Positions 1-64,000 of a DNA stretch of 64,000 nt are shown piece by piece. The translations under genes were made by a program, and so were the position numbers. Source of the DNA: Acinetobacter sp. ANC 4862 (GTDB taxonomy: Bacteria; Pseudomonadota; Gammaproteobacteria; Pseudomonadales; Moraxellaceae); contig NZ_SJXH01000012.1 in assembly GCF_004336635.1 (NCBI RefSeq), forward strand, positions 1-64,000, read 5' to 3'. Every line of letters starts with the position of its first letter. The stretch's first letter is position 1. The notes under the pieces were generated by a model. It had not been told where the DNA came from. It did no database searches and was given only the letters and a program-made list of their open reading frames with translations.

Positions 1-1
1 C

Positions 2-40
2 CGTTCAAAATCTTGTCGTAAGACTGGTTTAATTAACTGA
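2..40 (+). CDS. possible 3' end of a type IV pilin gene (partial)
   Basis: An open frame enters from the left edge and reads RSKSCRKTGLIN before a TGA at 38-40. A cysteine close to the C-terminus is common in type IVa pilins, whose disulphide loop ends near the last residues. A terminator-like hairpin follows within 30 bases, and pilin-specific glycosyltransferase genes come next, where Acinetobacter normally keeps pilA/comP. Only twelve codons are visible, so the assignment rests on context and could be chance. Confidence 0.3.
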   Translation, partial: RSKSCRKTGLIN

Positions 41-66
41 TGAAATACGGTATTCTGATGTGACAA

Positions 67-137
67 AACCTGAATCCTGGTCGTTAAAGTGTTTGTTTGC
101 ACTCATATTTTAACTGTTCGGACTCAGGTTTTTTTAT
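67..137 (+). terminator. terminator-like hairpin after the putative pilin gene
   Basis: Arms AACCTGAATCC (67-77) and GGACTCAGGTT (120-130) pair with one mismatch and are followed by a run of T. The loop is long (about 42 bases). It would end the upstream pilin transcript and separate it from the ligase gene, though partial read-through is possible. Confidence 0.55.
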
Positions 138-193
138 TTAAATCAAACTATGGGACAGCAGTGGGGTAACCTCCTTTTTTTTGGGGAATTTTT

Positions 194-1849
194 TTGAATA
201 AATATCTTTATATCTCTATATTTTTGTTCGGTTGTCTCGCTTTTATCTTACCCAATCGTTATTATCCATGGTTAAGTGCACACCATGAATTTTCAATTTA
301 TTTTTTATTTTTATTGGTTTTTAGTATATTACTTATCAAAAAATATAAAATGTTTTTAGATAAAAAAATTATTATTGTATTTTTAATCTCATGTATTCCT
401 TTGGTGCAATACTTATTTGGTAAAGTTTATTTTTTTGGTGATGCACTTATTGCTTTTATTTATATTTTTGGTTTTGCATGTGTAATAACATTTGGTTTTA
501 ATTTAACTCAAAATGATAATAAAAAACAAATTTTAAAATTTATCAGTTTTATTTTTATTTTTTCAGCACTAATCTCATCATATATTATGTTGAAGCAATG
601 GTTAATAATTACAAATGATAGTATATGGATTATAGAAGTACCACACAATAGACCATTTGCGAATTTTGCACAGCCTAATAATTGTGCTACATTTTTAATA
701 TTAAGTATAATGGCTACATTATATTTATTTGAAGAAAAAATCTTAAATTCTATGACTGGCATTGCCTTAAGTTGTTTATTTTTATTTTGCCTTGCTTTGA
801 CACAGTCACGTTCTGCTTGGGTTTTTATAATCTGTTTTATAATTTGGTGGTACTGGAAATCAAGTTATTTTCATACACGTTTAAACAAAAATAGTGTTTT
901 ATATTTTATTAGTATTTATAGTTTATTTGTTTATATATTACCTAAAATTTCTACTTATTTAGGTATTATTGGGACTAGTGATTTTATTGAAAGAGTAACT
1001 TCTGGAAATCTTCGAATTCCAATGTGGAACCAGTTAATCCTTGCTTTAAAACAAGAACCAATATGGGGATATGGTTGGAATCAAGTCAGTGTTGCCCAAA
1101 TTACAGTTTTTTCTGATTATCCAACTACTGAATGGACTGAACATAGTCATAATATTTTGCTTGATCTGCTTATTTGGAATGGAATTCCACTTGGTTTAGT
1201 AATTATTATTTTTTTTGTTTATTGGTTATTTGTACTAAGCAAATTGGCTCATAATACTGAAAACTTTATTGCATTAGCGATGGTCGGTGCTGTTCTTAGT
1301 CATGGATTATTAGAGTTTCCTTTAGAGTATGCAACTTTTTTACTTCCAATTGGTTTTTTAATTGGTTACGTATATGTTGATAGAGGGAATAAAAAATTAA
1401 TAAATCTATCAAGAAAAGTCATGATCCCTTTTTATTCGGGTTCAGTGATTTTATATGGAATTATTTTTTATGAATATTTTATAATCGAAAATGAAACACG
1501 GCTAGTACGTGCTGAAATATTGAATATTGGTAATTCTCAAGTGAATCAGGCTGCTCCAGATATAATTTTAATGACACAGTTAAGAGAAAGAATTCGTTAT
1601 TTACGGACACCTGTAGAAGAAAATATTTCTGAAGAAGAGTTATTGTGGATGAAAAAAGTTACTTATAGATATGCAACACCCAATAATTTATATAAATATG
1701 CTCAAGTTTTGTTATTAAATAAACAAGAGGAAAAATCTAAACATTATTTAGATATTCTAAACAGGCTGTACAGTGAAAATATTGAATTTAATTCATTGTA
1801 TTCTGTTCGTGATTCTAAGGCATATCAATGGAAGAAATCGGGACATTAG
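194..1849 (+). CDS. tfpO: pilin-specific O-oligosaccharyltransferase (TfpO/PglL-ComP type, Wzy_C family)
   Basis: A polytopic inner-membrane ligase that moves a lipid-linked glycan onto protein in the periplasm; the copy next to the pilin gene in Acinetobacter is devoted to the pilin (family knowledge). About a dozen hydrophobic segments surround a Wzy_C-like core: ANFAQPNN near residue 155, LTQSRSAWV near 200, WGYGWNQVS near 290 and the SHNILLD block with the conserved histidine near 317. A soluble tail of about 100 residues follows. It is clearly paralogous to the ligase at 2871-4505. The start is TTG: the only in-frame start after the stop at 167-169, with GGGGAA 6 bases upstream. Base composition is strikingly AT-rich (one 60-base line, 301-360, has 7 G/C), unlike its neighbour, suggesting transfer together with the pilin. 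Pilin specificity is inferred from position. Confidence 0.8.
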   Translation: MNKYLYISIFLFGCLAFILPNRYYPWLSAHHEFSIYFLFLLVFSILLIKKYKMFLDKKIIIVFLISCIPLVQYLFGKVYFFGDALIAFIYIFGFACVITFGFNLTQNDNKKQILKFISFIFIFSALISSYIMLKQWLIITNDSIWIIEVPHNRPFANFAQPNNCATFLILSIMATLYLFEEKILNSMTGIALSCLFLFCLALTQSRSAWVFIICFIIWWYWKSSYFHTRLNKNSVLYFISIYSLFVYILPKISTYLGIIGTSDFIERVTSGNLRIPMWNQLILALKQEPIWGYGWNQVSVAQITVFSDYPTTEWTEHSHNILLDLLIWNGIPLGLVIIIFFVYWLFVLSKLAHNTENFIALAMVGAVLSHGLLEFPLEYATFLLPIGFLIGYVYVDRGNKKLINLSRKVMIPFYSGSVILYGIIFYEYFIIENETRLVRAEILNIGNSQVNQAAPDIILMTQLRERIRYLRTPVEENISEEELLWMKKVTYRYATPNNLYKYAQVLLLNKQEEKSKHYLDILNRLYSENIEFNSLYSVRDSKAYQWKKSGH

Positions 1850-2042
1850 TAGTTTTTCATATGAATAAACGTTTAAGTTATTTATTGCTTATATGGTTTT
1901 ATTAGGAGTATTTGATAACTGTTATGTTGAGCCTTTATCAAAAGCGATAGGAGTAAAATATTTATGATTAATAGTGTTTACAACTGATGAAATTGCTAAA
2001 TTTGAAATCGAATCAAATTTTCCAAAGCAGTAGGAATAGAAT
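1850..2042 (+). other. AT-rich gap with remnants of a short reading frame
   Basis: Between tfpO and the TfpZ gene sit an ATG frame of 14 codons (1861-1905) and, in another frame, a 24-codon ATG frame (1893-1967) ending ...SKAIGVKYL. A single indel near 1895 would join them into a small protein with a hydrophobic start. This looks like a decayed small gene, but chance frames in AT-rich DNA cannot be excluded. Confidence 0.25.
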
Positions 2043-2783
2043 TTGCTCATGTCCAAACGTATAAAATTTTTCTTTAGCCATTTATCTATTTCATTTCTAA
2101 TCGCTTTATTGGTTGTGGGATTGGTTTTCTTTATTTGGTATGAATCTCCACTCGCAACTGCAGTTGGTGTTACCCATATTCTTTTAATGCTCTTGGTTGT
2201 AGATGTGGTTCTAGGACCACTTTTAGGGCTACTAGTTTATAAAGAAGGTAAAAAAACACTTAAATTTGACCTAAGCGTGATTATTATTATTCAAATTGCT
2301 GCGTTTTGTTATGGAGTATATAGCATTGAACAAGGTCGTCCTGCATGGCTAGTCTATAATGTGGATCGCTTTGAGTTAGTGCGAAAAAATGACATTATTT
2401 TAGAAAATATTGATCAAGCTCAACCTCAATTTCAACATGTATCATGGGCTAGTCCACAATTTGCTGCAGTAAAATTGGCAGCAAGTGCACAGCAACGTCA
2501 AGATGATATGTTTACAGCGGTATTGGGAGGTGTTTCTCTTGCTCAACAGCCTGAACGTTATGTCGATTTTGCACAAGCCGAAACGCAAATCCAAAGTCGT
2601 GCACAAAATTTAGAAGACCTTAAAAAATATAATGACCAAAAACAGGTTGAACATACTTTGGCAAAATATCCAGAAGCGAACGCTTTTGTACCTTTAAAAG
2701 CCACAGTTTTAGATATGACTGTATTAATCAATAAAGAAAAAGGCGAAGTAGTCAAAATTGTTGACTTAAGACCATGGCACTAA
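2043..2783 (+). CDS. TfpX/TfpZ-family type IV pilin accessory protein
   Basis: Resembles the TfpX/TfpY/TfpZ (FimB-like) accessory proteins encoded beside pilin genes in Pseudomonas, Moraxella and Acinetobacter, which promote assembly or surface display of the linked pilin allele. The N-terminal 95 residues hold three hydrophobic segments, with the family-like motif VDVVLGPLLGLLVYKEGKK; the remaining 150 residues are polar and probably periplasmic. Two starts are possible: TTG at 2043, seven bases after AGGA (2032-2035), or ATG at 2049 with longer spacing; TTG fits the ribosome site better. It lies between two ligase genes and ends in its own terminator. It probably serves the pilin just left of the window. 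Exact function is not proven for Acinetobacter. Confidence 0.75.
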   Translation: MLMSKRIKFFFSHLSISFLIALLVVGLVFFIWYESPLATAVGVTHILLMLLVVDVVLGPLLGLLVYKEGKKTLKFDLSVIIIIQIAAFCYGVYSIEQGRPAWLVYNVDRFELVRKNDIILENIDQAQPQFQHVSWASPQFAAVKLAASAQQRQDDMFTAVLGGVSLAQQPERYVDFAQAETQIQSRAQNLEDLKKYNDQKQVEHTLAKYPEANAFVPLKATVLDMTVLINKEKGEVVKIVDLRPWH

Positions 2784-2801
2784 ATCTCTAGAACATCCTG
2801 A

Positions 2802-2834
2802 AAAAAGCAGATTACCTTTTAATCTGCTTTTTTA
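2802..2834 (+). terminator. intrinsic terminator after the pilin accessory gene
   Basis: AAAAGCAGATTA pairs with TAATCTGCTTTT around a short loop and is followed by a T run. It separates the AT-rich pilin block from pglL. Confidence 0.85.
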
Positions 2835-2870
2835 TTATCATATGCCCATTCTATTTTCACTGATTCCATC

Positions 2871-4505
2871 ATGAAATTCGCTTTAATGCTGCTTGCAGCA
2901 ATCTTTATCTCACTGGCTTGGCTCCTGCCTATCCACTACAGGCCTTGGGTCACCTACACGGGTGAACTGTTTGCCTTTTTATCATTATTTGCCTTAGCTG
3001 CCATTTATTTAAGAGACAAAATTAAACTACCAGTGATCAGCCTGCCATTATTATTCCTTGCGGCTATTCCACTTGTTCAATATTGGACAGATGAGCTCTT
3101 TTTCTTTGATAAAGTTCTTATCTGTACGTTATTCGTCCTAGGCTTCTGGCTGAGTACAGTAGCAGGATATAACTTATCGAGCGAAAAGGTAGACCGGGTA
3201 AGCATTTTTACCGGACTCAGCTACGTGTTTTTCATGGCGGGAACAGCGACAGGTATTATTGCGATCTGTCAATGGTTAACACTCGATGCTTATATCCCCG
3301 GGATGGTGGATATGCAACGTGCTGTTCGTCCATATGCCAATTTTGCCCAGCCCAATAATATGGCCACTTTTTTGCTCATGTCTCTTTTAGCATGTTTATA
3401 TTTATACGAAAAAAAGAAAGTTCATACCAAATGGTTAATTCCAGCAGTATTTATGATGTTGATGAGTCTGGCATTAAGCCAATCTCGTACATCATGGGTG
3501 GCTTGCATCTGCATTATTGTATATTTAGCTTATCAGCAGTTTAAAGGTTATATCTCAATCAAGTGGTATTACCTCACTGCTTGGACAGCACTGTTTGTCG
3601 GTTTTATATTTTTACTTCCGACCATTGGTGGCTTTCTCACCCAGCTTGCTGATACTCAAATTAAATCTGTAGATATCGCACGTCGTGCAACAGGCGATAT
3701 GTCACGTTTAGCCATTTGGCAGCAAATGCTACATGCGATTGCAGACCGTCCATGGTTTGGCTATGGCTGGAATCAAACCAGCGTCGCTTATACACTGGTT
3801 AGCGATCATTTTCAGGGACCTGTTTGGGTTCGTAGTGCACATAATTTTATTTTGGATTTTATCCTTTGGAACGGCCTCATTATAGGAATTCCTTTTCTGG
3901 CCTACTTTGGCTATTGGGGATATCAACTCAATAAGCATGTCAATTCAGTTGAATCAGTTATTAGTATTTTAATGATTGGCGCTGTGCTGATTCACTCAAT
4001 GCTGGAATTTCCGCAGTATTATGCTTATTTCTTGTTACCGGTCGGTTTTATTGTTGGTCTGGTTCAGTCTCAGCAATCCAATATTAAAACCATTACACTT
4101 TCACCCAACTATATGCGTGCAGGATATGCGGTTTCTTTAATATTACTGATTTTAATTGTCAGAGATTATTCGGTTATGGTGCCAAAACTGAATCAGTCGA
4201 TGCGTTATGAGCAAACACCTGAGAAAATCACCAATCAAGATCAAATTTATTTACTTGAAGAGTTTGATCGACGTATTGAGTGGATTCGGATGAATCCATA
4301 TACCAAGGTAAATGCGCAACAGTTGGAAGATATTAAGGAGATGGTGCTGAATTATCCAACTAAATATGATCTGATTAAATATGCTAAAGTCTTGGCTTTT
4401 AACGGTTATGAACAAGAAGCAAAACATCAGCTTTGGTTATTAAAAACATTACATAGAGTCGATCTGGATTATGCTTCATTAGCAAAACCAGTTACTGCAA
4501 AGTGA
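2871..4505 (+). CDS. pglL: general protein O-oligosaccharyltransferase PglL (Wzy_C family)
   Basis: Inner-membrane ligase that transfers preassembled glycan from undecaprenyl diphosphate to serine of many periplasmic and outer-membrane proteins. The 544 residues have the same layout as the preceding ligase: ANFAQPNN near 158, LSQSRTSWV near 203, FGYGWNQTS near 297, AHNFILD near 323 (conserved catalytic-region histidine), then a soluble C-terminal region of about 90 residues. G+C is that of the chromosome core (28 of 60 bases in 2881-2940), unlike tfpO. In A. baumannii and relatives the order pilA-tfpO-pglL-bfr is typical, and the second gene is the general ligase; the general versus pilin-specific split here is inferred from that order. 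The ATG at 2871 is the only good start. Confidence 0.82.
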   Translation: MKFALMLLAAIFISLAWLLPIHYRPWVTYTGELFAFLSLFALAAIYLRDKIKLPVISLPLLFLAAIPLVQYWTDELFFFDKVLICTLFVLGFWLSTVAGYNLSSEKVDRVSIFTGLSYVFFMAGTATGIIAICQWLTLDAYIPGMVDMQRAVRPYANFAQPNNMATFLLMSLLACLYLYEKKKVHTKWLIPAVFMMLMSLALSQSRTSWVACICIIVYLAYQQFKGYISIKWYYLTAWTALFVGFIFLLPTIGGFLTQLADTQIKSVDIARRATGDMSRLAIWQQMLHAIADRPWFGYGWNQTSVAYTLVSDHFQGPVWVRSAHNFILDFILWNGLIIGIPFLAYFGYWGYQLNKHVNSVESVISILMIGAVLIHSMLEFPQYYAYFLLPVGFIVGLVQSQQSNIKTITLSPNYMRAGYAVSLILLILIVRDYSVMVPKLNQSMRYEQTPEKITNQDQIYLLEEFDRRIEWIRMNPYTKVNAQQLEDIKEMVLNYPTKYDLIKYAKVLAFNGYEQEAKHQLWLLKTLHRVDLDYASLAKPVTAK

Positions 4506-4517
4506 TATTTAAAAACT

Positions 4518-4548
4518 AAAAAAGCCAGTCGATTGACTGGCTTTTTTT
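4518..4548. terminator. bidirectional terminator between pglL and bfr
   Basis: AAAAAGCCAGTC / GACTGGCTTTTT around GATT, flanked by A and T runs on both sides. It can end both the plus-strand pglL and the convergent bfr transcript. Confidence 0.9.
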
Positions 4549-4556
4549 ATAGAGAA

Positions 4557-5021
4557 TTAAATTTGGCTTTGAATATAGTTTTCAATACCGACTTTCTCAA
4601 CCAAATCAAGCTGGGTTGTGGTCCAGTCCAAATATTCTTCTTCTTTTTCCAGGATTTCCTGTACAAGATCACGGGTCACATAATCCATTTCCTGCTCAGC
4701 CAAGCTGACAGCTTTTTGTAGTGCTTCAATATCTTCGTTTACTTTGCGTACATCACAATTCAGTACTTCAACAGTATGCTGACCAATGTACAACTTGCCT
4801 AAATTTTGTAGGTTAGGTAGGCCTTCGAGAAATAAAATACGTTCAATGATTTTATCTGCATCTTTCATTTGGCGAATGGATTCTTTATATTCTGCAGAAC
4901 CGAGTTTCTCAATTCCCCAGTCATTAAACATACGCGAATGAAGAAAATATTGGTTAATGGCAGTCAACTGGTGATATAGCACCTGATTTAACTGATTAAT
5001 CACATCACGATTGCCTTTCAT
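4557..5021 (-). CDS. bfr: bacterioferritin, haem-binding subunit with degenerate ferroxidase centre
   Basis: Bacterioferritins build 24-subunit iron-storage shells with haem between subunits. The 154-residue protein aligns without gaps to E. coli Bfr over its length (MKG start, AINQYFLH, RILFLEGLPNLQ.LGKL). The haem ligand Met52 is kept. Five of the six diiron ferroxidase ligands are replaced: Glu18 to Gln, Glu51 to Gln, His54 to Asp, Glu94 to Val, His130 to Tyr; only Glu127 remains. This is the pattern of the beta-type subunits known from two-subunit bacterioferritins (for example in Pseudomonas putida), which co-assemble with a ferroxidase-competent alpha subunit; that partner is not in this window. 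bfd lies just upstream on the same strand. It is therefore unlikely to oxidise iron by itself. Family assignment is certain; partner requirement is inferred. Confidence 0.92.
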   Translation of the reverse strand: MKGNRDVINQLNQVLYHQLTAINQYFLHSRMFNDWGIEKLGSAEYKESIRQMKDADKIIERILFLEGLPNLQNLGKLYIGQHTVEVLNCDVRKVNEDIEALQKAVSLAEQEMDYVTRDLVQEILEKEEEYLDWTTTQLDLVEKVGIENYIQSQI

Positions 5022-5187
5022 TGCAAGTTCTCCATCAACAATTTCTGCCTTAACTAGGTGTCAGGCAATCAAAAAATTATTATTGCAATGATCTTAAACA
5101 AGAACCGAAATAATGGCGAGTAATTTATTGAACGGCAAATGAAAATCGGAATCAAAAACGATTAAAGGTCCAATTAGAATAATGGGA

Positions 5188-5217
5188 TAAGAAAACCCGC
5201 TTAGAGTCATAAGCGGG
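5188..5217 (-). terminator. terminator after bfd
   Basis: CCCGCTTA (5196-5203) pairs with TAAGCGGG (5210-5217); read on the minus strand the hairpin is followed by TTTTC. It ends the bfd transcript before bfr. Confidence 0.75.
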
Positions 5218-5269
5218 GGAGGAAGATGATCTTTCGATCATTAAACTTTGATTATTAAGGTTAGAGTCT

Positions 5270-5464
5270 TTAAGCGGCTATTGATATACGGGCAGCGATT
5301 TCTGAAAGTTCATCGCTAATGATGGCGCGCGCTTCTGGTGCGCAGCGACCACAGCATGTACCCAAATCAAGTAAGTCACGAATTTCGCGATAGCTTTCAG
5401 CACCATTGGCTACAGCATCTTTAATATCTTGATCGGTAATACCACGACATAAACAAACGTACAT
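5270..5464 (-). CDS. bfd: bacterioferritin-associated ferredoxin Bfd
   Basis: A small [2Fe-2S] protein that docks on bacterioferritin and passes electrons to the haem so that stored iron can leave. The four cluster cysteines are visible as CLC near the N-terminus and CCGRC near residue 37-41 (CxC...CxxC pattern). The start is placed at the ATG at 5464, giving MYVCLCRG as in characterised Bfd proteins; a TTG two codons upstream is possible but less likely. Sixty-four residues is normal. A Fur-box-like sequence lies 43-57 bases upstream, consistent with induction under iron limitation, the known behaviour of bfd in pseudomonads. It is separated from bfr by a terminator, so the two are probably expressed independently. 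Confidence 0.93.
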   Translation of the reverse strand: MYVCLCRGITDQDIKDAVANGAESYREIRDLLDLGTCCGRCAPEARAIISDELSEIAARISIAA

Positions 5465-5506
5465 TTTCAACTCGCCACAAGAGTGAAATAGGATAAGTAA
5501 TATTAT

Positions 5507-5521
5507 TGATAATTGTTATCG
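5507..5521 (-). promoter_or_regulatory. candidate Fur box upstream of bfd
   Basis: TGATAATTGTTATCG matches the 7-1-7 Fur inverted repeat TGATAATnATTATCA at 12 of 14 defined positions. It lies directly upstream of bfd, an iron-regulated gene in relatives. Operator function is inferred. Confidence 0.6.
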
Positions 5522-5576
5522 TTTGTCAATGAAATTCATTTGAAATATCATTCTTGTTTATTGAGTTTTTGAATAA

Positions 5577-5606
5577 AAAAATACCACCTGATCGGTGGTA
5601 TTTTAG
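5577..5606 (-). terminator. terminator after ridA
   Basis: AATACCACC / GGTGGTATT hairpin, with a run of T on the minus strand after the stem. Ends ridA. Confidence 0.85.
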
Positions 5607-5628
5607 ACAATTATTTAACTATCTGATT

Positions 5629-6012
5629 TTATTTATTAATAATGACCACACCATCCATTTCCACTAAAGCATCTTTAGGGAGGCTTGCAACACCTAAAGC
5701 GGCACGTGCAGGGTAGGGTTGTGCAAAATATTCACCCATAATCTGATTGACCAGCTGGAAATGCGAAAGATCGGTCAGGAAAATATTCAATTTGGCGATA
5801 TCTGCCAAAGAGCCACCCGCTGCTTCACAGACTGCTTTTAAATTATCAAATACTCGACGAATCTGAGCCTCAATACCTTCAACCAATTCCATACTGTAAG
5901 GATCTAAGCCAATTTGACCTGAAAGATACAGTGTATTTTCAACTAAAATCGCTTGAGAATATGTACCAATTGCGGCTGGTGCATTTTCCGTATGGATTAC
6001 TTGGCGGGACAT
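5629..6012 (-). CDS. ridA: RidA-family reactive imine/enamine deaminase
   Basis: RidA hydrolyses reactive 2-aminoacrylate-type imines released by PLP enzymes and so protects other PLP enzymes. The 127 residues cover one complete YjgF/YER057c/UK114 domain: GTYSQAI near residue 16, LYLSGQIG near 28, and [12 protein letters not shown] near 100, which holds the conserved substrate-binding arginine. The start has a strong AAGGAG site upstream. The gene sits about 70 bases downstream of spoT on the same strand, an order shared with many gammaproteobacteria (spoT-yjgF/ridA), and ends in its own terminator. The assignment is secure; which imines it acts on in vivo is not shown. Confidence 0.93.
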
Positions 6013-6080
6013 TGATTTCTCCTTATATCATCTTCATACATCATAGCGCATATCAGTCAAAAAAGTTGCATATGATTGAA

Positions 6081-8186
6081 TTAACTTGCTTTAGATGCTT
6101 CTGTAATATTAATCGGTTGGACTAAACGGGTAATGCGCGGAAAACCAAAATGCATGCGTAAATCACGAATGATTTGAGCAATTTGCTTGCGGTTATGCAC
6201 CACAATATTCACGTAAGTTTTCCCTTCGTGATTATGCACCATTTCTACACCGGTTTTTTCTTTACGGCATTGGTAGATGAGATCGGAAATCTGTTCATCA
6301 TTCATCACCATATCAATGCTTAAATAGGCGGTAAAGCTAATATCATCGGCATCTTCAGAAGCCCACTGTAAAGGCATAATATTTTCTGGATGCTGGTGTT
6401 GTTCGTGTAGAAGATTGTGACAACGGGCACGATGGACGATTAATCCACGACGCGATAAATGTCCCTGAATTGGATCACCGAGAACAGGGTTGCAGCAATG
6501 CGCATATTTGACATCCACACCTTCAGTGCCTTGAATCAGGCGGGTTGAAGATTGAGTCTCAATACTTTTACCTTGTGCAAACAGATGATTGGCAACCAAT
6601 TGCGGAAGCAAATCACCCACAGCGACTTGTTCAAATAACTGCTCTTTAGATTCGATATGTCGCCATTCCAAGATATCAATCCAATCTGCTTCGGTTAAGT
6701 CTTTTATCGAGCGATTAAACAGTTTCAGTGCACGATTGAGCGCTTGTTGACCTACCAGTTGCTGCTCTTCAATATCTTGATCACGCAAAATATTTTGTAA
6801 GGCGCGACGTGCTTTTTGGGTATTAATAAAACTGAGCCAATCTGGGTTTGGGGTCGCGAGGACATCAGTAATAATCTCAACCACTTGCCCACTGATTAAT
6901 GGGGTTGAAAGCGGTTTGGTTTCACCATTTACTTTTGCACCTACAGCATGATTGCCTAAAAATAGGCTGGCTGAATAAGCAAAATCGACTGCTGTTGCTC
7001 CTTGAGGGAGTTCATGCAAATTGCCATGGGGAGTATAAACCCAAATTTTTTCTTGATGTAAATAATCTAACAGGTCGCTAAATGTGGTCTTGGCACATGC
7101 ACCATCAATCAGGACATTGAGGTTTTGCATTGAAGCTTGAATGGCTGAACGGCAGGCTTGAGGTGCATTTTCACCCAGAACCACACCAAAACGAGCAGCC
7201 TTACGCATCAGCTCTGTTTGAATGGTTAGTGATAGTGTGGTTTTCTCGCCTTTTAAACGCATCATCAGTGATTGATTGCCGCCTGGAAGTGGACGGCGAA
7301 TATGATCTTCATAATGCAAAATTTGGAAATTTTCCCGCAGAATTTCTGCCAGACGGTCACAGTCAGCAATGCTTTGTAAAACAATTTCAAAAGCATGGCT
7401 ATGCGTGAGTTCTTGTAGATTGATATCATTTTTAACAAAGTGACGCAGTAATTCGATATTGTTATTTTTCTTTTTAATACGACCTGAAATTTGATGCTGC
7501 TGCAGCAGTTCAGTGAGGTTTTTTTCCCAAATACTTTGATATTCACAGCGTTTGGGTTTGGTTTGAAAGAGTGCTTCTTGCACATTATTAAACATATCGA
7601 GATCGAGATTTTGATAGCACAAATGTTCTAAGTTATCGGCCATCTCATTCATACCGACAATACGCGCCATCGGAACAAAAATATCAAAGGTTTCTTGAGC
7701 AATACGTGCTCGTTTATCTGGGCGTAATGAACCCAGTGTGGTCATGTTGTGATAACGGTCTGCGAGTTTAATAATAATGACACGTGGGTCTTGTAGAGTC
7801 GCTTGCAGAATTTTACGGAAGGATGCCGCTTTATTATATTCTTTATCACTGGAATGACTGAGCTTGGTGACGCCATCGACCAGTTCTGCCACGGTACGTC
7901 CAAATTTTTCAGCGATGTCTTCTTTATTGAAGTCAGTATCTTCAATCACATCATGTAAAAGCGCAGCCATCAGGGTTTCTGCATCTAAGCGCATATGCGA
8001 AAGAATACTGCTCACCGCAATCGGATGCAGGATGTAAGGTTCACCACTTTTTCGGGTGATCCCATCATGTGCAATATCGGCATAATCGCAAGCCACAAGC
8101 ACGCGCTCGACATCGCTTGCACTTAAGTAAGCGTCGATAATAATTTTGAGCTGTTGTCTGGCTTGGCTGACCTGTGGGCCTGGCAT
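6081..8186 (-). CDS. spoT: SpoT, (p)ppGpp hydrolase with degenerate synthetase domain
   Basis: Long RelA/SpoT homologue of 701 residues. Order of domains: HD hydrolase (about 20-200) with His54, HD at 78-79, ED at 82-83 and LADR at 141-144; synthetase-like region (about 240-350); TGS (about 385-445, VYTPHGNLHELPQGATAVDF); a cysteine/histidine motif AHCCNP near 570; C-terminal ACT. The hydrolase motifs are intact. The synthetase region has lost the usual signature: where active enzymes have the DYIAxPKxNGYQSLH block this one reads EDHIRRPLPGGNQSLMM. It should therefore degrade (p)ppGpp but not make it, as reported for A. baumannii SpoT, with RelA elsewhere as the synthetase. A 220-base gap with a terminator separates it from rpoZ, so it is not simply co-transcribed as in E. 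coli. Confidence 0.95.
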   Translation of the reverse strand: MPGPQVSQARQQLKIIIDAYLSASDVERVLVACDYADIAHDGITRKSGEPYILHPIAVSSILSHMRLDAETLMAALLHDVIEDTDFNKEDIAEKFGRTVAELVDGVTKLSHSSDKEYNKAASFRKILQATLQDPRVIIIKLADRYHNMTTLGSLRPDKRARIAQETFDIFVPMARIVGMNEMADNLEHLCYQNLDLDMFNNVQEALFQTKPKRCEYQSIWEKNLTELLQQHQISGRIKKKNNNIELLRHFVKNDINLQELTHSHAFEIVLQSIADCDRLAEILRENFQILHYEDHIRRPLPGGNQSLMMRLKGEKTTLSLTIQTELMRKAARFGVVLGENAPQACRSAIQASMQNLNVLIDGACAKTTFSDLLDYLHQEKIWVYTPHGNLHELPQGATAVDFAYSASLFLGNHAVGAKVNGETKPLSTPLISGQVVEIITDVLATPNPDWLSFINTQKARRALQNILRDQDIEEQQLVGQQALNRALKLFNRSIKDLTEADWIDILEWRHIESKEQLFEQVAVGDLLPQLVANHLFAQGKSIETQSSTRLIQGTEGVDVKYAHCCNPVLGDPIQGHLSRRGLIVHRARCHNLLHEQHQHPENIMPLQWASEDADDISFTAYLSIDMVMNDEQISDLIYQCRKEKTGVEMVHNHEGKTYVNIVVHNRKQIAQIIRDLRMHFGFPRITRLVQPINITEASKAS

Positions 8187-8361
8187 ATAACACCTTTATT
8201 ACTTCAATTTTACAGTTTAAATCGCTAGCCCTTTAATGAAGAACATATTGCATGACTTGTCAAATTTTTCATTCAAAAAAAAGCAAAAAGATACATCTTG
8301 AATAACGTATCTTTCTACTTATGTTATAACGGTTATTGAGCAAATATAAAAGTTTTCCAAT

Positions 8362-8393
8362 AAAAAAAGCCTAGTTAAAAACTAGGCTTTTTT
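8362..8393 (-). terminator. terminator after rpoZ
   Basis: AAGCCTAGTT / AACTAGGCTT stem around AAAA, flanked by T runs. It ends gmk-rpoZ before spoT. Confidence 0.88.
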
Positions 8394-8406
8394 AAGATTT
8401 TTTTTC

Positions 8407-8688
8407 TTATTGGAAAGAAAAGCCATCTAAATTCAAATTGTTTGCAGAAAGTGCAAGGTCAAGACTAGATGTTTGATAGTCTTGATCACGTTGTTTCAAA
8501 ATATCTTTAGATACATGACCCGCTGCAATTTCACGTAAAGCAACTACAGTCGGTTTATCGTTATCCCACTCTACAGTTGGTTCGATACCTTGACGTGCCA
8601 ATTGACGCGCGCGTTTGCTTGCCACTAGTACAAGCTCAAAGCGGTTGTCTACATGGTCTAAACAATCTTCAACGGTTACGCGTGCCAT
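8407..8688 (-). CDS. rpoZ: RNA polymerase omega subunit
   Basis: Omega helps assemble and stabilise the beta' subunit and, with DksA, forms ppGpp site 1. The protein begins [20 protein letters not shown], the canonical omega N-terminus, so the start is set at 8688, although the frame stays open 69 bases further upstream. [10 protein letters not shown] near residue 25 and the AAG motif near 55 are typical. At 93 residues it is of normal length. gmk is 76 bases upstream on the same strand and probably shares the transcript; spoT, the hydrolase of its ligand, comes next after a terminator. Confidence 0.95.
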
Positions 8689-8764
8689 AAGAATTCTCGT
8701 TTGAATATTAAATTTGAACAGACTGAGCAGTATAAAAGGCTTTGCCTGTAGACTCAAGTTTTAA

Positions 8765-9388
8765 TCACAATTCAACAGGAGTAATTAATTTTTCAATCAA
8801 TTCCTGATGACGATCTGCTTGTTGAGATATAACCAAACGATTGGCAATAATCACGCATTCCAAGTCATGTAGAGCTTTATTAAAGTCATCATTAATAATG
8901 ACATAGTCAAAATTTGTATATTGCTGCATATCTTCCACAGCACAACCTAAACGATGTTCAATCACTTCAACAGAGTCTGTGCCGCGATTTGATAGACGTT
9001 GACGCAAATCAAACTGGCTTGGCGGTAAAATGAAAATTTGTTTAGATTCTGGGAAAAGTTTACGAACTTGTTCTGCACCTTGCCAGTCGATTTCAAGTAA
9101 AACATCATGACCTTTGGCCAATTGTTGTTTTACTGTGGCTTGAGCTGTGCCGTAATAGTTACCAAAAACTTCGGCATATTCAATAAAACCACCTTGCTCA
9201 ACTAGAGCAAGAAAATCTTCTTTTTGCGAAAAATGATAATGCACACCTTCGAGTTCACCAGGGCGTTGACCACGAGTTGTGTGAGAGACAGAAACGTGTA
9301 AATTATTCACACGCTCAAGTAGGGCTTTAACGAGAGATGTTTTGCCTGTTCCAGATGCAGCAGAAACGACAAACAAGAGACCCGACAT
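8765..9388 (-). CDS. gmk: guanylate kinase
   Basis: Phosphorylates GMP to GDP with ATP. The P-loop is SAASGTGKTSL at residues 9-19, followed by the GMP-binding VSHTTRxxRPGE block near 36-46 and GVHYHF near 48. The start at 9388 (MSGLLFVVSA) is chosen because it matches the family and has AGGAAA upstream; the frame is open for 29 further codons without similarity. The 207 residues match the usual length. It is head of the gmk-rpoZ unit and divergent from ispH, sharing a short AT-rich promoter region. Confidence 0.95.
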   Translation of the reverse strand: MSGLLFVVSAASGTGKTSLVKALLERVNNLHVSVSHTTRGQRPGELEGVHYHFSQKEDFLALVEQGGFIEYAEVFGNYYGTAQATVKQQLAKGHDVLLEIDWQGAEQVRKLFPESKQIFILPPSQFDLRQRLSNRGTDSVEVIEHRLGCAVEDMQQYTNFDYVIINDDFNKALHDLECVIIANRLVISQQADRHQELIEKLITPVEL

Positions 9389-9522
9389 GATATTTTTCCT
9401 GATATGATAAAATATCTTCTCTATTTTAGAGCAGACAGCCCGCAAACTAAATAGCTGATCGTAGGTTGTTTGCATTTATTTCAAATTATTCAGTCTAAAT
9501 TCAAGTGAACATTGAGGGTCTT

Positions 9523-10473
9523 ATGGAAATTGTATTGGCCAATCCACGTGGTTTTTGTGCAGGTGTCGACCGAGCAATTGCGATCGTCAATCGAGCACTT
9601 GAATGCTTTAATCCGCCTATTTATGTGCGCCATGAAGTGGTACACAACAAATTTGTAGTCGATGATTTACGTCAGCGCGGGGCAATTTTTGTCGATGAGC
9701 TGGACGAAGTGCCTGATGACAATATTGTGATTTTTAGCGCGCATGGTGTTTCTAAAGCAGTACAGCAAGAAGCCGAACGTCGTGGGCTCAAGGTTTTTGA
9801 TGCGACCTGTCCATTGGTGACCAAGGTACATATTGAGGTGACTAAATATGCCCGTGAAGGGACTGAAGCTATTTTAATTGGTCATGAAGGTCATCCTGAA
9901 GTTGAAGGAACCATGGGGCAATATGACAAAAAAAATGGCGGTGAAATTTACTTGGTTGAAGATGAACAAGATGTTGCAGCTTTAGTCGTCCATAACCCTA
10001 AAAAAGTGGCTTTTGTTACGCAAACGACTTTATCAATTGATGATACTGCGAAAGTGATTGATGCTTTACGTACAAAATTTCCTGAAATTCAGGGACCGCG
10101 TAAAGATGATATCTGTTATGCGACCCAAAACCGTCAAGATGCGGTGCGTGATTTGGCTATGCAGTGCGATGTGGTTTTAGTGGTAGGTTCTCCAAACTCA
10201 TCTAACTCAAATCGTTTACGTGAATTGGCTGAGCGTATGGGGAAACAGGCTTATTTAGTTGATAATGCAGATCAGCTTGATCAAAACTGGTTTAATGAAA
10301 ATACTAAAATTGGGGTAACGGCAGGCGCATCTGCACCAGAAATTTTAATTAAACAAGTAATTCAACGTTTACAGGACTGGGGAGCTAAAGCACCAGAAGA
10401 GCTTGCAGGGCGTGAAGAAAATATTACCTTTAGTTTGCCGAAAGAGTTACGTATTCCTGTAACTCAAGCATAA
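9523..10473 (+). CDS. ispH: 4-hydroxy-3-methylbut-2-enyl diphosphate reductase
   Basis: Last enzyme of the methylerythritol phosphate pathway; a [4Fe-4S] reductase giving IPP and DMAPP. Cluster cysteines are visible at residue 12 ([12 protein letters not shown]), in [11 protein letters not shown] near 96 and in ICYATQNRQ near 197, and the substrate-binding SAHG and SSNSNRL motifs are present. Start is placed at ATG 9523 with GAGGG upstream; an in-frame GTG at 9505 gives six extra residues not found in the family. In Pseudomonas ispH lies beside the minor pilin genes, the same order as here. Terminator follows. Confidence 0.96.
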
Positions 10474-10512
10474 AGCGTGAATGATTTAACATTCTGAAAT
10501 TTTTAAAAATTT

Positions 10513-10549
10513 AACAGATAATTGTGTTTTGACAGTTATCTGTTTTTTT
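10513..10549 (+). terminator. terminator after ispH
   Basis: AACAGATAA / TTATCTGTT stem followed by TTTTT. Separates ispH from the minor pilin operon. Confidence 0.8.
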
Positions 10550-10636
10550 ATACCTTTTATCTCTATTTGTGTCAGTTTTGTAAGTTAGTCCGATACTATT
10601 TTTACTAGGGTAAATTTTTGTTGCCTTGGGGAAAGT

Positions 10637-11068
10637 ATGAAAAAAAATAAAGGATTCACTTTAATTGAGTTAATGATAACGATAGCTGTGTTGGCAAGTA
10701 TTGCAACAATGGCAGTTCCTTCTTTTTCCCAAACGATTCGAAAAAACCAACTGATAAGGGATACGCGTGATTTTGTAGATTTGTTGGCAGAAACAAGGTC
10801 TGAAGCAATTTTTAAACAAGGTGAACGGGTTTTGGCCGTGGATAACAGTGTTTCAACATTCTATAAAAAGTGGGGACCAAATCATGTGACGAAAGACAGT
10901 GGTGATGCCAGTGTCACTTTTAACCGTTTAGGGCAATCCATCATAACAACCAACGGTCAGTGTTTTGTATTTAAACATAGTAGTGATGCAACTTTGAAAT
11001 CTTATGTGTATGTGCAAAAAGGTGGAACGGTAGTTTATAACAAAGTGGCAACAAGTTGCCCAACCTGA
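10637..11068 (+). CDS. fimU: minor pilin FimU/FimT (GspH-type pseudopilin)
   Basis: First gene of the minor pilin operon. Minor pilins prime pilus assembly and carry the PilY1 adhesin to the tip. The class III signal is short: MKKNKG/FTLIELMITI, with Gly before the PilD cleavage point and Glu at +5, then the hydrophobic helix. The rest is a 120-residue globular domain with two cysteines (QCFVFK, TSCPT) likely forming a disulphide. GGGGAAAG precedes the ATG at 10637. Called fimT in A. baylyi-style annotation; position and size match P. aeruginosa FimU. Confidence 0.88.
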   Translation: MKKNKGFTLIELMITIAVLASIATMAVPSFSQTIRKNQLIRDTRDFVDLLAETRSEAIFKQGERVLAVDNSVSTFYKKWGPNHVTKDSGDASVTFNRLGQSIITTNGQCFVFKHSSDATLKSYVYVQKGGTVVYNKVATSCPT

Positions 11069-11087
11069 GAATAAGGAATAATTATAA

Positions 11088-11576
11088 ATGAAAAATACTC
11101 AAAAAGGGGTTGGGCTCGTAGAGGTGCTGGTTGCACTGATGCTTTTAAGTATTGCTGTGTTGGGTTTTGTAGCATTACAAATAAGGGCTATGGGGGCTAG
11201 TGCAGAGGCTGGGATGAATGTGCAAGCTTCTAATATTGCTAGGGATTTGTCGGAAAGGATGCGCGTGAATCGGGATGGGTTAGCAGAATATAAAAAAGTC
11301 ACTACGCCGCCGACTACTTGTGCAAGTGCATTTTGTACTGCAAACGAAATGGCTCAATATGATTATGCTCAAGTGGAAAGCCGAGCAAGTAATTTGGGCA
11401 TGAGTATGAATGTATTAAATTGTCAAGGTTCTACTCTAGTTCGTAAATGCGTCTATGTGGCATGGGAGGGTACAACGGCAACAAATGGTACGGGCAGTCC
11501 AAACTGTACGAATGGCACTGCTTATGTCCCAAATGCCAAATGTATCATTATGGAGGTATATAACTATGGTTCATAA
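11088..11576 (+). CDS. pilV: minor pilin PilV
   Basis: Minor type IV pilin with signal MKNTQKG/VGLVEVLVALMLL; Gly-1 and Glu+5 are present. A conserved PilV feature follows: ASNIARDLSERMRVN near residue 48. The 162 residues end with paired cysteines in the C-terminal part. Starts 19 bases after fimU and its last 11 bases overlap the start of pilW, indicating translational coupling in one operon. Confidence 0.88.
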   Translation: MKNTQKGVGLVEVLVALMLLSIAVLGFVALQIRAMGASAEAGMNVQASNIARDLSERMRVNRDGLAEYKKVTTPPTTCASAFCTANEMAQYDYAQVESRASNLGMSMNVLNCQGSTLVRKCVYVAWEGTTATNGTGSPNCTNGTAYVPNAKCIIMEVYNYGS

Positions 11577-12555
11577 GCATTATACCTCGGGCTTTACTCT
11601 GATTGAACTGATGGTTGCTTTAACCTTGGGTTTGCTTATTGTTGCGGCTGGTTTGGCTATTTTTTTAAGTAGTTCGCGTTCTTTGGGGTTGCAATCAGGT
11701 ATGAGTGAATTACAACAAAATGCCAATTTTGGTTTGTCTTTGGTTGCGCATGATCTACGTCATACCAATTTAAATACTGTTTCATCACAGAGAGTGAATA
11801 ATATTACGAATGGTTCAGGAATTATTTTTAAAAAAGAAAATTTGCCTGCAGCATTACAAACAAGCACGAATTTAGAAACTGAATTGGTCAGCTTGCAAAA
11901 CAAAGATACTGATAATAGTACGGGTAAAAGTGACCGATTAACTATTCAATATACACCTGAAACTGAAAGCATTATTAACTGTGAAGGAGCGACAATAGGA
12001 ACTGCTGTTGCACCTGCTTCCAATTTAGTGATTGTACAGCGTTATTATTTGGCTGCTAGTCCACAGCAAATTACAGGTGAACCAACAGCTTACTCGTTAT
12101 ATTGTGATGCTGGCTCATATCCTAAAAGTGCGGCAACCGCAATTTCTGGCTTAGGTGTACATGGTTCCAATGATGCTCAGCAAATGATGCAGCGTGTGGA
12201 TGCCTTTAAAATACGCTTAGGTGTTAAAAATCCTTCTGGTCAATTCCGTTATATGACCATCAATGAATACATCACTGCAATGAATGCAATTCGTACTGCA
12301 TGCGCAATACCAATTGTTGAAGATACTTGTGCAAAAACTTATCTGCAAGTGACTTCAATGGAGGTGGGTATTTTATCTCGTTCGACAGGGACGATTGGAG
12401 CTGATGCAAGTTTAAATACCCAAACTACCTTTAATCTTGCAGGTGCGGATGTAACTTTGGATGATAGCTCTGGAAAAGACGTCATTAATAAAAAATATTT
12501 GCGTCAGGCCGTGAATCAGGTTGTAGCGATTCGGAATACATTGGGGGCATCGTAA
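11566..12555 (+). CDS. pilW: minor pilin PilW (ComB)
   Basis: Large minor pilin, GspJ-like, called ComB in A. baylyi, where it is needed for natural transformation. Signal MVHKHYTSG/FTLIELMVAL with Gly-1 and Glu+5. The start is placed at ATG 11566 with GGAGG at 11552-11556; the frame is open further upstream inside pilV but that extension has no pilin leader. The long globular part (about 300 residues) contains several cysteines. It ends with TAATG, so the A of its stop is the first base of the pilX start. Confidence 0.9.
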   Translation: MVHKHYTSGFTLIELMVALTLGLLIVAAGLAIFLSSSRSLGLQSGMSELQQNANFGLSLVAHDLRHTNLNTVSSQRVNNITNGSGIIFKKENLPAALQTSTNLETELVSLQNKDTDNSTGKSDRLTIQYTPETESIINCEGATIGTAVAPASNLVIVQRYYLAASPQQITGEPTAYSLYCDAGSYPKSAATAISGLGVHGSNDAQQMMQRVDAFKIRLGVKNPSGQFRYMTINEYITAMNAIRTACAIPIVEDTCAKTYLQVTSMEVGILSRSTGTIGADASLNTQTTFNLAGADVTLDDSSGKDVINKKYLRQAVNQVVAIRNTLGAS

Positions 12556-13241
12556 TGAAACAACAACAAGGTGCAACTCTTATTACGGTTTTGATTGTAT
12601 TGGTGCTTGTGACATTACTGGGCACAATTGCTGTGAAAACTGGAATTTTAGGATTAAAAATTGCAACAAATAGTCAGGTGAATAACTTATTGATGGGGAA
12701 TTCCGACTCTGCTTTATTTAATGTTGAGAATCCCGATCAAGTGGCAAGGCAGTTGGCTTTAGATGGGATGTTTGCTTATTTAAATTCTTCAGCAAATGCC
12801 AATGATGAATTGGTATTTTGTTATCGCGCATCGGAAAATTCTTTTTTTAAATTATCAAAAGCTAGTGCGATTACAACGGATGGTTCAACAACCAAGATTG
12901 GTGTGGATGGCTTTTGTAAAGCCAACCAATTTTCAATGGGGCGTTCCGCAGTACTGTCTCAAGTGTATTTAACCAAAAATGCAACAACGTCTACACCATT
13001 TGGTGGTGTGCCCAAAGGAACAAGTCTTGGGCAAAGTAATGTGCCTGTAACCACCAATAATATCGGGGCAACTGTAATTTCAGTGTTACCAAGTTTTGCA
13101 GGTGCGACGACTACACAAATAGAATCCTGTTTTAAGCAGCGTGCTTCGGCAGTGGGGGCGTGTTTTGAGGGTTTAGGTATTCCCTATAACATGCAGCATT
13201 CGGATTATACGGTTGGCGGTCAGCCTAAGTTGGTATCGTAA
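12555..13241 (+). CDS. pilX: minor pilin PilX
   Basis: Leader MKQQQG/ATLITVLIVLVLVTLLG: Gly-1 is kept but the +5 position is Thr, not Glu. Lack of Glu+5 is the mark of the GspK-like component that caps the minor pilin complex, as reported for PilX of P. aeruginosa. The protein has 228 residues with two likely disulphide pairs. Start overlaps the pilW stop by one base. Confidence 0.85.
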   Translation: MKQQQGATLITVLIVLVLVTLLGTIAVKTGILGLKIATNSQVNNLLMGNSDSALFNVENPDQVARQLALDGMFAYLNSSANANDELVFCYRASENSFFKLSKASAITTDGSTTKIGVDGFCKANQFSMGRSAVLSQVYLTKNATTSTPFGGVPKGTSLGQSNVPVTTNNIGATVISVLPSFAGATTTQIESCFKQRASAVGACFEGLGIPYNMQHSDYTVGGQPKLVS

Positions 13242-13258
13242 AGAAAGAGAATTTAAAG

Positions 13259-16200
13259 ATGAAAAAAATAAATCAAAGAAATATGCTTTCAGTATCGGTA
13301 TCAATGATGATGACCTTAGCTGTTTGTCAAAGTGTAGCAACACAAGCCAGTGATATTGAAATTTATAAGACAGGTTTTACACCAAATCCAGTCGTGATGT
13401 TTGCACTAGATAACTCAGGGTCGATGTCTGTAAATGGTCGTCGTCGTGCTTTTGACTTAAAAGATTCTATGCAGGCGGTATTATTGGGTGAGGGAAGTAT
13501 TCGGCCAGCACGGAATATTAGGGCAGGATTATCTACTTTTGAAAGTCCGCCATGGTATCCAATAAAAAATGGTACTACGGAACTCTACAAGACTACAGTT
13601 CATCCTGCGACTGCTGAAGTAGACTCAGATACAACAATTAAAGTACCCCGTCGTGATGCTGGATATATCGCCAGTCCAGCACAAATGCTTGATGATCGGA
13701 TTGTTTATCCCTCTACTCGTAAAGATTTATTTCCATCTAATGGTGATGTTATTTTTAAAGATGGTAACAATCAACCTGTAAAAACAAATGGTGATGTTTC
13801 GATTGATAATGATACTAAAAAAGTCTACATCCGCTTTCAAGTAGATGTACCAAGAGGTGCAACAATTAATGCTGCATATTTGGAATTACGAAATTCTACT
13901 GATTACGGTTCAAATAAATTAAAGGTTCGTGTTGCAAAACATAATGATTTGTATGCAGTAAATCCGCAGATTACTTCTTTGCAGACTTTTGTCTCTGGGG
14001 CAACCAGTAAAGCTATAGCAAGTAGTGTAAATAACGATTATTTAAATAAAATTTTTACGAATGCTACTACACAAAGAGCAATTGATATATATAGGAATTC
14101 ATATAAGAATGACAATATTGGTAATCCTATGTATGTTTATTCCATGAGTGTTAAGAGCGAGATGGAAAACTTAATTAGGGATAATACGAATTGGTGTGGC
14201 ATGGGCGATATAATTTTTGAATTATCTCGGGACAATAGTAAAAATTATAAATTTTATGCGGATCAAGAAGATCGAGTTAATCCCAAACTATATATAGATT
14301 GGACGCTAAGCGATAATGCAATTCGAAACAATAACTGTATGTTTACAGATACCAAGCGATCAAGTGCACAAAAGATTACAAACCTAGGTGATGTAGGAAT
14401 AGCAGGCTCTATGATTGCTCGGCAATCTATGAATTTACAGGTGCAAAGACTGCTAACAGATACAGCTACTCCGTCTAATGCACTCTATGCTGAAACTGTA
14501 GCTTATATGCTGGGCAATAGTACAAAGCCATTAACTAATTCAAATCCTGCTAATACTTCTATTGATTTTGCTCTTAGTGGTTTAACTACCAGTGCTGGCA
14601 GCGATATTAAATATATTAGTCCAATCAAAAGTGTAAGTGACTACTTAGCAAATTCTACGAATACAAACAATGCTGCTGCCTACCTGAAAGAACAGCAATG
14701 TGGTCAGCATGGAATTTATTTTTTAACAGATGGTGATGCAGAATTTAATATGAGGGGGGCAACTAATACCAATGATAAATTATTTGCTTCATCGATGGGG
14801 TGGAGTTCAATTTCTTGTAATAATTTTGATACGTGTGCGCAAACAATGGCAAGAGGACTGTTAAAAGCCTCAGGATACACTGCGAATAATAGAAGTCTTA
14901 AAATTAAAACCTCTACTGTTGGATTTGACTATACTGGAGCTTCATTATCAAATTGGGCAACAGCAGGTGGTGGGCGATATACAGCAGTAAATTTAAGTGG
15001 TTCAAATAGTGCAAAACAAGGCATTGTGGATAGTATCAGTGCTTTTCTAGATGATATTTTTAATACGGATATTCCAGAACTGGTTGTGACAGGGTCCCCA
15101 ACTTTACCAAAAGACTCATTAAATCCATTACGCATTCAGCCTTATGGTTATTATGCTGAATTTACACCCAGACCCCAAGATCTAACACAACTGTGGATAG
15201 GTAATCTGAATAAATACCATGTCGTGAGTGGAGAACTCTACAATATTGCCAAAAGCACCCGTTTAATTAACACAGATGGTTCACTGAATGTAAATGCTCA
15301 TGGTATTTGGACTAATGGTATGAGAGGGCAATTGCCTTTAGGTGTTAGTACTAATGCAAAAAGTGAAACAGTTGCAAACCGTACTATTTATACCAATCGA
15401 GAAATTACAGGCACCGCTGCCCCATTTGGGGTTAGTGAGCTTAATTCACTGAAAAAAGTTAATGTGGAAAGTTTATTCGGTACAGGTGCAACAGCTCTAT
15501 TTGCCAATGATCCAGACAAGAATTATTGGCTCAATTTGCTGGGTTATAATGTAGGTGCAACCGAAACAGATATTACTTCAAATAATCTTGCTACGAAGCC
15601 TGAACTTCGTCAGGTCGGTGCCGTGATGCACTCGACTCCAATTCTACTCACGCAAAGGGGTAAAATTACTGTTAACTCAGCAGGAACATTAGATACAACA
15701 AACCGTGATGACTATCTACTCTTTGGTAGTACACAGGGTTTACTGCATGTAGTTGATGTTGGTACAGGGGTAGAGAAATTTGCTTTTGCACCACATGAAA
15801 TGATGGAAAATCAGAAAGCAGCGTTCTTATCTGGAACGAGTAGTACACTAGGTTCTGCGAATTTATTCTACGGTGTAGATGCACCTTGGACAGCTTATAC
15901 CCAATATGTGTCAAAAGCAGATGGGGAATTAACTGTGAATAGTTCTGATCGTACCAGTGACGGCAGTACTAATACAGATCTTTCACTTAAAGGTTTACAG
16001 TGGGTGTATGGTGGTCTGCGTATGGGGGGACGCAGCTACTATGCATTAGATTTATCCGATATGGAAAAACCAAGTTTGAAATTTCATATTAATCCTAATG
16101 CAGCAGTGACTACTACTGGAGCAGCAGATACTACTAATGCACTAAGCTATATGGGGCAAAGCTGGTCTAAACCAACAATTGCTTATGTCAAATTTGGCGG

Positions 16201-17329
16201 TACTAAAAAATTGGTAATGTTTGTTGGCGGAGGCTATGACATAGGCTATGAAAACACAACCTATGATCAAAGTACTACTACAGGTGGTGGCGCAGGCGTC
16301 TATATGTTTAGTGCTGGCGGTGATGATCAAGGTAATTTGTTATGGTGGACCAGTGCCAATGCTACAGCAGCTAAAGGAGCAGAAGCATATACTGATGCCA
16401 GCGCATCTGCGATTAATATGAAATATAGTGTGGTCAGTCAGATTAATGCGATTGATCGTGATAATGATGGACTTGTTGATAACTTATATTTTGGTGACTT
16501 AGGTGGCCAGGCCTTCCGTGTTGATATAAATAATGCTGCAATAGGTGATGATGCGAGTGCTAAAAAAGGCAATTTTGTTAAACGAGTTGTGCGCTTATAT
16601 AACGGTCATGTCAGTGGAGGTCTAAGTCCACGCTTCTATGAGATGCCAAGTTTCTCTGTACATGAAGGAGTAGATGGCATATTTGGTACGGTTGCTTTAA
16701 GTTCAGGCAATCGTAGTTCACCAATGGCAACTGCAACCAATAGTGCTAACGATGCAGTGTATGTGATTTATGATAATGATGTCGCGCGTACCGATTTATA
16801 TAGCGATATAACATTAAGAATCCCAACCTCTGTAGACGCAGGGGATGCTTTAGATACAATGATACTTGCAAGTGGTGTAGCACAAAAAACAAATGCGACT
16901 TATAACCGTGGCTGGAAATATCAATATGCAACAACAGCTGGTCGTTATAAAGGCATGAATGAGATTTTTGCAGTAGATGGGATGCTTTATGTCAATGTGT
17001 ATGATCGAGATGGTACAGGCATTGGTAGTACTTGTACTGGTGGTGTGAATGGTGACTCCTATGTGTATCAGTTCTGTTTACCTACTGGAAAATGCGCTAA
17101 TAACTTCTATGCAACCGGGCAAACCACACCCAATCGAGTGAAAATCGGCGGTGGGATTTTAGGAACAGGTTTGGGGCAAGGTAGTGGTAACAGTGATCTG
17201 CAACGTTTAACGGTCAATCGCCCTACGACACAGGATTGTACAACTACGGAAAATAAAAATAAGCCCGAATGCCAACAATTTAATACAACTGCAAAACTTA
17301 GACAGTTGCGTTGGTATGAAACTCGATAA
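13259..17329 (+). CDS. pilY1: type IV pilus tip adhesin/assembly factor PilY1 (ComC)
   Basis: A large secreted protein (1356 residues) carried at the pilus tip; ComC in A. baylyi is required for DNA uptake. A Sec signal covers about the first 30 residues (ATQAS). A von Willebrand A-like region starts with the MIDAS motif D51-N-S53-G-S55. The C-terminal third is the PilY1 beta-propeller with a calcium loop DRDNDGLVD near residue 1065, the type of site that controls extension and retraction in Pseudomonas. The C-terminus carries several cysteines. It follows pilX by 17 bases. Its stop codon lies 13 bases before the comE ATG. Sequence between the vWA and propeller parts is Asn/Thr/Ser-rich, typical for a surface protein. 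Confidence 0.92.
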   Translation: MKKINQRNMLSVSVSMMMTLAVCQSVATQASDIEIYKTGFTPNPVVMFALDNSGSMSVNGRRRAFDLKDSMQAVLLGEGSIRPARNIRAGLSTFESPPWYPIKNGTTELYKTTVHPATAEVDSDTTIKVPRRDAGYIASPAQMLDDRIVYPSTRKDLFPSNGDVIFKDGNNQPVKTNGDVSIDNDTKKVYIRFQVDVPRGATINAAYLELRNSTDYGSNKLKVRVAKHNDLYAVNPQITSLQTFVSGATSKAIASSVNNDYLNKIFTNATTQRAIDIYRNSYKNDNIGNPMYVYSMSVKSEMENLIRDNTNWCGMGDIIFELSRDNSKNYKFYADQEDRVNPKLYIDWTLSDNAIRNNNCMFTDTKRSSAQKITNLGDVGIAGSMIARQSMNLQVQRLLTDTATPSNALYAETVAYMLGNSTKPLTNSNPANTSIDFALSGLTTSAGSDIKYISPIKSVSDYLANSTNTNNAAAYLKEQQCGQHGIYFLTDGDAEFNMRGATNTNDKLFASSMGWSSISCNNFDTCAQTMARGLLKASGYTANNRSLKIKTSTVGFDYTGASLSNWATAGGGRYTAVNLSGSNSAKQGIVDSISAFLDDIFNTDIPELVVTGSPTLPKDSLNPLRIQPYGYYAEFTPRPQDLTQLWIGNLNKYHVVSGELYNIAKSTRLINTDGSLNVNAHGIWTNGMRGQLPLGVSTNAKSETVANRTIYTNREITGTAAPFGVSELNSLKKVNVESLFGTGATALFANDPDKNYWLNLLGYNVGATETDITSNNLATKPELRQVGAVMHSTPILLTQRGKITVNSAGTLDTTNRDDYLLFGSTQGLLHVVDVGTGVEKFAFAPHEMMENQKAAFLSGTSSTLGSANLFYGVDAPWTAYTQYVSKADGELTVNSSDRTSDGSTNTDLSLKGLQWVYGGLRMGGRSYYALDLSDMEKPSLKFHINPNAAVTTTGAADTTNALSYMGQSWSKPTIAYVKFGGTKKLVMFVGGGYDIGYENTTYDQSTTTGGGAGVYMFSAGGDDQGNLLWWTSANATAAKGAEAYTDASASAINMKYSVVSQINAIDRDNDGLVDNLYFGDLGGQAFRVDINNAAIGDDASAKKGNFVKRVVRLYNGHVSGGLSPRFYEMPSFSVHEGVDGIFGTVALSSGNRSSPMATATNSANDAVYVIYDNDVARTDLYSDITLRIPTSVDAGDALDTMILASGVAQKTNATYNRGWKYQYATTAGRYKGMNEIFAVDGMLYVNVYDRDGTGIGSTCTGGVNGDSYVYQFCLPTGKCANNFYATGQTTPNRVKIGGGILGTGLGQGSGNSDLQRLTVNRPTTQDCTTTENKNKPECQQFNTTAKLRQLRWYETR

Positions 17330-17342
17330 AGGGGAAAAGGTC

Positions 17343-17936
17343 ATGATTAGTCAAAAAGGCTTTACCCTAATTGAGTTAATGATAACGATTGTTATAGTCG
17401 CTATATTGGCAGCTATAGCTTATCCGAGTTATACCCAATATATGGAAAGACGGGATTTAGCAATTGCAAAACAGGAAGCCTTGAGGATTTCTGCTGAGCT
17501 TGAACGGTTTAAATCGAAAAATTTTAGCTACAAAGGTTTTGATGCTAGTTATTTATATACTTATGAAGGTGTAGATAGCGATGGAAATGCGATAGCAGCA
17601 AATTATTATGATAAAACCACTGGTAAATTGTCTTTGCCATTAGGTGCTACAACATCAACATCTAAATATACTTTAACTTTGGTTGATGGAGGTACAGGAC
17701 ATAAACCTTTAACAATTACTAAAAACAACGATGGGACTGAGACGGCAGATTCTGCCGGTGTGAATGGTTTAAGTTGGATGATATCGGTAGAACGGGTAAA
17801 AGATAGTTCCGGTGAACCCAAACAGCCCCGAAATTATGATCTATTATTGAGTAATACAGGACTACGCTGTATGACGAAAGTAAAAGATGTTGTTATAAGC
17901 TATACAGGGTGTGGTGGGTATGGGGAGGCATGGTAA
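17343..17936 (+). CDS. comE: PilE-like minor pilin ComE
   Basis: Type IV pilin-like protein with leader MISQKG/FTLIELMITIVIV, Gly-1 and Glu+5, followed by the helix motif AYPSYTQYMERRDLA. The start at 17343 follows AAAGGGGAAAAGG; an in-frame ATG at 17316 inside pilY1 would add residues not seen in pilin leaders. The 197 residues include a C-terminal cysteine pair (LRC...TGC). In A. baylyi comE and comF are the last genes of this operon. It overlaps comF through TAATG. Confidence 0.85.
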   Translation: MISQKGFTLIELMITIVIVAILAAIAYPSYTQYMERRDLAIAKQEALRISAELERFKSKNFSYKGFDASYLYTYEGVDSDGNAIAANYYDKTTGKLSLPLGATTSTSKYTLTLVDGGTGHKPLTITKNNDGTETADSAGVNGLSWMISVERVKDSSGEPKQPRNYDLLLSNTGLRCMTKVKDVVISYTGCGGYGEAW

Positions 17937-18358
17937 TGAATAAAAATAAGGGATTTACGTTAATCGAGTTAATGATTGTAGTAGCAATTATTGCTATTTT
18001 AGCTGCAATTGCTTACCCATCTTATACTCAATATAAAATTCGTACTAACCGCGCTGATGTACAAAGTGAAATGATGCAAATTGCACAGCGATTACAGAGC
18101 TACCATATTATTAATCATAATTATACGAGTGCAACCCTTAATGGAACAACTAGCAAGGATTATCCCGCATCTAATCCTGTTTATAGCATTACACTTGTTC
18201 CTACTGGTCAAACCTATACATTAACTGCAGCACCTAAATCAGGCACTGCTCAGGTAGGCAATGGAAGTGTGATTCTCGACAGCCAAGGTCAAAAATGTTG
18301 GACTAAGACCTTAGTAGCTTGTACACCTTCTCAAACTTCAAACTGGGACGGCCGTTAA
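17936..18358 (+). CDS. comF: PilE-like minor pilin ComF
   Basis: Last gene of the minor pilin operon. Leader MNKNKG/FTLIELMIVVAII and AAIAYPSYTQYKIRTNRAD, the classic PilE N-terminal helix. It is 140 residues long with a C-terminal cysteine pair (KCW...VACTPS). GGGGAGG at 17922-17928 precedes the ATG at 17936, which shares its A with the comE stop. Very similar in its first 30 residues to ComE, so the pair arose by duplication, but the globular domains differ. Confidence 0.86.
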   Translation: MNKNKGFTLIELMIVVAIIAILAAIAYPSYTQYKIRTNRADVQSEMMQIAQRLQSYHIINHNYTSATLNGTTSKDYPASNPVYSITLVPTGQTYTLTAAPKSGTAQVGNGSVILDSQGQKCWTKTLVACTPSQTSNWDGR

Positions 18359-18388
18359 TATAAATTCAAACTGTGGATAACCTAAAAT

Positions 18389-18416
18389 TTGATCTTTCTT
18401 TCATAGCAAATATAAC
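18389..18416 (+). promoter_or_regulatory. candidate sigma-70 promoter of the rpsP operon
   Basis: TTGATC (18389-18394), 16-base spacer, TATAAC (18411-18416), in the 143-base gap before rpsP. It would give a leader of about 80 bases. Confidence 0.45.
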
Positions 18417-18501
18417 GTAAAATATTGCCCTCTATGAAAGGGGTTTGAAATGTTCCGGTGGTCGGTTCATGGATAATCCGTAAAAACTATAAGGTTCTAT
18501 C

Positions 18502-18759
18502 ATGGTTGTTATTCGTCTTGCACGCGGTGGTGCTAAAAAACGTCCGTTCTATCAAATTATTGTGACTGATAGCCGCAATGCACGTGACGGTCGTTTCATC
18601 GAACGTATTGGTTTCTTTAACCCTACAGCTCAAGGTCAAGCAGAAAAACTTCGTTTAGATGCTGATCGTTTTGCTCACTGGGTTGCACAAGGTGCTCAAC
18701 CTTCTGAACGTGTTGCTTCTTTAGCTGCTCAAGCTAAGAAAGCTGCAGCTGCTGCATAA
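18502..18759 (+). CDS. rpsP: 30S ribosomal protein S16
   Basis: Small-subunit protein needed for 30S assembly. [19 protein letters not shown] is the canonical N-terminus; [16 protein letters not shown] follows. The 85 residues have an Ala/Lys-rich tail. First gene of rpsP-rimM-trmD-(rplS), the order conserved in most proteobacteria. Confidence 0.97.
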
Positions 18760-18787
18760 TTTTTGCGAATTAAGTAGTAGGTAGCCC

Positions 18788-19336
18788 ATGACACCAACAC
18801 AGAATGTTCCCGAAGATCGTATTCAGATTGGACAGTTACGTTCAGCATATGGATTAAATGGGTGGCTCTGGGTCTATTCCAATACAGAACCCATGAGCAA
18901 CATCTTTGACTATCTTCCTTGGTACATTGAGACTAAAGCAGGTTGGCAAACAGTAGATGTAAAACGCTGGAAACCGCATGGTAAAGGCTTGGTTGTTAGC
19001 TTAAAAGGTGTGAGCGATCGCACTGCAGCAGATGGCTTGGTTGGCACCAATGTTTGGATTTCAAAATCGCAACTTCCGAAAGCAGGAATGGATGAGTTTT
19101 ACTGGACAGATTTGAAAGGCTTAACAGTGTTAGGTTTGGACGATGCTGAACAAGAAGTAAATCTCGGCAAAATCCATGAAATGTTTGAGACCGGTGCTAA
19201 TGATGTGATGGTGGTTCACGCAACACCAGACAGCGTTGATGCTGAAGAGCGTATGATTCCATGGCATAAAGATGTGGTACAGCGAGTTGATCTTGAAGCT
19301 GGTCGTATCTACGTAAATTGGGGCGTAGATTATTAA
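18788..19336 (+). CDS. rimM: 16S rRNA processing factor RimM
   Basis: Binds S19 and helps mature the 30S head. N-terminal RimM barrel (about 14-95; GQLRSAYGLNGWLWVYS) and C-terminal PRC-barrel (about 105-180; FYWTDLKGL, ending MIPWHKDVVQRVDLE). At 182 residues it is of standard size. Begins 28 bases after rpsP. Confidence 0.96.
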   Translation: MTPTQNVPEDRIQIGQLRSAYGLNGWLWVYSNTEPMSNIFDYLPWYIETKAGWQTVDVKRWKPHGKGLVVSLKGVSDRTAADGLVGTNVWISKSQLPKAGMDEFYWTDLKGLTVLGLDDAEQEVNLGKIHEMFETGANDVMVVHATPDSVDAEERMIPWHKDVVQRVDLEAGRIYVNWGVDY

Positions 19337-19378
19337 TCCTTTAAGGATGAACGCAGCAGGAAAATAGAGGAGTCTGCG

Positions 19379-20119
19379 ATGTTTTTTGCAGTCATTACGC
19401 TTTTTCCTGAAATGTTTGAAGCGATTACAGCCTACGGTATTAGCGGGCGTGCGGCAAAACGTGAAATAGTACAAGTCACTTGTATTAATCCTCGCGATTA
19501 TGCTGAGGGCAACTACAAAAGAGTGGATGAACGTCCATTTGGTGGTGGTCCGGGTATGGTGATGATGGCAGAACCCTTGTCAAAAGCAATTAACCATGCC
19601 AAAGAGCTTGCAAAGCAAGCAGGTTGTGTTCAGGTTCCTGTGGTGTATATGTCTCCACAAGGAAAAACCTTAAATGAGCCGGCAGTACAGCAATTTGTCG
19701 AATATGACGGATTGATTGTGCTCTGTGGTCGTTATGAAGGTGTCGATGAACGTCTGATCCAGCAATATGTTGATCAGGAATGGTCAATTGGTGATTATGT
19801 TTTGTCGGGTGGCGAACTTCCTGCGATGGTTTTATTGGACAGTATTATTCGGAGACTTCCGGGTGCGATGTCGGATGAACAATCGGCGATACAAGACTCA
19901 TTTGTGGATGGTCTTTTAGACTGCCCGCAATATACCAAGCCAGACCATTTTGAAGGTTTGGATGTGCCTGAGGTGTTAAAGTCTGGGCATCATGCCAATA
20001 TCGAAAAATGGCGGTTTTTGCAGCGCTATCAACGAACCCTTGACCGCAGGCCCGAGCTTGTAGAAAAAGTTGAGTTGACCAAGCAGCAAAAGAAATGGCT
20101 AAAAGATTTGAATACTTAA
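19379..20119 (+). CDS. trmD: tRNA (guanine37-N1)-methyltransferase
   Basis: Adds m1G37 to tRNAs reading CNN codons and prevents frameshifting; a SPOUT trefoil-knot enzyme. Knot motifs visible: [13 protein letters not shown] near residue 120 and [15 protein letters not shown] near 140; AdoMet loop MSPQGK near 92. AGAGGAG precedes the ATG. Its stop codon lies inside a 26-base perfect palindrome (see 20111-20141). Confidence 0.97.
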
Positions 20120-20141
20120 AGTCGACTTTAAGTATTTTTAA
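20111..20141 (+). terminator. perfect palindrome plus T run at the trmD stop codon
   Basis: 20111-20136 is a perfect 26-base palindrome centred on GTCGAC and followed by TTTTT. It includes the trmD TAA (20117-20119). It has the form of an AT-rich intrinsic terminator or attenuator between trmD and rplS, genes that usually share one transcript. Confidence 0.55.
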
Positions 20142-20268
20142 ATAGGCTCTTTATCGACCGAAGTGAAGACTTGGGTGATAAAGGGAAAGATAAACGGGTT
20201 GATATGCGCTTTAGCCTCTGTCCCCAGCGGTAACAGACCTCTTCTGTCCGCACATTGGAGATTCCCAC
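20142..20268 (+). promoter_or_regulatory. leader region of rplS
   Basis: The rest of the 149-base gap between trmD and rplS is G/C-richer than typical spacers here and contains short complementary stretches (CTGT...ACAG around 20219-20236). GGAGA lies just upstream of the rplS ATG. An rplS-specific promoter or an untranslated regulatory leader is plausible given the terminator-like palindrome before it; I recognise no known leader family. Confidence 0.3.
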
Positions 20269-20643
20269 ATGAGTGGTAAACATCCTTTAGTTCAAATTAT
20301 TGAAAATGCGCAATTAAAAACTGATATCCCAGCTTTTGCACCAGGTGATACAGTTATTGTATCTGTAAAAGTAAAAGAGGGCGATCGCGAACGTCTTCAG
20401 GCTTTTGAAGGCGTTGTAATCGCAATCAAAAACCGTGGTTTAAACTCTGCGTTCACAGTACGTAAAATTTCTAGCGGTGTTGGTGTTGAGCGTGTATTCC
20501 AAACTCACTCTCCAATCGTTGCTAAAATCGAAGTTAAACGTCGTGGTGACGTGCGTCGTGCTAAACTTTACTACCTACGCGAATTGTCTGGTAAAGCTGC
20601 ACGTATTCGTGAAAAATTACCAGCTCGTAAAGTTAAAGCTTAA
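20269..20643 (+). CDS. rplS: 50S ribosomal protein L19
   Basis: Large-subunit protein at the 30S-50S interface. Typical motifs: [18 protein letters not shown] near 20-38, [20 protein letters not shown] block near 45-60 (here [16 protein letters not shown]), ERVFQTHSP near 78, [18 protein letters not shown] near 100. Length 124 is slightly longer than usual because of a basic tail. GGAGA upstream of the ATG. Confidence 0.97.
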
Positions 20644-20664
20644 TTTTAAGTTTTATCTCGAGTT

Positions 20665-20692
20665 AAAAAATGCGCCTTTTGGCGCATTTTTT
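20665..20692. terminator. bidirectional terminator between rplS and the lipase array
   Basis: AAAAAATGCGCC / GGCGCATTTTTT around TTTT; symmetric A and T runs. Serves both convergent transcripts. Confidence 0.92.
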
Positions 20693-20712
20693 ATGTCTGA
20701 ATCTTTTTAGTT

Positions 20713-21684
20713 TTATAAACCTTGCAGTTTTAAACGATTGGCATGTTGACGGTAAATTGCCACAGGGTCTTGTGCAAATATGCCTTGTATCCCAAAGAAG
20801 TGGTTAATTTCATCAAAGTGATTGTGTTTATAATCTTGACGAATCACTTGGCCGTAGCGACCACTACACAGGGAGACAAGGCCATCATGGTCTTTGCTTT
20901 TTAATAAAGTTGTCCCTAAAGCTACAATTGAGGTATCGATCACATCTAAAGGATTGGTAATTTGTTGATTGCCCATCCAGGAATAATGATAAATACCATC
21001 AGCAGTCTGTTTTTGCCCCTGACTATTACAATCTTGGGGAATGGCTGCTGAACCATATTTCGCATTAAATGCCATAATACCCGTGGTGCTTAGAGATTGC
21101 ATCGAGCCTTCATAATCAACGCTAAGTTTTGGATTCGACTGGATCAGCGCGATACTTTTACCCAATAAACCAAAAACCACTTCTGCAATCGGATCGAGAA
21201 ATTTACTTTCTACCATCACATCGGCCAGTTTTGTGCCTTTCATTGCTCCTGCGACCGCCGTCATGGAGGCAACTTTCTCAGGTGCAACACCTTCAATATA
21301 TTGAATGGTCGGGCCACCGTGGCTATGACCAATCAAATTCACTTTTTTCTTGCCGGTGAGGGCCATAACTTCATCGACTTGCTGTAAAAGCTGCTCACCA
21401 CGAACTTCAGTCGATTCCACCGCAGACATTTCCGCTGCAAAAACCGTCGCACCATTACGTGCCAAGTCTGGCAAAATTTGATACCAATAATCTAAGCCCA
21501 ACATTTGTGTGCCAATACGCGAAAAGCCTAAGCCGAAACCATGTGCCATCACTAACGGGTATTGGGTGGTTGCATAATTCGATACAGCTTTTGCCTGATA
21601 TTGGGTTAAGCCGGCAGCTTGCGCAGGTAAATGCACGAATGCAACGCTGCTCAGTGCAGCGAGGACGATGTGTTTAAGTTGCAT
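20713..21684 (-). CDS. secreted triacylglycerol lipase, family I (third intact copy)
   Basis: Family I.1/I.2-type lipase of 323 residues hydrolysing triacylglycerols outside the cell. Signal peptide to about residue 23 (LPAQA/A). Oxyanion motif AHGFGLGF near 48, nucleophile Ser121 in GHSHG, aspartate in HDGLV and histidine in NHFDEIN near the C-terminus; two cysteines (QDCNS, SLCSG) likely form the family disulphide. Such lipases fold with the help of a membrane-anchored foldase and leave by the type II system; the foldase gene lies 2.8 kb upstream on the same strand. It is the last member of a tandem family here, preceded by a truncated relative. Substrate range is not predictable. Confidence 0.9.
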   Translation of the reverse strand: MQLKHIVLAALSSVAFVHLPAQAAGLTQYQAKAVSNYATTQYPLVMAHGFGLGFSRIGTQMLGLDYWYQILPDLARNGATVFAAEMSAVESTEVRGEQLLQQVDEVMALTGKKKVNLIGHSHGGPTIQYIEGVAPEKVASMTAVAGAMKGTKLADVMVESKFLDPIAEVVFGLLGKSIALIQSNPKLSVDYEGSMQSLSTTGIMAFNAKYGSAAIPQDCNSQGQKQTADGIYHYSWMGNQQITNPLDVIDTSIVALGTTLLKSKDHDGLVSLCSGRYGQVIRQDYKHNHFDEINHFFGIQGIFAQDPVAIYRQHANRLKLQGL

Positions 21685-21857
21685 TGAATATCCTTGATTA
21701 TTTTTTTAACACTTTTATTTTTAGACAATTCATATTGTCAATATTGGGTGAATTAACAATTTTTAGTTTATAAATAAAGCAATAGAGGATGAGTGGTGAA
21801 TTTTGAAATCATCAGGATTCAAGATCAACAGATAGAGATTTTAGGTATTTATTTTTA

Positions 21858-21886
21858 TTAAAAAGAACGATTTTCCGCTCTTTTTA
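21858..21886 (-). terminator. terminator after the lipase pseudogene
   Basis: AAAGAACG / CGCTCTTT stem with one G-U pair, with TTTTT on the minus strand. It closes the pseudogene unit. Confidence 0.6.
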
Positions 21887-21898
21887 GCAAGGTGGAAC

Positions 21899-22140
21899 TT
21901 ATAAACCTTCTAGTTTTAAACGGTTGGCATGTTGGCGTTACAAGGTGACAGGATCTTGTGCAAATACACCTATAATTCCAAAGAAATGATTCACTTCATC
22001 AAAGGGATTATGCTTATAGTCTTGACGAATAATTTGCCCATAACGACCGCTACATAAGGGCAGAGCCCCATCATTTTGGCATGGGTCAATTGTAATGTCG
22101 TCATGCCAGATAGGATCAATGCGAGAAAGAATTTATTCAT
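21899..22140 (-). pseudogene. lipase pseudogene: signal peptide fused to C-terminus by internal deletion
   Basis: Reading from 22140 the DNA encodes a normal lipase signal peptide (MNKFFLALILSGMTTLQLTH, then Ala). It then jumps, within a few bases, to the C-terminal part of the same family: DGALPLCSGRYGQ, RQDYKHNPFDEVNHFFG, VFAQDPV, RQHANRLKLEGL. The middle of the protein, including the GHSHG serine, is gone (about 230 codons by comparison with its neighbours). The junction also changes frame, and an in-frame TAA replaces the Tyr codon before RQHANRLK. It is thus dead three ways. It is most like the copy at 20713-21684. Confidence 0.92.
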
Positions 22141-22187
22141 AAGTGCTCTGAAGAATCTAAACAAAATGATTTTTTATTTTTAAGTGC

Positions 22188-22223
22188 TAAAAAGGGATTT
22201 ATACAGTGAGTGATAAATCCCTT
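22188..22223 (-). terminator. terminator after the second lipase gene
   Basis: AAGGGATTTAT / ATAAATCCCTT perfect 11-bp stem with a 10-base loop; TTTTTA follows on the minus strand. It isolates the upstream lipase from the pseudogene. Confidence 0.85.
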
Positions 22224-22228
22224 ATTTT

Positions 22229-23194
22229 TTATAAACCTTGCTGTTTTAAGCGGTTGGCATGCTGACGATAGACATCGACCGGATCGGGTGCAAATAACGA
22301 TTTCAGACCGAGTACCTGATTCACTTCATCTAAATGGTTCCAGTTGTAATTATCACGGATGGTTTTACCAAACTTGGCGCTGCAACGGGATACCAGGCCA
22401 TCATTTTCTTTACCACCATTAATCAACAAACTGGTGACCTTTAAAGCACCGTCAGGATCCAGTAAATTGGTCACTGTACCGATACCGGTAAAGGAATAGT
22501 TATAAATACCCTGATCTAGGAACTTGCCTTCTCCACATGCTGTGCTTGGCATGCCTATGGGGAAATTGGCATTAAACTGTGCAGAGCCTTCAAGAGTTAA
22601 ACTTTTACCACCGGCTAAAGAATCATGCGGAAAGCTTTGTGGGTCAAGACCTTGTGCCCAGGTAATCGCTTTGGAAACAAAATTGATGACACCTATGAGT
22701 GGGCCCTCAAGAGCCGTACCTTCAGCAGACAAGATCAAGTCCGCTACAGGCGAGCCTTTATGTGGCGCACCTACTCCCGTCATTGAGGCAACTTTACCCG
22801 GTAAGGCTGCACCAACGTAGCGAATGGTTGGACCTCCATGCGAGTGGCCAATCAGATTGACTTTTTCTGCCCCGGTCAATGCCAGAATCTCTTCGACTTG
22901 TCGTGCCAGTTGTTCACCACGAATTTCAGATGAATTAAATGGCGATACACGGGTTGCCCAGACGTTGGCACCGTTACGGGCCAAGTCCGGCAGAATTTGA
23001 TACCAGTAGTCGAGACCAAACTGGTCGGTTCCTACAGTGATAAAACCAGCCATCCCATGACTAAAAACAATCGGGTATTTGGTTTTTGCATAGCTTGAGG
23101 TTGCTTTTCCCGTGACTTGGGTAGCGTTGCCTGCTTGTACTTGGCTAAAAGCACTGAGTGACATTAAGCCAGCAATGAAGAGTCCGTATTTCAT
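22229..23194 (-). CDS. secreted triacylglycerol lipase, family I (second copy)
   Basis: A 321-residue lipase with signal peptide (about 1-21, SQVQA/G). Oxyanion motif SHGMAGF near 45, nucleophile Ser118 in GHSHG, aspartate in NDGLV, histidine in NHLDEVN, disulphide cysteines in TACGE and SRCSA. The region after the nucleophile is longest-diverged from the other copies (AEGTALEGPL), the part that forms the lid, so chain-length preference may differ. GC content is higher than the third copy. Separated from its neighbours by AT-rich gaps of about 90 and 200 bases and followed by its own terminator. Confidence 0.9.
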   Translation of the reverse strand: MKYGLFIAGLMSLSAFSQVQAGNATQVTGKATSSYAKTKYPIVFSHGMAGFITVGTDQFGLDYWYQILPDLARNGANVWATRVSPFNSSEIRGEQLARQVEEILALTGAEKVNLIGHSHGGPTIRYVGAALPGKVASMTGVGAPHKGSPVADLILSAEGTALEGPLIGVINFVSKAITWAQGLDPQSFPHDSLAGGKSLTLEGSAQFNANFPIGMPSTACGEGKFLDQGIYNYSFTGIGTVTNLLDPDGALKVTSLLINGGKENDGLVSRCSAKFGKTIRDNYNWNHLDEVNQVLGLKSLFAPDPVDVYRQHANRLKQQGL

Positions 23195-23394
23195 ATTGAG
23201 TACTCAAAATATTATTGTTTTAAACCAGTTGTTTTATTAGACAATTTAAATTGTCAAAATTTAGTATTGAATATAAGTGGTCAGATTTCTAAATTTAACA
23301 GACCAATGCAATATAGAGTTGTAACAAGGTATGAATATGAAAATGCCCATAAAAATAGGGTCTTTATGTGCATGGATTTGTTTAGAAGCTCGGT
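23195..23394. other. AT-rich spacer between lipase genes
   Basis: Two hundred bases without a gene. It contains the region upstream of the second lipase and downstream of the first, with only a weak hairpin near 23342-23360. No start with lipase similarity is present, so it is not another relic. Confidence 0.5.
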
Positions 23395-24378
23395 TTATAA
23401 ACCCTTCATTTTTAGACGGTTGGCATGTTGTCTAAACAGGGCCACTGGATCAGGAGCAAACATCCCTTTTAAACCAAACATCATGTTGGCAAGGTCAGTA
23501 TGATTGAGGTTGTAATTATCACGGATGACTTGACCGATATGTGAACTACAGCGGGCAACCATACCATCATTGTCTTTGTTGCCATAAGACAATGGCCCGA
23601 GTTGCATCAGAATGCTATCAATGTCCAGAAGGTTGGTGGTTTGCGCAGTTCCACCCCAAGAATAGTAGTAGATTTCCTTATCCACTTCCGCACCGCTCTT
23701 GTTACAGTCAGAAGCTAAAGCAGCTGTTGGGAAGCGTTTATTGAAGTTTGCCGATTCTACTTCGGTCAATGACTTCATCGAAGCATCAAAGTTCACCGGA
23801 ATATCCGTATTGGCTTGAGCCCAGGTCATCAGTGGCCCAATGATATATTGTCCCAAAATATTGAAGGCAGTACGGCTAAGCGTATTGTTTTGAATATCAT
23901 CGGCCACTTTAGAACCGCGATATGTTCCACCCACGCCAGTCACCGATGCGATGTATTCGGGTCTCACTGCCGCTACGTATTGTACGGTTGGACCACCATG
24001 ACTGTGACCAATCAGGTTGACTTTATCCTGACCTGTAATCGCGAGCACTTCTTCAACCTGAGCAACCAGTTGTTCACCACGAAACTCAGTAGTATTGGCA
24101 GGGGATAACTGTGCTGCAAATACGGTTGAACCATTACGCGCCATATCGGGCAAAATTTGATACCAATAATCAATGTTGAAACTATCATTTCCGATACGTG
24201 ACCAGCCCAGCCAGCCATGGGTCATGACAATGGGGTATTTGGTTTTTGCATAGTCAGATTTGACCGTTTCTTTGATTTGCAAAATGCCTTTTGCTGCTTG
24301 TGTTTCAGCGGTTAAACCCATGGTCAGGATCGTCATTACCGCAAGCATGATCACTTTTTTGTTTTTTAAAGTTTTCAT
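23395..24378 (-). CDS. lipA: secreted triacylglycerol lipase, family I (foldase-proximal copy)
   Basis: The copy directly after the foldase gene, corresponding to LipA of the lipB-lipA pair of A. baylyi. Start at ATG 24378; a TTG one codon upstream is possible. Signal peptide to about residue 28 (ETQA/A). Oxyanion motif THGWLGW near 54, Ser126 in GHSHG, aspartate in NDGMV, histidine in NHTDLAN, disulphide cysteines in SDCNK and ARCSS. At 327 residues it is of usual size. Separated from lifO by 88 bases, which would allow joint transcription. The C-terminal motif DPV..RQHANRLK is shared with every copy in the array. Confidence 0.92.
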   Translation of the reverse strand: MKTLKNKKVIMLAVMTILTMGLTAETQAAKGILQIKETVKSDYAKTKYPIVMTHGWLGWSRIGNDSFNIDYWYQILPDMARNGSTVFAAQLSPANTTEFRGEQLVAQVEEVLAITGQDKVNLIGHSHGGPTVQYVAAVRPEYIASVTGVGGTYRGSKVADDIQNNTLSRTAFNILGQYIIGPLMTWAQANTDIPVNFDASMKSLTEVESANFNKRFPTAALASDCNKSGAEVDKEIYYYSWGGTAQTTNLLDIDSILMQLGPLSYGNKDNDGMVARCSSHIGQVIRDNYNLNHTDLANMMFGLKGMFAPDPVALFRQHANRLKMKGL

Positions 24379-24466
24379 CAACTTTTCCTTAAATATTTTT
24401 GTTTTTATTTATATAAGTACATAAATCAGATGATCAATCTAGTCACCTGATGGAGCTACATTGCGA

Positions 24467-25495
24467 TTACTCGCCATAGGGTAATTTTCCTCCCTGATCA
24501 TGAACTGATTCAAACGTTCCTACCCGGAGTTGTTCTTCTGGTTTATTAAAATGCTGCATCCTTAATTGTTGAACGGCTTTTTGTTTGGCATCCTCACTCA
24601 TGCCACTTTTCATAATGTTGTCGCGTTCTTTCAGATAGCCATCGACCTTGTTTTTCCAGTCGCGGCGTTGTCCATCTAAGCTTTCTAGACGCTGTGTGGC
24701 TTCAGGGCCGACCAAATTCATCCGCATCTGATGAATTTCTTCCGTAGAACCACCCCGTGCTTTAATGTCTGCAGTCAGTTTGCGTAAGTCTTCGAGTTTG
24801 TTGAGCTGCTCTAAATTTTCTTTCCAGTCTTGGGGTAATTGATTGAACAAATCTTTTAATTTTTGTGCTTTTTGCGCTTCAGTTAAGCTCTTGTCATCCA
24901 TGACCATCATGCGACTTAAGGTGTATTCATGATAAGTATCTTCGGTACCGAATAAGCCTTCAATTTCGTAATCTGAGAAAAGCTGTTTACGCAGATTTTT
25001 CATACTGGCAAAGATGCTTTGATAATATTTAGGATCTTCTTTATCAATATTCGGTGCTTGTAGATCACCGAGTTTTTCACGGTAATCGATATAGCGATTC
25101 CACAGATCTAGAATTTGTGCGAGGGCAGGCGCTTTATACGTTTGCTGGATGTAAGCCTTAAAATCATTTTTAATTTGCTTGAGATCTTTTTCCCCATACT
25201 GGGTAATGAAATATTCAAAACAGTTACGTGTTTGCTCATTCACAATTAAACGGTTGGCAGCATCGAGACTCAACTGACAGTTCACTTCAGTGTCCTGTTG
25301 GCTTTTACTCATAAAAGCCCTGCCTTGAACTACATTTGCTGGCGTGTTTTCAGTTAAGCTATTAGCTTGAGGATCAACAGTCTGTGCTGCACGTGTTTTT
25401 TCTGCACTCGATTGCGAGGGCGCTAACCAAAATAATAGTGCGCCGATAGCCACAATAATAAGCGCCAAAATAATCCATAACTTATATTTTCGCAT
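24467..25495 (-). CDS. lifO: lipase-specific foldase LifO (lipase chaperone)
   Basis: Inner-membrane-anchored periplasmic steric chaperone that folds family I lipases before type II secretion. One N-terminal membrane helix (about 7-25), a variable Gln/Ala-rich linker, then the chaperone domain starting near residue 75. The foldase motif, RxxFDYxLSxxGE in the family, reads RNCFEYFITQYGE near 90-102. The rest is strongly charged and helical, as in known foldase structures that clamp the lipase. It is the only foldase gene here while three intact lipases follow, so it may serve several clients. It comes first in the unit, reversed relative to Pseudomonas lipA-lipB but as in A. baylyi. Confidence 0.9.
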   Translation of the reverse strand: MRKYKLWIILALIIVAIGALLFWLAPSQSSAEKTRAAQTVDPQANSLTENTPANVVQGRAFMSKSQQDTEVNCQLSLDAANRLIVNEQTRNCFEYFITQYGEKDLKQIKNDFKAYIQQTYKAPALAQILDLWNRYIDYREKLGDLQAPNIDKEDPKYYQSIFASMKNLRKQLFSDYEIEGLFGTEDTYHEYTLSRMMVMDDKSLTEAQKAQKLKDLFNQLPQDWKENLEQLNKLEDLRKLTADIKARGGSTEEIHQMRMNLVGPEATQRLESLDGQRRDWKNKVDGYLKERDNIMKSGMSEDAKQKAVQQLRMQHFNKPEEQLRVGTFESVHDQGGKLPYGE

Positions 25496-25648
25496 TTCCT
25501 ATGCAACCTTTTTGCTTGTTTTGTTTTATAAGTCTAAAAATAGGATTTAAATTTGCCATTAAAGCTGTAAATGTAACGTAGAAAAGTTGTAAATGCAGAC
25601 AAGCGGTTGTTAACATGTCATCCGTTTCAACTTGCCTGATCTTTCGCT

Positions 25649-26557
25649 ATGAAAAAGACTTCACCTAAGATTCAACGCCGGAATATTAGCGGCGTGTTTT
25701 TACTTAATAAGCCTTTGGGTATTAGTTCTAATGGCGCTTTACAGCGAGTGCGTGGATTATATCGGGCGCAAAAAGGTGGTCATACCGGTGCTTTAGACCC
25801 TTTAGCTTCCGGATTGTTGCCGATTTGTCTGGGTGAAGCGACTAAGTTTTCTCACTATTTGTTAGATTCGATCAAGCGTTATCAAACCACCATCTATTTA
25901 GGTCATAGCACCACGACGGGTGATGTCGAAGGTGAGCTGTTGTTGGAGCAAGCTGTTCCGGTGCTAACGGAAGAAAAAATTCAGCAGGTTCTGGCAAGCT
26001 TTACGGGGGATATTCAGCAAGTTCCGCCGATGTATTCCGCTTTGAAGAAAGAAGGGCGTCCGTTGTATGAGTTGGCGCGTCAAGGCATTGAAATTGAACG
26101 TGAAGCGCGGCCCATTACCATTGAGGCGATTGAGTTATTGTCCTTTACTGAAAATAGTCTGACTTTAGATATTACCTGTTCTAAAGGCACTTATATTCGG
26201 GTCTTGGGTGAAGATATTGCCAAAGCCCTCGGCACTTTTGGACATCTGACCTATCTGCACCGGATTAAAACGGGTCAGTTTGACCTGATTCCCGAATACA
26301 CCATTGAGTATCTGGAAAGTTTGACTGAGCAGGAGCGTGAAGCTTTGTTGCTGCCTGTTTATGCCCCGGTCGATCATTTTCCAAAAGTGCAGGCGCCGGA
26401 AGGGCGTGCGGAATACTTTAGCCGCGGCATGGAAAGTAATATTGAACATGAGGTCGAAGCACAGGTTCTGGTTTTTGATGGTGAAAAATGTCTGGGCTTG
26501 GCAGAGATTACTGACCGCAAGCGTCTGGTACCGAAACGTGTACTGAATCTCGAATAG
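25649..26557 (+). CDS. truB: tRNA pseudouridine55 synthase
   Basis: Makes pseudouridine 55 in the T-loop of all elongator tRNAs. [14 protein letters not shown] near residue 14 and [16 protein letters not shown] near 45-60, holding the catalytic aspartate, are diagnostic; [13 protein letters not shown] and the [15 protein letters not shown] block follow. The 302 residues include the C-terminal PUA-like region. Divergent from lifO. Confidence 0.96.
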
Positions 26558-26573
26558 GCTTTGAAGACCATGT

Positions 26574-27341
26574 ATGGAAATTGAAATTTTAATCAGCCTA
26601 TTTGTCTTTGCTTTTTGTGCGGGGGCGATTGATGCGGCTGTGGGTGGCGGTGGTCTGATCCAGATTCCTGCCATTATGAATGCGATGCCACAACTCAGTC
26701 CAGCGACGGTGTTTGGTACCAATAAGTTGTCTTCAATTTGTGGTACGGCATCGGCAGCGTGGAGCTTTGTCCGCAAAGTCAAACTGCGCTGGAAATTGCT
26801 GGCAGTAATTGCCAGTTGTGCCTTTATCAGCTCGTTTGCAGGTGCTGCCTGTGTCGCGATGATTCCAAAGGAAGTCCTCAGACCCTTTGTCCTGATCATG
26901 CTGATTGTGATTGCGATCTATACCTTTAGCAAAAAACAGTTTGGTCAGGTGCATATTCGTCAGGAACTGACACCGAAAATATTGATGCTGGCTGCAGTCG
27001 GCAGTTTGCTGATTGGTTTTTATGACGGTATTTTTGGTCCCGGGACCGGCAGTTTTTTTATTTTCTATTTTATTCGCTATTTAAAAGCGGATTTTATTCA
27101 TGCCTCGGCCTTGTCTAAAGTAGCGAATTTAACCACCAACCTGGCGGCTTTAAGCTTCTTTGCACCCACTGGACATGTGCTGTTCCAGATCGGTTTGATG
27201 ATGGCGGTCGCCAATGTACTCGGTTCATTGGTCGGTGTACGTGCCGCCTTAAAATATGGCAGCGGTTTTATCCGGATTCTGTTTTTGATTTTGGTGAGCC
27301 TATTGATCTGCCGTTTGGCTTATCAAACTTTTTTTCCGTAA
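26574..27341 (+). CDS. TSUP-family (TauE/SafE) anion permease
   Basis: Inner-membrane protein of 255 residues with about eight hydrophobic segments and the duplicated TSUP signature: GAIDAAVGGGGLIQIP near 17-32 and GFYDGIFGPGTGSFFI near 145-160. Members export sulfite, sulfoacetate or other organic/sulfur anions; the substrate here cannot be told from sequence. It starts 17 bases after truB and may be co-transcribed, but no functional link is apparent. A sulfate-binding protein lies 30 kb away, so no sulfur operon is formed. Confidence 0.88.
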   Translation: MEIEILISLFVFAFCAGAIDAAVGGGGLIQIPAIMNAMPQLSPATVFGTNKLSSICGTASAAWSFVRKVKLRWKLLAVIASCAFISSFAGAACVAMIPKEVLRPFVLIMLIVIAIYTFSKKQFGQVHIRQELTPKILMLAAVGSLLIGFYDGIFGPGTGSFFIFYFIRYLKADFIHASALSKVANLTTNLAALSFFAPTGHVLFQIGLMMAVANVLGSLVGVRAALKYGSGFIRILFLILVSLLICRLAYQTFFP

Positions 27342-27498
27342 ATTCTGCTCAATATTAAACTTTATTATACAAATTGCTTCATCTCGTCACCCAAATGCCG
27401 GGCATTCGCTTTTAAGATCATCCAACAGAATATCTTCACAATAAGGATAAACAGTCCTTTCAACATATCGGGTCTGTAAAAAATAGCAGGGTGATGTA
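27342..27498 (-). other. left flank of the IS, possible gene or terminator relic
   Basis: On the minus strand this stretch has two overlapping stop-free frames. One, if the insertion element is removed leaving a single TA, joins an ATG near 28403 into a 52-codon frame ending ...HLGDEMKQFV. The other ends ...LDDLKSECPAFG. Neither is a family I recognise. Next to the element, TAAAAAATAG (27477-27486) is half of a hairpin whose other arm lies beyond the element. Confidence 0.3.
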
Positions 27499-27501
27499 TA
27501 G

Positions 27502-28044
27502 CTAAATACCAAATAAATCATTACAGTAATCTTTAAACAATTTATCAATATCTTTAACTCTAAACTTATTGCGAATCATTTTTACTCGTGACCACATTTT
27601 TTCTATAGGATTTAAGTCCGGGCTATATTTAGGAAGCCACACAATGTAATGGCCTGCACAGCGTATCAACTCCTGAAGCCTTTTTCCTTTGTGAAAGGTG
27701 GCATTATCCATAATCAATACACTGGTTTCTTTCAGCTTCGGCAATAAATCCTGTTCAATCCAGCATTCAAATACCTCAGTGTTCACTGAACAATCAAATA
27801 CTCCAACTGTAAGCAATCTATTTTCGATTAATGCACCAATCGCATTGCTACAATTTTTTAACTGCCAGTTAAATTCAGCTTCAGCTCGCGCTCCTTTAGG
27901 GCTATAACTATGCGATCTCGTACTTTCGCTTTGAAAACCACTTTCATCGATATAAACCAGTGGTAATTGTTGTTCTAAACATTCAATCAAGTTCTGAAAT
28001 TGCCGACGTTGATTTTGATCTGCTTTAGGGTGCTTTAACGTCTT
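27502..28044 (-). CDS. IS630 transposase, ORFB (DDE catalytic part, reached by -1 frameshift)
   Basis: If the ribosome slips back one base on A7, the frame continues as KTLKHPKADQNQRRQF and then the DDE domain, giving a 279-residue fusion, the usual size of IS630 transposases. Catalytic acids: Asp in VYIDESGF, Asp in LIMDNATFHKG, Glu in SPDLNPIEKMW. The sequence KKTLKHPKAD across the join matches the uninterrupted linker of single-frame relatives, which supports programmed frameshifting. ORFB has no good start of its own apart from a TTG at 27990. Its stop codon lies within the left inverted repeat. Confidence 0.85.
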   Translation of the reverse strand, partial: KTLKHPKADQNQRRQFQNLIECLEQQLPLVYIDESGFQSESTRSHSYSPKGARAEAEFNWQLKNCSNAIGALIENRLLTVGVFDCSVNTEVFECWIEQDLLPKLKETSVLIMDNATFHKGKRLQELIRCAGHYIVWLPKYSPDLNPIEKMWSRVKMIRNKFRVKDIDKLFKDYCNDLFGI

Positions 28045-28340
28045 TTTTTACGCGATATTCCTGCGGCATGTAGCGCATTAAATACTGCATGTGTACTGAC
28101 ACCAAAACGTTCTGCCCGTTCACTGATGTAATCATCGGGATATTGTTCAACATCCTTCAATATTTGCTCTTTGCTAATTTTAGCTGGGCGACCAGGAATA
28201 GGTTTAGTTACAGTGGACTTTTTCCAATTCTGAATCGTCTGTATACAGACGTTAAAATGCTGTGCTGCTTTTCGCACAGACATTTTATCTCTAGCCATAA
28301 TTTCTATGACTTTGTCTTTAAAATCTTTTGAATATCCCAT
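28035..28340 (-). CDS. IS630 transposase, ORFA (helix-turn-helix part)
   Basis: The N-terminal half of the transposase, 101 residues, with two helix-turn-helix units: VRKAAQHFNVCIQTIQNWKK near 22-41 and SERAERFGVSTHAVFNALHA near 72-92. These bind the terminal repeats. The frame stops at TAA 28035-28037 shortly after the sequence CGT AAA AAA AGA (A7 at 28043-28049). By itself it has no catalytic domain and could act as a regulator of transposition. Confidence 0.88.
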   Translation of the reverse strand: MGYSKDFKDKVIEIMARDKMSVRKAAQHFNVCIQTIQNWKKSTVTKPIPGRPAKISKEQILKDVEQYPDDYISERAERFGVSTHAVFNALHAAGISRKKRR

Positions 28341-28477
28341 GCTTCTATTGTTCTATATTTTTGAGTATTTGGCTATATCCTATTTTTTAACAATTTCAAC
28401 ATGTTACATACGTTACACAACATAATTTGTGCAAGTTGAGTATAAGTTAGTCCATAGGAGTATATTGTCACACAATG

Positions 28478-28546
28478 GCTTCGACAAGCGTCCGACTAAG
28501 CTCACGCCGAAGTCTCAGCCAACAGTTTCCTGAGCTTATTGAAGGA
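28478..28546. repeat. imperfect palindromic intergenic repeat
   Basis: GGCTTCGACAAGC at the left and GCTTATTGAAGGA at the right are imperfect reverse complements (9 of 13) enclosing AAGCTCACGCCGAAG and AGTTTCCTGAGC. Units of the form CTTCGACAAGCTCAG...CTGAGCTTGTCGAAG are a familiar dispersed REP-like class in many bacteria. This copy is worn. Only one copy is in the window, so repeat status is from recognition, not from counting. Confidence 0.4.
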
Positions 28547-28618
28547 AAAATATTCCCCGTTTATTTTATACGACTCACTTACCTTTCCATTGAGCCATTA
28601 TAGATTTTTCATCTTGGT

Positions 28619-29155
28619 TTAGATGTTCAAAAAGCTTGAGTTTCCTTTCTTTAGTTTTTCTATATAAGCCTCACATTGAGCAGCTAAACCAAGATGATAT
28701 TTTAAAGCGCTTTCCACTCTTGCTGTCACATACTCAATACTTTGAATTTCACGCTGCTGAGCAAAGACTTGAATCGCAGGATGTAACTGTTTTGAGCAAC
28801 TTGCATCATTGCTAAAGTATTTTAACGTCTTGGTTTTGGCAAAATAAATTGCAGCAAACAATCGCCCATCTTTAAAAACAATCGCTGATGAAGCATCTAA
28901 ACTGCTTCCAGACCGACCTTCATAATACAGAGCCTCATCTGTCTTTAGTAAATAGGGCGCTGAGTAATTATCGAAATTAGATTGAAATTTTAGATAATCA
29001 TGCTTTAACAATGTTTGAAGTTCTGTTTGGATTTTTGGATTCAAAGCAATTTGAGGAATTGATGAAATATCTGAATATTGAATTAAGTCTAACGCTTGTG
29101 CATGAATCAATGTAGGAAGAAACAAAAGAAGAGCAAAGGAATATTTCTGCTTCAT
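28619..29155 (-). CDS. hypothetical secreted protein
   Basis: I do not recognise this 178-residue protein. It starts with a clear Sec signal (MKQKYSFALLLFLPTLIHA/Q). The mature part is mixed alpha/beta without repeats; two cysteines (ASCSK, AQCEA) could pair in the periplasm. The C-terminal 35 residues are helical and charged. No obvious ribosome site precedes the ATG. Its neighbours are the IS630 element downstream and the LemA/TPM cluster upstream, 315 bases away, neither of which suggests a role. It may be a lineage-specific accessory gene next to an insertion hotspot. Confidence 0.6.
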   Translation of the reverse strand: MKQKYSFALLLFLPTLIHAQALDLIQYSDISSIPQIALNPKIQTELQTLLKHDYLKFQSNFDNYSAPYLLKTDEALYYEGRSGSSLDASSAIVFKDGRLFAAIYFAKTKTLKYFSNDASCSKQLHPAIQVFAQQREIQSIEYVTARVESALKYHLGLAAQCEAYIEKLKKGNSSFLNI

Positions 29156-29430
29156 AGCGGGAACGGGTCTGTCGATTATTCGATGATGTCCATATTGACT
29201 TACTTATGGATTGTTCATTTTATGTGGACACTTATGGAGTATCAATAAGAGTAAAACCCTTTTGTGCGTTCATAACATTCTCCACAAATGTTTTTTGTTT
29301 ATTTATAAGCTTTGTAAGCTAATTTATATTTAGCACTAATTGTGCCAAAACTGATTATAATAAAATTAACAGAAAAAACAGCACTTTAAAAAAATAAAAT
29401 TGTTACAATGTGGTTTTAATGTTTTTTTTA
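29156..29430. other. AT-rich intergenic region
   Basis: No gene seen on either strand. Contains short A/T runs and the upstream region of the secreted-protein gene at 29155; nothing else recognisable besides the TPM terminator at its right edge. Confidence 0.5.
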
Positions 29431-29456
29431 GTAAAAAAGTGACATTTTATGTCACT
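29431..29456 (-). terminator. terminator of the lemA-TPM unit
   Basis: AGTGACAT / ATGTCACT perfect 8-bp stem with a TTT loop and TTTTTT after it on the minus strand, just past the last TPM gene. Confidence 0.85.
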
Positions 29457-29470
29457 AATCCACCTATTTT

Positions 29471-30031
29471 CTAGCCCAAAATAATTGGAGCATTCCCCAA
29501 TTCATTATTTTCATCTTTGATAGAGTGTGTATAAAACCGATTAAGCACTTCACCTATGCTCACTACCCCAGTTATTACAGCCAATCTAAACTGTTTCTGA
29601 GCCAATTGAGCAATCATATTTTGGCAAATTTCATTCCAAATGGCTTGTTCTGTCGCTTGCAGAATCCCCCGATCAATGACAATTTCAACTTTACGCTCAC
29701 ATAAATTGATATACAGCAGTACACCACTATTATATTCAGTATCCCATACTCCAAGTTCTGCAAACAACTGACGAGCACGCATGCGGGTATTTTGAAAATA
29801 TGCCTGATTTACAGGCAGATGACCTTCTATCACCACCTGAATTTCCCCGACATGACCATATTCAGCCTCAGACACTGCCTGTGCGATCGCAGCCTGATCC
29901 TGTTTGGAAAAGTATCGCTTGGTTGCAGGCATATATAAAAAATGCTTTAACCAGCGTTTAAAACTGGGTTGGCTTACTTCTTCTATTTTAGGCTGTGTGA
30001 CAATTTCTGTCGTTTCTGTTTTTATTACCAT
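29471..30031 (-). CDS. TPM-domain protein (short form)
   Basis: A 186-residue protein with one TPM (YgcG/TLP18.3) domain over about residues 40-160: QVVIEGHLP, DTEYNSGVLLYINL, ERKVEIVIDRGI. TPM domains are small alpha/beta modules often found in envelope proteins next to LemA; their biochemical role is unsettled. Unlike the larger neighbour it has no signal peptide and no clear transmembrane segment, only a basic/aromatic stretch near residues 25-40. The start overlaps the stop of the upstream TPM gene by seven bases (ATGGTAA), so they are translationally coupled. Terminator follows. Confidence 0.82.
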   Translation of the reverse strand: MVIKTETTEIVTQPKIEEVSQPSFKRWLKHFLYMPATKRYFSKQDQAAIAQAVSEAEYGHVGEIQVVIEGHLPVNQAYFQNTRMRARQLFAELGVWDTEYNSGVLLYINLCERKVEIVIDRGILQATEQAIWNEICQNMIAQLAQKQFRLAVITGVVSIGEVLNRFYTHSIKDENNELGNAPIILG

Positions 30032-31074
30032 GAGCCTGATGCTCCTCCCCCGCCAAAACCACCGCCTCCGCCACTAAATCCGCCGCCACCTCGTCCGCCA
30101 CCACCGCCACGACCGGCAGAAGCCAAAAACAGTTGGAAAATGGTTTGTGCAATAGCCGTAATCAGTAAAAAGAATATCCCACCACCAATCAATAAGCTGG
30201 TCACTAATCCTGCACCATTCACCAATCCTGCTACCGTTCCAGCCACCGCCGCAGTAGATGCACTTAAGCCCTTGCCAAAAATAAAGGAACCAATGATGCC
30301 AGCAATCAGTATAAATAATGCGGTACTAAAAGTTTTTTCTTTAGCTTGCTGCTCATGCAAAGCTTGATCATGACGTTCTTTAAGTTCTTGCGCGGCTTTT
30401 TGTGCTACCTCGGGATCCATATTTAAAATACGTTCAATTTCAGCCAGCCCCGCATCAATACCTTGTGCATATTGGGCTTGCTTGAAATAAGGCGTGATCT
30501 GATTTCGAATAATACGACTGGCCACAATATCCGGTATTACCCCCTCCAAGCCGTAACCTGTCAGAATTTGGATGCGACGATCATTCACAGCAATCGCCAT
30601 CAATAGACCATTATCCTGTTTGGCTGAACCCAATTGCCATTTCTCAGCAACACGCATGGCAAAATCAAAAATATCTTCCTGACCTGTGGTGGGAACAATC
30701 ACTACACCAATTTGTGCTTTTCCCTGTTCGTGCAACTTTAGAATCCGCTGACTAATTTCCTGCTTCTGACTTTCTGTTAATAGATTTGCCTGATCAACAA
30801 CCGGCTCATTTAAGGTCGGCAATCCACGTATGGATTCTCCTTCCGCCAGATCATTGGCAATTTTCGGCTGCTGAACTTGTGCTGGTGTTGATGCTTTTTG
30901 TTGAGTCTGTGATTGTTGCTGCTCCTGAATAACCCTACCCGCTATAATCGCTTCTTCTGTGTCAGATGCGGTTGCCACTTCGCTTAAAGCAAATGAACTC
31001 GATAGCATTGCACAACACAAAACCACTAGCTGCAAAATGATAGTGAGAGCATTTTTATTTTCTGGAGCAGACAT
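30025..31074 (-). CDS. YgcG-type TPM-domain membrane protein with Gly-rich tail
   Basis: Signal peptide or anchor at residues 9-31, Gln-rich linker, TPM domain at about 85-205 (VVDQANLLTESQKQEI, AEKWQLGSAKQDNGLL, TGYGLEGVIPD), then a charged helix, two or three hydrophobic helices and a C-terminal RGGGGG...SGGGGGFGGGGASG tail. The TPM domain should lie outside the cytoplasmic membrane. Start is set at ATG 31074 with AGGA upstream; the frame is open to a TTG at 31104 directly after the lemA stop. LemA, this protein and the short TPM protein form a three-gene unit conserved in Acinetobacter; a role in envelope homeostasis is often proposed but not shown here. Confidence 0.86.
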   Translation of the reverse strand: MSAPENKNALTIILQLVVLCCAMLSSSFALSEVATASDTEEAIIAGRVIQEQQQSQTQQKASTPAQVQQPKIANDLAEGESIRGLPTLNEPVVDQANLLTESQKQEISQRILKLHEQGKAQIGVVIVPTTGQEDIFDFAMRVAEKWQLGSAKQDNGLLMAIAVNDRRIQILTGYGLEGVIPDIVASRIIRNQITPYFKQAQYAQGIDAGLAEIERILNMDPEVAQKAAQELKERHDQALHEQQAKEKTFSTALFILIAGIIGSFIFGKGLSASTAAVAGTVAGLVNGAGLVTSLLIGGGIFFLLITAIAQTIFQLFLASAGRGGGGGRGGGGFSGGGGGFGGGGASGSW

Positions 31075-31104
31075 AAGCGCATCCTGTTTTATACAAATAC
31101 CCAA

Positions 31105-31695
31105 TTATTCAAATGAAACCTTAGGTGCTGTTTGTGCACTCTGTTCTGCACTAAAATTCGGCTTTGGATTCATCCCAATCACTTTAGCCGTCATCACCTG
31201 AGGGAATTGGCGTGAATACGCGTTAAAATCTTGAACTGATGCAATATAACGATTACGCGCTACTGCAATACGGTTTTCAGTGCCTTCAAGTTGCACTTGT
31301 AAATCACGGAATTGTTCATTGGCTTTTAAGTCAGGATAATTTTCAGAAACTGCAATTAAACGAGATAATGCACTGGTCATCTGCGCCTGTGCTTCTTGAT
31401 ATTTCTGGAATAAGGCAGGATCTTCCAAGACTTCTTTATCTACTTTTAAGCCTGCGACATTAGCACGTGCTTGAGTGACTTCTGTTAGAACTTTTTCTTC
31501 ATGTTTAGCATAGCCTTTCACTACATTGACCAAGTTGGGTACAAGGTCAGCACGGCGTTGATATTGGTTTTGCACTTCAGACCAAGAAGCTGTCACCGCT
31601 TCATCTTTCACCTGTAGCGTGTTATAGCCACAACCGGACAAGGTTAAAGTGCTTACAAGAGCCATAGTAACTAAACTTTTTTTCATTACATTCAT
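31105..31695 (-). CDS. lemA: LemA-family lipoprotein
   Basis: LemA proteins are helical membrane-anchored proteins of unknown function that often travel with TPM proteins. A lipobox (TLTLSGC) places the acylated cysteine at residue 22, so this one is a lipoprotein, not the usual N-out single-pass form. Diagnostic LemA features follow: YQRRADLVPNLVNVVKGYA near 48-66, LTEVTQARA, LIAVSENYPDLKAN near 118 and ENRIAVARNRYI near 143. First gene of the lemA-TPM-TPM unit, downstream of the gltBD terminator. Confidence 0.9.
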   Translation of the reverse strand: MNVMKKSLVTMALVSTLTLSGCGYNTLQVKDEAVTASWSEVQNQYQRRADLVPNLVNVVKGYAKHEEKVLTEVTQARANVAGLKVDKEVLEDPALFQKYQEAQAQMTSALSRLIAVSENYPDLKANEQFRDLQVQLEGTENRIAVARNRYIASVQDFNAYSRQFPQVMTAKVIGMNPKPNFSAEQSAQTAPKVSFE

Positions 31696-31796
31696 ATGCC
31701 TATATCCTCTATATTTCTTTGTATTTGTTTGAATATTTTTATTGTAAACATATTTAGGCCTAGTTTTGTTTAATTTCAGTACTGCAAATCATATAA

Positions 31797-31825
31797 ATAA
31801 AAAAACCCGCCGAAGCGGGTTTTTA
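31797..31825 (-). terminator. terminator after gltBD
   Basis: AAAAACCCGC / GCGGGTTTTT around CGAA, a stable tetraloop hairpin with a T run on the minus strand. Confidence 0.92.
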
Positions 31826-31849
31826 AATCTCTAACTTAGAAGTTATCAA

Positions 31850-33304
<1,455 letters not shown>

Positions 33305-33344
33305 TTATCCGCTACACCTGCCTATCAAATCTGCAGTAGTGGAA

Positions 33345-36300
33345 TTATTGTGGATCAGCTTTAGTCGTTTTCAAAAGCGTTTGCAAATTAGCAGCTTTTG
33401 GTTTTACAAGCCAGAATTTACGGCTGTAAAAATCAAACTCATTGCGGATCTTGTACGCCCAAGCACTACCTGTCTCTTTAATGTGTTCATCCAAGATACG
33501 AAGCAAGAATTCTTGATGTTCTTCCATCGCTTCTGTAGAGATACGATTTAACTCGATCAACTCATGGTTATAGTGATCCACGAAATCATTATCAAGGTCA
33601 AGTACATAAGCAAAACCACCGGTCATACCAGCACCGAAGTTATGACCTACTTTACCCAGTACAGTCACAATACCACCAGTCATATATTCACAACAGTGGT
33701 CACCTGCACCTTCAATCACGGCAAATGCACCCGAGTTACGAACCGCAAAACGTTCGCCTGCAGTACCCGCCGCAAAGATTTTACCGCCAGTTGCACCATA
33801 CAAGCATGTGTTACCAATGATTGCAGTATTTTGAGTTTGGAACGGTGAACCTTTTGGTGGGAAGATGGAGATACGACCACCTGCCATACCTTTACCCACG
33901 TAATCGTTGGCATCACCTTCAAGTTTGATATGCAAACCACCGGCATTCCAAACACCGAGTGACTGACCTGCAGTACCTTTCAAATTCATGACTACAGGAT
34001 GTGTTTCCATACCCAAGTTGCCATAACGACGTGCAATTTCACCTGAAATACGTGCACCAATTGAACGGTCACAATTGACAACATTGTAGTTAAACTCGCC
34101 ACTCTTACCCGCTTCAATGGTCGGAAGCATTTCATCAACCATTTTCTCAGCCAACAAGCCTTTATCAAATGGTGCATTGCCTTGAACTTCACAATATTGT
34201 GCTTTACCTTCAGCAGAAGGATGAGAGGTCAACAATGCACTTAAATCTAGGTGAGCATGTTTGTCTGTATCGCCCGGTAAGACTTCGAGTAAATCTGTAC
34301 GACCAATCAAGTCTTTCAGGCTTGATACACCTAAAGCCGCTAACCACTCACGAGTTTCTTCTGCAATAAAGTGGAAGAAATTGATCAGCATTTCCGGCTC
34401 GCCAATGTAATGCTCTTGACGTAAATGGTCTTGCTGAGTTGCTACCCCGGTTGCACAGTTGTTCAAGTGGCAAATACGCAGATATTTACAACCCAACGCA
34501 ATCATTGGCGTAGAACCAAAACCGAAGCTTTCTGCACCCAAAATAGCCGCTTTAACCACGTCTAGACCTGTTTTCAAACCACCATCGGTTTGTACGCGTA
34601 CTTTGCCACGTAGGTCATTTACACGAAGGGCTTGATGCGCTTCAGATAAACCTAACTCCCATGGCGAACCTGCATGGTGAATTGAAGACAATGGAGAGGC
34701 CGCAGTACCACCGTCATAACCGGAAATGGTAATGAAGTCGGCATATGCTTTCGCCACACCTGCCGCAATGGTTCCTACACCCGGTTCAGACACCAATTTT
34801 ACCGACACCATTGCTTGAGGATTGACTTGTTTCAAGTCAAAGATCAATTGCGACAAATCTTCAATTGAGTAAATGTCATGGTGTGGTGGAGGTGAAATCA
34901 GGGTTACACCTGGAACGGAATAACGTAAACGTGCAATTAAGCCATTCACTTTACCACCCGGTAACTGACCACCTTCACCCGGTTTCGCACCTTGCGCGAC
35001 TTTAATCTGCAACACTTCCGCAGAAGTGAGGTACGCTGGTGTCACACCAAAACGACCTGATGCAATTTGTTTGATTTTCGAGTTACGGATAGTGCCATAA
35101 CGTGCAGGATCTTCACCGCCCTCACCCGAGTTTGAACGACCACCGATGGTATTCATGGCAATCGCAATCGCCTCATGGGCTTCAGGTGACAATGCACCGA
35201 GTGACATGCCTGCAGAGTCGAAACGCGGTAAGATTTCTTCAACTGATTCCACTTGATCAAGCGCAATTGAATTATCTGTTTTCAGCTTGAATAAATCACG
35301 AATCGTTGCAACCGGACGATTATTCACCAATTCCGCATATTCTTTAAAGTCAGCATAATCACCTGATCGTACTGCCTTATGAAGAGAATTGATCACATCC
35401 GGGTTAAATGCATGATATTCCTTGTCGAATACAAATTTCAGTAAACCACCCTGATCAATTGGCTTACGTGCTTTCCACGCATTTTCAGCCAATTTTTTAA
35501 GATCATTTTCAAGGTCTGCAAAGGTTGCACCTTTAATACGGCTTGGAACGCCAGTGAAGCATTTATCAACCACTTCATTCGACAAACCAACGGCTTCGAA
35601 TAACTGACCGCCACGATAAGACGCAACCGTTGAAATACCCATTTTAGAAAGAACTTTTAATAGACCTTTCTCAATCCCTTTACGGAAGTTCGCTTGGGCA
35701 TGAATTGGGTCACCCAACAATTCACCTTTGGCAATCAAGTCATTGATCACGTCATAGGCCAAATATGGATAAATCGCAGTCGCACCAAAACCTAAGATCA
35801 CGGCAAATTGGTGCGCATCACGTGCCAAAGCTGTTTCTACAATGATGTTGGCATCGGTACGTAAACCCACTTGAATCAAATGATGGTGAACCGCACCTGT
35901 TGCCATGAGTGCATTGGCTGGCAAATAACCTTCACGGATTTTCTTGTCAGAAAGCACCAGTAAAGTTTTGCCATCACGAACTGCTTGAGCTGCTTCCTCA
36001 CAGATACGTGCAATCGCTGCTTCTAAACCTTCAGTTGCAACATAGTTCAAGTCTATGTCAGCAATTTCGTAACCTTTACGACCCAAAGTACGCATTTGGT
36101 GCATTTTTGAATTTGAAAGTACAGGGCTAGAAATAATCAAACGATCTGCATGTTCAGGACTTTGTTCAAATACATTTTGCTCACGGCCCAAGCAAGTCTC
36201 TAAAGACATCACGATCGATTCACGCAATGGATCGATTGGCGGGTTGGTGACTTGGGCAAATTGTTGACGGAAGTAATCCGATACATGACGAACCTGACGA

Positions 36301-37826
36301 GACAATACGGCCATTGGCGTATCATCACCCATTGAACCGACGGCTTCCTGACCGCTTTCTGCGATTGGACGAAGCAATTGATCACGTTCTTCAAACGTCA
36401 CCATGAACATTTTTTGTGATGCTTTTAGGTCATCGCCTTTTAAGCCTTGATCACATAAATATTCTTCAAGTTCCGGGCTACCTTGTAGGCGAATTGAGTT
36501 TTCACGCAACCATTCACGGTAAGGACGCATTTTTTTCAAATGGTTACTAACATCTTGAGTATCAAGCAATTTACCAGTGAGGGTATCAATTACCAAGATT
36601 TGACCTGGGCCGACACGACCTTTGGAAATTACGTCTTCAGGTTGATAGCCCCAAACACCAATTTCTGATGCAAGCGTGATGTAACCATTTTTCGTGATGA
36701 CCCAACGTGCAGGACGCAAACCATTACGATCCAGCATACAAATCGCATGACGACCATCTTGAATCACCAGACCTGCAGGACCATCCCATGCTTCCATATG
36801 CTTAGAGTTAAACTCATAGAATGCACGCAGATCGGCATCTAAAGTTTCTACATTCTGCCAAGCTGGTGGAACTAACATGCGTAGCGCACGGAACAGATCC
36901 ATACCACCACCGACCAGAATTTCCAGCATATTATCCAAACTTGAAGAATCCGAACCGGTACGGTTCACAATTGGATTGAGCTCAGTTAAACCTGGAAGCA
37001 ATGGGTTTTCAAATTTTGGAACACGTGCCATTGCCCAGTTACGGTTTGCTGTAATGGTGTTAATTTCACCATTGTGTGCAAGATAACGGAACGGCTGCGC
37101 TAAAGGCCAACGCGGTAATGTATTGGTCGAGAAACGCTGATGGAAGACCACAATGTGTGATTCCAGACGCGGATCCGCTAAATCTGTATAAAAGTCTGCG
37201 ATTGCTTCAGGCATCATCAAACCTTTATAGGTGATGACTGTTGAACACAATGTTGTGACATAGAATGAAGGATCATTGCTCAGTAATTGTTCCGCACGAC
37301 GACGTGCAAGGAATAACTTACGGTTAAATTCAACTTCGGTGACACCCATTGGGCAATTGACAATAATTTGTTCAAATGCCGGCATCGATTGAAGTGCAAT
37401 TTCACCCAAAGCATCGACATTGGTTGGGATCACACGCCAAGCAAGCACTTTTAAGCCTTCAGATTCGATTTCTTTGGCTAAAACCTGCTTTGAATGTGCT
37501 GCAATTGCTGGATCAAGATTTAAAAATACCGTACCGACTGCAAACACTTCACTTAAAGTGATGTCACTGAGTTTTTTTGCTTCTTCACGGAAAAATGCTT
37601 TCGGCATAGCCAGCAATAAACCACAACCATCTCCTGTCTTGCCATCTGCGGCAATACCACCACGGTGGGTCATACAACTTAAACTATGAATCGCGGTCTT
37701 GACCAAATCATGGCTTGCATCACCCTGCATATGGGCGATTAAACCGAAACCACAGTTATCTTTAAACTCATCCGGTTGGTATAAACCTTGAGCGGGAGCT
37801 ACAGTATTAGGCGATGGCATGTGCAT
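33345..37826 (-). CDS. gltB: glutamate synthase large subunit
   Basis: Converts glutamine and 2-oxoglutarate to two glutamates. An N-terminal propeptide of about 24 residues precedes Cys25 ([10 protein letters not shown]), the Ntn glutaminase nucleophile. Then come the central domain, the FMN/2-oxoglutarate barrel (about 800-1180) with the [3Fe-4S] motif [12 protein letters not shown] near 1112, and the GXGXG C-terminal helix (about 1240-1430). Start chosen at ATG 37826 after GAAGAAGGG; the frame extends 15 codons to a TTG without a ribosome site. The length (1493) matches proteobacterial GltB. It is first of gltBD and follows the aro-SPOR genes with a 450-base gap that should hold its promoter. 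Confidence 0.96.
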
Positions 37827-38274
37827 AGCGTACCCTTCTTCAACATGGCCCATAAAGCGGGCATCTAACAATCAAATATCTTCTTTGCGATTTAGTCCAA
37901 TTTACTTACACTCAGATCAAGATTGGGCAGAATCATTTTCTTCACATACTAAAGATAATCGCATTTCATCTTCTGTGCATGGATCAATTACAAAAATGTT
38001 TTATTGATTTTACGCACTCTTTTAAAGCAGGCAAATTCAGTAACTTCGCACAATCATTGAATCTTTTCGCGCCAAAATAGGGACAATAACTCAATTCATG
38101 CACCAATAAAGCAAAAATGATGCCAATTAAAAAAAGACAATGCTAAATGTTTTAAATATAGAAATATTAAAGTTTCATCTGCTTCATCTTATTTTCTTGA
38201 AACCAATTTTCGCACTATATTTGTGCATATAGATATTTTTATAACTTACTTTGCTCTATTTTAGAACTCTATTT
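37827..38274. other. intergenic region upstream of gltB
   Basis: About 450 bases with no gene on either strand. It must carry the minus-strand promoter of gltBD. I looked for a sigma-54 GG-N10-GC element and a Lrp-like site and found no convincing match, and no clear terminator for the upstream SPOR gene. Confidence 0.5.
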
Positions 38275-39120
38275 TTAATTAAATGGATCACTAATTTCAG
38301 TTTCTGCTACTTTATTGCCATTTTTTTTCGGTGCAGATTCAACACCAGAATGAGATTGCTGCACATCCACGACATTACCCTCTTCATCACGACGTGTGAC
38401 CGTTGTGGTTGTGGTTGCTGCTTTAGGATCAACGACTGGTACAGTCGGTTTGGGTTTAGGTGGAACCACAAGACTCTCATCAATGCGCGGCAATGGTGCA
38501 GATTTTAAATTGACTGCATAGAGTTTGCTATTCGAACCCATTTCTTCTGCCCCCATGTCATTGACCAAGACTGCATAATTTTCAATCTCATGAACTTGAG
38601 GTTGAATAGACTTGGGAAACTGGAATGGCAATTGTTGAAGGGCTTGTTTTGCTTGATCACTATTTCCATAGATGCCATAAAGCAGAACATATTGCTCAAT
38701 TTGATTTTCACCACTCAGGCGAATATAGAAAAAGTTCTTACGATCGGACTGTTTTTTTAGAAAACTTCGAATCACATCATCTTTGGTCGCTCGAAACAGT
38801 TCAATCGTGGCCGCATTTTTATTGTCATTAATAAATTTAGTGCCACGAAACTCTGGTTCATAAGTTGCAGTATTGACCACACGCGTAGTCATTTCCAAAG
38901 GACGTACTTCTTTTTGAAGTGCACCAAGAAGGTTGGTTGCAGCAACTTTTTCCGGTTGAATTTGCAATTCAGCTTCAGTTTCAGCAGATTTTTCCACCTC
39001 AACTAAAGCATCACTGTCCGTGATTGCCCAAAAAATAAGTGCTGCAAACAGACACACCAACCCACACACTAGCCAGATATAGTTTTGAATACGTTGCCAT
39101 TGTGTACGGATGGTTGCCAT
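38275..39120 (-). CDS. SPOR-domain-like membrane protein downstream of aroB
   Basis: Bitopic protein of 281 residues: cytoplasmic basic N-terminus, one membrane helix at about 14-33 (WLVCGLVCLFAALIFWAI), then a periplasmic part. The region at about 120-200 (FFYIRLSGENQIEQYVLLYG...YAVLVNDMG) resembles a SPOR fold, which binds denuded peptidoglycan at division sites; DamX is encoded at the same place after aroB in enterobacteria. The tail is Pro/Thr/Lys-rich and probably disordered. It follows aroB by three bases. A role in cell division is inferred from domain and position. Confidence 0.75.
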   Translation of the reverse strand: MATIRTQWQRIQNYIWLVCGLVCLFAALIFWAITDSDALVEVEKSAETEAELQIQPEKVAATNLLGALQKEVRPLEMTTRVVNTATYEPEFRGTKFINDNKNAATIELFRATKDDVIRSFLKKQSDRKNFFYIRLSGENQIEQYVLLYGIYGNSDQAKQALQQLPFQFPKSIQPQVHEIENYAVLVNDMGAEEMGSNSKLYAVNLKSAPLPRIDESLVVPPKPKPTVPVVDPKAATTTTTVTRRDEEGNVVDVQQSHSGVESAPKKNGNKVAETEISDPFN

Positions 39121-39123
39121 GAC

Positions 39124-40209
39124 TTATGCCTTCTCTTGATTCGCTAAAATCGCTTGTTTCATCAATTCCACATCAAATTCTCTTGTAATTACAGCCTGCC
39201 CTAAAGATTTCAACAGTACCAGGCGTAATTGTCCATTCAGCACTTTTTTATCATGTGCCATATATGCGAGGAATTCATCCAGTGGAATAGCTGGGCATTT
39301 TACGGGTAAATGGGCACGTTGAATGATTTTTTTTGTACGTTCCAAATCTTCCGCTGAAATCCAGCCCATTCGTTGCGACAAATCCGCAGCCATCACCATA
39401 CCGGTTGCGACCGCTTCACCGTGTAACCAAACACCATATCCTAAGTAAGACTCGATAGCATGACCAAAGGTATGCCCTAAGTTAAGTAAGGCACGCTCAC
39501 CTTGTTCTTTTTCATCATTAGCAACGATACGTGCTTTATGTGCACATGAACGGTAAACCGCTTCAGCCAGCAATTCTGAATCACGTCCCACCAAACCATC
39601 CATATTTTCTTCGAGCCAGACCAAGAAATCCAGATCACCTAATAAGGCATATTTAATCACTTCTGCCAAACCTGCTGACAGTTCACGATCAGGTAAAGTG
39701 CTTAATTGCGCCATATCCGCCAACACCACTTGTGGCTGCTGGAAAGCACCAATCATATTTTTACCCAAGGGATGATTAATGCCAGTTTTCCCACCCACGC
39801 TCGAATCCACTTGTGAAAGCAGCGTAGTGGGTACTTGAACAAAATAAACACCTCGTTGAAAACATGCAGATGCAAAACCTGCCATATCCCCAATCACGCC
39901 ACCACCCAGAGCTAAAACTGTAGCATCACGATTAAACCCTACTTCCAATAAGGCATCAAAAATTAAATTTAAATGTTCAATATTTTTATATTTTTCACCA
40001 TCAGGCAAAATACATGTTGCAATGGTTTTCCCCAAAGCTTCTATCGCAGTCACATAATGATCCAAATACAGAGGTGCAACCGTTGTATTGGTCACAATCA
40101 TCACTTGCTTACCTTTAATATAAGGTTCAAGCAAAGATTGTGGATTTAAATCACTGCCAATAAAAATAGGATATCGGCGATCACCGAGTTCAACATGTAA
40201 AGTTTGCAT
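39124..40209 (-). CDS. aroB: 3-dehydroquinate synthase
   Basis: Second step of the shikimate pathway, a zinc- and NAD-dependent cyclisation of DAHP. Motifs: PDGEKYKN near 70, [15 protein letters not shown] near 99 (NAD site), [18 protein letters not shown] near 127, and zinc ligands including [12 protein letters not shown] near 243 and [11 protein letters not shown] near 260. The 361 residues match the family. It starts 17 bases after aroK. Confidence 0.96.
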
Positions 40210-40226
40210 GAAATTAAAACCGTTAA

Positions 40227-40775
40227 TTAGACTAAATCTGCTTCTTGAGAAACAATCATATGTAAGATTTTTTGAGCTAAATCACGAGCAGCTCCCTGAT
40301 TGGTTTCAATAATATAATGCGCAACTTCTCGATATAAAGGATCGCGAAGCGCCAATAAATCACGTAACTTTTGTTCAGGATTTTCAACTTGCAATAAAGG
40401 ACGGTTTTTATCCCGGTAGGTGCGCTGTAATTGAATTTCGACAGGAGTATATAGATAAACAACGATTCCGCGTTGTTTTAAAAATTCACGATTGGGAGCT
40501 TGGGTCACTGCACCACCACCAGTTGCCAGAACCAGTTGTGAACGAGCTGTGAGTTCATCGATCACCATGGTTTCACGGTTACGAAATCCCTTTTCACCTT
40601 CTTTTTCAAAAATCCAAGGAATTGTCGCACCTGTTTTCCGTTCAATTTCATGATCACTATCAAGAAACTCACGTCCTAACAGTTCCGCCAAATGTCGACC
40701 AACCGTTGTTTTTCCAGCCCCCATTGGCCCTACCAAATAAATATTTGGCAGGGTTTCAAACTCATTGCTTGGCAA
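40227..40775 (-). CDS. aroK: shikimate kinase
   Basis: Phosphorylates shikimate at O3. Walker A is [15 protein letters not shown] near 17; shikimate-binding residues lie in FLDSDHEIE near 37 and LATGGGAV near 83; RNRPLL-type lid sequence is KNRPLLQV near 122. The start is TTG 40775 with AGGTGA upstream; no ATG precedes the Walker motif closely enough to be better. Lies 36 bases after pilQ, the pilMNOPQ-aroKB order of pseudomonads. Confidence 0.94.
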
Positions 40776-40811
40776 GGAGTCACCTATTTATTTTGCTAAA
40801 TTCAAAATATA

Positions 40812-42971
40812 TTAATGATTTCTTGAAACACTGTCATTAACAATTCGTGGTGTAACAAAAATCAATAGCTCACGTTTATTATCAGACTTGATATCTTTAC
40901 GGAATAAACGACCTACGTAAGGAATATCACCCAAGAATGGCACCTTAGTTTGACCATTACGGGTTTCTTGTTCAAAAATACCACCGAGTACAACTGTCTC
41001 TCCATTATCTACCAGGACATTGGTATTGATTTGATTTTTATTAATCGTCAATTGACCTGTCGGTGTTGGATTTCCTGGAGTATCGCTGGTGATGTTGAGT
41101 AGCATTTGAACTTTACCATCAGGTGTAATACTTGGCGTTACATCCAAACTAAGTACAGCATCAATAAATTCAGTGGTTGAAACTGCATTTGCACCACCAC
41201 CTTCTGATGATTGATATGGAATTTGCGTACCTGATGAAACTTTGGCTGTTTGTTTGTCTGCAGTGAGGACTTTAGGTGTTGAAATCACTTCACCATAGCC
41301 GTCTGCTTGCAAGGCAGAAAGTTCTAGATCCAGCATAAAATCAGATAAGCTGATTAAACCAAAGGCAATTTTACCTGCTGCATTAGTTACGCCTAAATCC
41401 ACATTTAAGTTCTGTGGACGTTGAATCGTATATTTACCATCATCGTCAGGCGTTTTTAAATCCCATAAGGTTGTATCACTACCACCGACCAACAAATCAT
41501 TATTTTGAGCAATACCTTGCGACAAGATCCCCCACTTCACGCCCATTTCTTTACTAAACTCTGTTGAAGCTCGAACAATACGGGCTTCAACCATCACTTG
41601 TTTGACTGGAATATCTAGCAAGTCGACCATTTTCCGGACTTTATCTATATTCTGTGCCGTATCATTAATAATCAGCGTATTGGTACGCGCATCAACAGAT
41701 ATCGTGCCACGTGAACTTAATAAACTTTCATTAGAATTATTATTGTTACTACTATTGCCAGAATTAGAGTTATTTGAAGATTTTGTTTGGGTAATCAGTT
41801 TCTCAATATCCGTAACCTTTGCATAGCTTAGTTGCATATACTCGGTTTGCATTGGCGCCAATTTTACACTTTGCTCTATCGCCTTCGCCTGTTCTTCTTC
41901 TGCTTTAATTAATTCTGAAACAGGGGCAATCCAGATTACATTACCATTACGGCGTTTATCTAAATTCTTGGTTTTTAGAATAATATCTAATGCCTGATCC
42001 CAAGGTACATCCTTTAAGCGTAAAGTAATATTCCCTTGTACTGTATCAGCGGTCACCATATTGATTTCAGTGAAGTCTGCCAATAACTGGAGCACACGAC
42101 GTACTTCAATATCCTGAAAATCTAGAGAAATCTTTTTACCAGTATAACTATTGGCTGCTTTAGGTTTAAGCGGATTTTTATCTTCAGGTCGTTTTAAACT
42201 GATTGTAAGTTTATTGTCTGCCTGATATGCCATATATTCATAGCTACCAGAAGTCTGAATGGTAATTACCCCATTTCCACCATTATTATTTGCATCGATA
42301 GTAGAAACTGGCGTTGCAAAATCATTCACATTTAAACGACGCGCCAAATGTGCAGGAACTTTACTGCCTAAAGTACGTACAACAACTTTACTGCCTTGCT
42401 GCTGCACATCAACCTGTGTGTTTGTACCGAGCAAATCAATAACAACCTGCCCTTCACCCTGACCACCGCGCTGGAAGCCAATATTGGAAATTCCTTGGGT
42501 AGATTTTTGAGCCGCTACCTGCTGAGTAGCAAATGCATTACCCGCAGCTGAATTAATTTTTAAAATAAAAGTATTGCCTTCCACGCGTGTGGTAAAGGCA
42601 CCGGCATCCGCCAAATTCACCGTTAAACGTGAGCGTTGCGCATCAGAACTCACATCAACAGAACTGGCTTCTTTGGTTGCAACTGCAATGCTATTTTGCT
42701 TTAAATTTTGCTGTGCTTTATCAAAATCCAGAATCAGACGTGATGGCTGCTCTAACTGATAAGCTTGCGGCTGCGGAGGTAAGCCATTAAACATGACACG
42801 AATTTCTGTACCCTGACCTGCAATTTGCATAGGCACAATATTGGTAATACTGACTTGTGCATTGGCAACTTGCATTACTGCGATTGCAACCGCACCCATA
42901 GAAAATTGACGGAACAAATGGTTCATTGTATTGCCATCCCCAAATATAAAATCTTTCAAACTGTTATTCAT
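40812..42971 (-). CDS. pilQ: type IV pilus secretin PilQ
   Basis: Outer-membrane secretin that forms the gate for the pilus and for incoming DNA. After a signal region near residue 40 (VANAQV) come two AMIN domains (about 45-260) that bind peptidoglycan, an STN/N0 domain (ISLDFQDIEVRRVLQLLADF near 288), an N1 domain with an Asn/Ser-rich insert (SSNNSNSGNSSNNNNSNES near 408), and the secretin barrel ending VPFLGDIPYVGRLFR near 685. Start placed at ATG 42971, with AAAGGAAT before it; an upstream ATG in frame lies inside pilP. Last of pilMNOPQ. Confidence 0.94.
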   Translation of the reverse strand: MNNSLKDFIFGDGNTMNHLFRQFSMGAVAIAVMQVANAQVSITNIVPMQIAGQGTEIRVMFNGLPPQPQAYQLEQPSRLILDFDKAQQNLKQNSIAVATKEASSVDVSSDAQRSRLTVNLADAGAFTTRVEGNTFILKINSAAGNAFATQQVAAQKSTQGISNIGFQRGGQGEGQVVIDLLGTNTQVDVQQQGSKVVVRTLGSKVPAHLARRLNVNDFATPVSTIDANNNGGNGVITIQTSGSYEYMAYQADNKLTISLKRPEDKNPLKPKAANSYTGKKISLDFQDIEVRRVLQLLADFTEINMVTADTVQGNITLRLKDVPWDQALDIILKTKNLDKRRNGNVIWIAPVSELIKAEEEQAKAIEQSVKLAPMQTEYMQLSYAKVTDIEKLITQTKSSNNSNSGNSSNNNNSNESLLSSRGTISVDARTNTLIINDTAQNIDKVRKMVDLLDIPVKQVMVEARIVRASTEFSKEMGVKWGILSQGIAQNNDLLVGGSDTTLWDLKTPDDDGKYTIQRPQNLNVDLGVTNAAGKIAFGLISLSDFMLDLELSALQADGYGEVISTPKVLTADKQTAKVSSGTQIPYQSSEGGGANAVSTTEFIDAVLSLDVTPSITPDGKVQMLLNITSDTPGNPTPTGQLTINKNQINTNVLVDNGETVVLGGIFEQETRNGQTKVPFLGDIPYVGRLFRKDIKSDNKRELLIFVTPRIVNDSVSRNH

Positions 42972-42987
42972 TTTTATTCCTTTAAAC

Positions 42988-43515
42988 TTAAGGCGCTGGT
43001 CCAATTAATATCAGACTTCTTGGACGCTCTACATATCCTTCCCGCCCATCTGGAATAATTTCCACTAGATCGATTTGTGTTGGCGTGATATTCACTACAC
43101 GACCATGATTCACACCCATGTAGCTACCACGCTGCACGCGCTCTATTTCGCCATCGGGTGTTTGAATTAATGCCAGGATCTGCCCCGACTGGCTACGCAT
43201 ACTTCCCTTCATATTCAAGGATTCGATAGCATAGCTTTCTAAAGGTTGCAGTGGACGTGACAAGTTAGGATAGACACGTTTTCCTGCCATAATTCTCAAT
43301 TCAGCAGCAAGTGAGCTCGGCAAAAAAGGGCTTTTCAGCTGATGGGCTGCATAGTCAAATGTTGGCACAGGTGGAAAAACCGGTGCCGGATCGATCGGTA
43401 ATGGCGGTTGATTACGAATACTTGCCATTTGCTCATTGACCGCATCAATACGAGAATCACACCCCACCAATAACAAGCCGAATATCAGGCTTAAAGTCAT
43501 TTTTTCTATTTTCAT
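42988..43515 (-). CDS. pilP: type IV pilus lipoprotein PilP
   Basis: Inner-membrane lipoprotein linking PilNO to the PilQ N0 domain. Lipobox LLVGC puts the lipid cysteine at residue 19. A proline-rich linker (PPLPIDPAPVFPPVP) leads to the small beta-sandwich domain (about 100-175) with QSGQILALIQTPDGEIERV and the GxYxGxNHGRV motif. The 175 residues match PilP. Its ATG overlaps the pilO stop by one base. Confidence 0.93.
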   Translation of the reverse strand: MKIEKMTLSLIFGLLLVGCDSRIDAVNEQMASIRNQPPLPIDPAPVFPPVPTFDYAAHQLKSPFLPSSLAAELRIMAGKRVYPNLSRPLQPLESYAIESLNMKGSMRSQSGQILALIQTPDGEIERVQRGSYMGVNHGRVVNITPTQIDLVEIIPDGREGYVERPRSLILIGPAP

Positions 43516-44240
43516 TACTGTGCCCCCCCAGCTGTAGCAGTTGAATTCGCATCTGCTGCTTGAGTATCCGTAGCACCGATATAACGATAGGTTTTGGCTT
43601 TAACATTATAGGTAATTTGAGGAATATCGGTTTTTTTCTCTTTATTTTCCGTACCTGTAATATCAAAATCATGCAAGGTGACAATACGCGGAAGCGCTGC
43701 TATGCCACTTACAAAAGAACCAAAGGCATGATAATCACCAGTTGCTTCAATAGAAATGGGCTGTTCAATAAAGAACTCTTGCTTAATTTCATTTTCTAAA
43801 CGGATATTTTTAAATTTCAGACCTGAATTTACCCCACTGACGTTGATATCTTCAACCAGTCCGGGGATTTCAGTTTCTTTAGGTAATTGTTCGAGTTGCT
43901 GATTAAAATTCGCTTCCATTTCCTGTAACTGCGCTTGCAACTGTTGCAAATTGCGAAGCTTTGAATCTTTTTCACGAAACTCATTCAGTAAATTTTGTTC
44001 TTGAGCATTGGCATTGGAAATTGCGTCTATTTGACCTTTAATCAGCGCAAAATAACCCAGAATACCAATCATCATCATAATTAAAATCCAGCAAGTGATT
44101 TTAACGGATAATGGCCAACTGCCATAATTATTTGGATCCAAGGTGTTGAACTGCTGAAGAAACTTATCTAAGGTCATCTTCTTTTTATGCGTAGCAACAC
44201 CTTCATTTGGATTTAATTCATCAAATTCATCGAGACTCAT
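43515..44240 (-). CDS. pilO: type IV pilus alignment protein PilO
   Basis: Bitopic inner-membrane protein that dimerises with PilN. Cytoplasmic N-terminus about 45 residues, membrane helix near 47-67 (ITCWILIMMMIGILGYFAL), coiled coil near 80-125 (LRNLQQLQAQLQEMEANF), then the periplasmic ferredoxin-like domain. The C-terminus ends in an Ala/Thr-rich stretch. It overlaps pilN by four bases (ATGA). Confidence 0.92.
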   Translation of the reverse strand: MSLDEFDELNPNEGVATHKKKMTLDKFLQQFNTLDPNNYGSWPLSVKITCWILIMMMIGILGYFALIKGQIDAISNANAQEQNLLNEFREKDSKLRNLQQLQAQLQEMEANFNQQLEQLPKETEIPGLVEDINVSGVNSGLKFKNIRLENEIKQEFFIEQPISIEATGDYHAFGSFVSGIAALPRIVTLHDFDITGTENKEKKTDIPQITYNVKAKTYRYIGATDTQAADANSTATAGGAQ

Positions 44241-44878
44241 TGTGCTGCCCCCGCTGTTGAATTAGCTGTATTTTGTGGTGCTTCAGGTGTCGTCGGTTGT
44301 GCAATTTCATCCAGGTCAGCAGTAATGACGAATGAACCATAACCTTCTTCAATACGAGGTACGATCGAACTTGCCACTTTATCTTTCTTCTCTTCAACAG
44401 CTAAAAAAGAATTCATAAATGCGTTTCTGTACCAAGCTGATGCTTCCAAACTACGCAAGAATTCTGCAACCGTATTCGGACTTTCCGCTTTACCTTCAAT
44501 GGTAAATTTATCCCCTGTACGGGCAAATTTGGTAATGTACAAATTGCTTGGCGTAACCCGTACCATTTCGTCAATGAGGCGAACCGCAATGGGGCGTTGT
44601 CCTTGTAAACCTTGAATCAGCTTCATGCGCTCAATAATTGCATTGCGTTGAGCTTCTAAACCTTCTAAGGATTTCAATTGCACATCAAGGTTTTGATTGG
44701 TACTGGTAATCAGTTGATTCGCTTGTTCTTGATCTTCAAGTTTATGGTCATAGAAGAACCAGGCCAATCCGACCGCTAAAGCCCCGATTAATGCCATCCC
44801 AATACAAATGGTAATAAATTCTTTTTTTCGTCTCTCTCTTAGCTCATCACGCCAAGGGAGCAGGTTAATTCTCGCCAT
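44237..44878 (-). CDS. pilN: type IV pilus alignment protein PilN
   Basis: Bitopic partner of PilO. The conserved cytoplasmic motif that binds PilM is at the very N-terminus: ARINLLPWRDELRERRKKEF. Membrane helix near 22-44, coiled coil near 50-90, periplasmic ferredoxin-like fold to 190. Overlaps the pilM stop by one base. Confidence 0.93.
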   Translation of the reverse strand: MARINLLPWRDELRERRKKEFITICIGMALIGALAVGLAWFFYDHKLEDQEQANQLITSTNQNLDVQLKSLEGLEAQRNAIIERMKLIQGLQGQRPIAVRLIDEMVRVTPSNLYITKFARTGDKFTIEGKAESPNTVAEFLRSLEASAWYRNAFMNSFLAVEEKKDKVASSIVPRIEEGYGSFVITADLDEIAQPTTPEAPQNTANSTAGAAQ

Positions 44879-45939
44879 TAATCAAAACTCCTCAATGCCA
44901 AACCACATGCCACCATGAGTGAGGAAGCATCATTCTCTATCTTTTTAATATCAATTTGTGGAGAAAAGCCCATTTGTAAAAATGGGTTGGCAATAGTCAC
45001 ACGATAACCAAGTTTTTGTTGTAGTAGCTTCGCGAGCCCCGGAATATTGGCATTACCTCCTGCCAATAAAATATGATCGATCTCATTAAACTGTGAAGAT
45101 GAGAAAAAGAACTGTAATGATCTTGCTGCCTGCTGAACCACTGCTTCCAAGAAGGGTTCTAAAACCTCAACATCATAATCATCTGGTAATGAACGGCTTT
45201 TCTTGGCACGACCGGCTTCTTCAAAAGACAAACCATAGCGGTTTTGAATTTCTTGAGTGAGCTGTTTGCCGCCAAACACCTGCTCGCGCGTATAAATTAC
45301 CTTATTGTTTTGCATCACAGATAAGGTCGTCATGGTATGACCGATATCTAAAATACCTACAGTATTCACACCCATAGGCAAAGTATCGGAAAACACTTGA
45401 TAGGCATTTTCGATCGCAAAACTTTCAACATCAGCAGTTTTTGGTGTTAAGCCAGCAAGCTCTAAAACTTCTGAACGTGCTTCAACATTTTCAATACGGG
45501 TGGCAACTAAAAGCACATTCACCCGATTCGGGTTTGCCAAACGCTCAGGCAACACCTCAAAATCAAGACTCGCTTCATCCAATGGGAAAGGAATATATTG
45601 CTCAGCGTCCATACGAATTTGAACTTCTCGTTCATCGTCCGTCATATCTGCATCCATCTCAATCGTTTTGGTAATCACCATTGAAGTCGGAATTGCAAGT
45701 GCTGCAGCTGTGGATTGGGTATTTGCTAGATTGAGTGCTCGCTCTAATGCATCTGCTACCGCCTCTGGATTCAATATATTTTTTTCGACAACACTACCTT
45801 CAGGCAAAGGCACCAGCGCATAGCTTTCCACCCAATACCTGTTACCGCTTTTAACAGAAAGTTCCAACAACTTAACAGAAGTAGAACTAATATCTACTCC
45901 AATTAACCCCTTATTCGGCTTACGATATAACCTGAGCAC
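44878..45939 (-). CDS. pilM: type IV pilus cytoplasmic protein PilM
   Basis: Actin-like (FtsA/MreB fold) cytoplasmic protein that docks on the PilN tail and links the motor to the alignment complex. Nucleotide-site motifs: GLIGVDISSTSVKLLEL near 11-27, VGILDIGHTMTTLSVM near 203 and HILLAGGNANIPGL near 291. Start is GTG 45939 with AGGAAT at good spacing. It is first of the overlapping pilMNOPQ operon and divergent from ponA, as in Pseudomonas. Confidence 0.94.
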   Translation of the reverse strand: MLRLYRKPNKGLIGVDISSTSVKLLELSVKSGNRYWVESYALVPLPEGSVVEKNILNPEAVADALERALNLANTQSTAAALAIPTSMVITKTIEMDADMTDDEREVQIRMDAEQYIPFPLDEASLDFEVLPERLANPNRVNVLLVATRIENVEARSEVLELAGLTPKTADVESFAIENAYQVFSDTLPMGVNTVGILDIGHTMTTLSVMQNNKVIYTREQVFGGKQLTQEIQNRYGLSFEEAGRAKKSRSLPDDYDVEVLEPFLEAVVQQAARSLQFFFSSSQFNEIDHILLAGGNANIPGLAKLLQQKLGYRVTIANPFLQMGFSPQIDIKKIENDASSLMVACGLALRSFD

Positions 45940-46008
45940 TATATAATTCCTATTATTTTTTTATCCCCAATAAAAGTAACCTACTAATCAGTGTTGGTCT
46001 ATAATTTT

Positions 46009-46042
46009 ATACAGATACAATAACGCATCTAACAATCTGTAT
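46009..46042. promoter_or_regulatory. inverted repeat in the pilM-ponA divergent promoter region
   Basis: ATACAGAT (46009-46016) and ATCTGTAT (46035-46042) are perfect 8-base arms 18 bases apart in the 165-base gap between divergent pilM and ponA. Spacing would put both half sites on one DNA face. Possible operator; no regulator is indicated. Confidence 0.3.
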
Positions 46043-46104
46043 GTGTAAAGGCTATACTGACCGCCAATTAGTTTGCCATTAGCTCTTATTAAAACTTACT
46101 TGTT

Positions 46105-48633
46105 ATGAAAAAGCTATCTCGTTCGGGCCATGTTCATCCATTTTTTTTGATCATAATTATAGCCTTGGTCGCAATTCCGATGGGATTCTATGGCATGTAT
46201 CTCTATATTGCCCCATCTTTACCTAAAATGACCACTTTAAAAAAGGCGCCGTTACTCAAGCCTTTGCAGGTGTATAGTGCCGATAATGAGCTAATTGCAG
46301 AGTATGGTGGCAAGCTATCCGTCCCTGTAGAATACAAACAAATTCCCAAACCATTCATCTCTGCCTTCCTTGCAGCAGAGGATTCCTCTTTCTTTGAGCA
46401 TAGTGGTATTAGTTTTAAAAGCTTAGGACGAGCAGTCAGTGAAACAGTCACGGGATCAAATGTGCAAACGGGTGGTTCAACCATCACCATGCAGGTGGCA
46501 AAAAATTATTATTTAAGTCCTGAACGTACACTCAAACGCAAACTGACTGAAATTTTCCTTGCGCGCAAAATAGAACAAAACTTAACCAAAGAGGAAATTT
46601 TAACACTGTATGTGAATAAAATTTTCTTGGGAAAAAATGCCTACGGTATTGCTGCAGCAGCAAAAATTTATTACAACAAAAATCTGGATCAGCTGAGTAT
46701 TGCCCAAATGGCAATGATTTCTGGTCTACCCAAAGCGCCCTCTAAATATAATCCTGTAGTCAACCCAACACGCGCGTTAGAACGTCGTAACTGGATTCTT
46801 GGACGTATGCTGCAATTGGGTTATATCAACCAGTCACAGTATCAAAAAGCCATTGCCGAACCCGTCAACCTCGATATGCCAGACCGTGGAATCAATAACA
46901 AATATCCCTATGTCGGGGAAATGGTACGCTCGGAACTGGTTGAAAAATTTGGCGAACAAGCCATTGATTCTGGTTATAAAGTTTATACAACCGTCGACAG
47001 CAAGCGCCAAGCTTATGCAGAACAGGCAGTACAAGAAGGTTTAGAGGCTTACGATCGTCGCCATGGTTGGCGCGGTGCTGAAGCAAACGACAAACCACTT
47101 ACTGAATTCAGTGCTTATGCAAACACCTATCCCGCGAAAGTCATTAAAGTAGACAGAAATTCTTTTGAAGCACTGATGCAAGATGGGTCTACAGTGACCG
47201 TGCCATGGTCAGGGATGTCATGGGCTTATCCTTATAGAAATGCCAACAGTGTTGGCCCTGCTCCACGTCAAGCTTCTCAAATTGTTAAAGTTAAAGATAT
47301 TATTCGATTACGTCCTAATGACAATAAAACTTCATGGGCACTTGTTCAAATTCCTAAAGCTCAAGGGCAACTGATTGCAATCAACCCGAATAACGGTGCA
47401 ATTGAAGCCATTGTCGGGGGATATAATTTTTATCAATCCAAATTCAATCGTGCGCTACAAGGCTGGCGTCAACCGGGTTCAACCATTAAGCCATTTGTAT
47501 ATGCTTTGGCACTCGAACGCGGTATGACCCCTTATAGCATGGTCAATGATAGCCCGATTACGATTGGCAAATGGTCACCGAAAAACTCGGATGGTCGTTA
47601 TTTAGGGATGATTCCTTTACGTCGTGCCTTGTATTTATCACGAAATACTGTTTCTGTGCGATTATTACAAACTGTCGGGATTGAACGTACACGCCAATTA
47701 TTCATGGATTTTGGTCTACATGAAGATCAAATCCCGCGTAACTACACCATTGCTCTAGGTACACCACAAGTTCTCCCAATTCAAATGGCAACCGGTTATG
47801 CAACTTTTGCCAATGGGGGTTACCGTATTCAGCCACATTTTATTGATCGTATTGAAGATGCTTATGGCAAAGTGATTTACCAAAGCAATCCAGAATATGC
47901 TTGTATTTCTTGTATCAATCAAAATGATGCAGAACTAGAATCAGCTGAACCCGTGACCCCAGATGACGAAGTGATTGAGGTCACCAATCAAACCTTGCAA
48001 GCAGAAAAAGAACTGGCTCAACTGCAATTAGATGAGTCAAAAAGCCAATATCGCCAAGCACAGCGCATTTTAAAATCAAGCTCTGCTTATGACATGGCCA
48101 ACATTCTGCGTGATGTAATTCAACAGGGTACCGGTCGTGCAGCCCTTAAAATTGGTCGTGATGATATTGGCGGTAAAACCGGTACCACCAATGATGCCAA
48201 AGATGCCTGGTTTGCTGGATTTAATGGCAAATTAGTGACTGTGGCTTGGGTCGGTTTCGACCAACCCACCACACTCGGTCGTCGTGAATATGGTGGTGTT
48301 GCAGCTTTACCGATCTGGACCAACTTTATGGGTAATGCCTTAAAAGGCACACCAGCAGCGTGGGTACATTTTGATAAAAATGCCAAAGCACCGACCAGCC
48401 GAAACCAGACGGTAACGATTGGTGAACCTGTCAAAGAGGATCGCTCTTCCCCGCCATTGGCCCGCCCATTGTATCGTCCAGCACCTGTTGCCCCAGTGCG
48501 AACACCTGAACATGACTTTGATGATTTGCCTGGAGAAGAAATACCGACTCCAGATCATACAGATTCCTCAAACACACAAAAACAAAATAATAAACCGGAT
48601 GCACTTGAACGTTTAATTGATGTATTTCAATAA
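46105..48633 (+). CDS. ponA: penicillin-binding protein 1A, bifunctional class A
   Basis: Polymerises and cross-links peptidoglycan. One membrane helix near 13-33. GT51 glycosyltransferase with EDSSFFEHSG near 91 (catalytic Glu), GGSTITMQVAKN near 123 and RKIEQNLTKEEILTLY near 152. An OB-like insert (about 300-420) marks the PBP1A subgroup. Transpeptidase motifs: STIK near 458 (catalytic Ser), SRN near 512, KTGTT near 691. The C-terminal tail is Pro/Asp-rich. A bidirectional terminator follows. Confidence 0.95.
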   Translation: MKKLSRSGHVHPFFLIIIIALVAIPMGFYGMYLYIAPSLPKMTTLKKAPLLKPLQVYSADNELIAEYGGKLSVPVEYKQIPKPFISAFLAAEDSSFFEHSGISFKSLGRAVSETVTGSNVQTGGSTITMQVAKNYYLSPERTLKRKLTEIFLARKIEQNLTKEEILTLYVNKIFLGKNAYGIAAAAKIYYNKNLDQLSIAQMAMISGLPKAPSKYNPVVNPTRALERRNWILGRMLQLGYINQSQYQKAIAEPVNLDMPDRGINNKYPYVGEMVRSELVEKFGEQAIDSGYKVYTTVDSKRQAYAEQAVQEGLEAYDRRHGWRGAEANDKPLTEFSAYANTYPAKVIKVDRNSFEALMQDGSTVTVPWSGMSWAYPYRNANSVGPAPRQASQIVKVKDIIRLRPNDNKTSWALVQIPKAQGQLIAINPNNGAIEAIVGGYNFYQSKFNRALQGWRQPGSTIKPFVYALALERGMTPYSMVNDSPITIGKWSPKNSDGRYLGMIPLRRALYLSRNTVSVRLLQTVGIERTRQLFMDFGLHEDQIPRNYTIALGTPQVLPIQMATGYATFANGGYRIQPHFIDRIEDAYGKVIYQSNPEYACISCINQNDAELESAEPVTPDDEVIEVTNQTLQAEKELAQLQLDESKSQYRQAQRILKSSSAYDMANILRDVIQQGTGRAALKIGRDDIGGKTGTTNDAKDAWFAGFNGKLVTVAWVGFDQPTTLGRREYGGVAALPIWTNFMGNALKGTPAAWVHFDKNAKAPTSRNQTVTIGEPVKEDRSSPPLARPLYRPAPVAPVRTPEHDFDDLPGEEIPTPDHTDSSNTQKQNNKPDALERLIDVFQ

Positions 48634-48639
48634 AGCAAT

Positions 48640-48665
48640 AAAAAGCCCTCAAATGAGGGCTTTTT
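48640..48665. terminator. bidirectional terminator between ponA and rlmA
   Basis: AAAAGCCCTC / GAGGGCTTTT around AAAT with flanking A and T runs, between convergent genes. Confidence 0.92.
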
Positions 48666-48672
48666 ATTTGGC

Positions 48673-49476
48673 TTATTTCTTTTTAAACACATAAATTTGG
48701 AACTGCCCTTTTAACTCAAAATTATCGTTCTGCTCTAAAGCCTGACGACGTTCCGGTTTTGCTTTATAAGCATACGGGGTCATGGCAATCAGGTTTTTCA
48801 AGTCCGCTTGTTGTACCGTAAAAGGCGCATCCACCACGCTTTGATCTACCAATTCAAAAGCATCTGCCAATTGATCAACGAACTTTTGCGATTCATGTGG
48901 GTTCACTTCTTCAAACAATGCTTCACGCATCGCATATAAGTGTTCAGTTGCAGGAGTCACTACCATCAAATAGGCATTGGGCTTCAATACACGCAATATT
49001 TCCTGCTTTGGAATAGGACTAAATAAACTAGTGCATAAGTCAATTGAAGCATCTAAAACAGGAAGTGTTGCACCGGTTCCCACCACCCAGGTCACTTTTT
49101 TATTCAACTTGGCCGCAACCTGTACTGCATTTTTAGCGATATCCACTCCCACACATTGCAGCACTTCAGCCTGCATGGCATTGGTGTAATACCCTTCACC
49201 ACAGCCAATATCGAGCAGGTTTTCAATACGTAACTCACGAATTTTCTCTATCACCGCCTGTTGCAATGGCGCATAGAAACCAGCACTTAAAAATGCCCGG
49301 CGTGCCTGCACCGATTCCACGGTATCCCCTGGATTTTTGCTATGTTTATGCTGTACCACATGTAAATTCACATATCCCTGTTTTGCCATGTCATAACTGT
49401 GGTTATTGATACAGCGCCATGTTTTCTCGGTCAGCTTGAGGGCTTCACGGCATACAGGACACATCAGCAGATTCAT
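48673..49476 (-). CDS. rlmA: 23S rRNA (guanine-N1)-methyltransferase RlmA
   Basis: AdoMet-dependent enzyme that methylates N1 of G745 in helix 35 of 23S rRNA (RlmA-I group). An N-terminal zinc finger is formed by CPVC (6-9) with C22 and H26 in WRCINNHSYD. The Rossmann motif I is NLLDIGCGEGYYTNAM near 86-101. The 267 residues are normal. Downstream of a spacer from rlmA lies the ponA terminator; upstream is mraY convergent in direction only through its own terminator. The assignment to RlmA rather than another small-molecule methyltransferase rests on the zinc finger. Confidence 0.87.
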   Translation of the reverse strand: MNLLMCPVCREALKLTEKTWRCINNHSYDMAKQGYVNLHVVQHKHSKNPGDTVESVQARRAFLSAGFYAPLQQAVIEKIRELRIENLLDIGCGEGYYTNAMQAEVLQCVGVDIAKNAVQVAAKLNKKVTWVVGTGATLPVLDASIDLCTSLFSPIPKQEILRVLKPNAYLMVVTPATEHLYAMREALFEEVNPHESQKFVDQLADAFELVDQSVVDAPFTVQQADLKNLIAMTPYAYKAKPERRQALEQNDNFELKGQFQIYVFKKK

Positions 49477-49506
49477 ATTTTTCTCCAGTGCCTAAAATCA
49501 GGCGAT

Positions 49507-49546
49507 AAAAAAAGCCGGCAGATGTGGGAGCAAATGCCGGCTTTTT
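49507..49546 (-). terminator. terminator after the dcw cluster (mraY)
   Basis: AAAAAAGCCGGCA / TGCCGGCTTTTT with a 14-base loop; T run on the minus strand directly after mraY. Confidence 0.88.
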
Positions 49547-49557
49547 CGAATATTTGC

Positions 49558-50676
49558 TTAACGCAATTTTAAGGTCATTAAGCCTAAAACTACCAGCATA
49601 ATCGTGATAATCCAGAAACGAATCACCACCTGGGTTTCACGCCAGCCTTTTTTCTCATAATGATGATGCAGCGGCGCCATCAAGAATACACGTTTGTTAC
49701 GCATACGCAGTGATCCAATTTGCAGGAATACCGAAATAGCTTCGACCACAAACACACCACCCATAATCGCAAAGACGATTTCTTGGCGAACCATTACAGC
49801 AATTGTACCCAGCATCGCCCCCAAAGATAATGCACCGACATCACCCATGAAGACTTGAGCTGGATGTGCGTTATACCAAAGAAAGGCTAAGCCCGCACCA
49901 ATCATTGCAGCACAGATTACCACCAATTCAGATGAATATTTCACATAAGGCATATGTAGGTAATTGGCAAAACGCACATCACCCGCAAGGTAGGCAAACA
50001 CCCCCAAACCTGCAGCAACCAAGACGATAGGCATAATCGCCAAACCATCCAGACCGTCAGTCAGGTTAACTGCATTGGATGCACCGTTAATCACCAGATA
50101 AGTAAAGATAATAAAACCGATACCCAGCGGAATGGCTGAAAAAGGAATACTGATGTTTTTAAAGAATGGAATCAACAGATCCAGCATATTCGCGGTATGC
50201 ACAGGATTCGCCTGTTGGGTCGCAATCACATACAATGCAATACCAGCACCTAAAGAACCCACTGAAGTCCAGAAGAATTTTTTTCGTGCAGGCAAGCCAG
50301 CATTGTCTTTATAACGAACTTTAATCCAGTCATCTGCCCAACCTACGGCACCAAAGATCACCATCACCCCAAGCACAATCCAGACATAAGGATTGGATAA
50401 ATCGGCCCAAAGCAAGGTGGATATCCCGATCGAGAGCAGGATCAAAATCCCGCCCATGGTTGGTGTACCCATTTTCTTGGCATGACCTTCAGGAGCAAAA
50501 GAACTGACTGCCTGACCATATTTGAGTGCTTGTAGCTTACGGATCATCACCGGGCCCATGACCAGTCCAATGGTCAGTGCGGTTAAGACACTGAGCAAAG
50601 CACGTAATGTTAAATAACGAACGACCTGAAACGAGCTGTTGTAGCCCGCAAGTTGTTCAAATAGCCACAACAGCAT
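49558..50676 (-). CDS. mraY: phospho-MurNAc-pentapeptide translocase MraY
   Basis: Integral membrane enzyme that makes lipid I from UDP-MurNAc-pentapeptide and undecaprenyl phosphate. Ten membrane segments; magnesium and substrate motifs: MGTPTMGG near 70, [12 protein letters not shown] near 111 with the paired aspartates, [10 protein letters not shown] near 200 and [10 protein letters not shown] near 276, and HHHYEKKGW near 338. Length 372 is typical. Its start overlaps the murF stop by one base. Confidence 0.96.
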
Positions 50677-52082
50677 TAAAGTTTCTCCATCAAATCAGCC
50701 ATCAATGTTTCCATGTGGGTATAACGAGAACCTTTAAACAGGAAACTCATGGATTGAGGTTGATGTGTTTCAATTAGACTCAGTAAGAAAGGCAAAGCTT
50801 GCTCCTGTGTCAGGAAAGCCTGCATTTTTTTACCATATTGGGTACTGCGTGCCCCTTCTTGTGTGGCAGGTGAAAATTCACCTACCGCCACCACAAAATT
50901 GACACCTGTTGCGACAAGATCCCGACCCAACATATAGTGTTGTTGTGCCGCACTTGCGCCTAATTCACCGATATCACCAATCACCATCACTTTCACCCCG
51001 TCTTGCTGAGCAAGTACTTCAGCTGCTGCACGCATCGAGGTTGGGTTGGCGTTGTAGGTATCATCAATAAATAAATGTTTTTTAGCTGGAATAAAATTCA
51101 GGCGACCTTTGGCACCGGTTGCCTGTTCTAAACCTGTCACAATATCATCCAAAGCAATACCAATCGCGAGTGCAAAAGCAGTCGCAGCCGTGGCATTTTG
51201 GACATTATGTTCGCCGGCAAACGGAAGATTCACCTGACGAATACCTTGCGGTGTGTTTAATGTGAATGTAGAGGATTGCGGATGTAATTCAATTTCTGTG
51301 GTAAAAACATCACCATTTTCACCAAAGCTTAATACCTGTTCGGTTTGTACGGCTTGACGAATCGGTTCTGCAAAATCATCTGCAGCAGGAACAATCGATG
51401 TACCTGTTTTGGCGATATGTGCATAAATTTCAGATTTAGCCCGGCAGATGCCCTCACGCCCACCAAATTCCCCCAAATGTGCAGTACCAATGTTAATGAT
51501 CCCTGCTACATGCGGTTGAACCAGATTCGAGGTGTAATCAATTTCCCCCTGATGACTTGCACCCAATTCCATCACTGCATATTGATGTTCAGCGCGAAGC
51601 TCGATCAACATCACTGGCACACCCAAATCATTATTTAAGTTACCGCGAGTAATCAGCGTCGGTGCCAAGCGCGATAAAATACTACCGAGCATTTCTTTAG
51701 TCGTGGTTTTACCGCTACTACCCGTCAGCGCAATCACTTTCACTTGTGAGTTTTGTGCGCGACGATAAGCCCCTAAATGACCGAGGGCCAAACGCGTGTC
51801 TTCAACCACGAGTTGACAAATATCTGCATCAACAGGATGACTGACAATGGCAATTTCACAACCATTTGCCGCAACTTGAGCAACAAAATCATGTGCATCA
51901 AAGCGTTCACCTTGCAGAGCTAAAAAAGCATCGGCTTTTTCAGCATCACGCGAATCCGTCAAAATCCGTTTAATTTCGCCTTGAGGCACTTTCTCATTCA
52001 ACCAGTAACCTTGGGTGGCATCAGCAAGCTGTGCAGCTGTCCACGGCTCTAAAGGCACTGTACTGGTAGTCGATGTATGCAT
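50676..52082 (-). CDS. murF: UDP-MurNAc-tripeptide:D-Ala-D-Ala ligase MurF
   Basis: Adds D-Ala-D-Ala to UDP-MurNAc-tripeptide with ATP. Mur ligase N-terminal domain (about 15-105), ATP-binding [11 protein letters not shown] near 116, carbamylated-lysine region, [10 protein letters not shown]-like block (here [11 protein letters not shown]) and [16 protein letters not shown] near 340. The 468 residues match MurF. Nine bases separate it from murE. Confidence 0.96.
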
Positions 52083-52091
52083 TTTTGTTTC

Positions 52092-53588
52092 CTATTGAGC
52101 CGGATAAGCTGAATCTGGTGTGTAATGCTGTGTATTAATGGCCGATTGCACTTCAATCACATCGTCAAACCAATGACGCACACCGTCAATTTCTTGATAA
52201 TTTTCATGACCTTTACCTGCAATGACTACAATATCGCCTGCTTGGGCTTTTTGCACGGCAAATTTAATCGCTTCACGGCGGTCATGAATTTCATACATGA
52301 CATGGGTAGAAAAATCGATACTCGCTTTCATGTCAGCGAAAATCTGTTCTGGATCTTCAGTACGTGGATTATCTGAGGTAATCAAGACAATATCAGCACC
52401 ATTGAGTGCCGCTTGAGTCATCAGTGGACGTTTGCCACGATCGCGATCACCACCACAACCAAACACCGCCCATAAATTTTGAGAGACATGGCGTTTCAAG
52501 GTTTTCAGCACCTGAATTAAGGCATCCGGTGTATGGGCATAATCCACGACGAACAATCGGTCTGCATCACGGATCACCTGCATACGACCCGGTGCACCTT
52601 TCAATTGTCCAACTGTTGAAATCAGCGTGGCAAGATCAAAGCCGGCTTGTTCTGCAGTCACCAAACTTGCCACCAGGTTTTCTATATTAAAATGACCCAG
52701 CAACGGACTCTGCACGTCAAACTCACCTTGATTGGTGATCAGTTTAAAGTTTGCGCCATTCAAACTGTATTGAATATCTTGAACCTGATAATCCGCCGGC
52801 TGCATGGTTGAATAGGTCAGAATTTTCGGGTGTGCAGGATTATTTTTTGCTGCATCCAACATAATCGATGCATATTCGTCATCAATATTGATAATCGCGA
52901 CTTTAAGTGATGCAAATTTAAATAAGCACGACTTGGCTTCGGCATAGGCTTCCAGTGTGCCGTGATAATCCAGATGATCACGGCTTAAATTGCTATAAGC
53001 AGCAATTTCAATATCGCAGCCATTCAAGCGGCCCTGTTCCAAACCATGCGAACTGGCTTCAATCGCAGCAAATTCAGCACCAGCTTGAGCATAGTCATGC
53101 AAGGCATTTTGCAGATGCAAGGCATCGAGTGTGGTATGCGAAGATGCTTCCAGATTCGGTAAAATTCCGTTACCCGTGGTCCCCATCACTGCACATTTCT
53201 TGCCTTGCAACATCAGCAATTCGGCGACCAGTCGTGAAATGGTGGTTTTACCGTTAGTCCCAGTCACTGCCAGAATTCGTGCGGCTTGTACGGGCTGAGT
53301 CGCTTGCAGATATTGCTTTTGCCATTGTCCCATCAAATGACGGACATTCGGCACGATTACACTATTTTCCAAACCCAAATCGGCTTCACTGACCACAGCC
53401 AAGGCACCGTTTGCCAAAGCCGACTGGGCAAACTGCAAGGTTTTTTCAGGCTGAGAAAAACTATTCAGGGCAATAAAAATTTGCCCTGGCTCAACTTTAC
53501 GACTATCTAAACCAAAACCACTGAATGGCTTGGTCATCCATCCAGTGATTTTTTCAGCGGTGTAGAGATTTTGAAATGTAATGGACAT
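52092..53588 (-). CDS. murE: UDP-MurNAc-L-Ala-D-Glu:meso-DAP ligase MurE
   Basis: Adds the third residue of the stem peptide. ATP loop GTNGKTTISRL near 111, EASSHGLEQGR near 176, and the DNPR motif near 407 (SDNPRTEDP), which specifies meso-diaminopimelate over lysine. The 498 residues are typical. Ten bases downstream of ftsI. Confidence 0.96.
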   Translation of the reverse strand: MSITFQNLYTAEKITGWMTKPFSGFGLDSRKVEPGQIFIALNSFSQPEKTLQFAQSALANGALAVVSEADLGLENSVIVPNVRHLMGQWQKQYLQATQPVQAARILAVTGTNGKTTISRLVAELLMLQGKKCAVMGTTGNGILPNLEASSHTTLDALHLQNALHDYAQAGAEFAAIEASSHGLEQGRLNGCDIEIAAYSNLSRDHLDYHGTLEAYAEAKSCLFKFASLKVAIINIDDEYASIMLDAAKNNPAHPKILTYSTMQPADYQVQDIQYSLNGANFKLITNQGEFDVQSPLLGHFNIENLVASLVTAEQAGFDLATLISTVGQLKGAPGRMQVIRDADRLFVVDYAHTPDALIQVLKTLKRHVSQNLWAVFGCGGDRDRGKRPLMTQAALNGADIVLITSDNPRTEDPEQIFADMKASIDFSTHVMYEIHDRREAIKFAVQKAQAGDIVVIAGKGHENYQEIDGVRHWFDDVIEVQSAINTQHYTPDSAYPAQ

Positions 53589-53598
53589 TCATCACCTG

Positions 53599-55422
53599 TT
53601 ACTGGATTTTGGGAGTATCTAAAGGTTTATCTAAAGGCACGTTCATTAAACGTAGCGATTCTTGCATTACACGTGCAAAGACAGGGGCTGAAACCGTACC
53701 GCCATAGTAAGAGCCTTGGGGATTTTCCACCACGACAATCATGGCCAAACGCGGATCGCTCACAGGTGCCACACCGGCAAATAAAGCACGATATTCGCTG
53801 GTTGAATAACCTTTGCGGTCAGCACGCAGTTTATGTGCGGTCCCTGTTTTACCCGCCACACGGTAGCCTGGAATAGTGGCACGTGTAGCAGTTCCGCCTG
53901 GCAATGTCGCTGTTTCCATCATCAAGAGCACTTGATCGGCAATTTTCGCATCAACAATTTGCTCACCCTTTGGTGGCTGTTCCAATTTATATAAACTCAA
54001 AGGAACCTTGACGCCTTTATTGGCAAGCATGGCGTAGGCATCGGCAATTTGCAGCACTGTCGCATTCAGACCATAACCATAAGCCATGGTACCCACTTCA
54101 GAGACATTCCATTTGCTTGGTGGCAAGATCAAGCCTCCACTTTCGCCCGGGAATTTCACTGCCGAACGCTGCCCCATGCCTACACGCTTATAAAAAGTCG
54201 GTAAGGTGGCATAAGGCAAGGACAATGCAAGTTTCGCAACACCCACGTTAGATGATTTCTGAATGATGCCACCCAAAGTCAGTGCACCATAGTTATGCGT
54301 ATCGCGAATGGTATGGTTACCAATGCGCATACTACCTGGTGAAGTATTTACCACTGAATTTGCAGTGTATTTACCACTTTCCAGAGCCATAGCGACCGTC
54401 AGGGGTTTCATGGTTGAACCGGGTTCAAATGAATCCACCGCACCCCGGTTACGCATGGCATCTTTATTACCTAAACTTTTTTTATCATTCGGGTTATAAG
54501 ACGGCCAACTGGTCATTGCCAAAATTTCACCAGTTTTGATATCTACTGCAATGGCAGTGGCTGAACGGGCGTTATTGGCTACACCAGCAGCGGTCAATTC
54601 ACGGTACATAATATATTGCAGACGTGAATCAATACTTAAAGTGATATTTTCCCCGGCTTCAACTTCTTTAATTACTTCCGGGTCTTTAAAACGATTGCCT
54701 TTTTTATCACGGACAATCTGCTGTTCACCATCATGACCCGATAAAGCCGTATTCAGCTGCATTTCCAGACCTTCAATCCCCGTGCCTTCGCTATTGGTTA
54801 GGCCAATAATTTGTGCATTCGGCTGCGGCTGCGGATAGTAACGTTTATAGTTTTTCTCGGTATAAACTGCCTGGAATTCACGCTTGGCAATCAATTCAGC
54901 TTGCTGCGGTGGAATTTCTTTTTGCAGAACTAAATAACGTGAACGAGGCTTCTCGTTCATTTTCTTTTTTAACTCGGCACGATCCATGCCCACAGCATCG
55001 GCAAGCTCGTCCAAGTTTAGGTTTTTATCCGGCAATTGACGTTTTAGTTTACGGTTATTTGGATCTTTAGCTAGTTCAGCAGTAATTTCATCAAACTGTT
55101 TTTTGGTTTCAAAATAATCACGCGGATCAATCACCACTTTCATGACCGGCGTACTAATCGCCAAAGGCACACCATGACGATCATAAATCACGCCACGCAT
55201 CGCCTTGACTTTTTCAGTTCTTAAAATATTGGCATTGGCTTTGTTTTGCAAAAAGTCTTTGTTGATGATCTGCACATAAAATGCACGACCCACTAAAGCT
55301 AAAAAGCAGAGTAAAACCACACTCCACATCAAATAAAAACGCCACATATCTACACTAAGGGTGTTTTTATCGGTCACAGACTGCTGTTTTTTACGCACTT
55401 GCTTATTTCTCTTGTCCACCAT
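53599..55422 (-). CDS. ftsI: peptidoglycan transpeptidase FtsI (PBP3)
   Basis: Septal class B PBP that cross-links peptidoglycan with FtsW. Short basic cytoplasmic end, membrane helix near 28-48, a pedestal domain with RGVIYDRHGVPLAIS near 75, and the transpeptidase with STMK near 337 (catalytic Ser), SSN near 390 and KTGTAHK near 524. It is 607 residues long. ftsL ends 13 bases upstream. Confidence 0.96.
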   Translation of the reverse strand: MVDKRNKQVRKKQQSVTDKNTLSVDMWRFYLMWSVVLLCFLALVGRAFYVQIINKDFLQNKANANILRTEKVKAMRGVIYDRHGVPLAISTPVMKVVIDPRDYFETKKQFDEITAELAKDPNNRKLKRQLPDKNLNLDELADAVGMDRAELKKKMNEKPRSRYLVLQKEIPPQQAELIAKREFQAVYTEKNYKRYYPQPQPNAQIIGLTNSEGTGIEGLEMQLNTALSGHDGEQQIVRDKKGNRFKDPEVIKEVEAGENITLSIDSRLQYIMYRELTAAGVANNARSATAIAVDIKTGEILAMTSWPSYNPNDKKSLGNKDAMRNRGAVDSFEPGSTMKPLTVAMALESGKYTANSVVNTSPGSMRIGNHTIRDTHNYGALTLGGIIQKSSNVGVAKLALSLPYATLPTFYKRVGMGQRSAVKFPGESGGLILPPSKWNVSEVGTMAYGYGLNATVLQIADAYAMLANKGVKVPLSLYKLEQPPKGEQIVDAKIADQVLLMMETATLPGGTATRATIPGYRVAGKTGTAHKLRADRKGYSTSEYRALFAGVAPVSDPRLAMIVVVENPQGSYYGGTVSAPVFARVMQESLRLMNVPLDKPLDTPKIQ

Positions 55423-55435
55423 ATTACAGCTAGCC

Positions 55436-55768
55436 TTATTTTTTATCTTCTGAAGTCATTGGTAAAGAAATTACAACCGTCTGCCCTGCAGGTGGCGAGT
55501 ACATTCGCAACTGAGTCACAGCGCGTGTGCCAATTTGCGCTGTTGCACCAAAGGTTTGCTGCTCGATGAGCAAACGCCCCCATTCTGCATTCAGATCATC
55601 CCTTTCTCGGTTAAAGGCACTTAATTCACGGTAATCATGACGGTATTCAAACACCTGAAACACCACCATAATTGCGCTAAAAAAGACCAAGACCAGCAAA
55701 ATGATATAACTGATGAATTTCTTCATCGGCAATTTTTCTGTCTTCTTTTCAACAACTTCAGTTTTCAT
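55436..55768 (-). CDS. ftsL: cell division protein FtsL
   Basis: Small bitopic divisome protein that pairs with FtsB and activates FtsWI. Charged cytoplasmic end, membrane helix near 17-38, then a periplasmic coiled coil (FEYRHDYRELSAFNRERDDL near 47) and QTFGATAQIGTRAVTQLRM near 75, the conserved FtsL tail. The 110 residues fit. Overlaps the rsmH stop by one base (TAATG). Confidence 0.92.
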   Translation of the reverse strand: MKTEVVEKKTEKLPMKKFISYIILLVLVFFSAIMVVFQVFEYRHDYRELSAFNRERDDLNAEWGRLLIEQQTFGATAQIGTRAVTQLRMYSPPAGQTVVISLPMTSEDKK

Positions 55769-56691
55769 TATTCGCCTTTCGAAGCTAAGCGTTCTGCAAC
55801 TCTAAGCCATGCACTACGTGAACGAAAATTGGCTTTAATCTCTTCTTCACTGGCACGTACTCGGGAAATTTTCTTTAATCGACGGGTATCTTCCCGTTCT
55901 TGTGGCATACCCCAACTGGTATCTTCTGCTAAAGTGGATTCTTTTTGAATAAACTGTTTAATTAAACGGTCTTCTAGCGAGTGGAAACTAATGACCGCTA
56001 AACGCCCCCCTGTTTTTAGCACATCCACCGCTTGCGGCAAGAATGCTTCAATATCTTCTAATTCTTTATTAATGGCAATACGGATGCCCTGAAAAGTTCG
56101 TGTTGCAGCATGTTTATTTTTTTCCCATTTCGGATGGGCAACTTTCACAATTTCAGCCAGTTGCGCTGTCGTTTCGATATAGCCCGCAGCTTTGATGGCT
56201 TTGGCAATACGACGGCTATAACGCTCTTCACCATATTGAAAAATAACATTGGCCAAGGCTTCTTCTTCAATATTCACCAGCCATTCAGCCGCGGTCGGAC
56301 CTTTTGAATTGTCCATACGCATATCCAGTGGGCCATCTTTCATAAAGCTAAAACCACGTTCCGCCTGATCGAGTTGTGGTGAAGACACCCCTAAGTCAGC
56401 CATCACGCCATCAACCAAACCAATGCCACGTGCTTCAAGCTCTTGTTTTAAATCGGCAAAACTGGCATGAATAATTTTAAAACGTGAATCTTCTTGTTCT
56501 AAGAGTGCCGCAGTTTCCAACGCTTGTGGATCTTTATCAAACCCATAGACACGTGCATTTTCATCTAATTTAGAAAGCAATAAACGGGTATGACCACCTC
56601 GGCCAAAGGTACCATCTACATAAATCCCTGTATTTCGATCTGCCAATAAGGCATCAACAGTTTCGTGAAGTAATACAGAAATATGCGACAT
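55768..56691 (-). CDS. rsmH: 16S rRNA (cytosine1402-N4)-methyltransferase RsmH
   Basis: Methylates C1402 in the ribosomal P site. HISVLLHETVDALL at the N-terminus, AdoMet motif VDGTFGRGGHTRLLL near 25, GVMADLGVSSPQLD near 95, FHSLEDRLIKQF near 238. It is the first gene of rsmH-ftsL-ftsI-murE-murF-mraY. The mraZ repressor gene that usually starts dcw clusters is absent upstream, where there is a 330-base gap. Confidence 0.96.
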   Translation of the reverse strand: MSHISVLLHETVDALLADRNTGIYVDGTFGRGGHTRLLLSKLDENARVYGFDKDPQALETAALLEQEDSRFKIIHASFADLKQELEARGIGLVDGVMADLGVSSPQLDQAERGFSFMKDGPLDMRMDNSKGPTAAEWLVNIEEEALANVIFQYGEERYSRRIAKAIKAAGYIETTAQLAEIVKVAHPKWEKNKHAATRTFQGIRIAINKELEDIEAFLPQAVDVLKTGGRLAVISFHSLEDRLIKQFIQKESTLAEDTSWGMPQEREDTRRLKKISRVRASEEEIKANFRSRSAWLRVAERLASKGE

Positions 56692-56978
56692 AAGGGTTCA
56701 ATCAATACTATGAAAAATGTAACTGCACATTATTACCTTGTTTTGACAAAGCTCCAAACGACTTTTTGTAGGGAAATATTACTTTCCATAGAGAAAACCG
56801 TTTGTTTCTGGGTTTATTCAACTCAGATTTAGCTCATATTTCATGTGCTTTTATATCATTTTAATATTCAATATTTATTCTGATTCTTTATTAAAATAGA
56901 GTTCTCTATAAAAATTAAGAAAAGAAAATGTATTCTTTGATTCAAAATTTTATTTAAAAAACAGATCTTGTCAGAAAT
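56692..56978. other. intergenic region upstream of the dcw cluster
   Basis: No coding frame on either strand and no mraZ remnant. It should hold the minus-strand promoter of rsmH. Very AT-rich toward 56830-56960. I saw no operator repeats. Confidence 0.5.
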
Positions 56979-57006
56979 AAAAAGCCCCCACTTCAGGAGG
57001 CTTTTT
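56979..57006 (-). terminator. terminator after the sulfate-binding protein gene
   Basis: AAAAAGCC and GGCTTTTT arms around CCCACTTCAGGA, flanked by T on the minus strand. Confidence 0.8.
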
Positions 57007-57024
57007 AAATCACAAATTAATCAG

Positions 57025-58044
57025 TTATTTACGAGTATTGTAAATCTGATCAAAAGTCGCACCATTCACAAAATGAGTTTTTTGTGCCTGAGCCCAGCCA
57101 CCAAACACTTCATCAATGGTGAAGGTTTTAAGTTTAGGGAATTGAGCAGAATATTTGGCTAACACTTCCGGGTTACGTGGACGGTAGAAATATTTTGCTG
57201 CCATGTCTTGACCCAAAGGTGAATACAAGTAATTGATATAACCTTTAGCCAACCACTTGTTCCCATCTTTTTCGACATTTTTATCCACGATTGCCACTGA
57301 AGGTTCAGTTAAAATTGACATCGATGGATAGATAATATCGAACTTGTTTTTACCCATGGTTTTTTGAGTGACTAGAGCTTCATTTTCCCAAGTCAACAAC
57401 ACATCACCAATGCCACGTTCCGCAAAAGTCGTCATCGATGCACGCGCAGCAGAATCCATCACTTTTACATTGTGGTACATTTTGCCGACAAAGTCTTTTG
57501 CTTTGGCATCGCTACCACCGGGTTGTTTAAGTGCATAACCCCAAGCAGATAAGTATACCCAACGTGGTAAACCGCCGGTTTTTGGATTTGGAGTAATAAT
57601 TTGTATGCCCGGTTTGGTTAAGTCAGACCAGTCTTTAATATGCTTTGGATTACCTTTACGTACCATAAATACGATGGTGGAGGTATAAGGTGCAGAGTTA
57701 TGCGGGAACTCTTTTTGCCAACCCGGCTGGATTTGACCTGATTTTACAATTTCTTCAATATCGTTGGCCAAAGCCAAGGTCACCACATCAGCTTTTAAGC
57801 CATCCACGACTGAACGCGCTTGTTTACCTGAACCACCGTGGGACTGTTTAAAATTCACACTACGACCGGTACGTTCTTTCCAGTAAGCACCAAATGATTT
57901 ATTGAATTCATCGTAAAATTCACGGGTTGCATCATAAGAGACGTTTAAAAATTCACGATCAGCTGCCTGAGCAGTCGTTGCAGTAAAAGCAATGCCGGTT
58001 GCCAGCAATGCCGCACTGAATAACGCTTTAAATTGAGTTTTCAT
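57025..58044 (-). CDS. sbp: periplasmic sulfate-binding protein
   Basis: Substrate-binding component of the CysTWA sulfate/thiosulfate ABC transporter. Signal peptide to about residue 27 (TTAQA/A), then the Sbp/CysP fold: LNVSYDATREFY near 33, [15 protein letters not shown] near 63 (sulfate loop), [11 protein letters not shown] near 116, TPNPKTGGLPRW near 150 and AERGIGDVLLTWENEA near 205. 339 residues. No transporter permease or ATPase is nearby, so it is an orphan binding protein here; those genes must lie elsewhere. A broken paralogue follows upstream. Confidence 0.94.
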   Translation of the reverse strand: MKTQFKALFSAALLATGIAFTATTAQAADREFLNVSYDATREFYDEFNKSFGAYWKERTGRSVNFKQSHGGSGKQARSVVDGLKADVVTLALANDIEEIVKSGQIQPGWQKEFPHNSAPYTSTIVFMVRKGNPKHIKDWSDLTKPGIQIITPNPKTGGLPRWVYLSAWGYALKQPGGSDAKAKDFVGKMYHNVKVMDSAARASMTTFAERGIGDVLLTWENEALVTQKTMGKNKFDIIYPSMSILTEPSVAIVDKNVEKDGNKWLAKGYINYLYSPLGQDMAAKYFYRPRNPEVLAKYSAQFPKLKTFTIDEVFGGWAQAQKTHFVNGATFDQIYNTRK

Positions 58045-58228
58045 TACGGTACAGACAAGTTATCTTCATTACTGCTAAATATATGAAATAAAATCATAAA
58101 TCGCAATGAATTAAACCCTTTAGCATTCAACAAAATATTTTGATTAGATTGTTAAATTCATGTTTTTATTCATAATAACTTAAACAGTTTACTTATTCCT
58201 TATATATACTATTTTCTGAATTATATAT

Positions 58229-58259
58229 GCAAAAAATGGATAACTTTCATTATCCATTT
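58229..58259 (-). terminator. terminator after the sbp pseudogene
   Basis: AAATGGATAA / TTATCCATTT perfect 10-bp stem with a 6-base loop and TTTTTT after it on the minus strand. Confidence 0.88.
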
Positions 58260-58289
58260 CTGCTAAAAATCTTTAATCATTAATTAGAT

Positions 58290-59306
58290 TTAATTTTTCT
58301 CACTATAAATCTGATCAAAAATTACCCCATTCACAAAATGGGTTTTCTGAGCTTTTGCCCAACCACCAAAAACATCACCGATGGTAAAAAGTTTAATTTT
58401 TGGAAATTGTGCTGCATATTTTGCTGCAACTTGTGGATGACGTGGACGGAAGAAATATTGTGCTGCCAAATCCTGCCCTTTTGGTGAATATAGATAATTG
58501 AGATAACCTTTGGCCAAGTTGCGGTTACCATCTTTATCCACGTTTTTATCGACAATTGCGACCGATGGCTCTGCCAAAATTGAAATGGAAGGATAGATAA
58601 TCTGATATTTATCTTTGCCCAAACCTTGAGTCGTCAGTAAAGCTTCATTTTCCCAAGACAACAACACATCACCAATGCCGCGTTCAGCAAAAGTGGTTAA
58701 AGAGCCACGTGCTCCCGAATCAAGTACTTTCACATTTTGATAAAGTTTTTTCACCAACTCTTTGGCTTTGGCATCATTACCACCGGGTTGTTTTAGTGCA
58801 TACCCCCAAGCTGAAAGATAAATCCAGCGCGGCGCGCCCCCGGTTTTAGGATTTGGCGTGATAATTTCTACACCTGGCCTGGTTAAATCATTCTAGTCTT
58901 TAATACTTTTAGGATTGCCTTTGCGTACCAAGAACACCACGGTTGAGGTATAGGGTGCCGAATTATTCGGAAACTGTTTTTGCCAGTTTTTATTGATTAG
59001 ACCTGCATTTACAATTTCTTCAATATCATTGGCTAAAGCCAAGGTCACTACGTCGGCTTGTAAGCCATCAATCACTGAACGCGCTTGCTTACCCGAGCCA
59101 CCATGGGATTGTTTAAAATTCACTTCTTGTCCAGTACGCTGTTTCCAGAATTCACCAAAGGCCTGATTATATTCGTGGTAAAATTCGCGCGTTGGATCAT
59201 AGGAAACATTGAGAAAATCTTTTGCGGCAAAGCTATGTGAAGTGATTCCCCCTAATACCGCAAGAATTGTAGATGCTATTATTCTTTTCATGTGCTTTAA
59301 GCTCAT
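58290..59306 (-). pseudogene. second sulfate-binding protein gene, interrupted by an amber codon
   Basis: Reads as a full-length Sbp paralogue with signal peptide (ITSHSFA/A) and all family motifs ([52 protein letters not shown]), except for one stop. At 58893-58895 the codon that is TGG (Trp) in the neighbouring sbp (IKDWSDL) is TAG (IKD*NDL). The downstream frame is otherwise intact and could restart at an internal start (around 58757) only without the sulfate loop. There are no frameshifts, so the loss is recent, or the strain suppresses it, or it is a sequencing error. Its own terminator is intact. Confidence 0.9.
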
Positions 59307-59656
59307 ACTTAATTGATGAAAGCACTATATAAAGCTAAAATATTTTTAACAATCATATGGTTATATTGTTTTATTGATTAAAAATCAGTTTTATAGATAT
59401 CCACTAAAATGCTTTTCTATGCATTTTTACCACTAAAAGACGCATAAACAGATGTAAATCTTCATCTTTCACTCAATCTCCATGCTATCTCCATAGTTGT
59501 TTGATACAAAGTGACTACATTGAATTGGTTCTTTATCATTTTGTAAAAAAGTGTGACCTAGTTCTACTTTTGTATTTTTTTATGTGTTTAAATGGTATCA
59601 CTAGGATAGAAAAACAATATCTAGAGAATTCCAGCACCAGTAAGGGGGATATGGAA
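59307..59656. other. intergenic region between the sbp pseudogene and a small secreted protein
   Basis: Holds the divergent upstream regions of both genes. AAAATGC / GCATTTT (59407-59428) forms a 7-bp hairpin followed by T, without a plus-strand gene before it. The frame of the next gene is open upstream to 59501 but lacks a ribosome site and similarity there. Confidence 0.45.
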
Positions 59657-59959
59657 ATGAAATTTACACCAGTTATAACAGCATTGAGTTTAAGTCTAAC
59701 TTTAGGGTTTATGGCTCAAATCGGACACGCGGCTGCCATTAAAACCACCGATAGCAAAATCAGTCTTTCAGCTGAAAAATCATCACTGATTGAAAAAGCA
59801 TTGCAACAACATAAGCAAGGCTCAAATACTTTTCATAATGACAATGATTTAAAAGTCCTTACTGAAATTAAAGTTGCCCCTACACAAAGCTTTTTTGCTG
59901 CTCAAAATCAAAAATTTACTCGTTTTGTACAAGTATTTTTCCCACAAAATAATTCTTAA
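59657..59959 (+). CDS. small hypothetical secreted protein
   Basis: A 100-residue protein that I do not recognise. The start is placed at ATG 59657, eight bases after GGGGG; the ATG at 59651 is too close to that site. The signal peptide is clear (MKFTPVITALSLSLTLGFMA...GHA/A). The mature part of about 75 residues is Gln/Lys/Ser-rich, with no cysteine, and ends with an aromatic patch KFTRFVQVFF. It has its own strong ribosome site and terminator, so it is expressed alone. Envelope location is inferred from the signal only. Confidence 0.65.
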   Translation: MKFTPVITALSLSLTLGFMAQIGHAAAIKTTDSKISLSAEKSSLIEKALQQHKQGSNTFHNDNDLKVLTEIKVAPTQSFFAAQNQKFTRFVQVFFPQNNS

Positions 59960-59998
59960 TTTAATACCGAACTTCTTGCCCCTTTAGAAGTTTAGACC

Positions 59999-60048
59999 AA
60001 GCCTAATCATTTCAATGTTGAATTTAACATTAAGTGATTAGGCTTTTT
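59999..60048 (+). terminator. terminator after the small secreted protein gene
   Basis: AAGCCTAATCA / TGATTAGGCTT outer stem enclosing an inner AATGTT / AACATT stem, followed by TTTTTCG. Confidence 0.85.
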
Positions 60049-60089
60049 CGTTATAATACTAACCATTCACATTCTGAAAAATATTGATT

Positions 60090-61598
60090 ATGACTGTTCG
60101 TACTCGTATTGCCCCTTCTCCTACAGGCTTCCCACATGTAGGCACTGCATATATTGCCTTGTTCAACTTATGTTTTGCTAAACAGCATGGGGGTGAATTT
60201 ATTCTTCGCATTGAAGATACCGATCAACTTCGCTCAACCCCTGAATCTGAAAAAATGATTTTAGATTCATTGCGTTGGTTAGGTTTGAATTGGTCAGAAG
60301 GTCCCGATGTTGGTGGTCCACATGCACCATATCGTCAATCAGAACGTATGGACATCTATAAAAAATATGCTTTAGAACTTGTTGAAAAAGGTCATGCATT
60401 TTACTGCTTTGCAACGAGTGAAGAACTGGATCAAATGCGTGCTGAACAGCAAGCCCGCGGTGAAAGTCCTCGTTATGACGGTCGTGGTTTACTTTTATCT
60501 CAAGAAGAAGTTCAAAATCGTTTAGCTGCAGGCGAAGCACATGTGATTCGCATGAAAGTGCCTGCTGAAGGCAGTTGCAAATTTGACGATATGCTGCGTG
60601 GCGAAGTGGAAATTCCATGGGCACAAGTCGATATGCAAATTTTGCTTAAAACGGATGGCTTGCCAACTTACCATTTGGCCAATGTGGTCGATGACCATTT
60701 AATGGAAATTACCCACGTGATTCGTGGTGAAGAATGGATTCCATCTGCGCCTAAACACCAGTTATTGTACCAATACTTTGGCTGGGATATGCCTGTGCTT
60801 TGCCACATGCCGTTATTACGTAATCCGGATAAATCAAAACTGTCTAAACGTAAAAATCCAACCTCGATCAATTACTACAAAGACATCGGCGTACTTCCAG
60901 AAGCGTTATTGAACTATTTAGGCCGTATGGGCTGGTCAATGCCGGACGAAAGTGAAAAATTCAATTTAGCTGAAATGATTGAACATTTCGACATTAAGCG
61001 TGTATCCCTTGGTGGTCCAATCTTTGATGTCGAAAAACTCAACTGGCTCAACGGTCAGTGGATTAAAGCGCTTTCTCCTGCTGAATTGTTAAATACACTT
61101 TTCGCCTGGAAATCAGACCGTAAGACTTTGGAAGATATCGCTGCTGCGATTCAACCGCGTATCAACTTGTTGTCTGAAGCAGTGAACTGGGCTGGTTTCT
61201 ACTTCAATCAATTCCCACAACTGTCTAAAGAACAGTTTGAAAGCAAGAAATTGTCTGAAGAACAAGTTCGTCAAAGCCTACAATTTGCAATTTGGCGCTT
61301 GGAAAGCTTATTCACCTGGAATAACGATACAGTTAGCCAAACCCTGATGGATTTAGCTACACAAATGGAAGTGAAGTTACGTGACTTCATGCCAACCTTC
61401 TTTATTGCGATTGCCGGTTCGACCAGCTCAACCCCTGTAATGCAGTCTATGGTAACAATTGGTCCTGACTTGACCTTTGCTCGTTTACGCCATGCGCTTG
61501 AAATTGTCGGTGGTCCGAGTAAAAAAGAAGCAAAAGTTTGGGAAAAACTCAATGAAAGCTTAAAATTGCCGAAAAATGACGCAGTTGATGAGGCATAA
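60090..61598 (+). CDS. gltX: glutamyl-tRNA synthetase
   Basis: Charges tRNA-Glu (tRNA-Gln too in non-discriminating forms). HIGH-type motif [14 protein letters not shown] near 8-21, IEDTDQ near 43, and KMSKS-type motif KLSKRKNP near 250; C-terminal anticodon-binding helical domain. Start at ATG 60090; an in-frame TTG six bases earlier is unlikely. The 502 residues are typical. The tRNA-Glu gene lies 167 bases beyond its end, so enzyme and substrate are neighbours. Confidence 0.96.
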
Positions 61599-61615
61599 TT
61601 GATTTTATAGTTGAC

Positions 61616-61650
61616 GTGTGAGCGCAATGCCCCTAATATTGCGCTCACAC
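61616..61650 (+). other. perfect long hairpin between gltX and the tRNA genes
   Basis: GTGTGAGCGCAAT (61616-61628) and ATTGCGCTCACAC (61638-61650) are perfect 13-base arms with a 9-base loop, six bases before tRNA-Ala. No T run follows, so it is not a standard terminator. It could be a processing site for the tRNA precursor or a Rho-independent pause. Confidence 0.7.
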
Positions 61651-61656
61651 AGACTG

Positions 61657-61732
61657 GGGGTTATAGCTCAGTTGGTAGAGCGCTACAATGGCATTGTAGA
61701 GGTCAGGAGTTCGATCCTCCTTGACTCCACCA
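61657..61732 (+). tRNA. tRNA-Ala (anticodon GGC)
   Basis: Seventy-six bases from GGGGTTA to the encoded CCA. D-arm TAGCTCAGTTGGTAGAGC; anticodon stem CTACA/TGTAG with loop ATGGCAT, anticodon GGC; T-arm AGGAGTTCGATCCTCC. The acceptor stem holds G-U pairs at positions 3 and 6; alanine tRNAs normally carry the G3-U70 identity pair, which is seen here as G3 with T70. Confidence 0.95.
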
Positions 61733-61764
61733 AGTTATTTGTTTTACCTGTGTTGCCTCGATAA

Positions 61765-61840
61765 GTCCCTATCGTCTAGAGGCCTAGGACATCGCCCTTT
61801 CACGGCGGTAACCGGGGTTCGAATCCCCGTAGGGACGCCA
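61765..61840 (+). tRNA. tRNA-Glu (anticodon TTC)
   Basis: Seventy-six bases from GTCCCTA to CCA. Anticodon loop CTTTCAC gives TTC; T-arm CCGGGGTTCGAATCCCCG. Thirty-two bases after tRNA-Ala, so both probably come from one precursor. Confidence 0.96.
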
Positions 61841-61845
61841 AATTC

Positions 61846-61878
61846 AAAAAAGCCACTGACCTATTCAGTGGCTTTTTT
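61846..61878 (+). terminator. terminator after the tRNA pair
   Basis: AAAAAAGCCACTGA / TCAGTGGCTTTTTT around CCTAT. Ends the tRNA transcript. Confidence 0.92.
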
Positions 61879-61978
61879 ATGGTCTAAATTTTTTATTCAC
61901 GGTATTTTATCAACGGTATTTTTGCTTTCCGTGACATTCAGATTAGAATAACCTATAGATTAGAATTCTGGAGTTGTA

Positions 61979-62320
61979 ATGCAATACCGTTGCCCAAAAT
62001 GCCAAAGCCCTAAAATTATGCCTGTTGCACAATCCGGCGGACCTGCGGTACGACCAGTGGTACCTAAAAGCTTAGTCTTGTTAATTCCTGCTGTTTTCAT
62101 CTTATTGCTGTTGGTTTTAATTAGTATTGCAATGTGGATTTTTGGTGATGGTGCAGGAACAACATTACAATCTGCAACTGTAGTTGTATTTGTGCTGTGT
62201 CTGATTGCAGGCTTTATGTTTTACCGCGACCTACCTGACTTTAAAATTTCGATGCAAGGCTTTATGCAGTCACAAAAGAAATGGAAATGTCGTGAGTGCA
62301 ACCACGAGTGGGAAATTTAA
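61979..62320 (+). CDS. small membrane protein with split zinc ribbon
   Basis: Unknown 113-residue protein. CPKC (residues 5-8) at the start and CREC with H in CNHEW at the end could jointly bind one zinc, bringing the two termini together on the cytoplasmic side. Two hydrophobic helices lie between (about 31-54 and 64-80, separated by GDGAGTT). The layout suggests a hairpin in the membrane with a zinc-clamped base. The next gene exports divalent cations but faces the other way, and I see no firm link. Conserved small proteins of this design occur in Acinetobacter; function is not known to me. Confidence 0.7.
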   Translation: MQYRCPKCQSPKIMPVAQSGGPAVRPVVPKSLVLLIPAVFILLLLVLISIAMWIFGDGAGTTLQSATVVVFVLCLIAGFMFYRDLPDFKISMQGFMQSQKKWKCRECNHEWEI

Positions 62321-62378
62321 AATAAACTTGCTTTCACATCAGCCCCATGTTCAATCCCGGTGCTGATGTGAATCTTCC

Positions 62379-63317
62379 TCATGATGATGTGGATGTTTTT
62401 TGCTGATGATCATCCGGCTGACAATGTGAATGCGCAAGGCATTCATCCTCTTCAATCTGTAGCGTTATTTCAGTGATGCCATGTTCATGGCTTAACATTT
62501 CCAACGCCTGCTGATACAAGGCATTACGATCAGCCTGTGGTGCATATAAATGCACAGTCAGATGTATATTCTTTGAAGTAATTGCCCAAACCTTGAGTTG
62601 ATGAATACTTTCAACCCCCTTCAACCTAAGAAGATCATTTCGTAATTTTTCAATATCAATTTCTTCAGGCACACCTTCAAGCAAAATATTGATACTTTGT
62701 TTCAGTAAAATCCATGTTCTAGGCAATACCCAAAAACCGATCAGCACTGCAATTAAGGTATCTACCCAAACCCACTGGGTAAAATAAATAATCACAGCAC
62801 CAATAAACACCCCAACAGAACCTAAAGCATCACTCAAAACTTCCAAGTACGCCCCTTTCACATTTAAACTTTCTTGGGCGCTGGAAAATAGAATTTTCAT
62901 CGAAATCAGATTAATGACCAGACCTATAATCGCGACAATCATCATGCCCAGACTTTGAATTTCCGGTGGATTGGAAAAACGCTGATAGGCTTCATACAAA
63001 ATATACATCGCCACCACAAACAGCATAGATGCATTAAACAGGGCTGCTAAAATTTCAAAGCGCTGATAGCCAAAAGTACGCTTATCATCGGCAGGAAGTT
63101 TGCCTATTTTTATGGCAACAAGCACTATGGCAAGCGCAGCAGCATCGGTAAACATGTGGGCAGCATCTGACAATAAAGCCAGGCTTTGCGTGATAAAGCC
63201 TGCTACTACTTCTACAATTAAAAAAGTGATGGTCAGCATCAAGGCAAAGGTTAATTTTTTGGCATTATTTTCAGTCACAACCGCATGACTATGATCATGC
63301 CCGTGATGTCCACTCAT
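62379..63317 (-). CDS. czcD: cation diffusion facilitator, CzcD/ZitB type
   Basis: Proton-coupled exporter of zinc and similar ions. Six membrane helices in 312 residues. Metal-site motifs: LSDAAHMFTDA near 49 on helix 2 (H and D) and EVLSDALGSVGV near 157 on helix 5. His-rich ends: SGHHGHDHSH at the N-terminus and HSHCQPDDHQQ at the C-terminus, with a C-terminal ferredoxin-like domain that dimerises on metal binding. Metal range beyond zinc (cadmium, cobalt) cannot be read from sequence. A perfect inverted repeat lies 61 bases upstream of its start. Confidence 0.9.
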   Translation of the reverse strand: MSGHHGHDHSHAVVTENNAKKLTFALMLTITFLIVEVVAGFITQSLALLSDAAHMFTDAAALAIVLVAIKIGKLPADDKRTFGYQRFEILAALFNASMLFVVAMYILYEAYQRFSNPPEIQSLGMMIVAIIGLVINLISMKILFSSAQESLNVKGAYLEVLSDALGSVGVFIGAVIIYFTQWVWVDTLIAVLIGFWVLPRTWILLKQSINILLEGVPEEIDIEKLRNDLLRLKGVESIHQLKVWAITSKNIHLTVHLYAPQADRNALYQQALEMLSHEHGITEITLQIEEDECLAHSHCQPDDHQQKTSTSS

Positions 63318-63377
63318 TGCAGACTCCCATTTGACTGGATGATAAATTAATTAATCTTTAAAACAGCATAATAAGCA

Positions 63378-63406
63378 TACTCAGTGTAATACCATTACAC
63401 TGAGTA
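63378..63406 (-). promoter_or_regulatory. perfect inverted repeat upstream of czcD, candidate operator
   Basis: TACTCAGTGTAAT (63378-63390), three bases, then its exact complement (63394-63406). It lies 61-89 bases upstream of the czcD ATG. No T run is beside it on the relevant side, so an operator fits better than a terminator. Metal-responsive repressors or activators often use such dyads; the regulator is not in the window. Confidence 0.45.
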
Positions 63407-63607
63407 AAATCCACGCAAAGTAAAAAATACGAAGAATGGTTTAAATCCAAGATATAAAATAGCAATACTGAGTTTGAGTTTAAATTTGAGATAGCTCATT
63501 ACACAACTAAAAAAACAATCACCTTTGGAAAAAAACTCAAATTTCTTAATAAAAACCATGAATTAGCCATTCAATAACAATAATTTTCAATAAGTGCTAA
63601 AAAATCA
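63407..63607. other. AT-rich intergenic stretch
   Basis: No credible coding frame on either strand and no recognisable element between the two inverted repeats. Confidence 0.45.
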
Positions 63608-63629
63608 TTTACAAGTACAAACTTGTAAA
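63608..63629 (+). promoter_or_regulatory. perfect 9-4-9 inverted repeat, candidate operator
   Basis: TTTACAAGT, ACAA, ACTTGTAAA. Symmetry and size resemble TetR- or AraC-class dyads. It lies 141 bases before the gene at the right edge and about 290 bases from czcD, so it more likely belongs to the former. Confidence 0.35.
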
Positions 63630-63769
63630 CACATATATTTGTTTTAAATGAAATTTATATTTACGTTAATAATTGGACTTTTGATAAATATTGCGTGCTT
63701 TTCTTCATAAAAGCAGATAGATTTAAAAAAGTGAGATATTTAATCCAACCTATGAAAATGAGGTGAATT

Positions 63770-64000
63770 ATGATCATTCAAAATATAAAAAAGATTGTAA
63801 ATTCTTGGTTTTACGCCCTAAATTCCAATATGTATGGAATGCAAAATTTGGCAGCCGATGCAAACAGAGAATATGCTCAAGGAGAATATTTCGAACAACT
63901 TGCTCGCCAACATCATCAGGAACTTTTGCAACATTCTCGTCTCACTAGCACACCAAGTGATCTTTCTTCACATGACAATCGTAACGCTATGTGGAGTTTT
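63770..64000 (+). CDS. unknown protein, 5' part only
   Basis: ATG at 63770 follows AGGTGA and the frame stays open for 77 codons to the window edge. The visible part (MIIQNIKKIVNSWFYALNSN...) is polar, rich in Gln, Asn and His, without signal peptide or membrane helix; a helical section ANREYAQGEYFEQLARQHHQ is followed by HDNRNAMWSF. It cannot be named from this piece. Confidence 0.6.
   Translation, partial: MIIQNIKKIVNSWFYALNSNMYGMQNLAADANREYAQGEYFEQLARQHHQELLQHSRLTSTPSDLSSHDNRNAMWSF

Follow-up and report, generated by a model that had tools for sequence, protein, structure and literature searches.

Lipases of Acinetobacter have been studied as industrial enzymes. They have also been studied as type II secretion substrates and, in PMC4713064, secretion of LipA in the A. 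nosocomialis/A. baylyi system is described as requiring LipB and as following the type II route. In these loci (A. baylyi ADP1 ACIAD3308-3309; A. nosocomialis M2) the foldase gene lipB (lifO) lies upstream of the lipase gene, as it does in the locus described here. A single lifO-lipA pair, as proposed for A. baylyi in the initial annotation of the present DNA, agrees with PMC4713064, and likewise for A. nosocomialis. In addition, this source reports that LipA and LipC of P. aeruginosa are served by one foldase.

Layout of the locus and its products

Within the window, i.e. the whole 64,000-nucleotide stretch of Acinetobacter sp. ANC 4862 DNA that was analysed, the truB-rplS interval contains one lifO gene, three intact lipase genes (L1, L2 and L3) and one relic, all on one strand (Table 1); open reading frames and the PF03280 match confirm this initially annotated arrangement. 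The gene order recurs in relatives, as seen by tblastn. Hereafter, G000 is the genome of ANC 4862, while other G numbers are genomes of a 175-genome comparison set.

Table 1. Coordinates of the locus features in the window
Feature	Position	Strand	Basis
lifO, lipase-specific foldase	24467-25495	-	PF03280 4.7e-55; PDB 9g8u_B and 2es4_D matches
Lipase L1	23395-24381	-	Full-length open frame; start TTG 24381 or ATG 24378
Lipase L2, mosaic gene with A. kookii-type body	22229-23194	-	Open frame, alignment, PDB match, mosaic tests
Lipase L3	20713-21684	-	Open frame, alignment; 98.5% identical in G160 (A. terrae ANC 4282)
Relic, lipase pseudogene R	21899-22140	-	Middle deleted, frame broken, stop in tail
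Palindrome GACAATTTAAATTGTC before L2, candidate TetR operator	23240-23255		Genome scan
Palindrome GACAATATGAATTGTC (lipase strand) before L3, candidate TetR operator	21724-21739		Genome scan; kept in G160
Intrinsic terminator after L2	22175-22228	-	Fold z -5.1, then U-run
Terminator after relic	21840-21898	-	Fold z -3.2 (folded as 21840-21902)
Hairpin usable as terminator by L3 and rplS	20645-20712		Fold z -6.7
truB, conserved left flank	25649-26557	+	PF01509; same order in relatives
rplS, conserved right flank	20269-20643	+	Initial annotation and sequence; same order in relatives (tblastn)

The lifO product matches the PF03280 Lipase_chap model with 187 bits against a cut-off of 25.7, as well as six NCBIfam subgroup models, all below their cut-offs (best 465.3 bits versus 542). 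Its best PDB match is the lipase-chaperone complex 9g8u (360 bits). A hydrophobic stretch near residues 6-25, noted by eye, is a candidate N-terminal membrane anchor. Neither a second LifO (E<=0.01) nor a further LipA relative (E<=1e-3) was found in the genome.

The three lipases share 45-49% pairwise identity and all match PF00561 above the cut-off. Invariant in their alignment are the serine of GHSHGG, one Asp, one His, two further Asp and two Cys, the last four being D247, D291, C219 and C273 of L3. Taking the roles from P. aeruginosa LipA, these residues would presumably be the catalytic Ser-Asp-His, the Asp pair of the Ca site (D247, D291) and the disulfide Cys pair (C219, C273). Identity is 61-63% in alignment columns 51-155 versus 25-31% in columns 156-225, which we take to be the lid region, and the differences in lids initially annotated are borne out. 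L2, the lipase covered by the PDB search, finds its best match in the lipase of the same complex (9g8u_A, E 1e-139, 468.6 bits).

The foldase gene adjoins the lipases, as is typical of LifO-dependent lipases (family I.1/I.2). The initial description, a single foldase gene next to several diverged lipases of the secreted type, is supported. LifO-independent family I.1 lipases exist in Proteus, and the structures 4gw3, 4gxn and 4hs9, which we assume to be of this Proteus-like kind, match L2, though more weakly than 9g8u or 1ex9; on this precedent, L2 or L3 could fold without LifO and merely be neighbours of its gene. Three observations argue against such independence and make it quite improbable: L1-L3 all retain the Cys pair and the residues of the Ca site; LifO and LipA relatives go together, 146 of 175 genomes having both and the other 29 neither, at the thresholds used; and L2-type and L3-type genes are each found as the sole lipase beside LifO (G018, G024). 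GspD is present in addition. We infer that all three of these old and divergent lipases would be folded in the periplasm by a single LifO, and that the folded enzymes would then be exported by the type II secretion system.

The relic consists of a signal-peptide start and, in a different frame, roughly 59 codons of a lipase tail. The pseudogene recurs, likewise broken, in two relatives (G161 and G127, A. terrestris being one of the pair), with the same place and leader. It represents a pseudogene lineage in decay that G000 shares with these two relatives.

The claim that several genes have their own terminators holds for L2, the relic and L3, the last hairpin being common with rplS; after L1 the hairpin is weak (fold z -1.7). 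A simple terminator scan (loop limit 3-8) did not list the L2, relic and L3 hairpins, and its total of matches was no more than chance; similarly, consensus scans for promoters and terminators gave no excess over shuffles, and neither L2 nor L3 had a sigma-70-like promoter among those listed. L1, which lies 85 nt downstream of lifO, probably shares its transcript.

Distribution and ancestry of the lipase lineages

The survey covered 143 of the 146 LifO-bearing Acinetobacter genomes, G000 included (G008, G094 and G121 were left out), and kept 255 intact lipases, with 33 broken or cut pieces excluded (the piece in G131 ends at the contig end). In 16 of the 143 the regions covered showed only a lipase-before-LifO arrangement, and their second LifO matches were left out. 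Intact lipases at this locus were found in 127 genomes, with one copy in 59, two in 43, three in 15, four in 8, five in one and six in one. Copy number thus differs across the genus, and for this reason the array is not a fixed block.

The initial annotation had read the array as expanding by repeated tandem duplication. Recent and ongoing local duplication, accompanied by fast divergence of the lids, would agree with the head-to-tail paralogues on one strand plus a relic, with the range of copy numbers across the genus, and with a few likely younger within-genome pairs: one in G157 (77% alike), a local duplication, one in G103 (75%), and one in G139 (88.7%, one of 161 within-genome pairs), each member of which has an equal or nearer relative in another genome. 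Against this, among the 174 lipases of the 68 multi-copy genomes, the most identical lipase is in the same genome for one only, and for none of the three in G000; the median identity of within-genome pairs is 48%. Near relatives of L1 (92.0%, G042), L2 (90.7%, G042) and L3 (98.5%, G160) all lie in other species, far closer than the three lipases are to one another, and relatives have the same relic. The count of one in 174 leads us to reject a recent local duplication as the origin of this array, and for this genome the tandem-duplication reading is largely refuted; we regard it as highly improbable. At a deeper level, the lipase lineages must nonetheless have originated through duplication or acquisition.

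L1, L2 and L3 are instead old lineages common to several species, and loss, decay and recombination have sorted them. The L1 clade comprises 48 genes in 48 genomes, and 12 close genomes carry six distinct sets of intact lineages. Different species of the group carry different subsets of a shared stock of lipase lineages, as a result of loss, decay into pseudogenes and interspecies recombination.

Recombination is most evident in L2, whose promoter, start and tail resemble those of the sister species and whose body resembles that of A. kookii. The first part of the alignment, to about base 104, is sister-like at 76 of 81 informative sites, compared with 44 of 146 beyond it; the maximum chi-square is 84.8, a value reached by none of 1000 permutations. 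The same procedure detected no breakpoint in the lifO controls, where 275 and 214 of 500 permutations reached the observed value. L2 is a recombinant, with a body of unlike ancestry to its promoter, leader and tail.

This mosaicism also bears on whether the lineages mainly arrived horizontally as whole lipase cassettes, by flank recombination into the truB-rplS interval, as opposed to ancestral duplication followed by loss. Consistent with cassette gain are, besides this mosaicism, the L2 tree, which groups G000 with G042 and G106 (80/98, 83/99), a weaker breakpoint in L1 (5 of 500 permutations), and G111, in which L3 is 90% identical at the DNA level compared to 79% for lifO. The AU tests do not demonstrate whole-cassette gain (L1 with the G042 group, p 0.06; L2, p 0.087-0.159): on whole L2 the species grouping survives (p 0.159), and G000+G160 is kept as well (p 0.087). 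Since neither grouping of whole L2 is rejected, exchange rests on the breakpoint tests. Moreover, if every lineage was already present in the ancestor, loss alone explains which genomes have which lineages. In the flanks, rplS+trmD rejects G000+G160 (p 0.005) and truB joins G000+G160; the two flanks are not of one history. Altogether, we hold cassette gain as the main route to be a real possibility, if a somewhat doubtful one.

A palindrome shared with a TetR-type regulator gene

The palindrome GACAAT-N4-ATTGTC is present before L2 and L3 and absent before L1 and lifO. Four exact sites occur in the 3.3 Mb of G000, and none for the reversed control; allowing one mismatch brought the scan of this genome near background (11 sites versus 7 for the control). 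Besides those of L2 and L3, there is a palindrome at an SRPBCC-type gene and one in the promoter region from which a TetR-type regulator gene (G000:C15:47256-47963) and an SDR gene diverge. Of nine aligned genomes, G000 included, eight keep the L2 palindrome with at most one mismatch, and G106 has lost it. By clade, it precedes 30 of 70 L2 genes, 5 of 16 L3 genes and none of 48 L1 genes; genes outside the L2 and L3 clades carry it in 2 of 34 and in 5 of 87 cases. The regulator matches the TetR_N domain with 27.5 bits against a cut-off of 24. Its 15 NCBIfam matches are all far below the cut-offs (MtrR 42.4 of 280 bits, FasR 38.4 of 330; Bacillus FadR is likewise a weak match), and therefore no named regulator family is assigned.

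TTGACA is the sigma-70 -35 consensus, and the palindrome might be a mere chance pairing of two -35 boxes, or be bound by another regulator. Furthermore, the co-occurrence of tetR and motif (both in 146 genomes, tetR only in 6, motif only in 1, neither in 22, three tetR-negative genomes being inferred by subtraction; Fisher p 1.7e-21, which ignores relatedness) is partly circular, because tetR itself bears a site. The pattern of conservation argues the other way. In the tetR promoters, checked in 50 of 152 genomes (G000 included), the palindrome is exact at 46 of 50 loci and within one mismatch at all 50; its arms are kept and the middle four bases vary, with the reversed control showing at least three mismatches in every case. 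In addition, all 20 further sites, hand-picked among the matches listed outside the tetR and lipase loci, are each followed within 106 nt by a gene belonging to one of a few families, and the reversed control had 5 matches across the 175 genomes. Binding by another factor, or chance, is in our view unlikely.

From sequence, we predict that the TetR-type regulator, encoded elsewhere, binds the palindromic operator and controls L2 and L3, each of which would have its own promoter under this common element. With a candidate regulator and a defined operator at hand, control of the two genes is directly testable. A reference title (Kok 1996) listed in the review PMC12134079 concerns repression of lipA by fatty acids in strain BD413, and the main text of this review nowhere contains "TetR"; most lipases of other lineages lack the operator, which need not therefore explain the BD413 case.

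Overall reading and comparison with known systems

All together, we consider it likely that this is a LifO-dependent-type locus in which one foldase accompanies three old lipases, drawn as a subset from a common stock by loss, decay and interspecies recombination, with L2 and L3 under predicted TetR control. More tentatively, and as a nearly balanced proposition, a genus-wide TetR regulon with the operator TTGACAAT-N4-ATTGTCAA may take in lipases of the L2 and L3 lineages and leave out the foldase and L1, the locus acting as a fixed expression-and-folding socket for bodies exchanged between species; it would be socket-like in that lipase bodies are exchanged by recombination but keep the resident operator, leader and terminator around them. 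The mosaic L2 illustrates a route by which a lipase could shift specificity with promoter, leader and foldase pairing kept.

The locus is of a known kind; its regulatory and evolutionary detail is new. Among the publications listed as matches (titles and abstract starts, with few subscription papers), none described an array of several lipases at this locus, or this operator, a literature scope that does not establish novelty in print. The described lipB-lipA loci have one lipase, whereas three and a relic are found here, L2 and L3 having their own candidate operator; the 9g8u complex, similarly, comprises one lipase-foldase pair. The use of a single foldase by more than one lipase, inferred here, is already known for LipA and LipC of P. 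aeruginosa. In that system, however, LipC lies about 2 Mb away, while in ANC 4862 all the candidate clients stand in one array.

Composition of the lipase array and its distribution in the genus

The array described in the initial annotation, namely one foldase, three intact lipases (L1, L2 and L3) and one broken copy (the relic) on a single strand, was found in full at 20713-25495 (-). The alignment showed no variation among L1, L2 and L3 in the triad, Ca-site Asp and Cys columns, whose roles we presume; identity is 61–63% over alignment columns 51–155 and just 25–31% over the lid region and its flank, in agreement with the different lids proposed. In the genome of Acinetobacter sp. ANC 4862 (G000), searches detected no LipA relative beyond the array (E ≤ 1e-3) and no LifO other than the one described (E ≤ 0.01), and a type II secretin exceeds the curated cut-off. 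A second secretin match (window 40827-41780 (-)), perhaps the pilus secretin, lies under the GspD cut-off. In addition, IS630-type transposase frames (DDE_3, HTH_Tnp_IS630; window 27502-28340 (-)) adjoin tauE near the array, and a pair of frames whose N-termini resemble those of prepilins by eye (window 17316-18358 (+)) lies directly ahead of rpsP-rimM-trmD-rplS.

Features of the lipase array, its flanks and the candidate operators in the window
Feature	Position	Strand	Description
truB	25649-26557	+	array flank
lifO	24467-25495	-	foldase; Lipase_chap, 187 bits; match to solved chaperone 9g8u_B
L1	23395-24381	-	alpha/beta hydrolase
GACAAT-N4-ATTGTC	23240-23255		before L2; candidate operator
L2	22229-23194	-	alpha/beta hydrolase; 468.6 bits vs lipase of 9g8u complex
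relic	21899-22140	-	broken lipase, between L2 and L3
GACAAT-N4-ATTGTC	21724-21739		before L3; candidate operator
L3	20713-21684	-	alpha/beta hydrolase
rplS	20269-20643	+	opposite array flank

Of 175 Acinetobacter genomes, 146 have a LipA relative and 146 a LifO, the same ones by genome handle. Examination of the lifO neighbourhoods of 143 of these 146 genomes, G000 counted in, repeatedly showed the gene order truB-lifO-lipase(s)-rplS. Specifically, 1, 2, 3, 4, 5 and 6 intact lipases occupy the locus in 59, 43, 15, 8, 1 and 1 of 127 genomes, so that at least two copies are ordinary (68/127) and a fixed block throughout the genus, against which the expansion had been set, is not what the survey shows. 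Broken copies occur in up to 17 genomes, G000 counted and one contig-cut copy apart.

A second kind of locus (22 fetched; L117, L118, L121, L123, L126, L128-L130 and similar) carries the lipase before a LifO about 30–34% identical, without truB or rplS nearby; among the fetched neighbourhoods, 16 of 143 genomes have this arrangement alone. In genome G122 (locus L115), the rplS–truB interval carries two foldase-lipase pairs that face each other: the lipase of one is of the L1 type, and that of the other shares 68% identity with L2.

Origin, turnover and recombination of the lipase copies

The array had been ascribed to repeated tandem duplication. A tree was built from 255 intact lipases, including 22 of the lipase-before-LifO arrangement. 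In it, the clades that contain L1, L2 and L3 comprise 48 genes (48 genomes; support 1.0), 70 genes (66 genomes; 0.92) and 16 genes (15 genomes; 0.94), respectively. The nearest relatives of L1 and L2 lie in A. kookii ANC 4667 (G042; 92.0% and 90.7%) and that of L3 in A. terrae ANC 4282 (G160; 98.5%), none being at home, and only one of the 174 lipases of multi-copy genomes (in G157, 77%) is most identical to a lipase of its own genome. We therefore reject recent local duplication for L1–L3, which are old lineages. The median identity of the 161 within-genome pairs is 48%. The closest such pair (88.7%, G139) and a pair at 75% in G103 may represent younger duplicates in the genus, but for each member of the G139 pair a lipase elsewhere is as close or closer.

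Twelve close genomes draw on a stock of five lineages (L1, L2, L3 and two more, X and R), with six different combinations of intact lineages among them, or eight counting broken copies. Examples are X-L2-L3 (G160), X alone (G102), X-L1 (G108), X-L1 plus a broken L3 (G111) and L1-L2 (G042). The relic belongs to R. A broken R follows L2 at the same place and with the same leader in A. terrestris ANC 4471 (G161) and in G127, which have an early stop in common; in the window, R has lost its middle, its frame is broken and a stop is present in the tail. The relic represents the decay of a pseudogene common to G000, G161 and G127.

Trees of truB, lifO and rplS+trmD place G000 with G160, G161, G127 and G102 at modest bootstrap (67, 74 and 79), and the G000–G160 pairing is rejected on rplS+trmD (p 0.005), which argues that even the array flanks are not of a single history. 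The L2 tree groups G000 with G042 and G106 (supports 80/98 and 83/99), but the species grouping remains compatible with L2 in AU tests (p 0.159). Over the stretch from upstream of L2 to roughly base 104 of its coding sequence, G161 and G127 are matched clearly, at 76 of 81 informative sites; past this point they are matched at only 44 of 146, the rest matching G042, until the last 20 or so sites, which are again of the sister type (G161, G127). The max-chi2 of this breakpoint is 84.8 (0/1000 permutations; 0/500 with G160 as sister). The same test gave 5/500 for L1, and the lifO control showed no breakpoint signal (275/500 and 214/500). By these data, the L2 body differs in ancestry from its own promoter, leader and tail.

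Transcription anatomy and a predicted regulon

Several lipases had been credited with their own terminators. Hairpins 3' of L2 (fold z -5.1), the relic (-3.2) and L3 (-6.7, common to L3 and rplS) bear this out, but the one after L1 is weak (-1.7), and folding of the lifO-L1 gap gave no clear terminator (-1.8). From this pattern L1 is probably read together with lifO, and we infer that L2 and L3 are transcribed as stand-alone genes. A promoter scan listed none at L2 or L3.

The palindrome before these two genes has exactly four sites in the 3.3 Mb of G000 (reversed pattern, 0); one-mismatch sites are near background. The third lies between two divergent genes, one encoding an SDR dehydrogenase and the other a TetR-type regulator (locus L158, G000:C15:45621-48636); a response-regulator frame that resembles phoB by eye adjoins the latter. 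The fourth lies 21 nt before a Polyketide_cyc2 gene (locus L159, G000:C56:27575-30590), a family which we take to belong to the SRPBCC clan, with a lipid-transport type of fold. Across the survey, TTGACAATNNNNATTGTC was found in 147/175 genomes.

Counted at ≤130 nt upstream with ≤2 mismatches, the candidate operator precedes 30 of 70 L2-clade genes (40 are without it), 5 of 16 L3-clade genes (11 without), 2/34 further members of the larger clade that surrounds L2, 5/87 remaining lipase genes and 0/48 L1-clade genes, the reversed control being 0 in every set. With a different search pattern, it preceded 0/149 lifO genes.

The TetR-type regulator is present in 152/175 genomes, and its promoter carries the palindrome exactly in 46 of the 50 loci examined and with at most one mismatch in all 50, G000 included. 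Neither G026 nor G112, which alone among the lipase-bearing genomes lack the regulator, has the palindrome. All of 20 further, hand-picked sites are located no more than 106 nt upstream of a gene. The genes are of SRPBCC type (9; nine sites in relatives precede the same SRPBCC-type gene as L159), dienelactone-hydrolase type (3), SDR (3), amidase (2) and, once each, FMN oxidoreductase, FMO-like oxidoreductase and unknown, with Pfam assignment run on six of the 20. On sequence grounds, we read the palindrome as a predicted operator of a regulon related to lipids and esters, of which L2 and L3 would be members.

Comparison with published foldase-lipase systems

The operator and its regulator were not found in the literature searched, mostly titles and abstract openings. 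Foldase-lipase pairs have already been published for Acinetobacter, and P. aeruginosa has two lipases that depend on a single foldase (PMC4713064). The variable multi-lipase locus is a variant of this published kind.
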